Below are positions 1-64,000 of a DNA stretch of 64,000 bases, one piece after another. The notes beneath the pieces were generated by a model. That model made no database searches and was not told the origin of the DNA. It was given only the letters and a program-made list of their open reading frames with translations. The stretch comes from Gymnothorax reevesii. Taxonomy: Eukaryota; Chordata; Actinopteri; Anguilliformes; Muraenidae. Both the position numbers and the translations under genes were made by a program. How positions within the stretch are numbered: position 1 is the stretch's first letter; each line of letters starts with the position of its first letter. The DNA lies in the NCBI GenBank assembly GCA_029721435.1, contig CM056573.1, forward strand, positions 124,831,447 through 124,895,446. The letters run 5' to 3'.

Positions 1-695
1 TCATTTTTTTTGGGCTAATTACACAAAGATTTTCACCACTCACTTCTCCTAAATCAAGTTTGGAGGCACCTATGGTAGGATTTTTGCAAAATACTCACTT
101 GGAATTGTGTCTTAAGTTATTTCTCTAACGTTTAATGCACAAATCGAAAAATCGATCATTTTAATGTAAAACGTATTAGACGGCTGTAGCGCAAAATGAG
201 CTTGTGCGACTTACGACTGGTTTTGTGATCCGGGGTCACATTTATAAATTATATTAAATATTCAGAGCAGGGTTGCAGCCAAACCTGGTTTCTACAGGTG
301 CTGTTGCCATAGACCATCAGAGCCAGTTAAAGGCATTTGAGGCTTTTCTCCATTGAATAGCTATACAAAACAAAAGAGGAAGTGTTATCAGTGCTCTGCT
401 GTCCACTGCTGTCGCTCCATCACCGAGTGGGATTACTGCAGACCCCCAACAATCCCTCCTGTTTTCTGCTACTCGGAGAGAATGCAAATCCCCGAAAGGT
501 GGGAGCGTGGGGGGGCGAGGGGGGTTATGCGGCTCAGCCGCTCCTGATTCTCTGGAGGCTTTTCTTTCCCGCTAAGCTCGCTGCTGAGAGAGCCCTGGCC
601 ACTGCCGATTGTGAAGGGGGAGAGAGAAAAAAAATCATCAAAAAACCATCAAACGCTTGCTTGGAATGTTAATGTGCAGGCAACACCTGGAATAG
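1..695. other. Anonymous non-coding DNA at window start
   Basis: I see no gene here. The stretch around 196-242 (ending in a gtgatccggggtcaca-type sequence) resembles the edge of a dispersed fish repeat, but I cannot name a family. Short open frames between 353 and 672 have no recognisable domain and lie in G-rich low-complexity sequence. Confidence 0.4.
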
Positions 696-1079
696 TGTGC
701 GTGTGCGTGTGGGCATTTAACTTGTGTGCTTGAGTGCGTGTTTTAGTGTGTGTTTGTATATATGTGCATTTGTGTGTTAGTATGTGCTTGCTTTAGTGTT
801 AGAGTGTATGTATGGCCGTGCCTGTCTGTGTGTGGTTCTCAGTACTTTTGTGAGTGTGTGCAAGTGTTAGCAGTTGTGTTTGTATCAGTGTGTATATGTT
901 AGTGTGCATTCTTGAATTGATGCGTGTTTGTGTGTGTATGTTTGAGTGGATGTGTGGGTGTGTCTCTGCATGTGTGTATGTGTGTGTGTGAGCGCACACG
1001 TGTGTGCGCATATTCTAGCAGCCATTTATATATGTGCATGTAAGTGTGTGTCTTTGTGTGTGCAAGTGCATGTGTGTGT
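696..1079. repeat. TG-rich degenerate microsatellite
   Basis: About 380 bp of imperfect TG/TGTGTA repeats, interrupted by short unique bases. The inverted-repeat element at 1081-1302 is inserted at its right end, and the TG repeat resumes beyond that element near 1303-1393. Confidence 0.8.
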
Positions 1080-1080
1080 A

Positions 1081-1302
1081 CACTAAAAAAATGAAACCCT
1101 ATGAAATATTAGATTTACCTAATAATGTTATGTCAACTGGTTCCATGCAATAGCTTGCATAACCTTTATTTGACTTCAAACATTTTTGGCTAGTTTAATC
1201 AATTGCGTTGTGTGGAATGTACTTCACTCAGTTTTGTGGAACCAGTTTACATAACATTTTTAAGTAAATCTAACATTTCATATGGTTTCATTGTTTTGAG
1301 TG
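1081..1302. mobile_element. Small inverted-repeat MITE with TA target duplication
   Basis: The left end (CACTAAAAAAATGAAACC) is mirrored at the right end (GGTTTCATTGTTTTGAGTG). The imperfect arms continue for about 65 bp each, through a GAAATATTAGATTTAC-like segment and an AACTGGTTCCA-like segment. The element is 222 bp, carries no coding capacity and is flanked by TA on both sides (1079-1080 and 1303-1304). The TA duplication suits mobilisation by a Tc1/mariner- or similar TA-targeting transposase, but the superfamily is an inference. Confidence 0.7.
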
Positions 1303-1861
1303 TAAGTGTGTATGTGTGTGTGTGTGTGCGCACGCATATGTTCATGTGTGTATGAGCGGATGAGTGGGTGTGTGTGTGTGTGTGTGTGTGTGTACGTTCT
1401 TCTGCCTTCTATCCCTCCTTTGAAATGCAGAGCCCAAGGCTGTGAGCACCTGAGAGGCTGTGCTAGGGTAGACTGCACTGTCTATGGGGGGGGGGGGGGG
1501 ATGCTTAGTTACTGCAGACCAGCACAACACACTAAAATGGCTTCTTTGATGCCATTCACAAGACATCAGTTTCATTAAAGTCGCTAAAAGAAATAGAGCT
1601 TTTGCTAATGCTTCAGCTGGTCCAGGTACAGGAATCGGAATCACAGTACGTCACCACGCTGCACATTACAAAATGCAATGTAAAATTGATGTGATTTTCT
1701 AAAAAAAAAAAATAGATAAAAGATTTGATCTCTAAAACAGTAATGATAATTCAGCTGTAATTGCCGCAGTGCTGCATGTTGCAAAGTTCAAATATGGAGG
1801 ATGTAGAAATGTACACAAATTAAATGCATAAACTGTCAGAGACAGAGTGCCCTATTCAAGA
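1303..1861. other. TG microsatellite and anonymous DNA
   Basis: A TG/GT microsatellite resumes at about 1306-1393, followed by a poly-G run near 1487-1500. The remainder up to the old LTR shows no gene or recognised repeat. Confidence 0.5.
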
Positions 1862-2289
1862 TGTTATGTGATATTGACCTTTTTTTGTTAAGCCTAGTCT
1901 GGAGCTTGCTTTGGGCATGTGCTGGGCATGTCTGAGAGGGGAAAGTCCCAGAGGGAAAAAAAAAAAAGTCTAAAAGGTGGGAGGGGGCTGTAAAAGAGTA
2001 TATAAGGAGAGAAATTGAGAGAGTAAAGTAGGAGCAGGAATTGCAAGGAGAAGGATACATTTGACCAGACCTGTCACTCTTTTCAAGACCTGTGAAGTTT
2101 TTTTTTGTGGATTTTTGCCTGTTTTGGAGCATTTTCCTGTCCCAGGACATCACCAAGCAACCCCATCGCAAAGGGACTGTAAATATCTTTTTTTATGTCA
2201 ATCTTGGTCAGTAGATTAGATTGTAAATTAGTTCAGTGCTTTGGTTTTATTTAATCTGTTCAGTTTTAAAATTTTGCCTGTCATCCCGG
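1862..2289 (+). repeat. 5' LTR of degraded Gmr1-like Gypsy copy
   Basis: The sequence aligns by eye to the 494 bp LTR of the full-length element at 43081. Shared landmarks are a TGT(T/A)ATGTGA start, the TTTTTTTGTTAAGC tract, a TATATAAG box at 1999-2006 and the CAGGACATCACCAAGC segment. It lacks the segment holding the CTCF-like motif after the first bases, and the distal end (after GTCATCCC) has been deleted into the leader. Divergence from the young LTR is clearly greater than that between the two young LTRs, so this copy is older. Confidence 0.85.
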
Positions 2290-2389
2290 GTTAGACCATT
2301 GTGTGAGTCATTTATTGAAAGCCAAATATTTCAAATTGTGAAATTGTTTTTTTGAATTTTCCTGGATATATATTGACAGATCAACAGCA

Positions 2390-5300
2390 ATGGATGATTT
2401 CTTGGCATCACCAACCGTAGAGGTTTTGAAGTCTTTTAAAAAGACAGAACTGCTAGAAATATGCAGACAGTTAGAGCTGACGGAGGTACAACCAGCCATG
2501 CAAAAAGCAAGAATGGCTAGGGAGACTGTTGAATATTACATTTTTGTGTTTGCACCAGGAGATCTGGAACAGTTTCCAGTGGAAAATCAAAATGAGATTT
2601 TGATTTAGAGAAGTTAGACAGAGAAGAAAGGCTCCAAATGGAGCAACTAAAAATTAAAATGGAAGTGGATAACAAATTTTGTGCTAGCTAAGAGGTTAAA
2701 CTGGTGCCCCCATTCTCCGAGAAGGAGGCTCATAAGTATTTCCAGTGTTTTGAAAAGGTAGCTAAGAGTTGTCAGTGGCCAATGGAATACTGGCCTCTGA
2801 TGTTGCAAACTTTCCTCAAGGGTAAAGCTCAACAAGCCTATTCGGCTTTGTCTGCAGATGATTCCTCTGATTATGAGGTTGTCATAAAGGTTATTTTGAG
2901 AGCTACTGAGTTGGTTCCAGAGGCTTACCGAAAGAAACTCAGAGGTCTGAAGAAATCTGACAATCAGACTTATGTGGAATTTGCTAACGAGAAGAAGGTT
3001 TGTTTTGAGTGCTGGTGTACTTCTATGGAAGTCAAGGATGATTTACACTCACTAAAAAGAGATGTTGTTAGTTGAGGAATTCAAGAACTGTGTTAAGGAT
3101 AATATTAAGACCTACCTTGATGAGAAGCAAGCAATTTGCATTCAGCTGCCAAATTTGCAGATGAATATGCTCTCACTCATATGTCCAAATTTCAATCTAG
3201 CAGTAACAATAGATTGTTCCAATTTCAGAAGAAAGGTAATGGTGATACCCAAGATTCCTCAGCCAAAAACAAAAACAAATCTGGTGATGGTGCTCAGAAA
3301 TCCAGTCGCAGGTCTGATCAAAGTGTGAAAGCTGACAGTGACAAAAGTGGTCTAGTTTGCAATTATTGCAAAAAATAAGGTCATGGTCAACTATGGTCAT
3401 ATGGTCAACTAACTGTTGATTCCTTAAAGTTAAGAAAGAAAAAGAAAAGGATACCAAAACAAATGCCTTTGTAAAGACAAGATTAGAAACCTCTGTAGTA
3501 GATGACTGATCTGCTAAATTGCCTGCTCCTTGTGGGGCTAGGAAGCCTGATATTGCTGACTTTGTGAGGGAGGAATTTCTTCCATTTGTGTCAGAGGGAT
3601 TTGTGGCTCTAAATTAGCATTCTCCTCCTGTGCCCATCTATATCCTAAGGGATACCAGAGCTTCTCAGTCACTTTTGTTGATGGACTCCTTGGAGTTACG
3701 TGATGAGACCACTTCTGGGATTTCATACTTGTTCAAGGTATTGAAGGGAGGACAGTATCTGTACCCCTGCACTCTATATTCTTGAAGTCAGATTTAGTTA
3801 CAGGACAGGTAAAGGTGGGAATTATGTCAAGTCTACCTATAAAGGGTGTTTCTCTGTTGCTAGGCAATGACCTGGCTGGGGGCAATGTAGTTCCCCCTGT
3901 TCATCTTACTCTCAGCGGTGCACTGAAGATGGTAACGAAGACCCATTTCTGTATCCTTCCTGTGTAGTGACCGATGCTATGGCCAAGAAGGCTCAAGAAG
4001 ATGATGATGCGGTGCCGTTCAGCACATCATGACTCAGGTGGTTCGCCTCATGACTCTGTTCGGCCTACTATGGTTTCTCCGTTTGAGGCTTATCAAACAC
4101 TTTTATCAGTTCTTTGTTCAGCCAGTCAGATGGGTCTGGTGATTCTGATGTGTCTGAAGACTTGTCTCTGTCCAGAAAGAGGTTGATTGAGGAGCAAACT
4201 AATGATCCTGATATTTGTGTTCTAAAGAGGAGAGCCTATCCTGATAAAGAAATAGACGCAGTTCCGGTTGGGTATTATCTCAAGGATGGTGTGTTGATGC
4301 GGCAGTGGCGCCCTCCTGATATCCCTTCCAATGCAGATTGGGCAATGGTCAGGCAAATTGTTCTTCCGAAGGTCTCCAAGAATGAGATCTTAACAATGGC
4401 TCATAGTTTACCTTTAGGAGGTCATCTTGGTGTTAACAAGACTTTTGATAAGATCATGAAACACTTCTTCTGGCCTGGACTTCGGAAAGATGTTAGTTTT
4501 CAATGCCTTGTTTTCATTTCCATGCTTTGCACTTTGTCTCCCCTTTGTGTACACTTTGTGTATCTTTGCTCACGGTCCCTTGTCTTGCGTGCCACTCATT
4601 CGGGTGATTTATTGGTTTCTGGGTTTCATTCTTCCTTCATTACCTTGTGTGCTTGCTTCCTCTCTCTTTTACTATCTACTAACCATACTAACAGTTTGTT
4701 GTTTTCGATAATTACTAACCCTCATTAACATTGTATATTTTTACTAACTTACTAATATGCTCTCGGGATTGTATAGCTGCACATACTAATTGACTAACAA
4801 TCTCTCAGCAGTCGCTCAATTCTAATCTCCGCCTCCTTGCCTATTCCTAATTATCTCTGCTGCAAGTTTCCTTGGATTTCCACTTATACTTGGTGGTTTC
4901 CTTTTCTTTTATCTTGGCACTTTAGTACTCCTTAACCGGAGCTGTTGTTTTGTACTTAGGTTTGTCTTGTGATCCCTGTCTGCGTTTTGGCAACAGCCAA
5001 GTTCATGTAATTAGTTTAGTCCTCATGTGTCTCTCCCTGATCATTGTTACCATTGATTGCACCTGTTCTCCCTGGTCATGTGTTTACCCCGGATGTGTAT
5101 ATAAGATATCTGTTTGGCTCACTCTCTTGTCAGATCGTTCTCCCTAGTTTTCTCGTGCCACGGTTCTCGCCTTGATTTTGCAGTGTTTATCTTTCTGACT
5201 GGACCGTCCTTGATATCGAGCTTTGCCTATTCCCTGTACTTTTGCCGCATTCTTGTTTTTTGACCTCTTTTGTCTGACTACGATTTTTGTTATTGGTGCC

Positions 5301-6131
5301 CTGTGTATGACTCTGGATTTCGCCCTTTGGATTCTGATTTTGGATTGCGGACTTTGTACTGTTGCCAGCTCTGTTGGGGGGTTTCCCCCTTCAGAAATAA
5401 AGCCTCCTTTTTTGTATTCTACTGGTTGTCGCACTTAGTTCATTTCATAAATTCCAACAGTGCTACTGTCACGTATCTTGGCTACGTCATAGGCCAGGGT
5501 CAGGTGGCACCCATAAATGCTAAAGTCCAAGCCATCATGGACTTTCCAGTTCCTGACAACAAAGCTTTGCGCTGCTTCCTTGGAATGATCGGGTACTACC
5601 GCAAGTTCTGCAAGAACTTTACTGAGATTGCTCTGTCTCACCAACCAACTGAAGAAAGGTGTAAAGTTCACCTGGGATGATGCATGCCAGAGAGCCTTCG
5701 ATCGCCTGAAGTCTCTGCTGTGTCACTTCCCCGTGCTCAAATATCCTGCCTTCAACAAACCGTTCTCCATCGCGGTTGATGCTAGTGACCAAGCTTGTGG
5801 ATCTGTGCTCCTACAGAGAAGTGACTCTGATGACATTGAGCATCCCGTGGCATACTTCTCCAGGAAGTTCATTCGCCACCAAAAGAACTATTCTACAGTT
5901 GAGAGGGAGCTTTTGGCTCTGTTTCTATCCTTAACACTGAGTTTTATGTTTGTACAGCACAAAAGCCAATGATTGTGTACACTGACCACAATCCGTTAAT
6001 GTTTTTGAGTAAGATGAAAAACAAGAATCTGAGATTTGATTTGGAGTTTGATTTTTACAGGAGTTTGACTTGGAAATTACGCATGTAAATGGTACTGACA
6101 ATGTAATTGCTGATTGCTTATTCCGTGTTTG
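2390..6131 (+). pseudogene. Degraded gag-pol of old Gmr1-like Gypsy retrotransposon
   Basis: This is a broken copy of the polyprotein encoded at 43691-48529. The frame starts at an ATG at 2390 with the same N-terminus (MDDFLASPTVEVLKSF). The charged coiled-coil stretch after residue 70 is mostly deleted. The SCAN-like Gag region (2704-3200) is recognisable but frameshifted and has stops, for example near 3063. The zinc knuckle (about 3357-3412) is disrupted by a stop and a short insertion, though the knuckle's last cysteine codon is still present. The protease triad region near 3650 reads DTRA rather than DTGA. The integrase zinc region is open from about 4114 to 4493, then homology stops. 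The rest of integrase and the first half of reverse transcriptase are missing and replaced by LTR-like sequence. Homology resumes at 5460 through the reverse transcriptase/RNase H connection and RNase H, ending at 6131. It cannot encode a working polyprotein. Its value is as an outgroup for reading changes in the young copy. Confidence 0.9.
4494..5459 (+). mobile_element. Solo-LTR-like insert replacing integrase/RT of the old copy
   Basis: Homology to the full-length element breaks at 4493 and resumes at 5460. The 966 bp between has a different origin. It begins just after or within a TGTTAG, ends in CCAACA, has a TATA-like TGTATATAAG around 5096-5105 and an AATAAA signal at 5396-5401 shortly before its end. 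That layout fits a solo LTR in sense orientation. About 1.8 kb of the host element is missing at the junction and I see no target duplication, so insertion was accompanied or followed by deletion, or the junction arose by recombination. Family not identified. Confidence 0.55.
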
Positions 6132-6212
6132 AATATGTTTATATATAAAGTGTTTATTAGCATCATGTATTATGTGTGTGTATATATACACAAGTGTCTA
6201 CTTAACTATTTT

Positions 6213-6544
6213 AGAGAAATTGAGAGAGTAAAGTAGTAAGAGAAATTGCAAGGAGGAGGATACATTTCACCAGACCTGTCACTCTTCAAGACCTGTGACA
6301 TGTGGTGGTTTTTTTTTTTTTTTTTTTTGTGCATTTTTGCCTGTGTTGGAGCAGTTTCCTGCCCCAGGACATCACCAAGCAACCCCATCTCAAAGGGACT
6401 GAATATCTTTTCATGTCGATCTTGGTCAGTAGATTAGATTGTACATTAGTTCAGTCCTTTGGTTTTATTAAATCTGTTAAGTTTCAAAATTTTGTCTGTC
6501 ATCCCTTTGCTGTCTTATTTGTCGTAACAAATTGGGGCCATAAA
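6213..6544 (+). repeat. 3' LTR (5'-truncated) of the degraded Gypsy copy
   Basis: Sequence from AGAAATTGAGAGAGTAAAG to ATTGGGGCCATAAA matches the downstream two thirds of the 43081/48635 LTRs. The U3 part with the TATA box is missing: the element passes from the 3' untranslated part directly into LTR sequence. A long poly-T run near 6307-6328 is an expansion of a shorter T run in the young LTR. No target duplication with the 5' side is evident. Confidence 0.8.
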
Positions 6545-7370
6545 GTCAATAACTTTAAGGAATGTACTTTAAAGAATGAACAATTTTGAACGAATACATT
6601 GTACATTCAGGAACAAAAACACCCATACTATCCACACATTTTCTGACCTGCTTTTATGGGTGTGTTGGGTTGGTATGGAGGGGACGGTATGATAAATCGC
6701 AGACATCCCTGTTTCTTTCTGCCATTTTATTGCACGGGGTACATCAGTTCTAATTAATGGTGCCAACATGACACAGCAATGTGAATTACTGGCAATTTAA
6801 CGGACCCACTGACCTTTGTATGCCTGAATGTGTTTCAGGAAAGGAGGAGAATGGAACAAAAAAAAAAACATTAGGCTACTACTCAAATACAAGAGGGTCA
6901 TGCTCAGGAATGTCAGGAACATTCTGATAAGCTGGGTATTACGTGGAAATGAATACGCACGCAGGTCATCAGAGCATGACAGTACATGCTCACCACAGTT
7001 GTGTCATGAAATTTTCAAAGCGAAAGAGCCGTTTGGTAGCCATATAATGATTTTAAATGTTGTATTTTGTGAGGATGAGTGTATTTTTTCTGAAGCGGTA
7101 GGGGTGGTTAAGTGCTGACAGTCACGGAGACATCTCCTTGCCCAGGTGGGATCCGAACGCCACAGGGGAGATTCAGCTCACAGGCTAGAGTAATGAAGCT
7201 GATGCTCAGCTGGTAACCCCAACACCACCCCCTGTGGCCCGCCTACACCCCTGACTGTGGATAATATTACAGCATCAGCAGGGATCTCTTCGCTCTTTGT
7301 CACTAACACCACATGAAACACAGCGGTCACTGGGGAGACAGTAACCACTCGCACAGTGCTTGGGGAACCT
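6545..7370. other. Anonymous non-coding DNA
   Basis: No gene, tRNA or known repeat recognised. Open frames such as those at 6569-6769 and 6828-7118 have no domain signature and no supporting splice or codon pattern. Confidence 0.4.
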
Positions 7371-7372
7371 CC

Positions 7373-7610
7373 ACTTTGTGTCTTTCTGTCTCTCTCTCTT
7401 TCTCTCTATCTCCCTCTCTCTCTCACTCTCCATCATCCTGTCCCCTTCTCACTATCTCCCTCTCCCTTCTTTCTCTCCTTATTTTACTCTCACCCTCTTA
7501 CTCTCTCTCTCTAGCTTTTGATTCCCAGCTTTTTCTCTCTCTCTTTCCCACAAAAATCTCTCACACTGTTTCCCTCCTCCCTCACCATCTCCTCTAATCT
7601 CTGTCTCTTA
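7373..7610. repeat. CT-rich polypyrimidine tract
   Basis: About 235 bp of TCTCTC/CCCTCTC repeats on the + strand. The open frame across it (7313-7597) is a low-complexity artefact rich in Ser and Leu. Confidence 0.85.
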
Positions 7611-10229
7611 TCCCATATGTATAATAGCACAGACTTGTGAAATATTATTTTCTACATGACCTCACACAATGACCGAGTGGTAAACATTCCATGTTCAAAG
7701 TTTCACCCCTCACCACTCCGGTAACATTTTCTTAAAATGCCTATAAAGGACATACTCAGGGTAAGTTGAAATCTTTTCTTGTATTTAACTTCTCTGATGG
7801 GCTCGTATACGGGCCGTCGGAGTGTTAAGGGGTCTTAAGCTAAGGGAACATAAATTCAAATTTGTTCATGCGGTAATAAGAATTTATTAACCATTAATTA
7901 ACTGTTAACTAATGTGTCTTTAATCATCTACTTATGGTGTTTCAATTAGCTAGGGTATGAAAACATACATTATTCATCGGCTTCATAAATGGAAGTGTTA
8001 CTTAAGTCATACCTAAGTGATACTTAAGGGATGACCTTTAATAAAAGCAGGCATTTTCCATGATCTAAGGGGTTGTTTGTAACTAAGGCCGGTCCACAGG
8101 TACGCAATGCCAGCAACCCACAAAACTGGATTTTTTTAAACGTGAGAGAAAAAGATATTCTGAGGCTTACTAATAAACGTATAAAGACGCTCATTATTGT
8201 GCACTGCATAACAGGCTCCTCCCAGTCCTGTACCCTAACCTGAGCTGTGTGAAAATGAGTGTGTCTGAGAGACTCTTTTAGGATGCCGCTATATTTCACT
8301 ATTTGCAACCGAGTCTGTGCTTTTTATCTGCATCGTCTGAATTATCCGCTTATCGAACACCCTGGCACTAAAATTGCTTTAGTCCGTAAGTGTTTATTTG
8401 GAAAATTAAGGGCCTGAATATACGTTGTATCGTACAAAAGTAGATCCAAAAAATCTGCCAACAGCACTTAAGTCACAAAAGGTCCAATTTGAGAAAAAAA
8501 GATTTTAAATAAAAGATGCTTTACCATCCTTACCACACACGGTGTGAAAATGTGACATAAGTTCTTTTAGCTCATGAGTCTTCAATTACAGTTATCTACT
8601 CCTGATTCATCACATAAATATCAAGTTTACTTTATTGCATACTTCGTCAGGGAAAAAAAAGCAAATGTTTATGTTAATGTATCCATTGAATTTAATTGAT
8701 ATTAGTGGATGAAGCTAATTATACCTGGTAACTGAATGTTTTTTTTTTTTTGTCTTATTGTCTTCTCTAGCTACAGTATGTAAACTTGAAGTGGATTTAA
8801 ATGTGTGTGTGTAAATAAAATAAAATAAAATAAATTTTAAAAATTCAATAAAAATGAAAATACAACAATGATATCGGGCGTGCCAGCAGTGGTACTTGTG
8901 AGCAACGGTTCGCTCTACGAGACAAGGAAGTGAGCTGGAAGACTGAGGTCCAGTTTTCACTGCAGGGGGATCCTGATTGGACAGGTGTCTGGGCTCAGCT
9001 TTAGGTGGCACTGTTAAACCACCAGAGATCCGCAGGCACCAGGAGCTCCCGTGAAGATGACTAAATAACCAAAAAAAACATACAGTCTTCCACGACCCCC
9101 CTCTCCCCCCTCCTCCATCCTTCCTTCTGAAAAACAAGCTCCTCTAATGCAAATACAAATAGATTTCTGAAGAGGATAATGCCAGCACTAATGTGCGAAT
9201 CCATAAAAATGAGATTAATCTGCCAAGACTTAGCTGAGCAGCGAGCCAGCGAGCGGACGGATGGCAGGGGGAAGCGGCGATCGGAGCTGCCTGTCGCTTG
9301 CGAATTTCGACATTGAATTGGTGCTTCACATCCCCAGCTGCGAAGTCATAGCAGTCGAAATACGTCTTGTGGTCTCGCACGAGATGTATCGTGTTAGACT
9401 GTACTAAACAGGGCAAAAGGCTGGTTAAAAAAAAATTGTATTGGTGGTCATGGCATGTGCCTGTGCATTTCCACAAAGAGTTAAACGTATAAACTCAGAG
9501 AAGGCCCACTATTCGAAAAGAACACAAGCTCTGGTGCTCTAAACAGCACATTGTGCCATAATTAGTGTATCTTACTGTGCTCATACTCAGGTGCAGGCAT
9601 GCTAGAAAAATACAGATTGCCTTAATTATGAGACATGTTTGTGCAGGGGTGTCAAACTGACCCGTAAAAGAGCCACAGATTAAATCAGTGGTTTCAGGGG
9701 TGCTTCAGCTGGGTAGGATTGAAGACCTGCAGCCTCTTGGCCCTTTTACAGGTCAGTTTGAAATCCTTATTTTAGGGTCTGATCTGAAATCAGTTTAGCC
9801 TGTTAGCTCATATTAAGTGAGGTCAGTCTGAGGATGAGAGAAGCCTGATTCCAGATCAGCGCCTCTGCTCTGTGGGAGTTTACGACCACAGCACCATGTC
9901 CTGCTCCCTGTGTGGAACTCTTCAGCTCTTGTGTCAGGCACAGCCTGAGGCCTGTAGAGTCATGTTATCCACAGCCACTGCAGCTGATGTTTTTATTTTT
10001 CCGAGTTGCCTTGTTTGCTGTTGAAATGTTGCTTCCAGCTGCTACTGTGGAGTCTTTTTTTAAGTTGGGGGGGGGGAGGAGGGGGGGGGGTTGGCTTTCC
10101 AAAGATGATGAAGGGGCCAAGGGCCAGTGTGCAACTGCAATGAGAACTGCTTCATTACAGGAAATGAAGAGAGGGAGAGGTGGGAATGGGGAGTATGCAT
10201 ATGTGTGTGTGTGTGTCCTGTGTGCGTGC

Positions 10230-10262
<33 letters not shown>

Positions 10263-12205
10263 TGAGAGTGGGGGGGGGGGGATTGGGGTCACTAGGAAAG
10301 CCATTTTTTGGAGCCCCAAATCAGCAAGTCACTGACAAAACTCCCTCCAGTCAAATCACACCTCACAGCTGGATACCTGTGCAGATCATTGTTTCTTCGC
10401 TTTCCAGCAAATGGACAATATGGGGTCTTCTGATGCTGTTATGGTTTAAAAATCGCTTCTGTGCTGCTTGGACATGAGAAAAAAACAGTCGAGAGAAGGC
10501 ACGGTGGGCAAAAGCAGCGTTAAATGGGTCCTCAAGCATCTTTAGTGTGACTGCACTCACACGAGAATTACCGCAAAATCCTCTGGATGCAACACACGCC
10601 ATTTTTTTTTTCTCTTTGTTGGACACAACGCTCGATCGTCCCCTGGCTGGGATTAGCGTTGTCAAGACTCATTCATGCGAGAGGGGGAAATGGTTCAGAG
10701 ATCCAAAAAAAAGAGGAAAACATACTGTAGCCTGTACTCTGGCTGCTGGGAAGTTCTTGGCAGACCGGAACAGGAGATGAGGGCTAATTTAATTTTGGCG
10801 CTGCGATTTGGCTCAGCCCGCCAGCTCGATTTTTCCCTGTCTACTTTTCAGTTTATGCTTTGTTGTTCAGGGAGGCTTCCACAAATTTGCCGCTCATACA
10901 CACACACAGACACACAGACACACAAGCGAGAAACTGATCGGAATGCGAGTGCTCGCCAGCCAATGTTGGTATTTCAGTGACATACGTCACCTGGCGCATC
11001 TTTCACAGACCTAAACACCCGGGGGGGGGGAGTAACATTTCAACCTCCCTGTCAAGCACTTTGGTAACAATGGAAATTAATAGCAAAAAAATAGTAGAGA
11101 GCTCAAGGTCACCAAATACCAGCTCTGCAGAAAAAAAAATGTAGAGGTTGAATGTAAATTCAACCAGGAGAGACTCAAGTGAAATCGAGAAAATATTTAT
11201 TATCCTTTGAGCATAAAGGAGTAACATGCTTATAATCAAAACAAGTCTTCGGCGCTTGGACTCTTTGGGGAGACTCGAAGATCAGGAGCACTGCCCAGAG
11301 CAGCCGCAGGAAATCCCCCGAAGAGTCCAGACACTGGTGGTGGTGGTGGCTGAAGACTGGTGAAGCTGGAGAGGTGGGATGGGAGGTCTGATGAGTAGGG
11401 TGGCATTGGGGCGGAGGAGGGTCAGCGAGCGGCAGCATGGGTGAACTAGGGCGGAGAAAGTGACATTTTTAAAAAAGACAACAGCAGAATGATCGGCTAG
11501 CGACGCGACTGAGGTGTGCCGTGGTTGGATAGAAGAGATCAGCTGCTATGCCAGCTGATTGCACATTGACAGCCCCGGATATTGACTGCGGAGAATCACG
11601 AGTGAACATGCATGAATAAAATAGACGGGTTTGACCAGCATGAAAGAGAGAGAGTCTTCCTGACTGAACTTTCACTAAGCTTCTTTTAAATGAATTAATC
11701 AATCGATCTACTCTTTATTATTCCAGAGGAAAAAAAATACCTCAAGAAAATATTGCACTATTTGAATGTCCCTTAAAGGGGTTAGTTTCTGAGTGAGGGC
11801 TCTCACCAGAGAGGCATGTAAATACAAACAGTCAAAAATGAAAACAAAAAAACAAAAAAACAATCATGACTCAGTTATTACATCAATGTAAATTCAATTG
11901 TGCCAAAGCTAGGGTGATGACAGAGCAGTTCCAGAACATAAGTATTTCAGTACGGTAGACAGACTCACAGATTTCCCCGCTCCTGTTTACGACCTTCGCA
12001 GAGATTGGACTGGAATGAAACATCGCTGAGGGAGCCAGTATCATCGTCAGTTATGAACCCCCTGCTGCCAGCAAGCATTTCAGGATGATGATGTCAATTA
12101 AATGAGATGTTAAACTGAGATTCTGATTCATTGTAGTCGTGAGATTACCCATGGGGCTCAGCGGAAGATGTGGGGTTCTGTGTCCCAGATAACCTCAGTG
12201 TCCGG
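7611..12205. other. Anonymous intergenic DNA with microsatellites
   Basis: I recognise no coding exon in this 4.6 kb. It contains an AAAAT-type run near 8815-8840, a poly-G/GGA tract at about 10067-10091, a (TG)n run at about 10202-10262 followed by poly-G, and a short CA run near 10899-10924. Segments such as 9150-9480 are low in repeats and could be conserved non-coding sequence, but I cannot test this. Confidence 0.4.
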
Positions 12206-12252
12206 GAGAAATTCTCTCTCTCTTTCTCTCTCTTTCTCTCTCTCTCTCTCAT
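12206..12252. repeat. CT microsatellite
   Basis: TCTCTCTCTTTCTC-type repeat of about 45 bp. Confidence 0.85.
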
Positions 12253-12416
12253 ACACAAACTTACGCACAGACACATTCAATCCATCTCTCTATCGCTCTC
12301 TTAATATATTTTTAAAAACATATCATAAACCACCTCGTATAAATATTGCATAAATTGTACAATTGTACTGTGCTACATCAGTTTATCCAAATTAATTATT
12401 TTTAGACACCCATTGA

Positions 12417-13885
12417 CATGCAATGCTGTGCAAAAGTATTTGCCCCTTTCCCATCTCTTCTCTATATGCAAATTTTCCATGCTCAAATGTGTCAGATCAT
12501 CAAACTAATTTTAAGCTTGTACGAAGACAATGCAAGAAAACACAAAATGTTGTTTATAAATGCTGATGCTATTTACTGAAGGAAAAAAGCCATCCAATCC
12601 AATCTGACTCTACATGAAAAAGTAATTGCCCCCTTAGTTACTGAATGACCCAATAAAACAATGTGATCAATGATTGGTTCAATTTCATTAGACACACCCA
12701 AGCACGATTAATGACATCTTAAATGGAACCTGTAGGGAAATAAGAATTAGGCAAAAAGCATCAAATGATGCTGCAGTTTGGACAGATTCAAGAACAAATG
12801 AGATACAAAGTCATTGACATCTATCAGTATGCCAAAGGTTACTCAGCTATTTCTGCGGCACTGGGACTCCAGTAAAACAAAGCTTTCTAAAAATGGAGAA
12901 AAAACAAAGCAGAAGTGAACCTTTCGAGGAGTGGCTGGCCAACCGAAGGTCCTCCAAGAGTGCATCAACCACCCATCCAGAAGACCACAAAAGAACCAAG
13001 ACTTGCATCTAAAGACAGGGGCGTAGGAAGCAAATTTTGGTCCGTCAGGTGGCGCAGGGGGGGATGGTATGGAGGGGGGTGTCCATCATTAGAAAATTTT
13101 TTGAAACTGGGGATTGATTTTTGGTTTGCTGTGGTAGCATCGAGACTCAACTATAGACTCAACAGTTTCAACTTTTAGGTGGTGTTTCTAGTCAAGTTCA
13201 CCACAGCATATAAGTTCAGTCTGTGGTCTATAGTATGCAGTACTATGCACTTTCAAGCATTAGCAGTTTGAAGCATTTCATCCATGCCGGGCTGGTTCCT
13301 ACGCCCATGAAAGAACCGCAGGCCTTATTTGCATCAGTTAAGGTCATGTTCACAATTCCACAATTAGAAAGAGACTTGGAAAAAAATGGCATTCATGGGA
13401 GCGCTGTAAGGCAAAAACTGCTGCAAACCTAAAAGAATGCAAAGCATTCACCAAAAAATATCTTTATGACCACCAAGACCTTCGGAATAATATTATATGG
13501 ACTGGTGAGTCAAAAATGGAACTTTTTGAAAGATATGGGTCAAATCTGGTATAAAGCTAAGACAGGATTCCACAATAAAAACATCATACCAACAGCCAAA
13601 CATGCTGGTGGTGGTGTGGTGTTCTGGGGCTACTTTGCTGCTTCAGGACCTGAAGATCTCGTTATAATTGATGGAAACATGAATTCTGCTCTCCACTAGA
13701 AAATCTTGAGGGAAAATTTTCAGCCATATGTTAGCAACAAAAAAGTCTGGCCATCGGCCTGTGACCTGAAGCCCTAGCTCAGTTGGGTTATTCAGCAGAA
13801 CAATGATCCAAAGCGAACAATCATATCCACCTCTGAATGACTGAAAATGAAGGTTTTGGAGTAGCCCAGTCAAAACTCTGACTTA
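12417..13885 (+). mobile_element. Degraded Tc1-like transposon, left part with transposase remnants
   Basis: The left end (CAATGCTGTGCAAAAGTA, then TTTGCCCC) and the AAAAAGTAATTGCCCCC segment near 12620 are typical of a teleost Tc1-like family. Transposase remnants are readable on the + strand. One is near 12915 (NLSRSGWPT), before the 13016 insertion. Another runs from 13315 to 13865, including a region homologous to the catalytic core (KHAGGGVVFWGYFAASGPED at about 13600-13655) and a QQNNDPKR segment near 13795. Several stops and frameshifts make it inactive. A separate 294 bp element is inserted at 13016-13309. The right end is lost: homology stops near 13885 at the boundary of other repeat sequence. 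Confidence 0.8.
13016..13309. mobile_element. Short terminal-inverted-repeat element nested in the Tc1 relic
   Basis: The left end CAGGGGCGTAGGAAGC and the right end GGTTCCTACGCCCATG are imperfect inverted repeats. The insert splits the transposase reading of the surrounding Tc1 relic. A 5 bp direct repeat AAAGA flanks it (13011-13015 and 13310-13314). Length is 294 bp with no coding capacity. Superfamily not assigned. Confidence 0.65.
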
Positions 13886-14351
13886 TAGTGTGTAATTTCT
13901 GTCGCCCCCCGAGAGGAATTTTGCGTTATTAAACAATACAGCTGGCACTTCCATATGACGTATGCCCAGGTGTACCGAGCCCCGCCCCCCCACCACCACT
14001 TCCCACCGTTACCCCTACGCCACCGAGCCATATGATTCCACAACATTTTTATTCTGTTTGAAGGACAGCCGGTGAAAGAAAAGATAAACTCTTCATAAGA
14101 GGTAATTATTGTATCATTTTTTTCTGCCACAGAAAGGCAAAATAGTATGTTTAGTTAGCCTATTACAGACAGGAGACAAGGTGCCAGCTAATTTGTAGCT
14201 GACAGGTTTGTGGATGGAAAGACCCAGTGGTAGTCTTGTTGTCCGTCGATCTCCAGTAGCCTCCTTTTGTAGTGGCTTGGATGAAACGGACAATTACGGG
14301 CAGGTAAAAGTTACGTTCTATAGCTTTAATCTGATTGATATGCAGTGGCAT
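13886..14351. repeat. Unresolved repeat-derived segment
   Basis: Begins with AGTGTGTAATTTCTGTCGCC, which resembles the end of a common fish non-autonomous element, and contains a C-rich run at 13980-13991. It lies between the Tc1 relic and the next inverted-repeat element. I cannot delimit it or name it. Confidence 0.35.
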
Positions 14352-14787
14352 GACTTTAAAAGACCAGTGTGTAAAATGGGGGGGGGAAACAGTGACATCC
14401 AGCATTCAGATTCTAGACTGTAGCACTCGCTCACTCACTTACTCATTCACACTAACCCCTCCCGTCAGCAAAAAGATGGTGGCCTCCGAGGACCAAAACA
14501 CTTTTGCGGAAATGGCATCTTCCATGACTGGATTTTATACATGCGAAACGCATTCTCTAGCTGGCTGCATGGTCCAGTCGGGCTGCCGTACCAACATGGC
14601 GGCGCGAGATAGCGACGTCTCTAAAGCAAGGCCCTTGCTATATGAATTTATAAAGCATAATTATGAGGCAACGAAAACCAACCAAATTTTATTTTATAGC
14701 GATTATGCACTTATATAATATTAATGGGTAGTCTATTCAGATTTTGCCAATAAACCATGCCAAATATTACATACTGGTCCTTTAAGC
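14352..14787. mobile_element. Non-autonomous TIR element with ACCAGT-type ends
   Basis: The left end CTTTAAAAGACCAGTGTGTA is mirrored by TACATACTGGTCCTTTAAG at the right end, with about 430 bp between. The interior contains AAGATGGTGGCCTCC and AACATGGCGGCGCGAG, common internal motifs of a dispersed fish MITE. The open frame at 14335-14718 lies entirely inside it and is not a gene. Confidence 0.6.
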
Positions 14788-17329
14788 AGGCAGTTAATTC
14801 GCTAAAACCCACCAATGCAGCTGAATTATAACAATTCTGCAAAAAAGATTATTCCAGAATTCCTCCACAGTGAGGAAAAAAAACACTGTTTGCCAGTTAT
14901 TTCAAATGTTTGATCGCAACTGTTGCAGCCAGGGGTGGCACAACCACTCGGTTTATGGAGACAATGATTCGTTTACATGAGTGATATAGTTTTTGAATAA
15001 CTCTTTACCTTCAGTAAATGATAATTTAGAAGCTGCATTTTTCGTTTCTACGCGTCTTTTTCTCATACTGAAATTAGGTTGATGATCTGCAGGATTCAAA
15101 TATGACAAATAAGTAAAAATAGAGGAAATCTGGAGGGGGGAGGGATAGTGTTTCACTGTACTATACCTACCACACTGCACTGTTATTCATGTCTAATCAT
15201 CCAGGTCTATCCAGAGTGAATGATAGCAGGGAAGAGAAAATGGTGATACACAGCAGGCGAAAGAAGCATCATGCAGCCAAGGTTGTGATGTCATCAATCT
15301 ACTGCCATAATTAACACCAGATGGCAAACTGTTGGATAGCAAGCTGGATCACAGCTCTTGATCAAAGTGCCAGTCAAACGTGTGCCTTTTCTTAACCTTA
15401 AACCTCACCTTGTTAGTGCCTGCCGCAAAGTCAAGACTCGCAACGTGAAGAGGATGTTTCCAGGGTCTATTGCAGGCTGTGGACGGACCTAAATGGAGAG
15501 AGGCACGGATAACGGGGCAATGCAACTATTTCCAGGATACTTCCCTTATGTAAAATTTTAAAATACTGTGACGGACAGAATTATATATTTTCCAACAGCG
15601 TATTGATGGATGTGGGGGGGGATTGTGACTCCCCGAGCTCCTCTACCCCCAACATCTGCTCTATCTGCTCATTGTATCCTTGACCACAGCCTTGAATATT
15701 CATGACCTTATGGCTGTCATGCGGTCACAGTCAGTCTCAATATTAGATTGCTTCTGATTATGCCTTATATCGGCCTCAGACTGATGCCTTTTAATACTCT
15801 GTTGTTAAATGGGGAAGTTACTGCATAACACTGGGGTTCTATCGAAGGGAGTATGTTTGGGCTTCATTTTATCTAAATGTGGAAGCTTTAGTGTTGATTT
15901 TTACTCATCCCTTTTTTCTGTCACTCCATGGCAAAATGATAAATAAACTCTCTCTTGCAAACTGTGCTGTGCTGTGTACATCTTACAAAGCCATGCTTCA
16001 CTTTTTGCAGAAATGAAGAGGGTTTCGTTGAAATCAACTGAAAAGATATGACTCAGCCTGCTGTCAAATGGCTTTTTTTTCTGTCAAATCAGTATAGATT
16101 AAAACATTTTATTGTTGATTATTATTGCTATTCAGCAGGCAATAAATTATGAATTCTCATCAGGAAGAGTTTATTAGCTTCGATGGTGCCACTTTAACAT
16201 CAAAAAAATGTTTTTCTTCTCAAACAGCTTTAGTGAAAATTGTAATGGTCACAAGTCAAAATAATCAGTACAAATGGCCACTGCTGTGATGGTGCGATGA
16301 GATTGTAAACATTTGTTAATCTATTTTCACCTCCTTTGATTTACTTCCTTTTATAACAGAAGGACATTTTAATGTCCAACACAATATTTAGGAAAGTCAT
16401 ACAAAGAGATAGTTTTTCAGTTAGCTTTTTTTTTTTTTTTTTAAAGTTATTAGTGTTTTTTTTTTGTTTGTTTGTTTGTTTAGTGCATAGTTTCATTGAT
16501 GGCAGTTGTTTCCTATATGATTAGCCACAATTCTTTAAGAATCACTCAAGTGTTTTAACACTCAAGTGTTAAAAATCAGGTACAGTATGAAATTCCCAGA
16601 TTACTCCCCACTTCCCCCCAGTGATGAACAAAAGTCTAATGCACTGCTGGCTGACCCAAACCTTATTCTCTGATATTTGGGTGAGCACAGCATTCACGCA
16701 CTTTTCCACCGTTTTTGAACTAATGTGTGTGATTAATAAAGTGTATGTCTGCAGCTTATAGTTATATATTTTTTATTATTATAGTGCAAAAAAGTGAGCT
16801 ATTGTTCACAGACCAGCCCACATTTAATTTTCACAATGTTTACAGCAAGTCTGCAGTAAACATTATTTGTCATGCCTGCAAGCTGGCGTATTCATTGAAG
16901 TGACCAGAGAGGGCGGTCGTACTGGATGACATGGCAACTAGTCCTGTATTAAATCTTTCTCACCTGAGGCAAAGCTAAGGGCGAATTATGCTCTGTCCCC
17001 CCAATGACTGTTGGATGTTGTTGACCATGTTTCAGTCTAGATGAATTAGCAGTCAAAGGGGAATTACATGTTGATTTTGGTTTGGAAGTTCTGGTTACCT
17101 CTTAGCATTCTGCCTAAAATATTCAATTTCCAGACCTTGCAATACCAGGCCTCACATTACAAGCCATTCCTGAATAAATATTCCTATGTAACAGAGCTGT
17201 GCATCTTTCTGTTTTATAAGATAGGCATTTCTTTATAAACACTTGCATCAATGTTAAAGTCATTATTTTACCCAGCTATGACAGCTGTCATTGAGGCAGC
17301 TCATGCTTGTTCATTTACCTCGCACAACA
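14788..17329. other. Anonymous intergenic DNA
   Basis: No gene recognised. The region contains poly-T runs at about 16427-16442 and 16457-16480 and a short tandem CACTCAAGTGTT(TT)AA near 16544-16571. Confidence 0.4.
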
Positions 17330-17724
17330 CACTCTCAGAAATAGGGGTACAGCAGGAGTTAATTTCTGTTCCCCAAGGTATTATGTACCCTTTTGGGCTA
17401 ATTATAGAACCTCAAGGTACCTGTGTGAAACTTTTTAGGGTCTAAAAGGTACTTTTATGTTCCAAAACAAATGAAAACCCACTTCTAAGGTACAACAGCA
17501 GTACCTTTCAGGGTACTGCCCCAGTGACACTGGGGCAGTACCCTGAAAGGTACTGCTGTTGTACCTTAGAAGTGGGTTTTCATTTGTTTTGGAACATAAA
17601 AGTACCCTTTAGACCGTAAAAAGGTTCACACAGGTACCTCAAGGTCCGATAATTAGCCCTAAAGGGTACATAATACCTTGGGGAACAGAAATTAACTCCT
17701 GCTCTACCCCTATTTCTGAGAGTG
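17330..17724. mobile_element. Near-perfect palindromic MITE
   Basis: The ends CACTCTCAGAAATAGGGGTA and TACCCCTATTTCTGAGAGTG are exact inverses apart from a few bases, and the inversion continues almost to the centre near 17527 (CCCCAGTGACACTGGGG). The whole 395 bp can fold into one long hairpin with a loop of only a few bases. It has no coding capacity. I found no convincing target duplication, so the superfamily is open. A half copy of the right arm lies at 26120-26325. Confidence 0.8.
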
Positions 17725-20700
17725 TAGGTTATATCATCCTCATGTGTCTTCACACAAGCTTCATCATCAAGAAATTGTTTAGTAGATATGTTTGGTTCTC
17801 GCTTCAAGGGTAGGTTTGTGTATTGTCGGCCTGCTGATAAAACCTCGTATCTGCAAATCTAACCAGAAAGAAAAACTTTTTTGTCCACGATAATAACATA
17901 AACATTGCAAAATACAAAATACATTCTTGGAAGAAAAATAGTCATCCTACCCGAACACAGCTCAACTGCATTCTTACATGCAAAATTTTACATTTTTCAT
18001 GCTCTGCTGTAAAGTTTATCATTTTTAAGATAAAAGGTTTTATCAACAGGCCAACGATATGGAAGGTCGGGACATGTCCCCACCAATATTTTGGGAAGCC
18101 AGATTGTCCCTACCAATATATCAGCGAATATAAGACCCAACTGTGGAGGCCACATCTCCAAGACAACCTATTTATGCATTCTAGCATTTGATCGGTTGAA
18201 AGGGCGGGGCTATCTGAAAAGTCAAGAGTAAACTGACTATGCCATTCAGGTCATGAATATTCATTTTTGCAACTTAATTGCCAGCTTTGATTACATGTGT
18301 GTGCAATGGCTTACCCGTAGAAGAGAACCGTAATTTGGCATTTGTTCCAGATTTTTCTTCATTGCGTTAACTGTAGCACTTTTCCCATGGCCCAACTCAT
18401 GACATACATTGATATTACCTTAGGTAGGTATCACTTTTGTGGAAATTTCATTGAGAGTGTGAGGGAAAAAAAAGAGCCGCTCCATGTTAAGTCATGCTGG
18501 TAATGTTTCACCAAAATGAATGCCAAGCGTAACGTTGATTCAATAAGTGATCTAACTAGTCAGAAACAGATAGTTACTTAAAGTGAAAACTTGCTAGCTA
18601 CCTAAAGTTAGAATTTAGTGGAAAAACAATGTCAACAAATGTTAATTAAACATGTTTGCTAGTTTCAACTGAACCTGGTTTCTGTCACATGTTGGTTAAT
18701 AATCGGGTTGCTAGCAGTAGTAAATATAAGCCAGGTGGATATGTCAAATCATGACGTGAATTTCAGTGGAGAAATCCTGCAAAGGAGCCATTATTAATTA
18801 TTTTATCTGCAGGAACCACAGCAGCAAGCTAGAGAAACAGAGCAACCTGTTGGGGATACAGGTGTATCGGGGCTTCAGGTGAGGTCATAATTATGACTTG
18901 TTCGGTGGAATTATAGGAAAAGCATTAAAGTTTGTCTCATGATGTTCAGAAAATATAACCTTTGAAAGTCAAAATATCCCAACCAACTTCGGCTCAGTGG
19001 GGGAAATGAAAGAAACACTTAATTGTAAATCTAACATGATCCAGTCTGATTAACTTTCGTTTGCAGTTTTTCCAATTCATAGTCGGTGGTCCATTTTGAG
19101 GTGTGTATCGCAGCTGCAATAGTGTTACCGCATATTAAGATACTTAATAGAGAGGATTGCGAGCTGGCTTGCTAAAGTAGTTATATATCCACTCACTTGG
19201 TATCAATGTCCAGGTTACTAGATCTGAGCGGGTTTCATGAGTGCGCAGAGATGGTTTGCAGCTGTCAGTTCAGGTTGTGGCAAGTTTATCTATGTATTTC
19301 TTTGTATGAAAATTTTGGAGGCACCTTGCGTAGCATAACAAAAAAAAACCGAGAAGCACTCATTCAGATAATCTCTGTATACAGTACAGGCAGTATCTGC
19401 ATTCAGATTTACAAACATTTTCCAGCATCACATACGTGCCCCTACCAATTCTCACATTGAACCTACACCCTTGCTGTGCTTGATACTTTTAGTGTTGACG
19501 CTCATGGAATGACACGATATAAAAAGAAATATGGTTCCTTTTGGTGTGTTTAAATCTACGATTGGGATCTGAATGCATTCACTCTGCCATATCTTTACTT
19601 TCACAATATAAACATTTTTTTTTACTTCCGTCCCACATTCAGGCTCATTCTTACTCACCGTTTTGCACCATCTTAATGATTTTTGTTGACAGGACAGGCA
19701 AATTGAAAATTCATGATCCCGCTCTTTGGGGAATCTCCATAATTTTCAAAATATACTGATACGAACTCTGACTTCCTGTTTTGAGAATGGTGAGGAATGA
19801 GACATTAGTGATTTGCATTATCTCAGTCCTCACAAACATGCTATTTCCATTTGTCAGATTTTACTGTCTTCAACTCTAAGCTCAATGAACCGTGTCGGGC
19901 AAAGGCGACGTTGTAGATAATGTCACTGAACTACAACATGTCTAAATACAGTATACCTGCCTACAGAGGTTATCTATTAATTTCAGGCCTTGACAAATGC
20001 ATGCAACATTGCATTGTGCCAATTAAATTCATGAAAGGGGTTCGCACAGTAAACTAAAATGGATTTTTATTCATGATGAGTGCTGTCCACAGAAGAAGAG
20101 AAATATGAGTGTCGGTATTCTGCGTGTACAACACTGAAGAATTTTCTTTTGCAAAGTGGCTGATCAGTGTGTGGGAGATCACAGAATAGAGAAAAATATC
20201 TTCGGGTGTTTAAGCCCAGGCTTGACAAAAGGCACTGATACCATTGTTGTTTTAGCTATACAATGAGCATAGATGTGCTAAATCGCCTGTTTTCTCCTCG
20301 ATGTATTCTTGTCTACTAAGTGGACTGAATGGCATATTTTACTCACCATGTGATCCTATGTTCTTTGGCTCAAGATGGGCTGAATGATTTGTTCTGTCCG
20401 TAATGTGTTCTTATGTTCTTTTGTTTTATACGAACTGAATGGCTTGTTCTCCACGACTTGAATTGTTCCATTTTTGTGCTCTTGGGGGGCTATATTCCAA
20501 TGTTCCGTAGATCCAATATGTGGCTCTCCTGGAGCTGAACACATGATCTATAATGAAGATGAGGATGATGAAGATGCAATTTACTGCATGAAGGTCATGA
20601 CTGACACCTGGCACATGCTCCACAGAAGTTCAGCCAGCCATGTTATGGCTTATTGGACGGTGGCAGCCATTTTAACCGCCTAAATGCTCCTGCCAACTAA

Positions 20701-21270
20701 AAAGCCAACTAACCTCCAAACTTTACTGCCCAGCCAACACCTGATAATATCCATAATGCAGTGTATATCAGCTTGGCAATTCAGCAAGGTCACTCAACTA
20801 ATAATAGCATGCTATATTTCATTATAAGCCAAATACGAGGAGGCACACAGCAGGGGGCAGAGAGTGCATCTTCATACTAATGCAGATTCGGCACATTTGT
20901 ATTAATGCTTTGTGTAATCACAAGCAGCGAAGCGTATTCCTCGTCTCCGAGCGAATGCGCCTGTATGCATGTGCTTATTTCCCCTTGTCACGACCAAGTG
21001 TGGCGGCAAATATTCATGCTCTGCGTCACATTTCCAACAACAGAGATGTATATTCCCTCTGCAATTCTGTGCGCATATACATCATATTTCATTATTAATG
21101 AAAAGGTGTGGTATTAATCACGGTATATCTACACTGCCTTCCTTTTGTTCTTATTGGCTTATTTCTCATGGTGGCCAATTAAAATTACTTCCGCACCCTT
21201 GCATTGCAGTTATACAAGTAAATTAAGGAGGCAGATAAACATGAATTGCTTTGTTACTGCACAATTCTCT
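17725..21270. other. Anonymous intergenic DNA
   Basis: No coding exon recognised in 3.5 kb. Sequence near 18065-18120 (GGGACATGTCCCCACCAATA) and near 19436-19456 (CGTGCCCCTACCAATTC) may be related pieces of a dispersed element bracketing about 1.4 kb, but I cannot confirm it. Confidence 0.35.
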
Positions 21271-21320
21271 CTTTTCCCACCTCTTCCCCCCTCCCTCTCT
21301 TTCTCTCTCTCCCACTTTCT
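21271..21320. repeat. CT-rich tract
   Basis: CTCTTTTCCCACCTC then CCCTCCCTCTCTTTCTCTC, a short polypyrimidine repeat. Confidence 0.7.
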
Positions 21321-21805
21321 CAGTTCTGCAGTGTGACATGTGACATCACAATATTCCTGAGATGGGAAGAGTACTGTATGCATTTTGGTCATTGATTCCT
21401 TCTTTCAAATACAGCGGGAAATGTTTCCTGTCTTCCACTTGAATCGTTAAAATAAGGCTAATTTCACGTGCTGCTAGATTTAGCCTGTAACCCATAAAGC
21501 CATGAGTCATTCCCATAAAATTAGCCAGGACGGCGCTTTGTAATGTAATTAATGTCATGTAATCTCGTGTTATAGATGAAAGCAGTCAGCCGTAGAGTCG
21601 TCAGGACATTTCTCCTATGTGTGACATTATAATGGAATCTGAAAGAAATGAACAAAATAATTTCATATAGCACCTTTTCAACTGTTGGTTAATTCAAATT
21701 CTACTGAGGAAAATCAAACCATACAAACTAAGGATTCATTAATGATAAATTCAAAGAATAGCAAGATCCTGAAAATGTGTGGGGATAAGCACCAGATGCA
21801 ATTCC

Positions 21806-22085
21806 AAAACGTTACGCAGAAAACACCATGCCAATAATTGATAAAACAGAAAATATTAATCATAACACATGTATGAAAAATATATGAAGTCCAACAGAGC
21901 TAAAAAACAATCAGTGAAAAGAAAAACCACACAAATATCTTCACAAAACGTTATGCAGAAAACACCATGCCAATAATTGATAAAACTGAAAATATTAATC
22001 ATAATTCATGTATGAAAAATATATGAAGTCCAATGGAGCTATAAAACAATCAGTGAAAAGAAAAACCACACAAATATCTTCACAA
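21806..22085. repeat. Tandem duplication of a 139 bp AT-rich unit
   Basis: Two consecutive copies start at about 21806 and 21945, each running from AAAACGTTA(C/T)GCAGAAAAC to CACAAATATCTTCAC. The units differ by only a handful of bases, which indicates a fairly recent local duplication. No coding content. Confidence 0.85.
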
Positions 22086-22620
22086 TTGGGGAAGTATAGT
22101 TGTGATTCCACAACATGTAACTGCTCATTGATTAAAGGTGGGTTAGTTAGTTAGGACTGGAACAGGCATAAGCAGAATTCCACTACCTTATTAAAAGACA
22201 GACAGATGACGCCCCTGTAAATTCTTAAATGCGACATATTTAGATATGTGACTTCAAACACTTATGAGATTGCAACCCCCCCCCCCCAACTCGACCTTGC
22301 ATTTCCTTTTCTCTTGATTGTCAGTGGTTTATTAAGCTTACTGCATTGCTCATTAATTAACTTCAAGAAAGGAACAAGGGCGCGGTGCGTGTTAATTAAA
22401 GGCAGACGTTTCTATTTCAGTTGCTGTCTGGGTGAAAAAGATCCCAATTCTCCTGCTCTACCATCACTCTGCCCTCTGGAGTCTGAGGGAACATCTGTCT
22501 CACCTTCAGTAAAGCACAATATGGAAGGACAAGGGTACAAGTAACAATGCTAGGGACGCCTCAACAATCATCTCCCTATGATACGTGCTGTCACGGAGAG
22601 GGCTTCAATATTACAAATGG

Positions 22621-22681
22621 CAGGTGGGTAGAACATAATATGGAGTGTAGCAGGGTGGGTAGAACATAATATGGAGTGTAG
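22621..22681. repeat. Tandem duplication of a 30-31 bp unit
   Basis: Two copies of a unit starting CAGG(G)TGGGTAGAACATAA and ending GGAGTGTAG, adjacent to each other and essentially identical. Confidence 0.9.
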
Positions 22682-22849
22682 CAGGCATGCAATGTCAATA
22701 CTGTGTATTTTGAAATACAACTTTTTATCATGTTATATGGCCTCCTTCTCTAACTGTTAATACCATTTCATGGACTGTAATGAAAATCGGGGGGGGGGGT
22801 TGCTGACCAAACACATAATTTATTTTAAGACGCCTAATTTATGTATAAG

Positions 22850-22873
22850 TTATATATAATATATAATAATAAC

Positions 22874-22926
<53 letters not shown>

Positions 22927-22935
22927 TTATATATA
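22850..22935. repeat. (AT)n microsatellite
   Basis: A near-perfect AT dinucleotide run of about 50 bp, with looser TATA sequence on both sides. Confidence 0.95.
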
Positions 22936-23582
22936 GATCATGACATAAATATATTGTATATGCTTATGTGATTGATGCTTGCAGCTGTAGTTTATACATT
23001 TGTTCAGAAAGTGTTGTGGATACATAACTTACTAAAAAGCTGTTGTTTTACAGACAGTGAAAATACAGTCAAAGAGGAGTCTGCTCACCCTCTAAGATAT
23101 TTAAACTACAATGTCAACACATTATTTGACACTTGAAATCATGAATTCAGTTTTTAATTGAAAAGAAATATTTATTTGAAATCTGGTGACTACAACAGAC
23201 TCCCAAAAAGTGGGGCGCGATGGGAAATTTAGGCTGAATAATGATGGGAATGGTTGCAATAATGAGATGACATGCAACAGGTGAGCTAATCATGTTATTA
23301 GTATTAATGGAGCCTCTAAAGAGGGCCAGTTGTCATGTCCCAATCTTATCCTTATTGCTAAGTCCCCACTATCACGATTCACGGCACGATTGAAATCGTG
23401 GTCTTAATCATGGAGTAATCATGGTGATCCTATCAGATTTTATCAGATCTTGAGGTCAGTCGCAGCAATCGTGTTGATCGTCAAAAACTTTTGGACGATT
23501 CAAAAATTTCCTACGATCAACACAATTAATTGTCAATCCGGAGTGATCATCGCATCACTCCGTATCCAAAATCCAAATTTTA
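22936..23582. other. Anonymous DNA
   Basis: AT-rich, no gene. Around 23365-23560 there are repeated ATCGTG/ATCATG/GTGATC words, possibly the outer part of the inverted-repeat unit at 23583. Confidence 0.35.
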
Positions 23583-23750
23583 AGCCACTTTCACATGGGA
23601 TGCAGAACAAATTTTTAGCGCGACAGATTACGCTCAAAGTCAGTGCAAAGACGGTAATACACGTTTCGCGTGTACTCGCATCTTTGCATTGACTTTGAAT
23701 GTAATGTGTTGTGCGGGAAATTCGTTTCGCGTCCGGTTTTAAAGCAGCTT
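23583..23750. repeat. Imperfect inverted repeat; related copy at 42852
   Basis: The left arm contains CTCAAAGTCAGTGCAAAGAC and the right arm contains the inverse (CTTTGCATTGACTTTGAATG). They lie around a centre at ACACGTTTCGCGTGT, with arms of about 75 bp. The right arm resembles 42852-42936, so this is a dispersed family, probably a MITE. Confidence 0.55.
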
Positions 23751-23918
23751 CAGAGAAGTTCCACGATCAGCTACGAATGGCCAATCGAGGCGTTCGTAAC
23801 AGAGCGCATGACAGTGGGAGCTAAGCGTATCCCAATCATGTTACTGACCTGTTGCTAAATAATCTAATTAGCTGTGAGATGTTCAGTCAGTTGTCTTTTT
23901 TTAAGCATCATGCAACTC

Positions 23919-24145
23919 TGTCTTTTTTTGTCCTGCCCCAACTTTTTAAAAGCATGTTGCTGTCATCAAATTCAAAATGAGGAAAGATTTTTCTAAAGGC
24001 AAAAAAAAAAAAAAAAGATCAGCTTCAACTTTTACTATATTGTATTTGTCCTATTTTAAATTAAATGTAGGGTTTTAATTGATTTGCAAATCATTGTGTT
24101 CTGTTTTGTTTACATGTGTCCCAACATTTTTGGAAATGGGCCTCT
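23919..24145. mobile_element. Terminal fragment of a Tc1-like transposon
   Basis: The sequence includes CCCCAACTTTTTAAAAGCAT, AATTGATTTGCAAATCATTG, TGTTCTGTTTTGTTTACAT and GTCCCAACATTTTTGGAA. These resemble the terminal region of a common teleost Tc1-like element, the same style as the end of the transposon at 37103. Only one end is present. Confidence 0.6.
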
Positions 24146-25190
24146 ATCTTTCGGTTTCAGGATCACTGTAATAAATTAGGAGGCATGGGAGATTGTTCAC
24201 GAGACATCAATTATCAAATCTAACCTTCTCAGCCTAATTTACATGTATTTAATGTCCACCTGTTTTAGTCTGGATACCCTTAACATCCAGGACATTTCAA
24301 GCTGACCAAGGTCAGACGATCTTGCTGTGCCCAGTTCGATATGCCCGCTGTGTTTCCATGCTGACCTTGGCCACTGTACCGGTCCCCTGGAGTGTAATGA
24401 ATGTGCGGCGTCCGCTCACGTGCTGACTCCTAACGTACAGCAGGTTGGCCTGGCGTGTTGGGATGATTAAAGAGGGGACATGCCAACGCTAGGTACAGCA
24501 CAATCTTTACCAGGCCTGTCCCCCACCACCAGAGATGGAGAGCGGAGGCGTCATGCAGCAAAAGTCCTGCCCTGCATTTCTTACACCCATTAGCTCAGCC
24601 GACTGGTTTTGGTGATTAGTCCATATCAATTATCCATTCCTCTCTCTATAAACATGCTTTCTAACCTGTTCTAATTCATTGCACTTTAGAATGTGTCTCC
24701 ACATGCAACGGATATCAAATGGACTATCCTACCTTAAAAGCTTGAATTATGATATTTGACTAAACTTCATATTGTAGAGGCATGTCCTGCTCTAGCTTCC
24801 ATTTCCTGGTGGCATTTAATCACGACACAATGCTTTTTCCCAGTCTAAGTTTAATGCCTAGTCTTCTACCGCTTCATATGAATTTTGTTTCTTTTTTTTT
24901 TCCTTTGGTCTCTCATCAGTCTCATCAGTTTCAGTTGGGGGTCAAAATTAGCCCTTCTGATGTGTCTCGCACTGGTCCAGTCAAATCTTCTCCATCATTT
25001 AAAGCTGCCCATCTGTGGATGGAAGGTCACCGTAAAGGGACTCGTGACTTGAAAAGGAGACACGAGGACAATGTCACCATGTACTGTCAATGTAAGACAT
25101 GAATAAATACACTGCAAAACTTTATATGATAGATGTTATATTTACATTACTGTGAACTGCTTTTACTACTACCACAAATACAACCACAAC
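24146..25190. other. Anonymous intergenic DNA
   Basis: No gene or named repeat recognised. The open frame at 24782-25102 has no domain signature. Confidence 0.35.
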
Positions 25191-25197
25191 TACTACT

Positions 25198-25198
25198 G

Positions 25199-25239
<41 letters not shown>

Positions 25240-25240
25240 A
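25198..25240. repeat. (ATT)n microsatellite
   Basis: A run of ATT/TTA trinucleotides of about 40 bp. The tyrosine-rich frame across it is an artefact. Confidence 0.95.
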
Positions 25241-26119
25241 ACCTCCAAAAACTGGAATATGGGTGGAAACTGGATCTTTGCCTGAAGTAAAACAAGCCAA
25301 GTCAAGTTCCACTCAATGCAATTATGCTGTTAACTCAGTGATCCTGCTTCAAGAAACAGCTCCCTGGGTCTTCTTCAGTTTTCTTAAGTACTCAGTGCAT
25401 TTCTAGAGCTGCTAACACCCTTGACATTGAATTCTGGCTCTCTGGCTTTGCCGATGGCTCCTTGACTCTGGCAGTGGGGTCTGAGGGGGGATTGCTCTCT
25501 TTCTCCTCATTAGCTACACCCCCCACTCCCACCAGGGTGAGAGAAAGAGACATCTTCCTCCCCAAGTACCTTCTGGCCTTCCCAACCCTTCCTGCCAAGC
25601 GAATATGGCTCCCCGCAGTGTCTCAGTCCCAGTGAGAGAGGGCTGGGTCAGGGGGAAGCCCTGAAACGGCTCCAGTCAGATTTAATTTCCGTAACGTGAG
25701 AGTGTCCTGGATTAAACTGCCATTTACCATTTGTGTGAAATACAGAGAAAGGGAACAGGGGAATAAGGACCAGCGGTGGGTTGCACTAGCTGTGCATAAG
25801 TTCAAAATATCTTGGTTTTAATGCATTTTCTAACTTAGTAAAGAGTTTATGCACTACTAACAGGGTTGTGCCAGCTGAAATAGTTGAAAGGTAGGCATAA
25901 GGTGCAGTTTGAGTCTGACACTTAATCCGTCACTTAATGCGTAAACTCCCGAAAAAAAGTGCAGTTTTTCCGGCACATCGATTTGAAAGGCATATTGTTT
26001 ATTACCTTATCATACAGGTATACATACTGTTTTGTGTAAAAGTAATTTTCTCTCCATGCAGCCAATCATTGGCAAAGCACTAGAATTAAACTAACTACTT
26101 TCAAGCCTTGGTTGTCACT
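25241..26119. other. Anonymous intergenic DNA
   Basis: No gene, RNA or named repeat recognised. Confidence 0.35.
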
Positions 26120-26325
26120 ATAGGGCAGTACCCTCAAAGGTACTGCTGTTGTACCTTAGAAGTGGGTTTTTATTTGTTTTGGAACATAAATGTATCTTTT
26201 AGACCCTAAAAAGGTTCACACAGGTACTCTGAGGTCCTATAATTAGCCCTAAAGGGTACATAAGTGCTAAATGTACCTTGGGGAACAGAAATGGACTCCT
26301 GCTGTACCCCTATTTCTGAGAGTAT
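26120..26325. mobile_element. Half copy of the palindromic MITE
   Basis: The segment from GGGCAGTACCCT to CCCCTATTTCTGAGAGT matches the right arm of the element at 17330-17724 (about 17528-17724) with scattered differences. The left arm is absent, so this copy was reduced to one arm near the palindrome centre. Confidence 0.75.
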
Positions 26326-26689
26326 AGAGTAGAATCACAATATTCAATGCGGTCAATAATGAGAAGGTCTGAGTTAGGGACAAGTGATATTAGCCAGAAG
26401 AGAGATAATGTTGAGCAGATTTGAGTTGCTCACAATAGGGAGCAGGTTTCAGTTAGGAAAGAAACAGGACAGAATCAGTACTGAGCAGATCTGATTTAGG
26501 GAAGAGTCACTTCGCCCACAGAAAGACATTGCTGATCAAGTTTGAGTTCGTTCATTATTTGAATGTAACTTTTTTTAAAAATCGTGTTTTTAAACGTTTC
26601 AAGTGCAAATAACTTAAGAGCCTATCTACATGGCTTCCCAACTCCTCCACGAAGCTACCGTCATGATCTCCATAGTAAGGCCCATAAAT
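26326..26689. other. Anonymous DNA
   Basis: No gene recognised. The phrases gagcagat(t/c)tgagttgc and similar recur loosely at 26360-26540 and again at 29150-29300, suggesting a degenerate dispersed repeat. Confidence 0.35.
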
Positions 26690-26975
26690 AAAGATAAGAT
26701 AAACTTTATTGAACCCCGTGGGGTAATTTGTCCTCTGCATTAGACCCATCCTATAGTTAGGAGCAACCAACTCCAGTTCTAAAGCCAGTTCCTTGGTCAG
26801 GGGTACTGGTTAGAGTGTTCCTATGAGGCATGTTTTTGTGGGTGCGGGAAACCAGAGTACCCCCACGCAAACACAGGGAGAACATGCAAACTCCACACAG
26901 AAAGGCCCCAGGCCAGAATTGAACCCTTCTTGCTGTGAGGCAGCAGTGCTAACCACTGTGCCACCGTGCCGTCCA
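26690..26975 (-). mobile_element. tRNA-derived SINE (DANA/V-SINE-like)
   Basis: Read on the minus strand, the element starts near 26975 with GGCACGGTGGCACAGTGGTT, containing an A-box-like TGGCACAGTGG, followed by a B-box-like GGTTCAATTCT. It then shows the conserved body with GTGGAGTTTGCATGTTCTCC. The lower end (26690-26760, AAGATAAACTTTATTGAACC) resembles a LINE-type tail. Assignment to the DANA/V-SINE group comes from recognition of these conserved words; the exact family is not determined. Confidence 0.65.
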
Positions 26976-27599
26976 CCTCAGCCAGATGTGCGGCCTTTTC
27001 CGAAACTTCGTCCTCCCACGACAAAGTTCCACTGGTTTGCGGGTCTGTATGCAAGGCAAGGGGAGGTTAGTAGGGATAGGGCATACTAACTATTGGAGGG
27101 AAGCCCCAGAGCGGCTTTTGAGGGCTAACATCTCGAACCCACATATCACAGATTCAGTAACGTAATGAAGGAATGAGTCCGGAGAGGCAGTGGTTTACAG
27201 TGATTTTCGTTAATGTAGATATACTATGAAAGCAGGCTATTTGGAATGTCTCCTTCAATCTCCCGAAGGCCCCGTTAAATAATTTTACGTTTGTTTCGGT
27301 TTTCGAGGTTCCTTTTTCTCAACTCACGCCGATCGGCCATATCATTACAACCAGCAGCGAGAGTAGGGAACAGATTGACTTTTGTCCTCCACATTTTTTT
27401 TCTTTTCTTTCTATCCCGCCACCACCCCCCCACTTTGGAGGCCAACTTTATTCATTCAATCAGTTATATAATTAAGTATGAATCCTCCTACCATCACCCT
27501 GCAAAACACACACTTACCGGTGTCCGGGAAAATATTGAAGTGTGCATTAGTTTGCTAGCTTGTCAACTAGCGAGCTATAACTACAATGGATGTGGTTAC
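26976..27599. other. Anonymous DNA
   Basis: No gene recognised. The open frame at 27291-27764 has no domain signature and runs into the tandem-repeat region. Confidence 0.35.
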
Positions 27600-27679
27600 C
27601 CTACCATAGCCCATAAAATAAACACACACACAAAAAAGAAGACCCGCCTTGATGAGACGCTGACAGATTGCACTTTAAT

Positions 27680-28395
27680 TTTCATTGTGTCCCAAAAAGA
27701 GTGTGGTGACATGTATTTGAAAATGCAATGGACTGGGAGGCGCCGTTTCCCTTACTGTGTTTGAATATTGTCCCATGTATTGCAGGATAAGTCTTTGAAA
27801 ATGAAATGTCAAATTTTGTCATCATTATTATGTCATTATTATTTCCAAGGGATTAGAAAACAGCATTTTAATTATCATGTTGTCCCTAAAAGAGCGTGAT
27901 GACATGTAAATGTGAATGCAATAAGCTGGGGGTGCTGTTTTGCTTATTGCATTTGAATATTGTCCACTGTATTGCGGAGCATGACTTTGAGAATGAAATG
28001 TCAAACAGCTTTTCATTATCATTTGAATATAGTCATAGATTTCCCATATGTGCATGTGAAAATGACAGTGATAATTGGATTAATGCATTTTCAGTTTAAT
28101 ATTGTCTCAAATAACTCATTCATAAGTGGAAAATTATTATGCAATAGTGGGATTACATTTTCATTTGAATATTATCCACTGTATTGCGGAGCATGACTTT
28201 GAAAATGAAATGTCAAACAGCTTTTCATTATCATTTGAATATAGTCATAGATTTCCCATATGTGCATGTGAAAATGACAGTGATAATTGGATTAATGCAT
28301 TTTCAATTTAATATGGTCTCAAATAACTCATTCATACGTGGAAAATTATAATGCAATAGTGGGATTACATTTTCATTTGAATATTGTCCACTTTG
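27680..28395. repeat. Tandem repeat with about 212 bp unit
   Basis: Anchor words (TTGAATATTGTCC, GAGCATGACTTTGA, CAGCTTTTCATTATC, CATATGTGCATGTGAAAATG) recur at constant spacing. The ATTGTCC/ATTATCC anchor lies at about 27768, 27960, 28172 and 28384, giving periods of 192, 212 and 212. The two 212 bp units are nearly identical; the upstream unit is diverged and shorter. Several overlapping short open frames arise from the repeat and are not genes. Confidence 0.85.
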
Positions 28396-30680
28396 GGCTT
28401 CCATACCGTTTGGCTTTAAATAACATTTCTGGACCACGTTAGTGCAGATAACACAAATATTCATGCGATTGAACAAACAATTGAACATTCTTAACATTCA
28501 ATTCATAAAAATCTTTTTTTCAATTGAACAGGTAAGACAGTGTTAATGCCTTTCATATTAACGCAAATAAAAGTATTTTTTCTCTTATCTGTGCCGAATG
28601 ACGCTAAAGATTGTTGAAAAATGAATGATTAAAATGCCAATGACGTTACTGAATCTGCGCCTGGGTACGCGCAAATGTTCGATTTTTGGCGCTGATGAAT
28701 GTTTCTTGGTCAAATTGGTTGCCATTTCAAAAGTATTTTCTCGTAATGAACAGAAAAGGGTGTAATACTAGTATTAAAATTATATACTATCATGAAATAT
28801 ATAGTCTTTCTGTTATTATTACAAATATACACTACTATTATTTCCATCAGGCCTATTAATTATTACAACCAATTTAAATTTTTTTTTTCTTTCTTTCTAG
28901 CACGTCTCCTATGCTTATAATACATCTGCTTAAAAGGAAAATGGAATTTCATAAATTGTCCTACTTTACCCATATTCACCCTAAATAAACACAAGGGCAA
29001 TTTTAATGTTATTTCAGTAGATGTCAGCGGCCTCTGGTTGCAATAATATGGCGAAGAATGTTTCTAATGGACATATTTTTTTATTTATTGAAATAGTTGA
29101 TATAAAAAGACGGAAAAAAGTTAACCATTCTCACTTCTCACTCATTCAACAGAGGCAATACTGAGCTGAGTTAGGGAGACAATACTAAGCAGGTCTGAGT
29201 TTGGGAACAGTCACTTTACCCAAAAGAGAGGCAATGCTACACAGGTCTCATTCAGGGAACAGACTCTTCGTCCAACAAAAAGACAATGCTTAAGTGGCCT
29301 GAGTTTAGGAATACTTATTTCATACCAGCCTATTGCCAAGAGCTGGGGGGCAGCCTTCTGCCAAAATGTGGTAAATTCTGCATAGCAGGTGCAAATCCCA
29401 GGGTAGCCAAAAGAGACTAATGCAGCTGTTGGCCCCTGATCTAGGCTCATAACCTCAAATTTCTCCAGGGGACATTGGTCACTGCTTAGCGTAATGAACT
29501 GTAAGTCCATTTTAATGAGTTATGCAATGTTACTTAATGGTTCCTTAGTTCCAGAGCAGAGGCATGTTCAAGATTGGGGCGCTAAGTTAGAGTATGCGTG
29601 TTCATGCCTCTTGAACGGTTAACCTGCGTTTGGTCTTGTGTAGACAAGCAAGAACATCTGCAAAGTCTCGCCTTGCATTTCAAGATAGCGTCTCATATTT
29701 TCGACATCGGTATCCTCACTTTGGCACAGCTTGTTCAGAAAAATTTGACGCCAACCTTAGTTGGTAGCCATACTGGAAAATGTGCAAGAACTTGTGAGTC
29801 ATTCAGAACTCAGGAGTCCTCCCTCGTGAGCCCTCGGCGTGAGACCGTTCGGTGTTGAACAAGCTCCTGGTCTGTGAGGAGTCCTTCCTGCGACTTCCAT
29901 ACTGTGGCACATTTTTAGCCCTTCCCTCCTTCTTAGCTCCTCTTTAATGGCTTCCTCCCTCCCTTGCCCTTTAATAACTGCTGCACTGATTGGCTCTTTT
30001 CTGGTAAAGTCGTGCTCTTCCTGTTTGGAGTGTAATCCAGTAATTAACAGTCAGTTACAGGCAGTTTGGCTTGATTAGACGAGCAGGTATAAGTAGAGCT
30101 CATTAAAGCCTCCTGCTGATTACAACAGCTGAGTGTGTGTGCACTCCTGTGTGTGTGTGTGCGTGTGTGCATCTGAATTTACCTTTTTGTGTAAACTTGT
30201 TGATGCTGAAAGATGTGTGGTGGGTACAAAAAAAACCCACAAGTATTGTGACATCTGACAAGAAATAGAATCATAGAAACATTTTTTGAGGATCCCTAAG
30301 AGGAACTGGTTTAATTCAAAGCCAAGGGCTAGGTTTAGGTCTAGGATTACACTTGGGCTTATGGTTAAGACTAGGTCTAGTTTCATAATAAGATATAACA
30401 GGCATGCTCTGGGGTAAGTTCTGGTGTCACATTAAAGCTATGCTAAGTAATAATAAATGCAGTTTCTTCAGTGAAATGACAGCTTTGATATGCGAGAGTC
30501 ATCACTTGTGGGCGTCTTTCCATCACACAGTTCATAGTCAACCTGTTGGAGCCTGTTTTCTCCTCCCCCCACCCCGCCCCCCGCCCTCGCCCCCCCAAAT
30601 TTCGGTGCTAGCCTGACAATAAGCTTCTCCACCGCCCCTCATGTCGCACTTCTTCCCTCTGTTGCACGGGCCTCTCAAAC
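28396..30680. other. Anonymous intergenic DNA
   Basis: No coding exon recognised. A TG run lies at about 30131-30170. Short degenerate gagcaggtctgagtt-type repeats occur at 29160-29310. Confidence 0.35.
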
Positions 30681-30880
30681 ACAGTGGCTCTCAAACTCAG
30701 TCCGGGTGCCCCCATGCGTATGCTGGTTTTTGTTTCAAACACAATTGCAGTGGTAGTATTTTTATAAGATGATGACTTGTCCTAATTAGGAGCAGTTCAT
30801 GTTTAAAGTAGTTATTTACCATCCTAAACCATATTGTGAACAGAAATATCTTTGTGGCATGAAGAGTAAAAGACACTTAA
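30681..30880. mobile_element. Partial hAT-like MITE, relative of the 58174 element
   Basis: The start CAGTGGCTCTCAAACTCAG, the TATGCTGGTTTTTGTTTCAA segment and the interior CAGTTATTTACCATC-like words match the inverse of the right half of the element at 58174-58815. Only one end is recognisable. Substantial divergence indicates an older copy. Confidence 0.6.
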
Positions 30881-32173
30881 ACGTATTGGGCCCTGTTTTA
30901 TTGATCTAAGTGCGAGGTTTGAAGCATGTGGCACATGTGCATTTAGAACGTGTCCAAATCCACTTCCGGTAGTTTGGCAGCGGGTTTTCAGAGATGACAG
31001 GCCCCTATCTTACACCCAGCACATAGTGACGCAAAGCATTTTGCAAGTGTCTTTGGTAGTTTATGTACCGGTGAAGTTGTCGTTATCCCACCCAGGGCCT
31101 AGTTTGCATTACTAGCACATGTCATTGCGCCAAACTGAGCACCTGTGGATGTTTTGGTCTTAAATTTGTGCGCAGGCACATTGATGGCGCTCTGCTAGCT
31201 TTAGGCGTCTCAAGTAGATTGCGCAACTGATCAACAAAAACCTGGTCTACTGTCAATCATCAGTTTTCACCTGCTATTATTTAGATAGTATTATACACTT
31301 TTGTTGGTGAGTCCAGCCTCAGCAGCCCCCCTTCCTCCCTGGCCCTTGATATAGTGTGATTAAGGGTGACCAGTACTCAGGAACAAAAGCATAACGATAG
31401 AACATTGAGGAAATGTTCGCCATAATGTCTGCAAATGACTCAACATTTTTTAGAGTATATTTTGTAATGAGTGCACTGCATCATACAGAAGTGTACGGAA
31501 AAGCATACAGGATGGATTTGGCTGTTGTCGAAAAATATTAAGTGGAAGCTATCCATACTTGTCAGGCTTTATTCAGTTACGTTCCGGCAACTTCTGTGGA
31601 TGAGCTGAATCTGAAACAGTGAAACATTCCCATAATGATCCGGCCTGCTGAAAGTCATTTTATTGATTTCAGGAACATTGTGGCTCAAGAAGGCCACTCG
31701 TATGCTAGCAGTGGGGAACAAAATAAGAGTCGTTTATTATGGAATTGCCGCTCTGTCTTCAGACGGGTATTAGATTTAACCAAAACCATTCAGTACACGC
31801 ACGTTTTGAAAGCACGGCGCTCGTTGCTGATGTGTTTTCAGAAATGCAGAATGAGTGGGGTGGAGAGGAGGATCGAGCGTGTTCATTACCAGACCCGAGA
31901 TGGCATTAGCGTTAATCCGGCAGTGGAATGAAGAATGTGGACGCTAACGGGCTAACAGCTGAATTGCGCTTGTCCGCCTCATTAAAGCAAATGAGAACAA
32001 ATAGGAGGTTAGAAGATGTTGCTACAGAGGCCAAAAAGCCGCAGCCATGAAAAAAGAGGCGGCCTGAGCTGAATACATTGGCATATCAGGCGACATTCAT
32101 ACATGACGCTACAATGTCATATCCCTCCCATCATTTCTGTCAATCCCCCACTCCTCCCCTTCCCACACATGCT

Positions 32174-32211
<38 letters not shown>

Positions 32212-33340
32212 TACATACACACACGCAAGCACACACACATGCACTCACGCACACAACACAGACTGAAATGCATTCATCAATCAAGACTTGTCCCTTTTAA
32301 TTTTGATACGAGTAAAATGAATATAATTGATCCAATGAGCCTTACAATAAGCTGCCTCATCACCATCCTCTCCCCTATTGCGATACAGAAGGAATATTTC
32401 ATCTGCCTCTGGTATAGCAACTCTTTTATTTCTGGGGGGGGGGTTGCAGTAGCACTTGAGAAACAATAATGCACAGTAAATTATCAATGTAATTAATGTA
32501 ATGGCCCTAATGCGCAAAGCTTTTTTTAAAAGTGAAGTAAAAAAGAGTATATTATTTGTATAAATGAGGAATTTATTTTTATGCAGATTACACACACGCA
32601 TATACAGGCTGGTGTCCAAACAGATTCATTCACGGCGAGTGGCTGCAGACGTTCGAATGGACAGCAAGTGAAATATGATTCAGCCAACAGGATCAGTAAC
32701 AGATGAGGATGCCACTGCATTGAAATTTCAATTTTTTGCTCGGTATTGCATCGCTCAGAGAAAACATCGGAGACGAAAAAGTTGCAAACATTAGTTTAAA
32801 GTGGTTTATCTGAGTCTAGTACTAACAATATCGGAAAACATCAAATGAAATTTTATTCAAATTCCTATCCATAAGTGCTGCCTTGATGTCATACATTTCC
32901 CCACAGAGCCTGATAAAAAAAAATAATGCATGGGATTGGCCATCATTCTTTCCCGCTCCATGCCTGAAATTCATAATCAGTGAAATATCACCCTGAAAGC
33001 ATACACATAACTCACTTCTGCATCTAGTTTCTTTAAAAAGTCATGTAACAGCTTTGCATACAGATGTAAAATCTCACAGCAATACCAACAACGGAAATTG
33101 CCAAAGGCAATGGTTCAGCACGCTCTTCTGGCTCGTGCGTTAACTTCTGGGTTGGTGTAAAGCGTAATAAGAATGGATCAATTTTCTTGAACAGGGCACA
33201 AAAGCACAACAGTTACGACTAATCTGACTCCATATTATTAACTAGGCTAATGCCGTCGGAGGCTACGGCTTGGGGTATATCCCTGAACGCCCCCAATCCT
33301 CCAATTCCCCAATCCTTGAATAGACCCAATACAATATACA
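30881..33340. other. Anonymous intergenic DNA with CA repeat
   Basis: No gene recognised. A (CA)n microsatellite lies at 32173-32204 with further CA-rich sequence to about 32260. Segments 31640-32080 and 32480-32720 are free of obvious repeats and look like candidate conserved non-coding DNA, which I cannot test. Confidence 0.35.
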
Positions 33341-33344
33341 GCCC

Positions 33345-33715
33345 CTCAGGTCATGACCTTTCATTTGAACTTAATTTCAGGTCAATCGGACAAATGGTTC
33401 TGCAAATATGGCCAAAATGGTAATTTTCCATCGCAAAGCGCCACCTGGTGGCAAAATATTGAACCATACAGGTATGATGTCATCATGTGACATGCTGTGA
33501 GGTCATGACCTTGCAGTTGCACATAGTTTCATGTCTATTGGACAAATAGTTCCAAAGATATGGCAAAAATGGTGAATGTTATGCGACAAAGCTCCACCTT
33601 GTGTCAAAATTTAGAACCAAACAGGTATAATGTCGTGGGACACATCCTCTGGTCATGACCTTTCATTTGCACTTGATTTGAGGTCAATCGGACAAATATT
33701 TCCAGAGATACTTAC
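33345..33715. repeat. Tandem repeat, about 150-152 bp unit, three copies
   Basis: The phrase GGTCATGACCTT recurs at about 33349, 33501 and 33651. Each is followed by TTTCAGGTC/ATGTCTATTGGACAAAT-like words, then an AGAACC/TGAACCA segment. The third copy is partial. Sequence divergence between units is moderate, so the array is old. Confidence 0.75.
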
Positions 33716-34930
33716 TTATATGCAAAACTTGAAATTTCTAATTTAAATATTACTGAATTTATCGCGTTAACACCATTCGGCGTTCAGGGATATAATTACA
33801 AATATTAAATTTCGTCGTAAATATATTGAGTGTAGAATCATAATACCACAATCAAAATAAACAATCCTTTGCCAATTTTACACGATTGTGCTTCCAGACC
33901 AACACAATCGCAAATCCTTAGTTCGGGGAGCCCTGCATTGGTTAGCCTGCAGCCACTGGAATACACAAGTACCTTTCCCTCGTGACAGTTACGGACCCGG
34001 GTCAACTAGTATGATACTAATAGTACCTAGCAAACTCCTTAAGGAGAATCTGACAAGAACTGGCATATTACGTCCATGGGTCCTCTAAAGCCAAATATCC
34101 AGAGCCAATACCCCGCCAATCCCGTTAGCAGTCGAACGTGGCCCCATTCTTACTAACCAAAGCACCCAAAAACTTCATCTGCAACTGGCCTCTGACAGTA
34201 GGTCTCAGTCAGCACCCGTTTCCCCCAAGTATTTGACCGTAATTTTAGCTAAAGGAACCAAAATGGATTTAAAATCATAAAAACCACATGAATTACAACA
34301 AGACAAGTTATTAATATGAAAGAAATTTTATTACACAGGTAGGTAGGTCCACATAGCAAATTTAATTTTTCCGTTGCATAATTTAGAAAAGAGCAATTGA
34401 ACAAAAGAGTCTCTTACCAAACCTGTATTAGCTACACACACACTAACATGTGCGGGGAAGTGATCGGATATGATCTTCCCTGACTATATGGTATGGGCTA
34501 CACACGGCATAGAGATGCACTCGAGGAAAGACATTACATTGTAACATATTAGTAATGTTACAGCTGTCCCATTAGCTACCGTCACATTATAGCTGATGCC
34601 GTGGCATAAGCATAGATAGAGTCGGCAACAACTGGAACGGCCACAAAGGTCATAGATGGTTAGAGCTGAGGGGGGAAACGCCCCCTCCTGTCCACTATAC
34701 TGCAAAAGGAGCAATATATTAAAAAATAAATACACTGGGGTTGAATTTTTGTCCATACAATGATCCGACTCAGAGGCCTGAAGTGAAACGAAATGCAGAC
34801 ATGCACATTTTGTTGTTCGGTCCCATAAACTCGTCCTCTCTTCTGATAGCTTGAAGGCATTTTGTCCTCCTATGTGGTTCCATTTTATTATTTGGTAAAA
34901 TGTGAAACTTTAATTGGTGATTGCTTTTTT
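33716..34930. other. Anonymous intergenic DNA
   Basis: No gene recognised. It is unique-looking sequence up to the boundary of the fold-back element. Confidence 0.35.
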
Positions 34931-35531
34931 GGTAACACTTTGTTTTAAGGGGTCACTGTTCCTGTGTATCTACCTAATTAATTACAGTGTAATTACCTAT
35001 GTAACTATATGTAATAACATGTACTTACATTGTACATACATAGTGTTTTTTGGTGTACTTAAAGGTCCTTGTTACACTTGTAATAAGGAATGCTTGTTAC
35101 AATACCTTGTCAAAGTGGCCTCTCTCTTTGGGGAAGGGGTACACCTGCAAGAAAAATGGGTGAAACCACAACCCATGTTGCCTGGGCAAACTTTTCCATC
35201 AATCTTCCTCCTGCCTCTTGAGTCTTGGAACATGTATGCTGTTACACAACTTAGTATATGTAACAGTCGTGTTAGTACACACTTGTTACTCTTTGATACA
35301 GTGGAATAAGCACATTAAAATAAAGTGTACCTGAGATACCTCAACTCTTATAAATTAACTGTGATAACCAGTGTCTTCAGTCTTGTACCACTTGTGCTGT
35401 TACACAACTTAGTATATGTAACAGTTGTGTAAATACGCCTTTGTTACTCCTTGATGCAGTGGAATGAGCACATTAAAGTGTACCTGCTGGGATAGAAACT
35501 GTAAACTGGTGTTGACCTTAGTACTCAAGTA

Positions 35532-37103
35532 CAAAACCCAAAACCAGTGAAGTTGGCACGTTATGTAAATCATAGATAAAAACAGAATGCAATGATTTGC
35601 AAATCCATTTCAACTTATATTCAATTGAATACACTGCAAAGACAAGATGTTTAATGTTCAAACTGAGAAACTTTATTTTTTTTTGCAAATAATCATTAAC
35701 TTAGAATATAAAGGCAGCAACACATTGCAAAAAAGTTGGCACAGGGGCCTTTTTACCGCTGTGTTACGTCGCCTTTCCTTTTAAGGACACTCAGTAAACG
35801 TTTGGGAACTGAGGAGACCAATTTTTGAAGCTTTTCAGGTGGAACTCATTCCCATTCTTGCTTGATGTACAGCTTAAGTTGTTCAACAGTCCGGGGTCTC
35901 CGTTGTCGTATTTTACGCTTCATAATCCGCCGCACATTTTCAATGGGAGACAGGTCTGGACTACAGGCAGGCCAGTCTAGTACCCGCACTCTTTTACTAC
36001 GGAGCCACGCTGTTGTAACACGTGCAGAATGTGGCTCGGCATTGTCTTGGTGAAATAAGCAGGGGCGTCCATGAAAAAGATGTTGCTTGGATGGCAACAT
36101 ATGTTGCTCCAAAACCTGTTTGTACCTTTCAGCATTAATGGTGCCTTCACATATGTGTAAGTTGCCCATGCCTTGGGCACTAATACACCCCCATACCATC
36201 ACAGATGCTGGCTTTTGAACTTTGCGCCTATAACAGTCCGGATGGTTCTTTTCCTCTTTGGTCCGGAGAACACGACGTCCACAGTTTCCCAAAGCAATTT
36301 GAAATGTGGACTCGTCAGACCACAGAACACTTTTCCACTTTGCATCAGTCCATCTGAGATGAGCCTGGGCCAAGCGAAGCCCGCAGCGTTTCTGGGTGCT
36401 GTTGATAAATGGCTTTCGTTTTGCATTGTAGAGTTTTAACTTGCACTAGCAGATGTAGTGACGAACTGTAGTTACTGACAGTAGTTCTCTGAAGTGTTCC
36501 TGAGCCCATGTGGTGATGTCCTTTACACACTGATGTCTGTTTTTGATGCAGTACCACCTGAGGGATCGAAGGTCATGGACATTCAATGTTGGTTTTCGGC
36601 CTTGTCGCTTATGTGCAGTGATTTCTCCAGATATTACGACTGTAGATGATGAAAACTCTAAATTTCTTGCAATAGCTCGTTGAGGAATGTTGTTAAACTG
36701 TTCGACAATTAGCTCATGCATTTGTTCACTAAGTGGTGACCCTCGCCCCACCCTTGTTTGTGAATGACTGAGCATTTCAGGGAAGCTGCTTTTATACCCA
36801 ATCATGGCACCCACCTGTTCCCAATTAGCCCGTTCACCTGTGGGATGTTCCAAATAAATGTTTGATGAGCATTTCTCAACTCTCTGTCTTTTTTGCCACT
36901 TGTGCCAGATTTTTTGAAACATGTTGCAGACATCAAATTCCAAATGAGCTAATATTTGCAAAAAATTACAAAGTTTACCGGCTCGAACATTAAGTAACTT
37001 GTCTTTGCAATTGAATATAGGTTGAAAAGGATTTGCAAATCATTGTATTCTGTTTTTATTTACGATTTCCACAACGTGCCATCTTCACTGGTTTTGGGTT
37101 TTG
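35532..37103 (-). mobile_element. Tc1-like transposon, nearly intact
   Basis: The terminal inverted repeats begin CAAAACCCAAAACCAGTGAA and extend about 130-150 bp inward, including GATTTGCAAATC and CAATTGAATA words in both. TA target duplications flank the element at 35530-35531 and 37104-37105. Length is 1,572 bp, typical for Tc1-like elements. The transposase frame is on the minus strand. The undisturbed target site is visible in the opposite arm of the surrounding palindrome at 37793-37794 (TACTTGAGTA context), which confirms a clean insertion. Confidence 0.9.
35846..36775 (-). pseudogene. Tc1-like transposase with one in-frame stop
   Basis: The encoded protein would cut and paste the surrounding element through its inverted repeats. 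The reading begins at an ATG at 36775; an upstream ATG at 36961 is also in frame but precedes the family's usual N-terminus. The N-terminal half carries helix-turn-helix-like DNA-binding sequence (PLSEQMHELIVEQFNN, then the RQGRKP linker). The C-terminal half has the catalytic core, with acidic residues in [13 protein letters not shown] and PIENVRR. The spacing between the second Asp and the Glu is 34 residues, the DD34E pattern of Tc1. A single TAG codon at 36446-36448 interrupts the frame just after the DNA-binding part; the frame is otherwise continuous to 35846. About 309 codons, slightly short of the usual 340. It is inactive as it stands, though only lightly decayed. Confidence 0.88.
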
Positions 37104-37830
37104 TATTTTTGCATCAAAAAGTAATTTCATTGAGTTATTCTTATTTGATTCCACCCTTTTGAATGTGATCAACCTAAACAGTGTTACAATCACAACTAGT
37201 TGACAACATAATGATTTACATTTTTATTACAAATAGTGTATTTCATTACAAATGGTGAAATCGTAACTCCAGTGTTATGTGACTATAAGCTATGTTATAA
37301 GTGATCTCAGTGTAGGTGTGTAAAAGTACTTTGTACCTGTAACCTATTTGAGTACATTTAAACATTACATAGAACTGAGTAAAATTTTAATTGATGTAAC
37401 TGTGGTATTGCCTTTTCTTTTTTAGGACTTTCTCTCTGTGAACTGACCCAACGTGTCCCCCTTTATCATGCTTGCTATGGTGTCGACCGCCACCTAAATG
37501 TTTACATGTCACACCTTGGGTCAGTTCACAGAGAAAAAGTTCTAACAAAAGAAAAGACAATACCAAAGTTACTCAGTTCTATGTAATGTTTAAATGTACT
37601 CAAATAGGTTACAGGTACAAAGGTACTGGAGTAACAATTTCACTATTTGTAATGAAAAACACTATTTGTATTAAAGATTTAAATCATTATGTTGTCAACT
37701 TGTTGTGATTGTAACACTGTTTAGGTTGATCACATTCAAAAGGTTGGAATCAAATAAGATTAACACAATGAAATTACTTTTTTATGCAAAAATACTTGAG
37801 TACCAAGGTCAACACCAGTTTACAGTTTCT

Positions 37831-38480
37831 ATCCCAGCAGGTACACTTTAATGTGCTAATTCCACTGTATCAAGGAGTAACAAAGGTGTATTTACACAAC
37901 TGTTACATATACTAAGTTGTGGGACAGCACAAGTGGTACAAGACTGAAGACACTGGTTATCACAGTTAATTTATAAGAGTTGAGGTATCTCAGGTACACT
38001 TTATTTTAATGTGCTTATTCCACTGTATCAAAGAGTAACAAGTGTGTACTAACACGACTGTTACATAGACTATGTTGTGTAACAGCACACGTGGTACACT
38101 ATCGAAGACACTGGTTATGGCAGTTAATGTGTAAGAGCTGTGGTATCCCAGCAGGTACACTTTAATGTGCTCATTCCACTGTATCAAGGAGTAACAAAGG
38201 TGAATTTACACAACTGTTACATATACTAAGTTGTGTAACAGCACAAGTGGTACAAGACTGAAGACACTGGTTATCACAGTTAATTTATAAGAGTTGAGGT
38301 ATCTCAGGTACACTTTATTTTAATGTGCTTATTCCACTGTATCAAAGAGTAACAAGTGTGTACTAACACGACTGTTACAAAGACTATGTTGTGTAACAGC
38401 ACACGTGGTACACTATTGAAGACACTGGTTATGGCAGTTAATGTGTAAGAGCTGTGGTATCCCAGCAGGTACACTTTATT
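37831..38480. repeat. 314 bp higher-order tandem repeat in the fold-back arm
   Basis: ATCCCAGCAGGTACACTTTA recurs at 37831, 38145 and 38459, exactly 314 bp apart. A variant (ATCTCAGGTACACTTTATTT) recurs midway at about 37987 and 38301, also 314 bp apart. The structure is therefore a dimer of about 157 bp monomers. The left arm near 35200-35490 holds fewer monomers. Confidence 0.85.
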
Positions 38481-38868
38481 TTAATGTGCTCATTCCACTG
38501 TATCAAGGAGTAACAAAGGTGTATTAACACAACTGTTTCGTATACTAAGTTGTGTAACAGCATACATGTTCCAAGACTCAAGAGGCAGGAGGAAGATTGA
38601 TGGAAAAGTTTGCCCAGGCAACATGGGTTGTGGTTTCATCCATTTTTCTTGCAGGTGTACCCCTTCCCCAAAGAGAGAGGCCACTTTGACAAGGTATTAT
38701 AACAAGCATTCCTTATTACAAGTGTAACAAGGACCTTTAAGTGCACCAAAATACACTATGTATTTACAATGCAAGTACATTTTATTACATATAGTTACAT
38801 AGGTAATTACACTGTAATTAATTAGGTAGATACACAGGAACAGTGACCCCTTAAAAGCAAGTGTTACC

Positions 38869-39865
38869 GTTTTTTTAATTTGCAGTGCAAAAGGGCACAC
38901 AGCAACTCTTTGGCATTATGGCTAATGGCAGAGATTGGTTTGTTTTCTCCCCCGGCTCTACTGGATGTGACTTTTGTGGGCGTTCCCGTTGTTGCAGACT
39001 GTATCTATTGACTGTATAAATCAGTCTGTTGGTCCAAGTCCAAATTTTCTTCATTACACATGCGCATACGGACGCTTTTAAGAATAGCAAATTTGAGTTA
39101 GATTAAGCCTGGTGTAAAAATAGCCACTGCCTTTTTTTTTTTTTTTTCACTTTGGAATATGCTGCCTTCAGAGTTTTCCAGCGATGCTTAACTAGGTAGG
39201 CAATTCTCACAAAACCAGCCGCTCTCTACTTTTTGCGCAACTTAAAGATATCATTGTTATGGTGCATCAATTCGCCCATCAATATTTTCCATTATTTTCA
39301 TGTCTTTCCAGTGGCGAACCGTGAGCCCTACAGCTGGGCCTTCACTTCAGCCATCACCGCCGAGAAAAGACGTCATCACGTGAAAAAAGCAACATTACGA
39401 TGAGTTGAAAGGGTTTAGTTATTTTGAGAATTTGTACTTGAGTTTTTTTAACCAGGACATTTCCTCTACTACATTCAAAAAATAAAAGGTATATTTCGTT
39501 ACTTTGACACTGGCCACTTTGTTACTAATTAAAATATGAATGTAATTCATCATTTAAGGATTAGCTGGATTTGGCATGTTCGAGAAGAACAACGGTGCTC
39601 GGCAGGGTATCTATGCAGATGCGTCCGCCAGCGGACATGGAGCCGCAAATTTATGCACGCAGTTAGAATATTCTACCACTAGATGGCACACCTGGATCAG
39701 TTATTGAATATTCACAAGCAAGCTCGAGCTGGAACACTATTTTGAAAATGGACCAGTTCACTCCAATCCCTGTATTTCAGGAATTGCCTGAGTTTAACTC
39801 CTCAACTATGCCTGATGTGCAAACTGCTCAATATACTTGCCCATACTATCTATCTAGCAGTTTAA
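38869..39865. other. Anonymous DNA
   Basis: No gene recognised. A poly-T run lies near 39130-39147. A CCACTAGATGGCAC word at about 39676-39689 resembles a CTCF core. Confidence 0.35.
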
Positions 39866-39873
39866 AAAAAATG

Positions 39874-39912
<39 letters not shown>
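39874..39912. repeat. (TA)n microsatellite
   Basis: TATATATA run of about 38 bp followed by a short CACA segment. Confidence 0.9.
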
Positions 39913-39915
<3 letters not shown>

Positions 39916-42851
39916 TTACACACATACATTCACTAGCTGCTACCCGGAGTGAAATTGCCATTTTTTTTGCGTGTATGACTGTTTTTCTAAAATCGGGCGA
40001 CGTCAAGTCCTTCCTGGTGTCCAAGTGGATATTCACACCAAATTTGGTGATAATCGGTTGAGAAATGTAGGAGAAAAACGTGTACATACACACAGACAGA
40101 TAGACATCAACCTCAAATATATTATAGATATCTCTTGCTAGAGAAACAATAATTGTCCTCTGTAGCAACCACTTCAGCTACAGTGAGTGTCGAGGCACTC
40201 AAAAATGATGCAACAAGCAGCAGATTTAAACATACAATAGCTATACACTTGACATACTCACAAGAAATGTTTGGAGTTTCCACCCATCCCAAAGCTCTGA
40301 AGCTCAGGAATACTGGCATCACTTACAGCAAGCTAAAAACAATTTGTGCATGTCCATTCCCCTGAACATTTACATATATCACTCATTGCATGCAACTTGG
40401 AAAATAGCAATTTAATTCATATATAAGATTGAGAAAGAGGAAACACATACTTTAAATGACACTAATTATCAAATGACAAACGGTTGGATCTCCATCCAAC
40501 ACAACTTTAATCTTTGTTTGTCCAGAGCAGCTCATTACATTTCCAGGGCAAAATGTCAAAACTCCCTAAAGACACTCACCAATATCGCTCTCCACTGTTC
40601 TCAAAATTGTCAAGAACCCTAAACTTACACGAGCTGCTGATATGTTGCAGAATACCCTCGATGGACGCAGATATAAAAAATAACTGAGATCCTAGAGTCA
40701 CCTTCCCAAATAGATCACAAACAGGAAGTCCTATACCCAGAAAGTCCTACACACAGGAAGTTTCTCACACGCCCTCTAGGGCCTACAGGAGAGACTGCCG
40801 TCAGATGGAAACTTTAGAAACCAATGTAGATACCATGGTGCAGCATCTTGCATTATTCTACCATTAGGTAATCCATGTAACCATTGAAAACGGTGAGTCC
40901 ATGGTATCCAAATTAATAGTAAAAAAAAAAAAGAACTCAGTTTTCTGAAGCAAAAATTCGACATGGTATTGATCCTATGTCATTCTACTATTAATAATAG
41001 TCAATTATAGCGGTTTCTTAAACCGCCAGTGAACTCAAAGAAGAAGAGGAAGAAATATATAAAGCTGAGATTGCCTGTGTTTTTTGAATACTTTCATTCA
41101 CCTGAAAGTTGATTACAGAGAACAAGGAGAGGACAGTGTGTGGTTGTTTTGCTTCTTTCTATGCGTACGATAAAAAATACTTTGTACTTGCACTTTTGAT
41201 ACTTAAGTATATTTTATCACAAGATACTTTTGGTACTTAAGTACATTTAATGACAGCTACTTTTACTCAAGTAACTTTCTTATGGGTGACTTCAACTTTT
41301 ACCAAAGTAACTTTCAGTTATGGTATTTCTACTTTTACGAGGTACGAGGTATTCGAGGTACGAGGCATTCAGATAATGAAGGACACAGAGGGGAACCCTC
41401 AGGGCCTTCTACGCCTTCAGAGAAGGCCTAAAAAAATGGACCAAAAAATAGGAGTATTAAATTTTGTTTGAAAATTTATTTATAAAATAAATATTGTTTT
41501 TGAAATTTCTATTTTCATTTATATGACCGGTACGCAATCGGAATATGCTCATATTCCAATTGATACAGGAATAATGGTGTGTATGTAAACGTAGTCAGTG
41601 TTCCCACAAAACAGTTTCATGCTGTGCCGTTTCCCTCACCCATTTGTCAAGAATGGTGTCAAATGAAGGGGGGGATGGGGGGGGGTTAATTAGTAACGTG
41701 CCTCTGTTATTGATGATCATGTCATTTACAAATGCTCAATAGCTGTTAAATACAGAAAATGCCTACTTTAAATAATTTTTCTCCCATCGCTTTGGCGCCC
41801 CCCTGGAGCAGCGCCCCTACGCACCTCGTATAGTGCATACCCACTTTTTGCGCCACTGTGTCTGTGCTTCACAGGGTCAGTGATGCAACACACGTCACCG
41901 CAACTTTGGCACTATTGGCATGGGGACTGTTTTATCCTCTCCCGTCTTCCAGCAGAGGTGCATGGATTACGAGTGCACAGCGGTGTCGAGAGCGGACACC
42001 ATCTGACAACTTTGATCATACAATGACGGCTAATAAGCAGCACACAGTTCCTCAATTAGAAACACTCTCCACCCGGGCGATGAGGGTTGCATGCAGATTT
42101 AAAGTGGTAATCCACAAGATTTCCGTTTCGTTACTGTCTGTTAAGTCAGTGTCTATCAGAGAGGGGGGATAAAACAACGGTGATTGGGCCTATGACCCAC
42201 TGATGAAAGCAGTTGTATTTCATTCTTTGCCAAGTGAAGCGATCATTGTGTCTGTGGCGACATTCCCCCACTATATTCAAACACAGACACACATGTAGTG
42301 ACGCTTTTTATGTCATTAAGGAGTGATTGGTCTGTCCAGAAGGTAGGAGGAGCCGCAAGCTAGCTGGCTTGAAGGAAGTGAGGAACCCCGGGAGAAGCAC
42401 TGGCAAGGTAGACGTCAGAAGGGATCCAGTAGCAGTACTTTCCCTAACATGAGCCTTGGCTCTATCCCCTAAATCTAACTTGTCCCTTCCACTACATATC
42501 AGCTTTATCCCTTCTGATGCTGACCCACTGGCAATGGCAAATACTGTAGAATACTGTGCAGCTATACTGTGAACCGTAGAATCTAACGTTGGCTGAGTCT
42601 CTGTTGAGGCTACTACTGGAACTAAAATTATAACGTAATTTCAGGAAGCCAACGGGAAAAAAGCTACGTTAACTGCCTCGACAAATTATATTTATTAAAA
42701 CAAAAAGTTATAACATTACCTGTTAACCATCTACTGTTTTCATTAACAGGGCTCGGTGTAAGTACTCCTCTGTCCCTCCTGTCGGCGCAAGTGGCAAAGA
42801 GGGAGGAGAGAAGCCGTGAGAGGATTTAACACAGCCGAGTCAAATCTTCAC
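39913..42851. other. Anonymous intergenic DNA with degenerate repeats
   Basis: No gene recognised. At 41170-41340 the words TACTTTTGGTACTTAAGTA, CTACTTTTACTCAAGTAACT and similar form a loose tandem of a TACTTTTACTTNAGTA-type repeat. Sequence near 39935-40130 (ACCAAATTTGGTGATAATCG and a run of ACAGACAGATAGACATC) is a commonly repeated fish sequence type. Confidence 0.35.
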
Positions 42852-42936
42852 CGTGTATTCACGTCTTTGCATTGACTTTGAATTTAATCAGTCGTGCAAA
42901 AAATTTCCTTCGCATCCGGTGTGAGAGCAGCTGAAG
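42852..42936. repeat. Relative of the 23583-23750 inverted repeat (one arm)
   Basis: The words CGTCTTTGCATTGACTTTGA, TCGTGCA and GCATCCGGTGTGA follow the same order as in the right arm at 23690-23745. The segment is a single arm. Confidence 0.5.
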
Positions 42937-43097
42937 GACACAGTCTACACACGCACTCATGCGCCCGCATGCACACACGTCTCTCTCTCTCTGTCTCTCT
43001 CTCATACGTTGCAGACAGGGGTATTTGCAGTCAAAACCACTGCCGCAAAAGCGGCTACGGCTCTCAAAGTAATTTAATATTGTAATGTGAATATAGG

Positions 43098-43113
43098 CCA
43101 CTAGATGGCAGTA
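43098..43113 (+). promoter_or_regulatory. CTCF-core-like motif in 5' LTR
   Basis: CCACTAGATGGCAGTA fits the general CTCF core pattern (CCANNAG-N-NGGCRS). The match is by eye; binding is not shown. Confidence 0.4.
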
Positions 43114-43236
43114 TTCACCTTTTTTTTGTTAAGCTCAGACTGGAGTCATGTTTAGACATGTCCTGGACATGTCTGGGGCAAGTCTCAGAAAATAAAAAAA
43201 AAAGAGGTCTAAATGTGGGTGGGGTCTGCAAAAGAG

Positions 43237-43244
43237 TATATAAG
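43237..43244 (+). promoter_or_regulatory. LTR TATA box
   Basis: TATATAAG, conserved at the same offset (156 bases from the LTR start) in the 3' LTR (48791-48798) and present in the old LTR (1999-2006). Confidence 0.75.
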
Positions 43245-43577
43245 GAAAAGAATTGAGACAGTAAAGTAGTAGGAGAAATTGCAAGAAGATGACCAGACCT
43301 GCCATTCTGTTCAAGACCTGTGACATTTCTTTTGTGGATTTCTTTGCCTGTGTTTGAGCATTTTCTTCATCCAGGACATCACCAAGCCACCCCACCAAAA
43401 AGGGACTGTAATTATTTCTGTTTTTTCTTATTTATCAATCTTGGTCTTTAGTTGTAGGTTGTTATTAGTCTTTGTCTTTGTTAAAAATTAAATGTGTTTT
43501 AGTTGTTAAAACTGTGTTTGTCATCCCTTGCTGTTGTGTTGTTTTAAATGTAATAACAAATTGGGGCCATAACAAAT

Positions 43578-43598
43578 TGGGGGCTCAAGGTCCGGGAT
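43578..43598 (+). promoter_or_regulatory. Primer-binding-like site (tRNA-Pro type)
   Basis: Starting three bases after the 5' LTR, TGGGGGCTCAAGGTCCGGGA resembles a proline-tRNA primer site, with its first nine bases and the GTCCGGGAT block both present. Three extra bases (AAG) separate the two blocks. Confidence 0.6.
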
Positions 43599-43690
43599 AG
43601 ACCATTTTGTGAGTAATTTATTGAAAATCTAACATTTCAAATTGTAAAATTGATTTTTTTTAATTGAATACATATATATTGACAACAGCA

Positions 43691-46600
43691 ATGGATGATT
43701 TCTTGGCATCACCAACCGTAGGGGTTTTGAAGTCTTTTAAAAAGACAGAACTGCTAGAAATTTGCAGACATTTAGAGCTGACAGAGGTGAAACCAGCCAT
43801 GCGAAAAGCAAGACTGGCTAGAGAGATAGTTGAATATTACATTGATGAAAATGTGTTTGCACCAGGAGATTTGGAACAGTTTCCAGTGGAAAATCCAAAT
43901 ATAGAAATGGAACTTAAATTAAAAATGCTAGAGATTGAAAGGGAAGAAAAAGAAAAACAAAGGCAGTTTGAGTTAGAAAAATTAGCAAGAGAAGAGAAAA
44001 TTGAGAGGGAAGAAAAAGAAAAACAAAGAGAATTTGTGAGGGAAGAAAAAGAAAAACAAAGGCAGTTTGAGTTAGAAAAATTAGCAAGAGAAGAAAAACA
44101 AAGAGAATTTGAGAGAGAGAAAGAGGAAAGAGCAGAAAGAGAGAGACAGAGACAGAGAGATTTTGAATTAGAGAAATTCGATAGAGAAGAAAGACTCCAA
44201 ATGGAGAAACTAAAAATTAAAATTGAAACTAAAAATAAATTTTGTGCCAGTCAGGAGGTAAAACTGGTGCCTCCATTTTCAGAAAAGGATGTTGACAACT
44301 ATTTCCAGTGTTTTGAAAAGGTAGCAAAGAGTTGCCAGTGGCCAAAGGAACACTGGCCTCTGATGTTGCAAACTGTCCTCAAGGGTAAAGCTCAACAAGC
44401 CTATTCGGCTTTGTCTGCAGATGATTCCTCTGATTATGAGGTTGTCAAAAAGGTTATTTTGAGAGCTTATGAGTTGGTTCCAGAGGCTTACCGACAGAAA
44501 TTCAGAGGTCTGAAGAAATCTGAAAATCAGACTTATGTTGAATTTGCTTATGAAAAGCAGGTTTGCTTTGAGCGCTGGTGTACTTCTATGGAGGTCAAGG
44601 ATGATTTCAACTCACTAAAAGAGATGGTGTTAGTTGAAGAATTCAAGAACTGTGTTAAGGATGATCTTAAGACCTACCTTAATGAGAAGCAAGCACTGAA
44701 CTTGCAATCAGCTGCCAAATTTGCAGATGAATATGTTCTCACTCATAAGTCCAAATTTCAGTCTAGCAGTAACAATAAATGGTCCCAATTTCAGAAAAAG
44801 GGTTACGGTGATACCCAAGATTCCTCACCCAAAGACAAAGACAAATCTGGTGATGGTGCTCAGAAATCCAGTAACAGGTCTGATCGAAGTGTGAAAGCTG
44901 ACAGTGACAAAAGTGGTCTAGTTTGCAGTTATTGCAAGAAATCTGGTCATGTTACAACTAACGGTTGGTTCCTTAAAGCTAAGAAAGAAAAAGAAAAGGA
45001 TACCAAACCAAATGCCTTTGTGAAAACAAGGTTAGAAACCCCTGTAGTAGATAACCAATCTGCTAAATTGCCTGCTTCATGTGGGGCTAAAAAGCCTGAT
45101 ACAGCTGACTTCGTGAGGGAGGAATTTCTTCCATTTGTGTCAGAGGGATTTGTGGCTCTGAATGAGAATACTACTCCTGTCCCCATATATATCCTAAGGG
45201 ATACCGGAGCTTCTCAGTCACTTTTGTTGATGGACTCCTTGGAGTTACGTGATGAGACCGCTTCAGGGGATTTCATACTTGTACAAGGTATTGAAGGGAG
45301 GACTGTATCTGTACCCCTGCGCTCTATATTCTTGAAGTCAGATTTAGTTACAGGACAGGTAAAGGTGGGACTTATGTCAAGTCTACCTATAAAGGGTGTT
45401 TCTCTGTTGCTAGGCAATGACCTGGCTGGGGGCAAAGTAGTTCCCCCTGTACATCTTACTTCACAGCCGAGCACTGAAAATGGGGATGAGGACCCATCTC
45501 TGTATCCTTCTTGCGCAGTGACTCGTGCTATGGCCAAGAAGGCTAAAGAAGATGATGTTGTGGTGCCGTCCAGTACATTGAATAGTCAGGACTCAGGTGG
45601 TTCGCCTCATGACTCTGATTGGCCTACTATGGTTTCTCCGTTTGAGGACTTATCAGATACTTTTATCAGTTCTCTATTCAGCCAGCCGGATGGGTCTGGT
45701 GATTCTGATGTGTCTGGAGACTTGTCTCTGTCCAGAAAGCGGTTGATTGAGGAGCAAACTAATGATCCTGAAATTGGTGTACTAAAGAGGAGAGCCCTTC
45801 CTGAAAAAGAAATAGATGCAGTTCCAGTTGGGTATTATCTCAAGGATGGTGTGTTGATGCGGAAGTGGCGCCCTCCTGATATCCCTGCCAATGCAGATTG
45901 GGCAGTGGTCAGGCAAATTGTTGTTCCGAAGGTCTATAGGAATGAGATCTTAACAATGGCTCATAGTTTACCTTTAGGAGGTCATCTTGGTGTTAACAAG
46001 ACTGTTGATAAGATCATGAAACACTTCTTTTGGCCTGGGCTTCGGAAAGACGTTTCCAACTTTTGCAAAACCTGTCACACTTGTCAGGTAGTTGGAAAAC
46101 ACCAGTTAGACCCACCTGTAGCTCCATTGCAGCCTATCCCAGCATTTGGGGAGCCATTCTCTAGGGTCATTGTTGATTGCGTTGGTCCATTACCCAAGAC
46201 TAGATCTGGAAATCAGTACTTGTTGACAATCATGTGTGCATCTACCAGATTCCCCGAAGCCATACCTCTACGTAACATCAAGGCAACTGCAATCTCGAAG
46301 GCTTTGATAAAGTTCTTCACGTTGTTTGGCCTTCCCAGGGAAATTCAGTCAGACCAGGGTAGCAATTTCACTTCAGGATTGTTTCAGCAGGTTGTGTATG
46401 AACTAGGTGCAAAGCAGATTCTTTCTAGTGCCTATCATCCAGAAAGTCAGGGTGCCTTAGAGCGGTTTCATTCCACTCTCAAGACAATGATGAGGACTTA
46501 TTGTTATGACCATGAGAAAGACTGGGATGAAGGTGTTCATTTGCTGTTGTTTGCAGCTAGAGAAGCAGTGCAGGAGTCTACTGGATTCAGTCCATTTGAG

Positions 46601-48529
46601 CTAGTGTTTGGTCATGAAGTGAGAGGACCTTTGCTATTATTGAGTGAACAATGGCAAGAGGAAGAGCCGCACATTAGCCTGTTAGACTATGTTAGCAAGT
46701 TCAAGGAAAGATTGCGTGCAGCTTGTGACCTTGCCAAAGAGAACTTGAAATCAAGTCAGGGAAAAATGAAAACTTGGTATGATCATAAGGCTAGAAGCCG
46801 TGAGTTTAAACCAGGAGACAAGGTCCTTGTGTTGTTTCCCTTGCAGTCCAATCCATTGCAGGCTAGATTTCATGGTCCTTATGAAATTCTGACAAAACTC
46901 AATGATCTCAATTACATTGTGAAGACTCCAGATAGGAGAAAACCAAAACAATTGTGTCATATTAACATGCTAAAGCCTTATCATGACAGAAATGCTAGGG
47001 TTGCAGCTGTCACTTCAGATTCTCCAATGGTCGAAACGTGTGAAGATGAGGGGGAGTTTCAAGATGATGAACCAAGAATTAAAGCTGAAGTTCTTTCATG
47101 TAAATTGTCAAATACTGAAGTGTTGCAAAATCTTGATGTAAAACTCCAGCACTTAGAACCCTCACAGAGAGATCAGTTTGAAAGGTTGATCAAGAAATAT
47201 GAGGATTTGTTTCCTGATGTTCCAAAGAGAGTTACTATAGCCTCTCATGATGTAGATGTTGGTGATGCCAAACCAATAAAACAGCATCCATACCGGATGA
47301 ATCCTGAAAAGAGAAAGATTGCTGAGAAAGAGGTTGAGTACATGTTAAAACATGATATTATCAGACCCTCCAACTCCGATTGGAGTTCACCCTGTGTGCT
47401 AGTTCCAAAACCTGATGGAAGTACTAGATTCTGTACAGATTATCGCAAAGTCAATGCTGTAACTAGAACTGATGTGTTTCCAATACCTAGGATTGATGAT
47501 TGTATTGATAGTGTAGGGCAAGCAAAGTTTCTGACCAAGATTGATTTATTGAAGGGTTGTTGGTGTGTGCCTTTGGCTGGGAGGGCCGGGAGCATCTCTG
47601 CTTTTGCCACGCCGTCTGGATTGTGCCAGTGTGGGGTCCTGCCCTTTGGCGTGGGAGGTGCCCCGGCCACGTTCCGGGGGATGATGCGGTCTGCAGTCGC
47701 CGGATTGCCACACACGGGTGCGTGCATCGATGGCCTGGTCGCGTGGAGTGGCTCCTGGGGGGAGCATCTAGGGGATGTGGAGACGTTGTTCCAGCGCCTG
47801 ACCCGGGCTGGCCTGACTGTTGACCTGAGCGGGGGTGACTTTGGTTGTGCTGCTGTCACCTGTCTTGGCTGCGTCGTGGGCCAGGGTGGGGTGGCACCCG
47901 TGGATGCTGGAGTCCGGGCCATCATGGACTTTCCAGTTCCTGGCAACGGGGGAGCTTTGCGCCGCTTCCTTGGAGTGATCGGGTACTGCCGCGGGTTCTG
48001 CGGGAACTTTGCTGGGATTGCTCTCGGTCTAACTAACCAGCTGGGGAGGGGCGTGAAGTTCACCTGGGATGGTGCATGCCAGAGAGCCTTCGATCGCCTG
48101 GGGTCTCTGCTGTGTCGCTTCCCCGTGCTCGGATCTCCTGACTTCAACAAACCGTTCTCCATCGCGGTCGATGCTAGCGACCAAGCTTGTGGATCTGTGC
48201 TCCTACAGAGAAGTGACTCTGATGACATTGAGCATCCCGTGGCATACTTCTCCAGGAAGTTCAATCGCCACCAAAGGAACTATTCCACAATAGAGAAGGA
48301 ACTGTTGGCTCTGGTCCTTTCTTTACAACACTTTGAGGTTTATGTTTGTACAGGACAAAAGCCAATGATTGTGTACACTGACCACAATCCGTTAATGTTT
48401 TTGAGTAAGATGAAAAACAAGAATCGGAGATTGTTGAATTGGAGTTTGATTTTACAGGAGTTTGACTTGGAAATTAAGCATGTGAAGGGTACAGACAATG
48501 TAATTGCTGATTGCTTATCCCGTGTTTGA
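43691..48529 (+). CDS. Gag-Pol polyprotein, Gmr1-like order (PR-IN-RT-RH), RT disabled
   Basis: A single frame of 1,612 residues encodes the retrotransposon's structural and enzymatic proteins. I chose the ATG at 43691, not the in-frame one at 43664, because the old copy starts there too. Residue numbers count from 43664. Order: charged coiled coil (about 80-190); SCAN-like Gag region (about 204-362); zinc knuckle C421/C424/H429 whose fourth ligand position is Gly434; protease D513-T-G-A; integrase zinc site H767/H774/C804/C807 and D838/D897/E933 (DD35E); GPY/F-like module near 1070; reverse transcriptase with motif-A D1294; RNase H from about 1500 (D1503). At the reverse-transcriptase double-aspartate site, Asp1356 is kept but the next residue is Gly1357. 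Many further changes of Tyr-to-Cys, Lys-to-Gly, Glu-to-Gly and Thr-to-Ala type crowd residues 1299-1490. The frame is intact, but reverse transcription is unlikely to work. Confidence 0.93.
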   Translation: MDDFLASPTVGVLKSFKKTELLEICRHLELTEVKPAMRKARLAREIVEYYIDENVFAPGDLEQFPVENPNIEMELKLKMLEIEREEKEKQRQFELEKLAREEKIEREEKEKQREFVREEKEKQRQFELEKLAREEKQREFEREKEERAERERQRQRDFELEKFDREERLQMEKLKIKIETKNKFCASQEVKLVPPFSEKDVDNYFQCFEKVAKSCQWPKEHWPLMLQTVLKGKAQQAYSALSADDSSDYEVVKKVILRAYELVPEAYRQKFRGLKKSENQTYVEFAYEKQVCFERWCTSMEVKDDFNSLKEMVLVEEFKNCVKDDLKTYLNEKQALNLQSAAKFADEYVLTHKSKFQSSSNNKWSQFQKKGYGDTQDSSPKDKDKSGDGAQKSSNRSDRSVKADSDKSGLVCSYCKKSGHVTTNGWFLKAKKEKEKDTKPNAFVKTRLETPVVDNQSAKLPASCGAKKPDTADFVREEFLPFVSEGFVALNENTTPVPIYILRDTGASQSLLLMDSLELRDETASGDFILVQGIEGRTVSVPLRSIFLKSDLVTGQVKVGLMSSLPIKGVSLLLGNDLAGGKVVPPVHLTSQPSTENGDEDPSLYPSCAVTRAMAKKAKEDDVVVPSSTLNSQDSGGSPHDSDWPTMVSPFEDLSDTFISSLFSQPDGSGDSDVSGDLSLSRKRLIEEQTNDPEIGVLKRRALPEKEIDAVPVGYYLKDGVLMRKWRPPDIPANADWAVVRQIVVPKVYRNEILTMAHSLPLGGHLGVNKTVDKIMKHFFWPGLRKDVSNFCKTCHTCQVVGKHQLDPPVAPLQPIPAFGEPFSRVIVDCVGPLPKTRSGNQYLLTIMCASTRFPEAIPLRNIKATAISKALIKFFTLFGLPREIQSDQGSNFTSGLFQQVVYELGAKQILSSAYHPESQGALERFHSTLKTMMRTYCYDHEKDWDEGVHLLLFAAREAVQESTGFSPFELVFGHEVRGPLLLLSEQWQEEEPHISLLDYVSKFKERLRAACDLAKENLKSSQGKMKTWYDHKARSREFKPGDKVLVLFPLQSNPLQARFHGPYEILTKLNDLNYIVKTPDRRKPKQLCHINMLKPYHDRNARVAAVTSDSPMVETCEDEGEFQDDEPRIKAEVLSCKLSNTEVLQNLDVKLQHLEPSQRDQFERLIKKYEDLFPDVPKRVTIASHDVDVGDAKPIKQHPYRMNPEKRKIAEKEVEYMLKHDIIRPSNSDWSSPCVLVPKPDGSTRFCTDYRKVNAVTRTDVFPIPRIDDCIDSVGQAKFLTKIDLLKGCWCVPLAGRAGSISAFATPSGLCQCGVLPFGVGGAPATFRGMMRSAVAGLPHTGACIDGLVAWSGSWGEHLGDVETLFQRLTRAGLTVDLSGGDFGCAAVTCLGCVVGQGGVAPVDAGVRAIMDFPVPGNGGALRRFLGVIGYCRGFCGNFAGIALGLTNQLGRGVKFTWDGACQRAFDRLGSLLCRFPVLGSPDFNKPFSIAVDASDQACGSVLLQRSDSDDIEHPVAYFSRKFNRHQRNYSTIEKELLALVLSLQHFEVYVCTGQKPMIVYTDHNPLMFLSKMKNKNRRLLNWSLILQEFDLEIKHVKGTDNVIADCLSRV
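43930..44235 (+). repeat. Internal coding repeat: charged coiled-coil segment of Gag
   Basis: A unit reading roughly EREEKEKQRQFELEKLARE occurs two to three times in tandem with partial copies; the DNA repeats (GGGAAGAAAAAGAAAAACAA) are nearly identical. The result is a Glu/Lys/Arg-rich helix predicted to form a coiled coil. The old copy lacks nearly all of this segment. Confidence 0.8.
47558..48133 (+). other. Clustered A-to-G hypermutated patch in the RT region
   Basis: Across 47581-48060 I count about 56 A in 480 bases (about 12%), against 20 A in 60 bases just upstream (47401-47460). Aligned by eye to the old copy over 47858-48133 / 5460-5745, roughly 35 positions are A in the old copy and G here, with only about two T-to-C and a few other differences. 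Downstream of 48133 the two copies differ only sporadically, and the Gag regions I compared show no such bias. Amino-acid changes are those A-to-G produces. Boundaries are sharp at both sides. The cause is an inference (see findings). Confidence 0.85.
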
Positions 48530-48622
48530 ATGTGTATGATATGTATATATAGACAAGTGTTCACTTTACCATTTTGTATTGAAAAGAAAAATTTTGCCTT
48601 TATGAGTCAAAATTTTTCCCTT

Positions 48623-48634
48623 TTGGAATGGAGG
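48623..48634 (+). promoter_or_regulatory. Polypurine tract before 3' LTR
   Basis: GGAATGGAGG ends immediately at the 3' LTR start, preceded by a T-rich run; this is the expected plus-strand primer position. Confidence 0.65.
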
Positions 48635-49128
48635 TGTAATGTGAATATAGGCCACTAGATGGCAGTATTCACCTTTTTTTTGTTAAGCTCAGACTGGAGT
48701 CATGTTTAGACATGTCCTGGACATGTCTGGGGCAAGTCTCAGAAAATTAAAAAAAAAGTGGTCTAAATGTGGGTGGGGTCTGCAAAAGAGTATATAAGGA
48801 AAAGAGTTGAGACAGTAAAGTAGTAGGAGAAATTGCAAGAAGATGACCAGACCTGCCATTCTGTTCAAGACCTGTGACATTTCTTTTGTGGATTTCTTTG
48901 CCTGTGTTTGAGCATTTTCTTCATCCAGGACATCACCAAGCCACCCCACCAAAAAGGGACTGTAATTATTTCTGTTTTTTCTTATTTATCAATCTTGGTC
49001 TTTAGTTGTAGGTTGTTATTAGTCTTTGTCTTTGTTAAAAATTAAATGTGTTTTAGTTGTTAAAACTGTGTTTGTCATCCCTTGCTGTTGTGTTGTTTTA
49101 AATGTAATAACAAATTGGGGCCATAACA
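48635..49128 (+). repeat. 3' LTR
   Basis: 494 bp, the same length as the 5' LTR and almost identical to it. TATA box at 48791-48798 and CTCF-like motif at 48652-48667. The following ATAT is the target duplication. Confidence 0.95.
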
Positions 49129-49433
49129 ATATCAAAACTCACTTAAGTGTTATAACAGAAGTTCAAAAATTTGATATAGCATAGAAAGCACTTTCAGAAA
49201 AAGTAATGGACGGATGGACTCATATCTTTTACTGACATGGAATACCATTCATTGCTAACATCAGAGCCGTGGTTTTAGTGTTAAGGACAGAGCTGTGCAG
49301 CCAGGTGGTCTCTCCTCTCCAGTGAGCGCTGCTGCTCTCCCTGCTGCTATGGCACATGCAGTTCGCCCTCTCTCTGTCTCAAGTCCTGTAATGTCCCCTG
49401 CGTGAGGTCACAGTGACATCCATGGTGTACAGC

Positions 49434-50530
49434 TATGTTTTGTAGCACACAGCATGCCACAGAGAATGCACTGACACTCTGAGTGATATGAAATCAGGTA
49501 GACACCAGAAGCAAGGTGAAGGGGAATGAGGACTTATTGAAAACAAAACAAAACAGGTACGAGGGCCAACGAAAAACTTGGCCCAAAGGGTTGCAAAAGA
49601 CAAACTAAGGTACGCTACACAGAGCAATAAACAAAAGAATACAAAAACGACAAAAAACAAAAGGCACTGGAAACTCCAGGCAAGATGACCATAAACAGAA
49701 AAGAATAATGATTCTATGATAAGAGAGCAGAAGGCTATATACAACAAGACAAGAACTAAGAACAAGGACTTGAACGAGGCTTGGAAACTTGGCAACAAAA
49801 CTTGGGAACATGAACTAGGAACAAACTTGAGACACTGTCTGCCAGCCAACTTCCACCGCATCCAGATAAAGGCTTAGAAATCAGAACATGAGGGGCAACA
49901 CCTGGAGAAAGAGAAACAAGAGGCATGGCAAGATCAAGACATGGACAGAGATTGGATGACAAGACTTGCTCATTAAGAGAATGAGCGCGCTCAGCTTAAG
50001 TACCAATTAAGTATGCAGTTTGAAAGCAGCATGAATGTTCAGAACAGAAAAGTACAGCAAGATCTGGAAATAGCAAAGCAGGAATCATGACAATAAACTC
50101 CCTGTCTACATTAGTAGTATTAGTAATGTGCCTATCTAAGAATTACACCACCCAGTGAGTGTTAGTAAATGTTAGTAACTTAAAAACAGTTAATTGCCAA
50201 TTAAGCTTAGAAAGCCCCGAATCAGCACAGCATGGAAGGAAGGGGAAATACCAAAGCCAACCGTAGCTCAGAAATGTGCAACAACGAAGGCACGGGGCGG
50301 AACGCAGACAAGCGGTGGAGTGGCTTGGCAGACCTGGCGAAAACAAAAACATGGACTAGGAAAAACATGGACTATAAATGTGAAAAATGAAATGCAAAAC
50401 CCTGATACAAGAAACTGTTAAAAACTGTGGCATGAACATGAACAATGAACTATGAAATCTTGAACATGAAACTGTTAAAACCATAAGCAATACCGTTCCG
50501 GCCAAAGGCCAGAACCCCGAAACACAACAC
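49434..50530 (-). mobile_element. Reverse-oriented solo-LTR-like block
   Basis: Read on the minus strand, this roughly 1.1 kb begins TGTTGTGTTTCGGGGTTCTG and contains a TATA-like TTGTATATAGCC (near 49740). It has a late AATAAG (near 49533) and ends in GCTACAAAACA. It is T-rich in this direction, like the insert at 4494-5459, a typical composition for fish Gypsy LTRs. I see no target duplication and no internal coding region, so the assignment and boundaries are tentative. The minus-strand open frame at 49433-49861 is part of this block, not a gene. Confidence 0.45.
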
Positions 50531-51265
50531 TGAGGGCTGTCAGGTCAATTTTAAATTACGCTTGCCAACCGCCTTGTTCTGACATCAGGACAATTGATAT
50601 GGATACTACAATTTATGTGCTGATTCAGATAGTTACATTAAATAGTGCTTGCTGTAATCATTTACTGTATTGAAATGTGCCTGACATTCTGGAAACCTGC
50701 CTGTGAGGTGTCGGTGAAGTGTGCGCACTGTGCGCCAGTCAGCCAAATTACCACTGCACAGAAAGTAAACCAGGTTGGAGCTGGCGAGCTTTCTGGGCAC
50801 TTTCAGCAGGACCTTTGTCCACATAATAGTCACTGCATCATGATGAACATGTGACACCTCCCCCTACTACGCCGCCACACCCATCTCGGCGCACGTCTGT
50901 CTACCAAATTGCCGAAGTGGCTGCGCACAGTGTTGCACTGGACGAAATTACCACTGCGCAGGCTGCACCCGACAAATTTTTTTTTACCACTGCGTGGGCT
51001 ATGCCACGCTGCCTCCCCCCCCCCGCGCTGCACCAAGAAATTAGAGCCCAAAGAAAGTAAGAGGAAGTTCAGAGATTTAGGTTGATAGATATGAAAGTGT
51101 GAGAGCAAATGTGAGTATATGTATGTATCTGTGTGTGCAAGTGAATTTGACTGTATATATCAGTATCTGTTTGTGTGTGAGTGATTGTGCATGTGAATGT
51201 AACGGTGCATGTATCCGTGTTTGTACCTTTATGTGTGAATGGATGTGAGTGAGTGTATCTGTGTT
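50531..51265. other. Anonymous DNA with TG-rich segment
   Basis: No gene recognised. CGAAATTACCACTGCGCAGG near 50943 resembles CCAAATTACCACTGCACAGA near 50743, and both sit in similar context, indicating a short local duplication. TG-rich words fill 51100-51260. Confidence 0.4.
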
Positions 51266-51696
51266 CAGTGGCAGCTGGTGATAGGGGAGGCTCAAAAAAA
51301 TCCCTTAAAATTAATGATTAGTCACAACCTGTTTTCAATCATTCATTTAAATTACCTTTACAGAAACTCCGATAACTCTCAACATTATTAGGTGTGGACA
51401 GTTTTCATTTATAACGCACACTGATTACAACTCCGGACTTCTCTCGCTTTACTTTATTCGGGGATTGGAAGCAATGCATTCATGCAGTGTAATTATGCCA
51501 CTTAAACTCACACTGAATGTGTGAGTTGACAGGTATGTGTTATAAATGAAAACTGACCAGATCTGATAATGTTGAGAGTTTTCAGAGTTTCTGTAATGGT
51601 AATTTAAATGCATGATTGAAAACAGGTCGTGACCAATCATTAATTTTAAGGGATTGTTTTGAGTCTCCCTTATCGCCAGTTCACCAGCCGCCACTG
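51266..51696. mobile_element. hAT-like MITE with CAGTGGC ends
   Basis: The left end CAGTGGCAGCTGGTGATAGG is mirrored by CACCAGCCGCCACTG at the right. Longer arms share TCCCTTAAAATTAATGATT and continue about 150 bp with an AGAAACTC(C/T)-containing segment. Length is 431 bp. Flanking 8-mers (TCTGTGTT and AGTGTGTT) match at six of eight positions, in a TG-rich setting. CAGTGGCGGCTGG-type ends are characteristic of hAT elements. Confidence 0.75.
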
Positions 51697-53865
51697 AGTG
51701 TGTTTGTGTCTGTTTGCATGTGTTTATGTGTGAAACATGCCTGTATGCATATTCTGGAGTGCCCAGTAATCCTTGTATTTCCTACTGGATCAAAATAGGA
51801 CCCTATTCATTAAAAAAAAAAAAAAACAGACACTAAAAGAGATGGAGGGAGTAAAATCATGATTTATGATTCTAGATCAGGCAATAGGAATAAACATGAT
51901 CATTACTAAGATGGTTATGACAAGTGGAGTTAAAATGAAAACCACATTGATGTTTTTATTTGTCCTTCGTAGTGAAACAACATTATCGCTGCCTCTGGTA
52001 TTTAAGGGCTCTTAAAGACACTCCAAAGAGACCAATTTTTCCAACATGCAGTGATGTGCCTGACTTTTCTTACAGTACGAATGAGTGGATGTATCCAAAT
52101 CTGCGCAAGAAATTCAGCTTTTTGTGAAACACATTACAGAGAATTACATTACATTGTGTTTGTTTGGCAGAACCTTTTGTACAAGGTGACATACAAAAAC
52201 TGCCCCGAATGAGAGGATAACATCATAAAGCATTTTTTAACTCTTCACCTAATGATTTTAGCAAAAATAATTGAAATATTATATGACAAATACACTGAGA
52301 TGCACGTGCCTTTCTGTCTGATATCATACCACTCTAAAAGATAAGAGAGGAAACACATTGGCGTTTAGCATAATTTTATTCCAGAGTCCCTTTGAAATGT
52401 GCAGCAGGAGAGAGCCAAGGGTTTTGCGGTCCTTTGGACTGGGAATAAAAGCCACCCTTCAAGCGTTTGCCCCAGTTATTGACAGATCCCACATTCTCCT
52501 CCATCTTCCCATATGGAAACTTTAAAAAGGCCCAGGAGGGGCTCCAGGGAGGCAGCCCAAGCTGCACTGAGCACCAGTCCTGCGTAGACCAACTGTTTCC
52601 CTGCTTCACTAATGGGGGAAAAAATTACCCTTGAAAGTACCTGGGGAAAACATTTGCAGATTTAAAATGTTGTCCTTCCACCTTGTAGAGGTTAACCTGT
52701 AATCGGCGCAACCAACGGCGCCGTAAGGGGGGGTAACCATGGATGATTCTAGGTGCCCAGCATTCACAGGGGCCCCACAGAGGATACTGTTATTATTAGA
52801 AATATTTGTAAATAAAATATATGGACACTTTTATTTTATATTTTATTTTTTTTAATAACTTAATTGTTTTAAAATGAATTTGTTGTTTGCTTCTCAGTTT
52901 TCAACTTTTGAGGTCACCTGAGATGAAGTCTCAAAGTGACCTGTTCTAATGGCCTTTTGTCCGTCGTTCTCCATCTTGCCTTGTGCGTCGTCCATCGTGC
53001 GTCCGTAAATAATTTACATTTTCGACTTCTGATCAGATGCTGCTGATCCGATTTCAATAAAATTTTGCAGGAACGATCCTTGGTCAAATATGCACCAAAA
53101 TTTTGAATTATATCATGCCCACCCCCAGCGGCTCTGAGGGGCGGGGCTAAAAGTGGTCAAATTGGCTGAAATTTAAAAACTTCTTTTCCAGACCCCGATA
53201 TGCCGGAAAACATATCTTACTATTCCTCATTTTGTACAGCCCAAGTTATGCTAGTGCCTGAGCTGGCTGCTAAATTTTCTTCTGCACTTCGGTTGGTACC
53301 ATTACATACATCAGCCAATCACAGATCGGCTCTGGTACCATTGTTGGTCCCACCAGGCAATCACAGCTCGGTTGTAGTCATGCATCGATGAGAATGGCAA
53401 CGCATTCGACATCGTCTCAGTCAGCTGAGTTGTGCACGCGGCAAATTTGTAAATGTTCGTCTTACAATAATGATGTAAGTGCTCCACAATATGCATAATT
53501 ACAAGTACACTATCTGGTCTGCTGCAGAAGTCCAATAGCCTATTTATTAGCCTTGGCTTCGGCAACATAAACTGCAGATCAGAGAGCAAATATTCTGAAA
53601 TCAGACTGTGTTTCCTTTACTAGCTTTTTATTGATTTTTGTGGGGGCGAGGGCAAATCAATTTTCAGTCATACGGCCTAAAATTGCCAGCGGCACCCCTG
53701 GGCACGACACACGCCCCTAAGTTAGTTATTGGAGGGCTTCCATGTCCACGCCAGCTTTTTAATGCACATGATTAAGTGTAAACAAGGCACTTATCAGGAG
53801 GTAATTAATTGATGTGGTCAGTGCCTTAAATTGAAAGCCATTTTGTTAATAAATCTTTAATTGTA
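51697..53865. other. Anonymous intergenic DNA
   Basis: No coding exon recognised. Sequence at about 52900-53180 (GATCCGATTTCAATAAAATT, GGGGCGGGGCTAAAA) is of a dispersed fish repeat type. A poly-A run lies at about 51812-51828. Confidence 0.35.
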
Positions 53866-54352
53866 TACACTCCTTGTCCAAAAAAAAAAAAAAAAAAGTC
53901 GCCATTTGAATCTAAATAAACAAATCCAGTGACGGGATCATTACTGCAGTGATTCCAATGTTAAGCTGGCAGTAATTCTTTTAAACCAACCTGATGAAGC
54001 ACATACCATCTCATTTATTAAAACAATTCATGTCAGAGGACATATCCGATGGTGATGGAAAAGATGTTACAGTGTTTCAGAAGGGGCAAGTTATTGGTCT
54101 GCATATAGCAAAGAAAACAACTACTTGGAAAGTTATGGGGATGCGCTGAGAACACTACAGAGTGTTTCAACTATCTTGTGATCAAGACAAGATCTCAATC
54201 CAAAAATGAATGTAACTCTGATTGAAAATAAATGTTCTGACGTTACATACAGTTGTCAAAATTAAAAAATTACAAATTTACCCAGCAATCCAAACTATCG
54301 GGGTTCTAAATAAAAATTTGAATGAGTGACTTTCATTTGGCCTGGCAGTGTA
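53866..54352 (+). mobile_element. Short Tc1-like relic with both ends
   Basis: The left end TACACTCCTTGTCCAAAAAA and the right end TTTCATTTGGCCTGGCAGTGTA are degenerate inverted repeats. Between them a transposase N-terminus is readable (TVFQKGQVIGLHIAKKTT at about 54073-54126), followed by a large internal deletion of the catalytic part. Inactive. Confidence 0.7.
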
Positions 54353-55565
54353 TTACATAAAACTAAACAGTCTGAATATGTTTTACAAAAAATTGAGAAC
54401 GCATAGCAGAATGAAAAGATTGCGACAGAAAAGTGAACAACAGATGGAAGCATCCGTCCCCTGCAGAGAGATGTGGGGTTAAGGGCCTTGATCAGGCCCT
54501 ACATTAATCATTCTTGTTGCGACACTGGAGCCTGAACCCCCAGCCATCTGAATAATGTCAAACACCTTACAGACCAGGTTACAGGGTGTCCCCACGCTCT
54601 TTATACGGAGAGTCTTTAATAGGATCTATCACTGTAAAGTGTATGTCCAAAATGTGACCAGAACACAATGAGTAATAATGAGTACAGCCTCATGTACGTG
54701 TCTCCACATTTTTTACCCCCAGTCTGAATTATGGTGTACACTTAGCGCCATTAAAAACACACGCGTAAGGTATCTCATTCGTGGCTGCCTTGGGCAGGGT
54801 CAGTCAGCGACAGTGCCTGTTCCCCGTTTTCCCACACACAGCTGACTAATTATTAACTGGTGACAGTGTAGATGATGTGCCACCTCTCGGCAGCTAAGAC
54901 CTGCCGGTGACATGCCAATGGTTCTTTCTCTCTCCAATGACACAAGGTGCTATTTTCTTGAAAATGTCGTATTTTTCTTTTTATTAAGGTTATTAACCAC
55001 TCCTAAAAGAACAAGTCAACCGTCATTGCATAAATATTCATATCTCACTGGAAAAACAATAAAAACCAAAGTGATTCTTCAGTTTCCTTCAAATACAGTA
55101 CATACTTCACATGCGCAAAGAAATAAGTAGCGAACTCTAGTTCCACTGACCTGGGATAATCTCTTATTCCACCACTTTATAGGTGTCACTGTTTGGTGTG
55201 AAAATAAAACTCTAGACCTTTTATCTTTGCAGTGATTCCTGCTCATGTTTACATGCAGAGAGGGTCACTGGTTCAACCATTCAGATACATTCATGCTGAA
55301 AAAAAATGACACGACCAAAGAAACTTAGCAGTCGAATATTGAAAACCACAAAACAAGACATATACTACAGTACAATAAGGAAGTGTTTATCCTGTTCCGC
55401 ACAAAACAGATTATCACCAAACAATTGGACCACACACTTCATGAGCTCCACTTCCCGGGGTGAAAAAAAAATGAAAACGGCATAGATTATTCGCCATTTC
55501 TCTCTCCCAGCTCATGATCACACGCACACACATGCACAAACACACGCACATACACACACTTGAGC
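54353..55565. other. Anonymous intergenic DNA
   Basis: No gene recognised. GGGTTAAGGGCCTTGATCAG at 54477-54496 with GAGCCTGAACCCCCAGCC after it resembles a fragment of a common fish SINE/LINE-type repeat. CA-rich sequence begins near 55520. Confidence 0.35.
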
Positions 55566-55615
55566 CAGATAAACACTCTCTCACACACACACACACACAC
55601 ACGCAAACACACACA
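55566..55615. repeat. (CA)n microsatellite
   Basis: ACACACAC run with a few interruptions. Confidence 0.9.
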
Positions 55616-55825
55616 GATTGTAGGGCGCAATGTTGAATTCTATTAAAATAAATACTATAATTATGCAGAGAACACATTAAAAAGTAAAATCAAAATCCAA
55701 AAAAATCAGTGAGGAGTGTTGTTTTCATGCGTTAAATCTGTGCAGTGAAGTGCTGTACGCTTCGTTGCCAGGGCGACAGTGCACCATCATCCTTTGTGTA
55801 GACTGAAAAAGGCAAAAAGGGGAAT

Positions 55826-55863
55826 TTGTGTGTGTGTGTGTGTGTGTGTGGGAGGGGGGGGGG
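55826..55863. repeat. (TG)n plus poly-G
   Basis: A TG run of about 25 bp followed by GGGAGGGGGGGGGG. Confidence 0.9.
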
Positions 55864-56109
55864 TTACTACCTGCGGGGCATTTCAATGCTGTTCCATGGG
55901 ACAGCTGGGATGGGAGGGGGGAGCAGTTCCAAATAACCACCCGCTCAGGAAGACAGTCCAACCCCTCGGGTCTCAGGTGAGATTAATAGCCCTCTGCACC
56001 TCAGCTCCACCTCTGGGGGGCAAACAGTCTCCGCGGCAACCCTGAAAACCCACCCTGTGCATCACCCACAGGGGCCCTCAGGGGATAAGGCGATCTGGGA
56101 AGACTTTAC

Positions 56110-56550
56110 CATCCTACCATTTCTCCCTCTCTTTTTGCATACCTCTCCCTCCATCCCTTCCTCTTTCTTCCTCTCTCTCTCACTCTCTCTTTATGGCCCT
56201 CTCTCCATCTTGTCTTCTCCCTCTCACATCAACATATTTTCATCATTTATCCCTCTCTCACATCTCCCTCTCTCTCTTTATCTATCCTTCACTCATCTGT
56301 CTCCCTCTCTGTCTCTGCTCTCCATCTCACTTTTTCTCTCCTCCTTCCCTCCAACTCTTTACGTCTCTCCTATCTCCCTCACTCTATCTCTCTTCTCATC
56401 TAGCTCCCTCTCTTCATGTTCCTCCTCTTCATTTCTCCTCTCTCCCTCTTTCTCTGCCCTCCCTCCATCTCTCACCCTCTTCCTCCCTCCACCCCTCCCG
56501 CTTTTTCCTCCCTCCATCTCACCCTCTCTCTCTCCCTTCATCATTAATGG
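56110..56550. repeat. Long CT-rich polypyrimidine tract
   Basis: About 440 bp composed almost only of C and T on the + strand (CCCTCTCTC, TCCTCCCTCC and similar words). Purine interruptions are few. Two overlapping open frames here (56057-56566 and 56193-56606) are Ser/Leu/Pro-rich artefacts. Confidence 0.9.
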
Positions 56551-58173
56551 ATTCACCTCTATGTGATCATTGCCTTGCGCAGCACTTAGGAAGAATGGAT
56601 CGATAGTTTTCTAAATGCGGCCGAATCGTTCATCATAATAGACTCTAGGACTCTACCTCCCTCTAACCAACTATTCTCCCCCCCCACCTCCTCTCTCCCA
56701 AACGGCCGAAGATTCAGAATCAGAAACAGTAGACTTTCCATCTGCAGAAACCCGTGGGCAAACGCCTTGATGGAGGGTGTTAGCTACAGCATCTGTCGGG
56801 TATGTTTATTAATTTAGCATTCTTTTTTTTATGTCCCAATGGCTGGATTTTGGTAAACCAGGAGAATAATGTGTGATTCTCACAAAAAATAGACAAAATA
56901 AATAAATAATCAGTCCACAACAGGTCTTCTCCGCCAGTTACTAATCTCAACTGACACAAATTAATCTCTCTCTGGAAAATTGCCACTTTTAAAACATTTA
57001 ACTACTACTACAACAACGACTGAAAAGCCAAAACAATGGCAGCAGCATTTTGAATCTGAGTCACACTGCGGAGAAACAAAAATGTGTGAGACCGAGATAA
57101 GTCATTAACACCAGCTCCAGCGCATTGTGCAGAGACAAAAATTCTAAGTATACACGCATTTTTTTTAATCAAAAGGAAAAAAAACACCGCATGTATTTTC
57201 TTTTCATTTTCTAATTTGTATTTTTAATTGGAATCTCATCTGAATTCATGGACAAGCTGGCTGTTGCATAATGAGGCATTGAGATTCCGCGCTACGCTGC
57301 TGCCATTATCGGGAGTGCTGATTGCCTTTGGAACTCTCCAGAAGCCCCCTCCCCAAATCTAACCGAGGGCTGACTGGCTCGAGAGATATTGTGCTTGCTT
57401 TCGTTGCCTGGAGCTGGATAACAGTGGCAACATTTTTCAAAGCGCTGGAGGCATTGAATTTAAGCTGCTGCCATAATTGCACCTGTTGCAGGCCAGTCCA
57501 GGCCTCGCCACTACAGCGGACACTGCATCTGTGCATCAGCCCTGTGCCGCATGGCACAATATTAGGAGGTAAATTCAGAGTAAATCAGGCAATGCCACAA
57601 AAAACTCCAACAAATTTCAAAATGTTCAAAAAATTTTGTCATAGACTTTGTGACACATCGTAATGACGTAGTGTGGATGTCGTCACATCTCACTGGATCT
57701 TACGAAGTCGAGAGCGCAAAAATTGACCCCGAATCAGGAAGATCCTTCGTTTTCCATCGTGTTGTGTCACGATAAGTTAAGACACTGACAAAATGTAAAC
57801 AAGGCATTAACAAGAAGTTATCAAGAGTCCATCAAGAACTCCCAAGCAGCTGCATCCCCACGTGATTCTGATAGTGTACATATCTTTTAACTGTCTAGTT
57901 AACGTCTTGATGATATTGCAACCCTGTTTTGCTGATTTTGTATCAATGTAGTAGACATCTTAATAGTTCTTAAAGAGTCTTGACACATTTTCGTTGGGTC
58001 TTGGTCATGTCTTAGTGCTGTCTTGCGACATTGCCACAACAACAGTATCACATGACACTTCAGAGGAAAGGAGGTATCTTTTCTCTAGAGACATAGTTCC
58101 TCATTTCCTCTGTTTTCTCATGGTTTCCTTGGGTCTCTCCATGCATCTGCTGTGGGAAGGTCTAACTCTAAGG
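56551..58173. other. Anonymous DNA, possibly conserved non-coding
   Basis: No gene recognised. The segment 57230-57600 is balanced in composition and free of repeats, but no frame in it shows a domain. Confidence 0.35.
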
Positions 58174-58815
58174 CAGTGGTTCTCAAGTTCGGGCCTGGCG
58201 TCGCCCTGTGTATGCTGGTTTTTGTTCCAACTACAATTGCAATCTTTAGATTTTAACAAGCTGATTATTTGTTTTAATTAGGTGCATTTATGCAAATATC
58301 CACATTTAGATATATGGTAAATATTGGCAGAGGGACACAATTTAACCAAACATTTAATCAACATAAATAATCAAAAGGTTCCTCATTGGTGAAACTCTTG
58401 ACACATAGAGGCAAAACCCGACAATTTACTTGGCAAACAATGGAGTCACACCTGTTGTGTTTCCTGTTGCTTTTATTTGGTTCAGGCAGGTTATTTGGGA
58501 AAAACTCAAAACACCTGCAGTCAGAAACCTAATTTGGAGCTTATTGATCTAATTTGATCTGTGAAAAATGTTTTCACCTGAAAATCCGAGCAATATTGAA
58601 AATTAAGCACAATAAGTTCAAGGGTTTTTATTTTTCATAGCAGAATGGATATGTCCATCCAAATGTGACTTAAGATGGTAAATAACTGCTCAAAACATGG
58701 AATGCTGCTAATTTAGACAAAGTAACAGCTTTTTAAAATCCTAGAATTGCAATTGTAGTTGGAACAAAAACCAGCATACACAGGGGGGCGCCAGGACCGA
58801 ACTTGAGAACCACTG
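58174..58815. mobile_element. hAT-like MITE with CAGTGGTTCTCAA ends
   Basis: The left end CAGTGGTTCTCAAGTTCGG is inverted at the right end (CGAACTTGAGAACCACTG). The arms continue about 80 bp through GTATGCTGGTTTTTGTTCCA and ACTACAATTGCAA. Flanking 8-mers CTCTAAGG and GTCTAAGG match at seven of eight positions, as expected for a hAT 8 bp duplication. Length is 642 bp with no transposase. Confidence 0.88.
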
Positions 58816-59462
58816 GTCTAAGGTGTCAGGAAAAACCGCAACTGAAGGACACATTTACGAAAACCGAGATACACTCACTGATCTGAACCAATACAGCCAT
58901 TTTGCTATAGAGAACATAACCTTTTGATCAGTGTGAAATGGGTTGATGATTTACAGACCATCACAGCATTTGGCTTTGAAATGCCATCATAAGATTGATT
59001 CAGACTTGATTCCTTCATTACCACGGTGAGTCCCCTTGTATGAGGCGACCACTCATTGAAAGCTTGAAAAGGTAGACTTTGCCCCAGTGAAAACACTGAA
59101 AAACTCACTGCAGATATTTCCTCACAGGCACAGAATAAAAAAAGGAAAAAAAATTATTATGATTAAAAAGATTATCTTGGGCGCACCGCAGAGAGTTTAA
59201 TTTTCTTTATCACTTGTCTCCCGCGGGGAATACAGAGAAGAAATTTAAACAGAAGCGCTGAACACCACTCTTAATGCAGATTACATCGGACAGTAATACT
59301 TCACTCTTGTCTATGAAAACATCATCGAGTCGGCATATAATGAGTTTAATGTGCGGCTTAATCCGACAGGAACTCGGGTAACGTTGTTTGCCGATGCTCA
59401 AACTCCATTATAGCAGCTTTGACAAAGTAGATTTTTAAAAGTTTATTTTGCTAATAAAAGAC
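58816..59462. other. Anonymous DNA
   Basis: No gene or named repeat recognised. Confidence 0.35.
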
Positions 59463-59826
59463 AGGCAGGCGCATCCATCCACCGATTAATTATCTAACTT
59501 ACCACTTACACCTGGTCAGGATCACGAGGGGAAATGGAGCCCATCCCAGAACACGATGGGCGAGAGAGGCAGAAATATGGACAAAATGACAATCCAAAAA
59601 AAGCTACACCTATTCACACGCCATTTACTTACACTGGTTAGTGTAACACTCAAATCTTTGCACTGAATACGCAAAGCAGAGTACCTGGAGGAAACCCACA
59701 GGAACCTGAGGACCACATGCTTAAGAACACGCAAACTCCACTCAGGAAGGTCCAGGCCAGAACCTACCACCTCTTTCCTCCACAGTAACAGTTCTTCCCA
59801 TGGCTCCGCCATGCTGCCAGAAGCAG
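59463..59826 (-). mobile_element. DANA/V-SINE-like element, degraded
   Basis: On the minus strand the head GGCAGCATGGCGGAGCCATG (near 59823) corresponds to the tRNA-like start. It is followed by AGGTTCTGGCCTGG as a B-box-like stretch, GGAGTTTGCGTGTTC, and at the far end the GATCCTGACCAGGTGTAAGT-type segment typical of this repeat group. It is longer and more diverged than the copy at 26690. Confidence 0.55.
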
Positions 59827-59968
59827 AAGAACTATATTGACATATTGGTGTTACATAAAATATAATTATAGCAACAACAACAACAACAAATTTAAGGTAA
59901 TTACAGAACTGGAAGGGCACTCAGTAGAGTGCATTCCTCTGCCTGCACTATCATTTTCCTTTGTTGTC

Positions 59969-61520
59969 ATGTCAAGTCAATTTATTTGTATAAGTACAGT
60001 CAAAAACAACAGAAGTTGGTCAAACTGCTGAACAACTAAATAACAGTAAAGACAGTACTACAAGATCAATTATTCCTGACAAAAATTCAGAACATATATT
60101 AAAATCAAGACAGTGTCTCAACACACGTTGGTTGTATAGGCCAAGGAGTAAAAAATACGTTTTTAAGCACATTTTCAAAATTTCAGATCTAGGCGAGGTC
60201 CAAATGTGAGGGGGAAGGTTGTTCCACAGCCTTTGACTACCACAAAGGCTCGATTTCCTCACTGTTTTCATCTGAACCTCAGAACATTTCACAGCATCTG
60301 GTCAGCGGACGTCAGTGCTCTCACGGGAGCGTACAAAGATATGAGGTCACAGAGGTAAGGGAGCTAGGCCATGAAGGCATTTAAGAATTAACAATAAAAT
60401 CTTAAAATCAATCCAAAAAGTCACTGGAAGCCAGTGCAGAGTTGCCGATACAGGTGAAATGTGTTTTTGCTTGCATATACCATTGAGCAGGCAAGCAGCA
60501 GCATTTTGGATCTGCAAACGATGGAGTAGGGACGGACTGACCCCTGAGTTCAGACTATTGCAATAGTCCAGCCTTGATAAAATGAACGCATGGATGAGCT
60601 TCTCAAAGTCTCAAAAGGAGAGGATAGGTTTGACCTCTGTTAGGGCCCTGAGCTGCAAGAAGCTAGCTTGGACAACCTTTTTTAACCCATTTCTCCAGCG
60701 AAAATGAGTCATCAAAAATGAATCCTAAATTTCTAACTGCAGGCTTACTGTGAGTACCCAAAGGGGCAAGATCATTATTAAGGCTTGTGCGGTAATCAGG
60801 AGTTTCCAAGATCAAGATCTAAGTTTTCTCCTTGTTAAGTCTGAGAATGCGTGCCATCCAGTATTTAATGCTGTCAAGACAATCAAACAGAACCTTCAGT
60901 GGGGACATAGTGTTATGTTTCAGTGGAAAATAGACCTGCAAATCATCAGCATAGCAGTGGAGGAAGACTCCGTGCTCTTTAAAGATGGAACCCAGCGGGA
61001 GTTGGTACAGTGAAATTAAAGCAAGGCCAAGAATAGATCCCTGTGGGACTCTGCTAGAGAGGCGAGTAGACTGGGAGGAAAACTCGCCAAGGCTAACTGA
61101 AAAGCTCATATCAGGCCGGTATGACCACTTAAGTGCAGTTCCTCTAATGCCAGCATAATCTTTTAGATGTGAAATAAGAATACTGTGGTCCACAGTATCA
61201 AATGCAGCGCTCAGGTCCAAAAGTATTAAAATAGCAGGATCACCAGAATCAGAAGTCATTAAAAGATCGTTTAAAATTTTTAAAAGTGCTGTTATGGAGT
61301 GATTTAAATCTAGACTGTAATATATCGGTGGCATAATTTTCATCCAAAACTGTCTGCAGCTGCTGGAAGACAACTTTTTCTATGACCTTGGATAAAAAAA
61401 GGCAGTTTAGAGAAAATTAGAAAGGACTTAGGGATCAAAATTAGGTTTCTTAATAATTGGCTGGACTTCTGCATGTTTAAAGTCACTAGGAACTACCCCT
61501 GTTGGCGGAGGTAATTATCG
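59969..61520 (-). pseudogene. LINE reverse-transcriptase fragment (Rex1/L2-like)
   Basis: On the minus strand, the last third of a non-LTR retrotransposon reverse transcriptase is readable. It starts with a degraded SDFKHAEVQPIIKKPNFDP segment near 61490. It continues through LLDLSAAFDTVDHSIL, VPQGSILG and CYADDLQVY (catalytic aspartates in AFDTVDH and YADD) to 60819. A C-terminal LWNNLPPHI segment lies near 60230. Stops and frameshifts interrupt it at several points, for example near 61437-61452 and after 60819. The element is 5'-truncated, as is usual for LINEs. A tail-like TCAAGTCAATTTATTTGTAT occurs at 59972. The clade assignment is from the style of the motifs. Confidence 0.8.
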
Positions 61521-64000
61521 CATTGCAAAATTGAACAGGTAAAATGCATGAAAACAATATGACGATCCATATGGAAATGAGTAAACAAAAGGTAAGCATA
61601 CATGTTATTTAGTTGCTGTTCAGCCACTCCCCTAACACATCAGCTATCAAAATTACCCCAAACCTCAACTGTGTTCCTTCAATTACAGTCATTTAGTAGA
61701 GGCGTTTATATTTCATTATATCTGATGTTTGTAGTTGAATTGGCCAAACATTGGCCAATCCTGTTTGGAGCATCCTAGGGTTTAGGGTCTTGCTCAGGCA
61801 CCAAAGAGATGAGCTGATCTTGCTGTGGTCATACAATGGCTTTCACCGCTAGCGTTCTGAGTTCAAGTCAGACATGCTTGCTGCTTGGCAAAAGGCCTCC
61901 CTCATCCCATAGCCTCTCTGATTGGCTCAGCCTCCCCGACTGATCAATTAAATTGCCTGTCTTTGGACTCTGGTTCCTTTATACCCACTGGAGGACTCAA
62001 CCCTCAAAGCCACAAGCCTAGAAACACTCAAAGCAAAGCAACTCAGCACAGCATTCATGGTGCTGCACGTGAGAAGAGTTCATGCCCTCCACTGATTGTC
62101 ATCACCCTCATGACCTGTGAGAGCTCCACTAGTTCCTATCATCTGGATCTGAGCTTCTCTCTTCTTCTGTGGTGCACCCAAGGGCCAAAGTCAGAGAACC
62201 ACAGCGAACCTGCCTCTCGACAAAATGCTGAAACAATCAGACTGAGGACATTACCCGGTATAGGACGGTTAAAGGCAGTGCATACTAATGGTATAGCAGC
62301 TGCTAATCTGACACATCTGCACCAGAATAGAGGTTTTTTAAATATGTAGGAGGCAACAACAGCCTCTGTGGATTCCACAATTATTATTATTTATTCACTT
62401 TATTACTATTCTTTTTTTTTTTTTTTGGGATGAGTGGGCCACCATATGCACCGTGGTGAATACCTATGACATTTTGTTGTCTACATGTGTCCCTATTATG
62501 AAAATATGGCTGTTTATGATATGTATGACATGGTAGAACAGGAGAATGTTCTTGATTTGCTGACTGTACAAGCAAGGGTAATGTACATTGTGAAATTAAA
62601 TATGTTCTTTTTTTTCTTAAAGGTGTATTGAGTGGGATTTTACAGTTGTGGTCTGTAAACACAACATTCAAAGTTGGCCCCTCCTCCCCTGCTGTACAAA
62701 ACCAGAAGCAGCACGCTGCAGTGCAGTATTATGTCCCCCCTTTACACTCTGTGCTGTTTTTTCTTGGGGCTACGTACCCACTGCCCAAAAAATGATGCCC
62801 AAAAGCTTATGTTCCGCCTCGCCACCTTTGCTAGAGTGTCAGTGTTACGTTTGCACTATAGCCCGTGGGTTCTCTAGCTAGAGAGTTTGTCAGGAAAATT
62901 AGCTGCATTAAAGGAAAGCGTTAGTTAGTTTTCTGGGGTGTTTATTCCTCTGATTCCCTCTCTCCCTTTCTTTGTTCGTGCACCGTTCGGGTGCTTAATT
63001 GTTTGATCTCGGTTTCCTGGATCTTTTCTTTGTTCGTTCGGTCTAGCTTGCTTTGCTTCCTTATTTTCTCTCGGACGAGATATATGTCCATTGCAAGTGC
63101 GAGCCCCTCTTTTGTTCTGTCTGGTTTCTGTGTTTGTCTTATTGCTGTGCTTCCTTTCTTTCCACCCACTGCATTTGGCATCTCGAATAACCAGCCATCA
63201 AAGATACAGAATCTGCCGCGCACTTCTATTGGGTTAAAAGAGATGACAGAGTGATTTGTTTTGAATGAGTCTACATATTTCTCAGTGTACTTTGTAATTA
63301 CTTAAATTTGTACAGGCAGCCAACTTTACATATTACCAAGAGTTGTTAAGGTATTTCTTCCTGGAGTCTTTCAAGAAAGGTTTACATGTAGCGAACATTT
63401 TTAAATTCATAAATAAAATAATAAATAAAAAATTTATTGTGAAGTTTTAATGCACAGTATGTATGAATCCATATGTGACCTTTGTTGCAAAACTGGGATT
63501 GTACTTGAACAGTGAGCACATGGAAAAAAAATATACCAAACATACTGTATCCTTATGCAGTACAGTATAATAATGATAACTAGACGTATGTTGATTGTGC
63601 GCCACCGCAAATCTCCCTGCTCTGCAACAAATGTTATGGGAGTAGTAGTAATGTCAGAGGGAAATTCACTGAACTGGCATTCGGCTGTACAAACGATAAT
63701 CTGCTTGTTGCAGTGACAAAGCGCTGATACTGATCAAAGTTATAGCAATGTGATATAGTTTGTTAGTTGGATAGAGTACTTTCTGAGTGTCTGTTGAGGG
63801 CATAAATTACTCTTCGTTTTGAAATGAGAGTATTATGCAAGGAAAGGACGTGTGGTACAGCGATTGGCACACCTGATGCCATTTGGCCTAGAAAACGGTC
63901 AAAATTAGATCAAATCAAAAACCCGTGATAAGGGTCATCCCATGCACCTCCCAGAAAGATTTGAGCATCCTAGTTCAATGCATATGGACTTATGGCCATT
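61521..64000. other. Anonymous DNA to window end
   Basis: No coding exon recognised. TTACAGTCATTTAGTAGAGG at 61684-61703 followed by AGGGTCTTGCTCAGG near 61787 resembles a degraded copy of a common fish SINE/LINE repeat. A poly-T run lies at about 62412-62427. The open frame at 61885-62349 shows no domain. Confidence 0.35.

What the first reader, a model, noticed from the sequence alone, without database searches (positions are those of the whole stretch)
47558..48133. Sharply bounded A-to-G hypermutated patch inside a recently inserted LTR retrotransposon
About 576 bp of the reverse-transcriptase region has lost most of its A on the sense strand (about 12% A against about a third just upstream, counted by hand). 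Where the old copy at 5460-5745 can be aligned, roughly 35 differences are A-to-G, only about two are T-to-C, and both flanks are nearly unchanged. Protein-level changes (Tyr to Cys, Lys to Gly, Glu to Gly, Thr to Ala, Met to Val, Gln to Arg) are those expected from A-to-G. One-sided sense-strand A-to-G with sharp edges is what A-to-I editing of element RNA, followed by reverse transcription, would leave in DNA. ADAR enzymes act on double-stranded RNA and cause hyper-editing of this kind in transcripts. APOBEC damage would give G-to-A instead. A genomic fossil of ADAR-type editing in a fish retrotransposon would be unusual.
Basis: partly seen in the sequence, partly recalled or inferred. Interest (0 to 1): 0.92.

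Follow-up and report, generated by a model that had tools for sequence, protein, structure and literature searches.

The report
RNA-editing scars in fish retrotransposon DNA
In a fish genome, several copies of one virus-like jumping gene carry blocks of DNA in which about half of the A letters became G, the mark expected if the cell's RNA-editing enzyme altered the element's RNA before it was copied back into the chromosomes.

Summary
Against 28 other copies in the same genome, the window element differs between 47559 and 48132 by 88 A-to-G changes (88 of 151 A) and nothing else; the rest of 47000-48633 has one C-to-T. Edited sites follow the ADAR neighbour rule (5' T > A > C > G). No copy examined shares the patch. 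With natural edited sequence as probe I found other copies with their own A-to-G patches: 10 of 11 read over 1.6 kb, and one more over 0.76 kb, are clearly edited, with different edges and sites, on both genome strands. In 12 segments of 11 copies, 713 of 1602 A became G against 2 of 1444 T to C. Outside the probe span those 11 hits give A-to-G 526 of 4210 and T-to-C 19 of 4009. Best explanation: ADAR-type hyperediting of the element's sense RNA within a duplex, then reverse transcription and germline integration. The enzyme, the duplex partner and the species were not shown. Three independent insertions share a five-site A-to-G cluster, so edited templates may sometimes transpose again.

The parts
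43077..43080 (.). 4-bp target-site duplication ATAT, 5' side
   Evidence: read; matches 49129-49132
43081..43574 (+). 5' LTR of the element (TG...CA)
   Evidence: self-BLAST 99.4% to 48635-49129; 3 differences in 495 aligned columns
43664..48529 (+). single open gag-pol frame, 1621 aa stop to stop: SCAN-like gag, H2C2 and rve integrase, then RT and RNase H
   Evidence: frame; Pfam PF02023, PF17921, PF00665, PF22938, PF17917, PF17919; homologues of the 47153-48526 piece carry PF00078
47559..48132 (+). A-to-G hyperedited patch: 88 of 151 A changed to G, no other change against the column majority of 28 copies
47723..47734 (+). RT active-site motif: YIDD in copy L018, CIDG here
48635..49128 (+). 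3' LTR (TG...CA)
49129..49132 (.). 4-bp target-site duplication ATAT, 3' side
   Evidence: read
1872..6543 (+). older decayed copy of the same family, used for the first comparison

Best explanation
The patch is the DNA footprint of ADAR-type adenosine-to-inosine hyperediting. Sense (genomic) RNA of a Gmr1-like Ty3/gypsy element was partly paired with complementary RNA; an ADAR-family enzyme deaminated about half of the A in the paired stretch; reverse transcriptase, supplied in trans or made before editing, read inosine as G; and the cDNA integrated in the germ line. The same happened independently to other copies of this family in this genome. Shown: one-sided A-to-G relative to the element's sense strand, the ADAR 5' neighbour rule, sharp and copy-specific edges, repeated events, and a clean insertion with a target-site duplication. 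Inferred: ADAR as the enzyme, editing before minus-strand synthesis, and antisense RNA in trans as the partner; edges may mark duplex ends or template switches between edited and unedited RNA.
For: 88 A>G and no other change in the patch against 28 copies. Pooled 713 of 1602 A>G against 2 of 1444 T>C, 9 of 1266 G>A, 8 of 1292 C>T in segments that I bounded by their A>G runs. Edited fraction by 5' base: T 167/242, A 319/503, C 145/408, G 82/449; log-odds against G: T 2.6, A 2.2, C 1.0, s.e. at most 0.2; 0 of 2000 within-copy permutations reach the observed T/A excess. This is the order given for human ADAR1 and ADAR2 (U>A>C>G), and 40-50% conversion is given for perfect dsRNA over about 50 bp (PMC11019741, passages). 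Edges differ, for example L055 46886-47686 and L061 46228-47196 plus 48131-48503. Edited copies lie on both genome strands (minus: L052, L055, L057, L060, L085), always A>G on the element's sense strand. Outside the probe span 526 of 4210 A>G against 19 of 4009 T>C. Site overlap between copies 636 against 569 expected from 5'-neighbour rates, so sharing is mostly site preference. PF02137 deaminase exons at 8 loci in this genome. Editing of minus-strand cDNA would give T>C.
Against: No RNA data: editing was not seen in transcripts and no antisense partner was found. The 3' neighbour effect is weak (A and G above C and T) and matches neither ADAR1 nor ADAR2 exactly. All further edited copies were found with edited probes and so are chosen for shared G; controls for this outside the probe span only, and L055 and L061 supply 333 of its 526. 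Site overlap is 12% above expectation. Older edited copies also carry ordinary changes (5 to 35 per copy over 1.6 kb).
Confidence: 0.92

Rival explanations
1. Error-prone reverse transcription: skewed nucleotide pools or a faulty RT misread A over one stretch of template, with no RNA-editing enzyme.
For: One-sided clustered transitions can come from RT under pool imbalance (general knowledge, recalled). The insertion looks young: 3 differences in 495 LTR columns.
Against: The 5' order T>A>C>G holds across copies and is the stated ADAR rule. About 60% conversion in the window patch with no other change and then an abrupt stop is not what pool imbalance would be expected to leave (inference).
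Confidence: 0.04
2. Ancestral or recombined-in GC-rich segment, or GC-biased gene conversion.
For: The patch lies in RT sequence, where exchange between copies is possible.
Against: 28 copies have G at only 0-6 A positions of the span; the best hit of the native patch other than itself is 90%, among 40 scored of 1021 candidates, and that hit (L051) has its own A>G pattern; no T>C, A>C or T>G in the patch.
Confidence: 0.01
3. Editing of DNA rather than RNA: an ADAR acting on the DNA strand of RNA-DNA hybrids, or a DNA adenine deaminase on plus-strand DNA.
For: A 2021 review notes ADAR editing of DNA in model hybrids, and says that it is unknown for retroviral DNA (PMC12925331, passages).
Against: Editing of minus-strand cDNA would give T>C on the sense strand: 2 of 1444 T against 713 of 1602 A. 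Plus-strand DNA editing is not excluded by this.
Confidence: 0.02
4. Sequencing or assembly artefact.
For: One assembly only; reads could not be examined.
Against: The window copy and 11 others, on 8 contigs and both strands, have different sites and edges and one shared neighbour rule; the window copy has a target-site duplication.
Confidence: 0.01

Closest known systems
A-to-G hypermutated retroviruses (Rous-associated virus, avian leukosis virus; also HTLV-2 and STLV-3)
   Same: Clustered A-to-G attributed to ADARs, nearly 50% of A in the avian cases (PMC12925331, passages only; primary papers not read).
   Different: Those are viruses; here germline copies of an LTR retrotransposon are hit repeatedly, in the pol region.
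APOBEC-type DNA editing of LTR retrotransposons (G-to-A clusters)
   Same: A host deaminase leaves one-sided substitution clusters in retrotransposon DNA (PMC2873906, passages).
   Different: Opposite base change: here A-to-G, best explained by RNA editing, not G-to-A from minus-strand DNA.
ADAR hyperediting of repeat transcripts
   Same: Dense A-to-G with few 5' G, in duplex RNA.
   Different: Normally seen as RNA-DNA differences; here it is fixed in DNA.
Gmr1-like Ty3/gypsy elements
   Same: Integrase precedes RT; SCAN-like gag.
   Different: The editing, not the element type, is unusual. That this order and gag mark Gmr1-like elements is recalled; only a paper listing was seen.

Membership tests
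ADAR-type A-to-I hyperediting | Almost only A>G on one strand, clustered | tested here: met
ADAR-type A-to-I hyperediting | 5' neighbour order U>A>C>G | tested here: met
   rule from passages
ADAR-type A-to-I hyperediting | 3' neighbour preference (ADAR1 G>C~A>U; ADAR2 G>C>U~A) | tested here: inconclusive
   weak effect, A and G above C and T
ADAR-type A-to-I hyperediting | Double-stranded RNA substrate | tested here: inconclusive
   patch strand folds at z -3.4 with interrupted stems, the 559 bases before it at z -0.9; no long inverted repeat; antisense RNA not testable
ADAR-type A-to-I hyperediting | Host has ADAR-family deaminases | tested here: met
   PF02137 exons at 8 loci; ADAR, ADAD and ADAT not told apart
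ADAR-type A-to-I hyperediting | Inosine present in element RNA | not testable with these tools
   no RNA data
APOBEC DNA editing | G>A clusters on the sense strand | tested here: not met
   G>A 9 of 1266 in the pooled segments; no cluster of 4 or more G>A per 100 bp in the window copy or the 29 other copies
Gmr1-like Ty3/gypsy retrotransposon | Integrase upstream of RT and RNase H | tested here: met
   rve at about 46154-46441, RT active site at 47723, RNase H downstream
Gmr1-like Ty3/gypsy retrotransposon | Phylogenetic placement with Gmr1 | not tested
   no tree built

The most novel reading that the evidence does not exclude
ADAR is a recurrent germline mutator of a retrotransposon family in this fish. 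It inactivates new copies (RT active site YIDD to CIDG), and lightly edited templates sometimes transpose again and found sublineages: three insertions with different target-site duplications share a five-site A>G cluster in RT. RNA editing would thus feed heritable variation into the genome.
Probability: 0.4. Interest if true: 0.92.

Novelty: new variant of a known kind. Interest (0 to 1): 0.86.

Why it matters
Hyperediting is usually invisible once the RNA is gone. Here it is archived in DNA in repeated copies, so the reach of ADAR-type action on transposons in the germ line can be read from an assembly. It would add ADAR to APOBEC as a deaminase leaving heritable scars in vertebrate genomes, would imply that element RNA met complementary RNA before reverse transcription, and makes it testable whether RNA editing restrains or diversifies mobile elements. 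The ten answered library searches (two of them on other points) listed no title or abstract start that reports A-to-G edited genomic LTR retrotransposons; the lists are capped, the texts were not read except for passages of three papers, and subscription journals are mostly absent.

Tried and rejected
Shared or ancestral patch, gene conversion and APOBEC were tested and not supported. A hairpin in cis was looked for: only interrupted stems in the fold; in a full copy the best inverted self-match is 91 columns at 64%, in the LTR; no antisense match to the region in the window beyond chance (best E 0.22). Cluster scan (window and 29 other copies, 9 of them only from 45400 on): A>G clusters of 4 or more per 100 bp in L031, L032, L040, L044, L046 lie near 43956-44105, a tandem repeat where A>T, G>T, T>A and T>G clusters also appear, so I count them as alignment artefacts; L026 has 4 A>G from 46894, a possible light patch not followed up; no T>C, C>T or G>A cluster. 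Summed over those 29 copies A>G is 163 against T>C 55 and G>A 124; part of the A>G comes from that repeat and from the shared five-site cluster, and I did not take it apart further. Six repeat pairs inside the window (two of them old-copy against new-copy) show no one-sided A>G, with small numbers in most. Cytochrome b gave no match. RAG1 pointed to a ray-finned fish; the species was not identified. I checked whether the five-site cluster of L002, L003 and L011 explains the 86% hits: none of 20 short pieces carries all five sites. Of 120 listed protein relatives none carries more than 8 of the 54 changed residues. Dropped rows: L008 (gap); L059 (12 A>G, 2 T>C) from the pooled segments. The pool leaves out the upstream parts of L055 and L061 and L085. 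My cut at 47551 splits the RT domain, so its absence there means nothing.

Full report
What is there. The window lies in a 2.17-Gb assembly of 421 contigs (G000:C1:124831447-124895446). A 400-residue RAG1 piece of this genome has an unnamed best hit at 89%; named hits include Cirrhinus mrigala (84% over 91% of the query) and Polypterus senegalus (75%), so it is a ray-finned fish of unknown species. The element spans 43081-49128, with 3 differences in 495 aligned LTR columns and a 4-bp duplication ATAT on both sides (read). One frame of 1621 codons is open from 43664 to 48529. Pfam finds SCAN, H2C2, rve and p58_C, then RNase H; the RT active-site motif lies between, at 47723, and homologues of the 47153-48526 piece carry the RT domain PF00078. 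Integrase before RT is the order of Gmr1-like Ty3/gypsy elements (recalled).

The patch. Compared with the column majority of 28 other copies over 47000-48633, the window copy has 88 A>G between 47559 and 48132 and one C>T at 47113. Copy by copy, the 29 others give 82-89 A>G in the patch and 0-3 other changes there. Against L018, none of 183 A upstream and none of 146 A downstream is changed. A>G cannot create stop codons, so the frame stays open, but 54 of 458 residues differ from L018 (13 K>G, 7 Y>C, four each of T>A, E>G, Q>R, I>V and D>G, and others; one, D>N, is also seen when L009 and L027 are compared with L018, so it belongs to L018). The active-site YIDD reads CIDG. The edited RNA was therefore most likely copied by an RT made from unedited RNA (inference).

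Other edited copies. Searching the genome with the native patch scored 40 of 1021 candidates; several stood above the 84.7% expected of a copy that differs by the 88 edits alone. I read 11 over about 1.6 kb (L051-L061). A>G against T>C is 99/4, 77/3, 73/2, 44/0, 124/1, 36/0, 70/2, 23/2, 12/2, 36/2 and 111/0; all types other than A>G together number 5 to 35 per copy. L059 (12/2) is weak; the other ten are clear. An eleventh, L085 (0.76 kb), came from an integrase-region probe: 28/2, with all A>G at 46705-46983. Edges differ: L055 runs 46886-47686, with none of 210 A edited in 45800-46599 and two isolated A>G at 46694 and 46705; L061 has two patches, 46228-47196 and 48131-48503, with none of 102 A edited in 45800-46199 and six A>G between the patches. 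In 131-bp pieces of 20 further rows, which lie inside the probe span, 8 of 20 have three or more A>G, 10 of 20 at least one, and one other change (A>T) occurs in all 20 pieces. Probes from L061 and L055 scored 40 of 840 and 40 of 1018 candidates, with rows of 85-92% and 81-87% apart from the probes themselves, against unedited baselines of 83.4% and 80.9% that I computed; most of those rows were not read, and sublineage differences could move the baseline.

Control for the way copies were found. A G-rich probe selects copies with G at the same sites. I therefore counted outside the probe span in all 11 hits that I had read at length, with the upstream pieces of L055 and L061: A>G 526 of 4210 A, T>C 19 of 4009 T, G>A 27 of 3041, C>T 25 of 2422. 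L055 (141) and L061 (192) supply most; L056 (1) and L059 (0) almost none. In 27 reference copies, 47000-48633 outside the span gives A>G 7 of 8883, T>C 6 of 8505, G>A 11 of 6264 and C>T 5 of 4914. Edited copies lie on both genome strands, and the change is always A>G on the element's sense strand.

Signature. In 12 segments of 11 copies, bounded by me from their A>G runs, 713 of 1602 A are G and 2 of 1444 T are C. By 5' base the edited fraction is T 0.69, A 0.63, C 0.36, G 0.18; without the window copy 0.67, 0.62, 0.34, 0.17. A logistic fit with copy effects gives log-odds against 5' G of 2.6 (T), 2.2 (A) and 1.0 (C); on the 3' side, against T, A 0.43, G 0.22 and C -0.07, each with s.e. 0.16-0.18. 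Bass (PMC11019741, passages) gives U>A>C>G for the 5' side of human ADAR1 and ADAR2, G>C~A>U or G>C>U~A for the 3' side, and 40-50% conversion of perfect duplexes over about 50 bp. The 5' rule and the level fit; the 3' rule is inconclusive. Edited sites overlap between copies slightly more than 5'-neighbour rates predict (636 against 569), as wider sequence preference or probe bias would give.

Mechanism. A>G without T>C means that the altered strand was the sense RNA, or plus-strand DNA; editing of minus-strand DNA would give T>C. RNA duplex is the normal ADAR substrate. The patch strand folds better than shuffles (z -3.4) but into interrupted stems, and the 559 bases before it do not (z -0.9), although L055 is edited there. 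I therefore favour pairing in trans with antisense transcripts of other copies; this is inference. Sharp, copy-specific edges could be duplex ends or template switches between edited and unedited RNA; L061 with two patches fits either. The genome has PF02137 exons at 8 loci, not sorted into ADAR, ADAD and ADAT.

Possible inheritance of editing. L002, L003 and L011 share five A>G at 47588, 47631, 47654, 47655 and 47657. They are separate insertions: no flank similarity, and different duplications, ACCC, CCTA and GGAT (read). Their shared RT changes include neighbouring K>G and N>D. A lightly edited template that transposed at least three times is the simplest reading, but five changes are few and ordinary sublineage variation is not excluded. 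Summed over the 29 copies, A>G (163) exceeds T>C (55), which may hold further light editing but also comes from a tandem repeat and from this shared cluster.

Novelty. ADAR-type A>G hypermutation of retroviruses is on record (PMC12925331, passages), and deaminase scars in retrotransposon DNA are known for APOBEC (PMC2873906, passages). The library listings showed no case of recurrent A>G edited germline LTR retrotransposons. I recall a 2016 survey of DNA editing in vertebrate LTR elements that centred on APOBEC; I did not see it here.

Noticed in passing
L002, L003, L011 (window-equivalent 47588-47657): Three independent insertions share a five-site A>G cluster in RT, suggesting that an edited template transposed again.
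   Followed up: partly
L061, window-equivalent 46228-47196 and 48131-48503: One copy carries two separate A>G patches with only six A>G between them, as duplex gaps or template switching would leave.
   Followed up: partly
L026, window-equivalent from 46894: Four A>G within 100 bp in an otherwise unedited copy; possibly a light patch.
   Followed up: no
window 43940-44098: Direct repeat of about 60 bp in the gag region (43940-44000 and 44039-44098) that confuses alignment between copies.
   Followed up: no
window 43694-46100: The gag part matches the SCAN domain (PF02023, E 9e-11).
   Followed up: no
window 35846-37039 and repeats 34931-38868: Open frames that look like a Tc1/mariner-type transposase (by eye only) with repeat copies nearby.
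   Followed up: no
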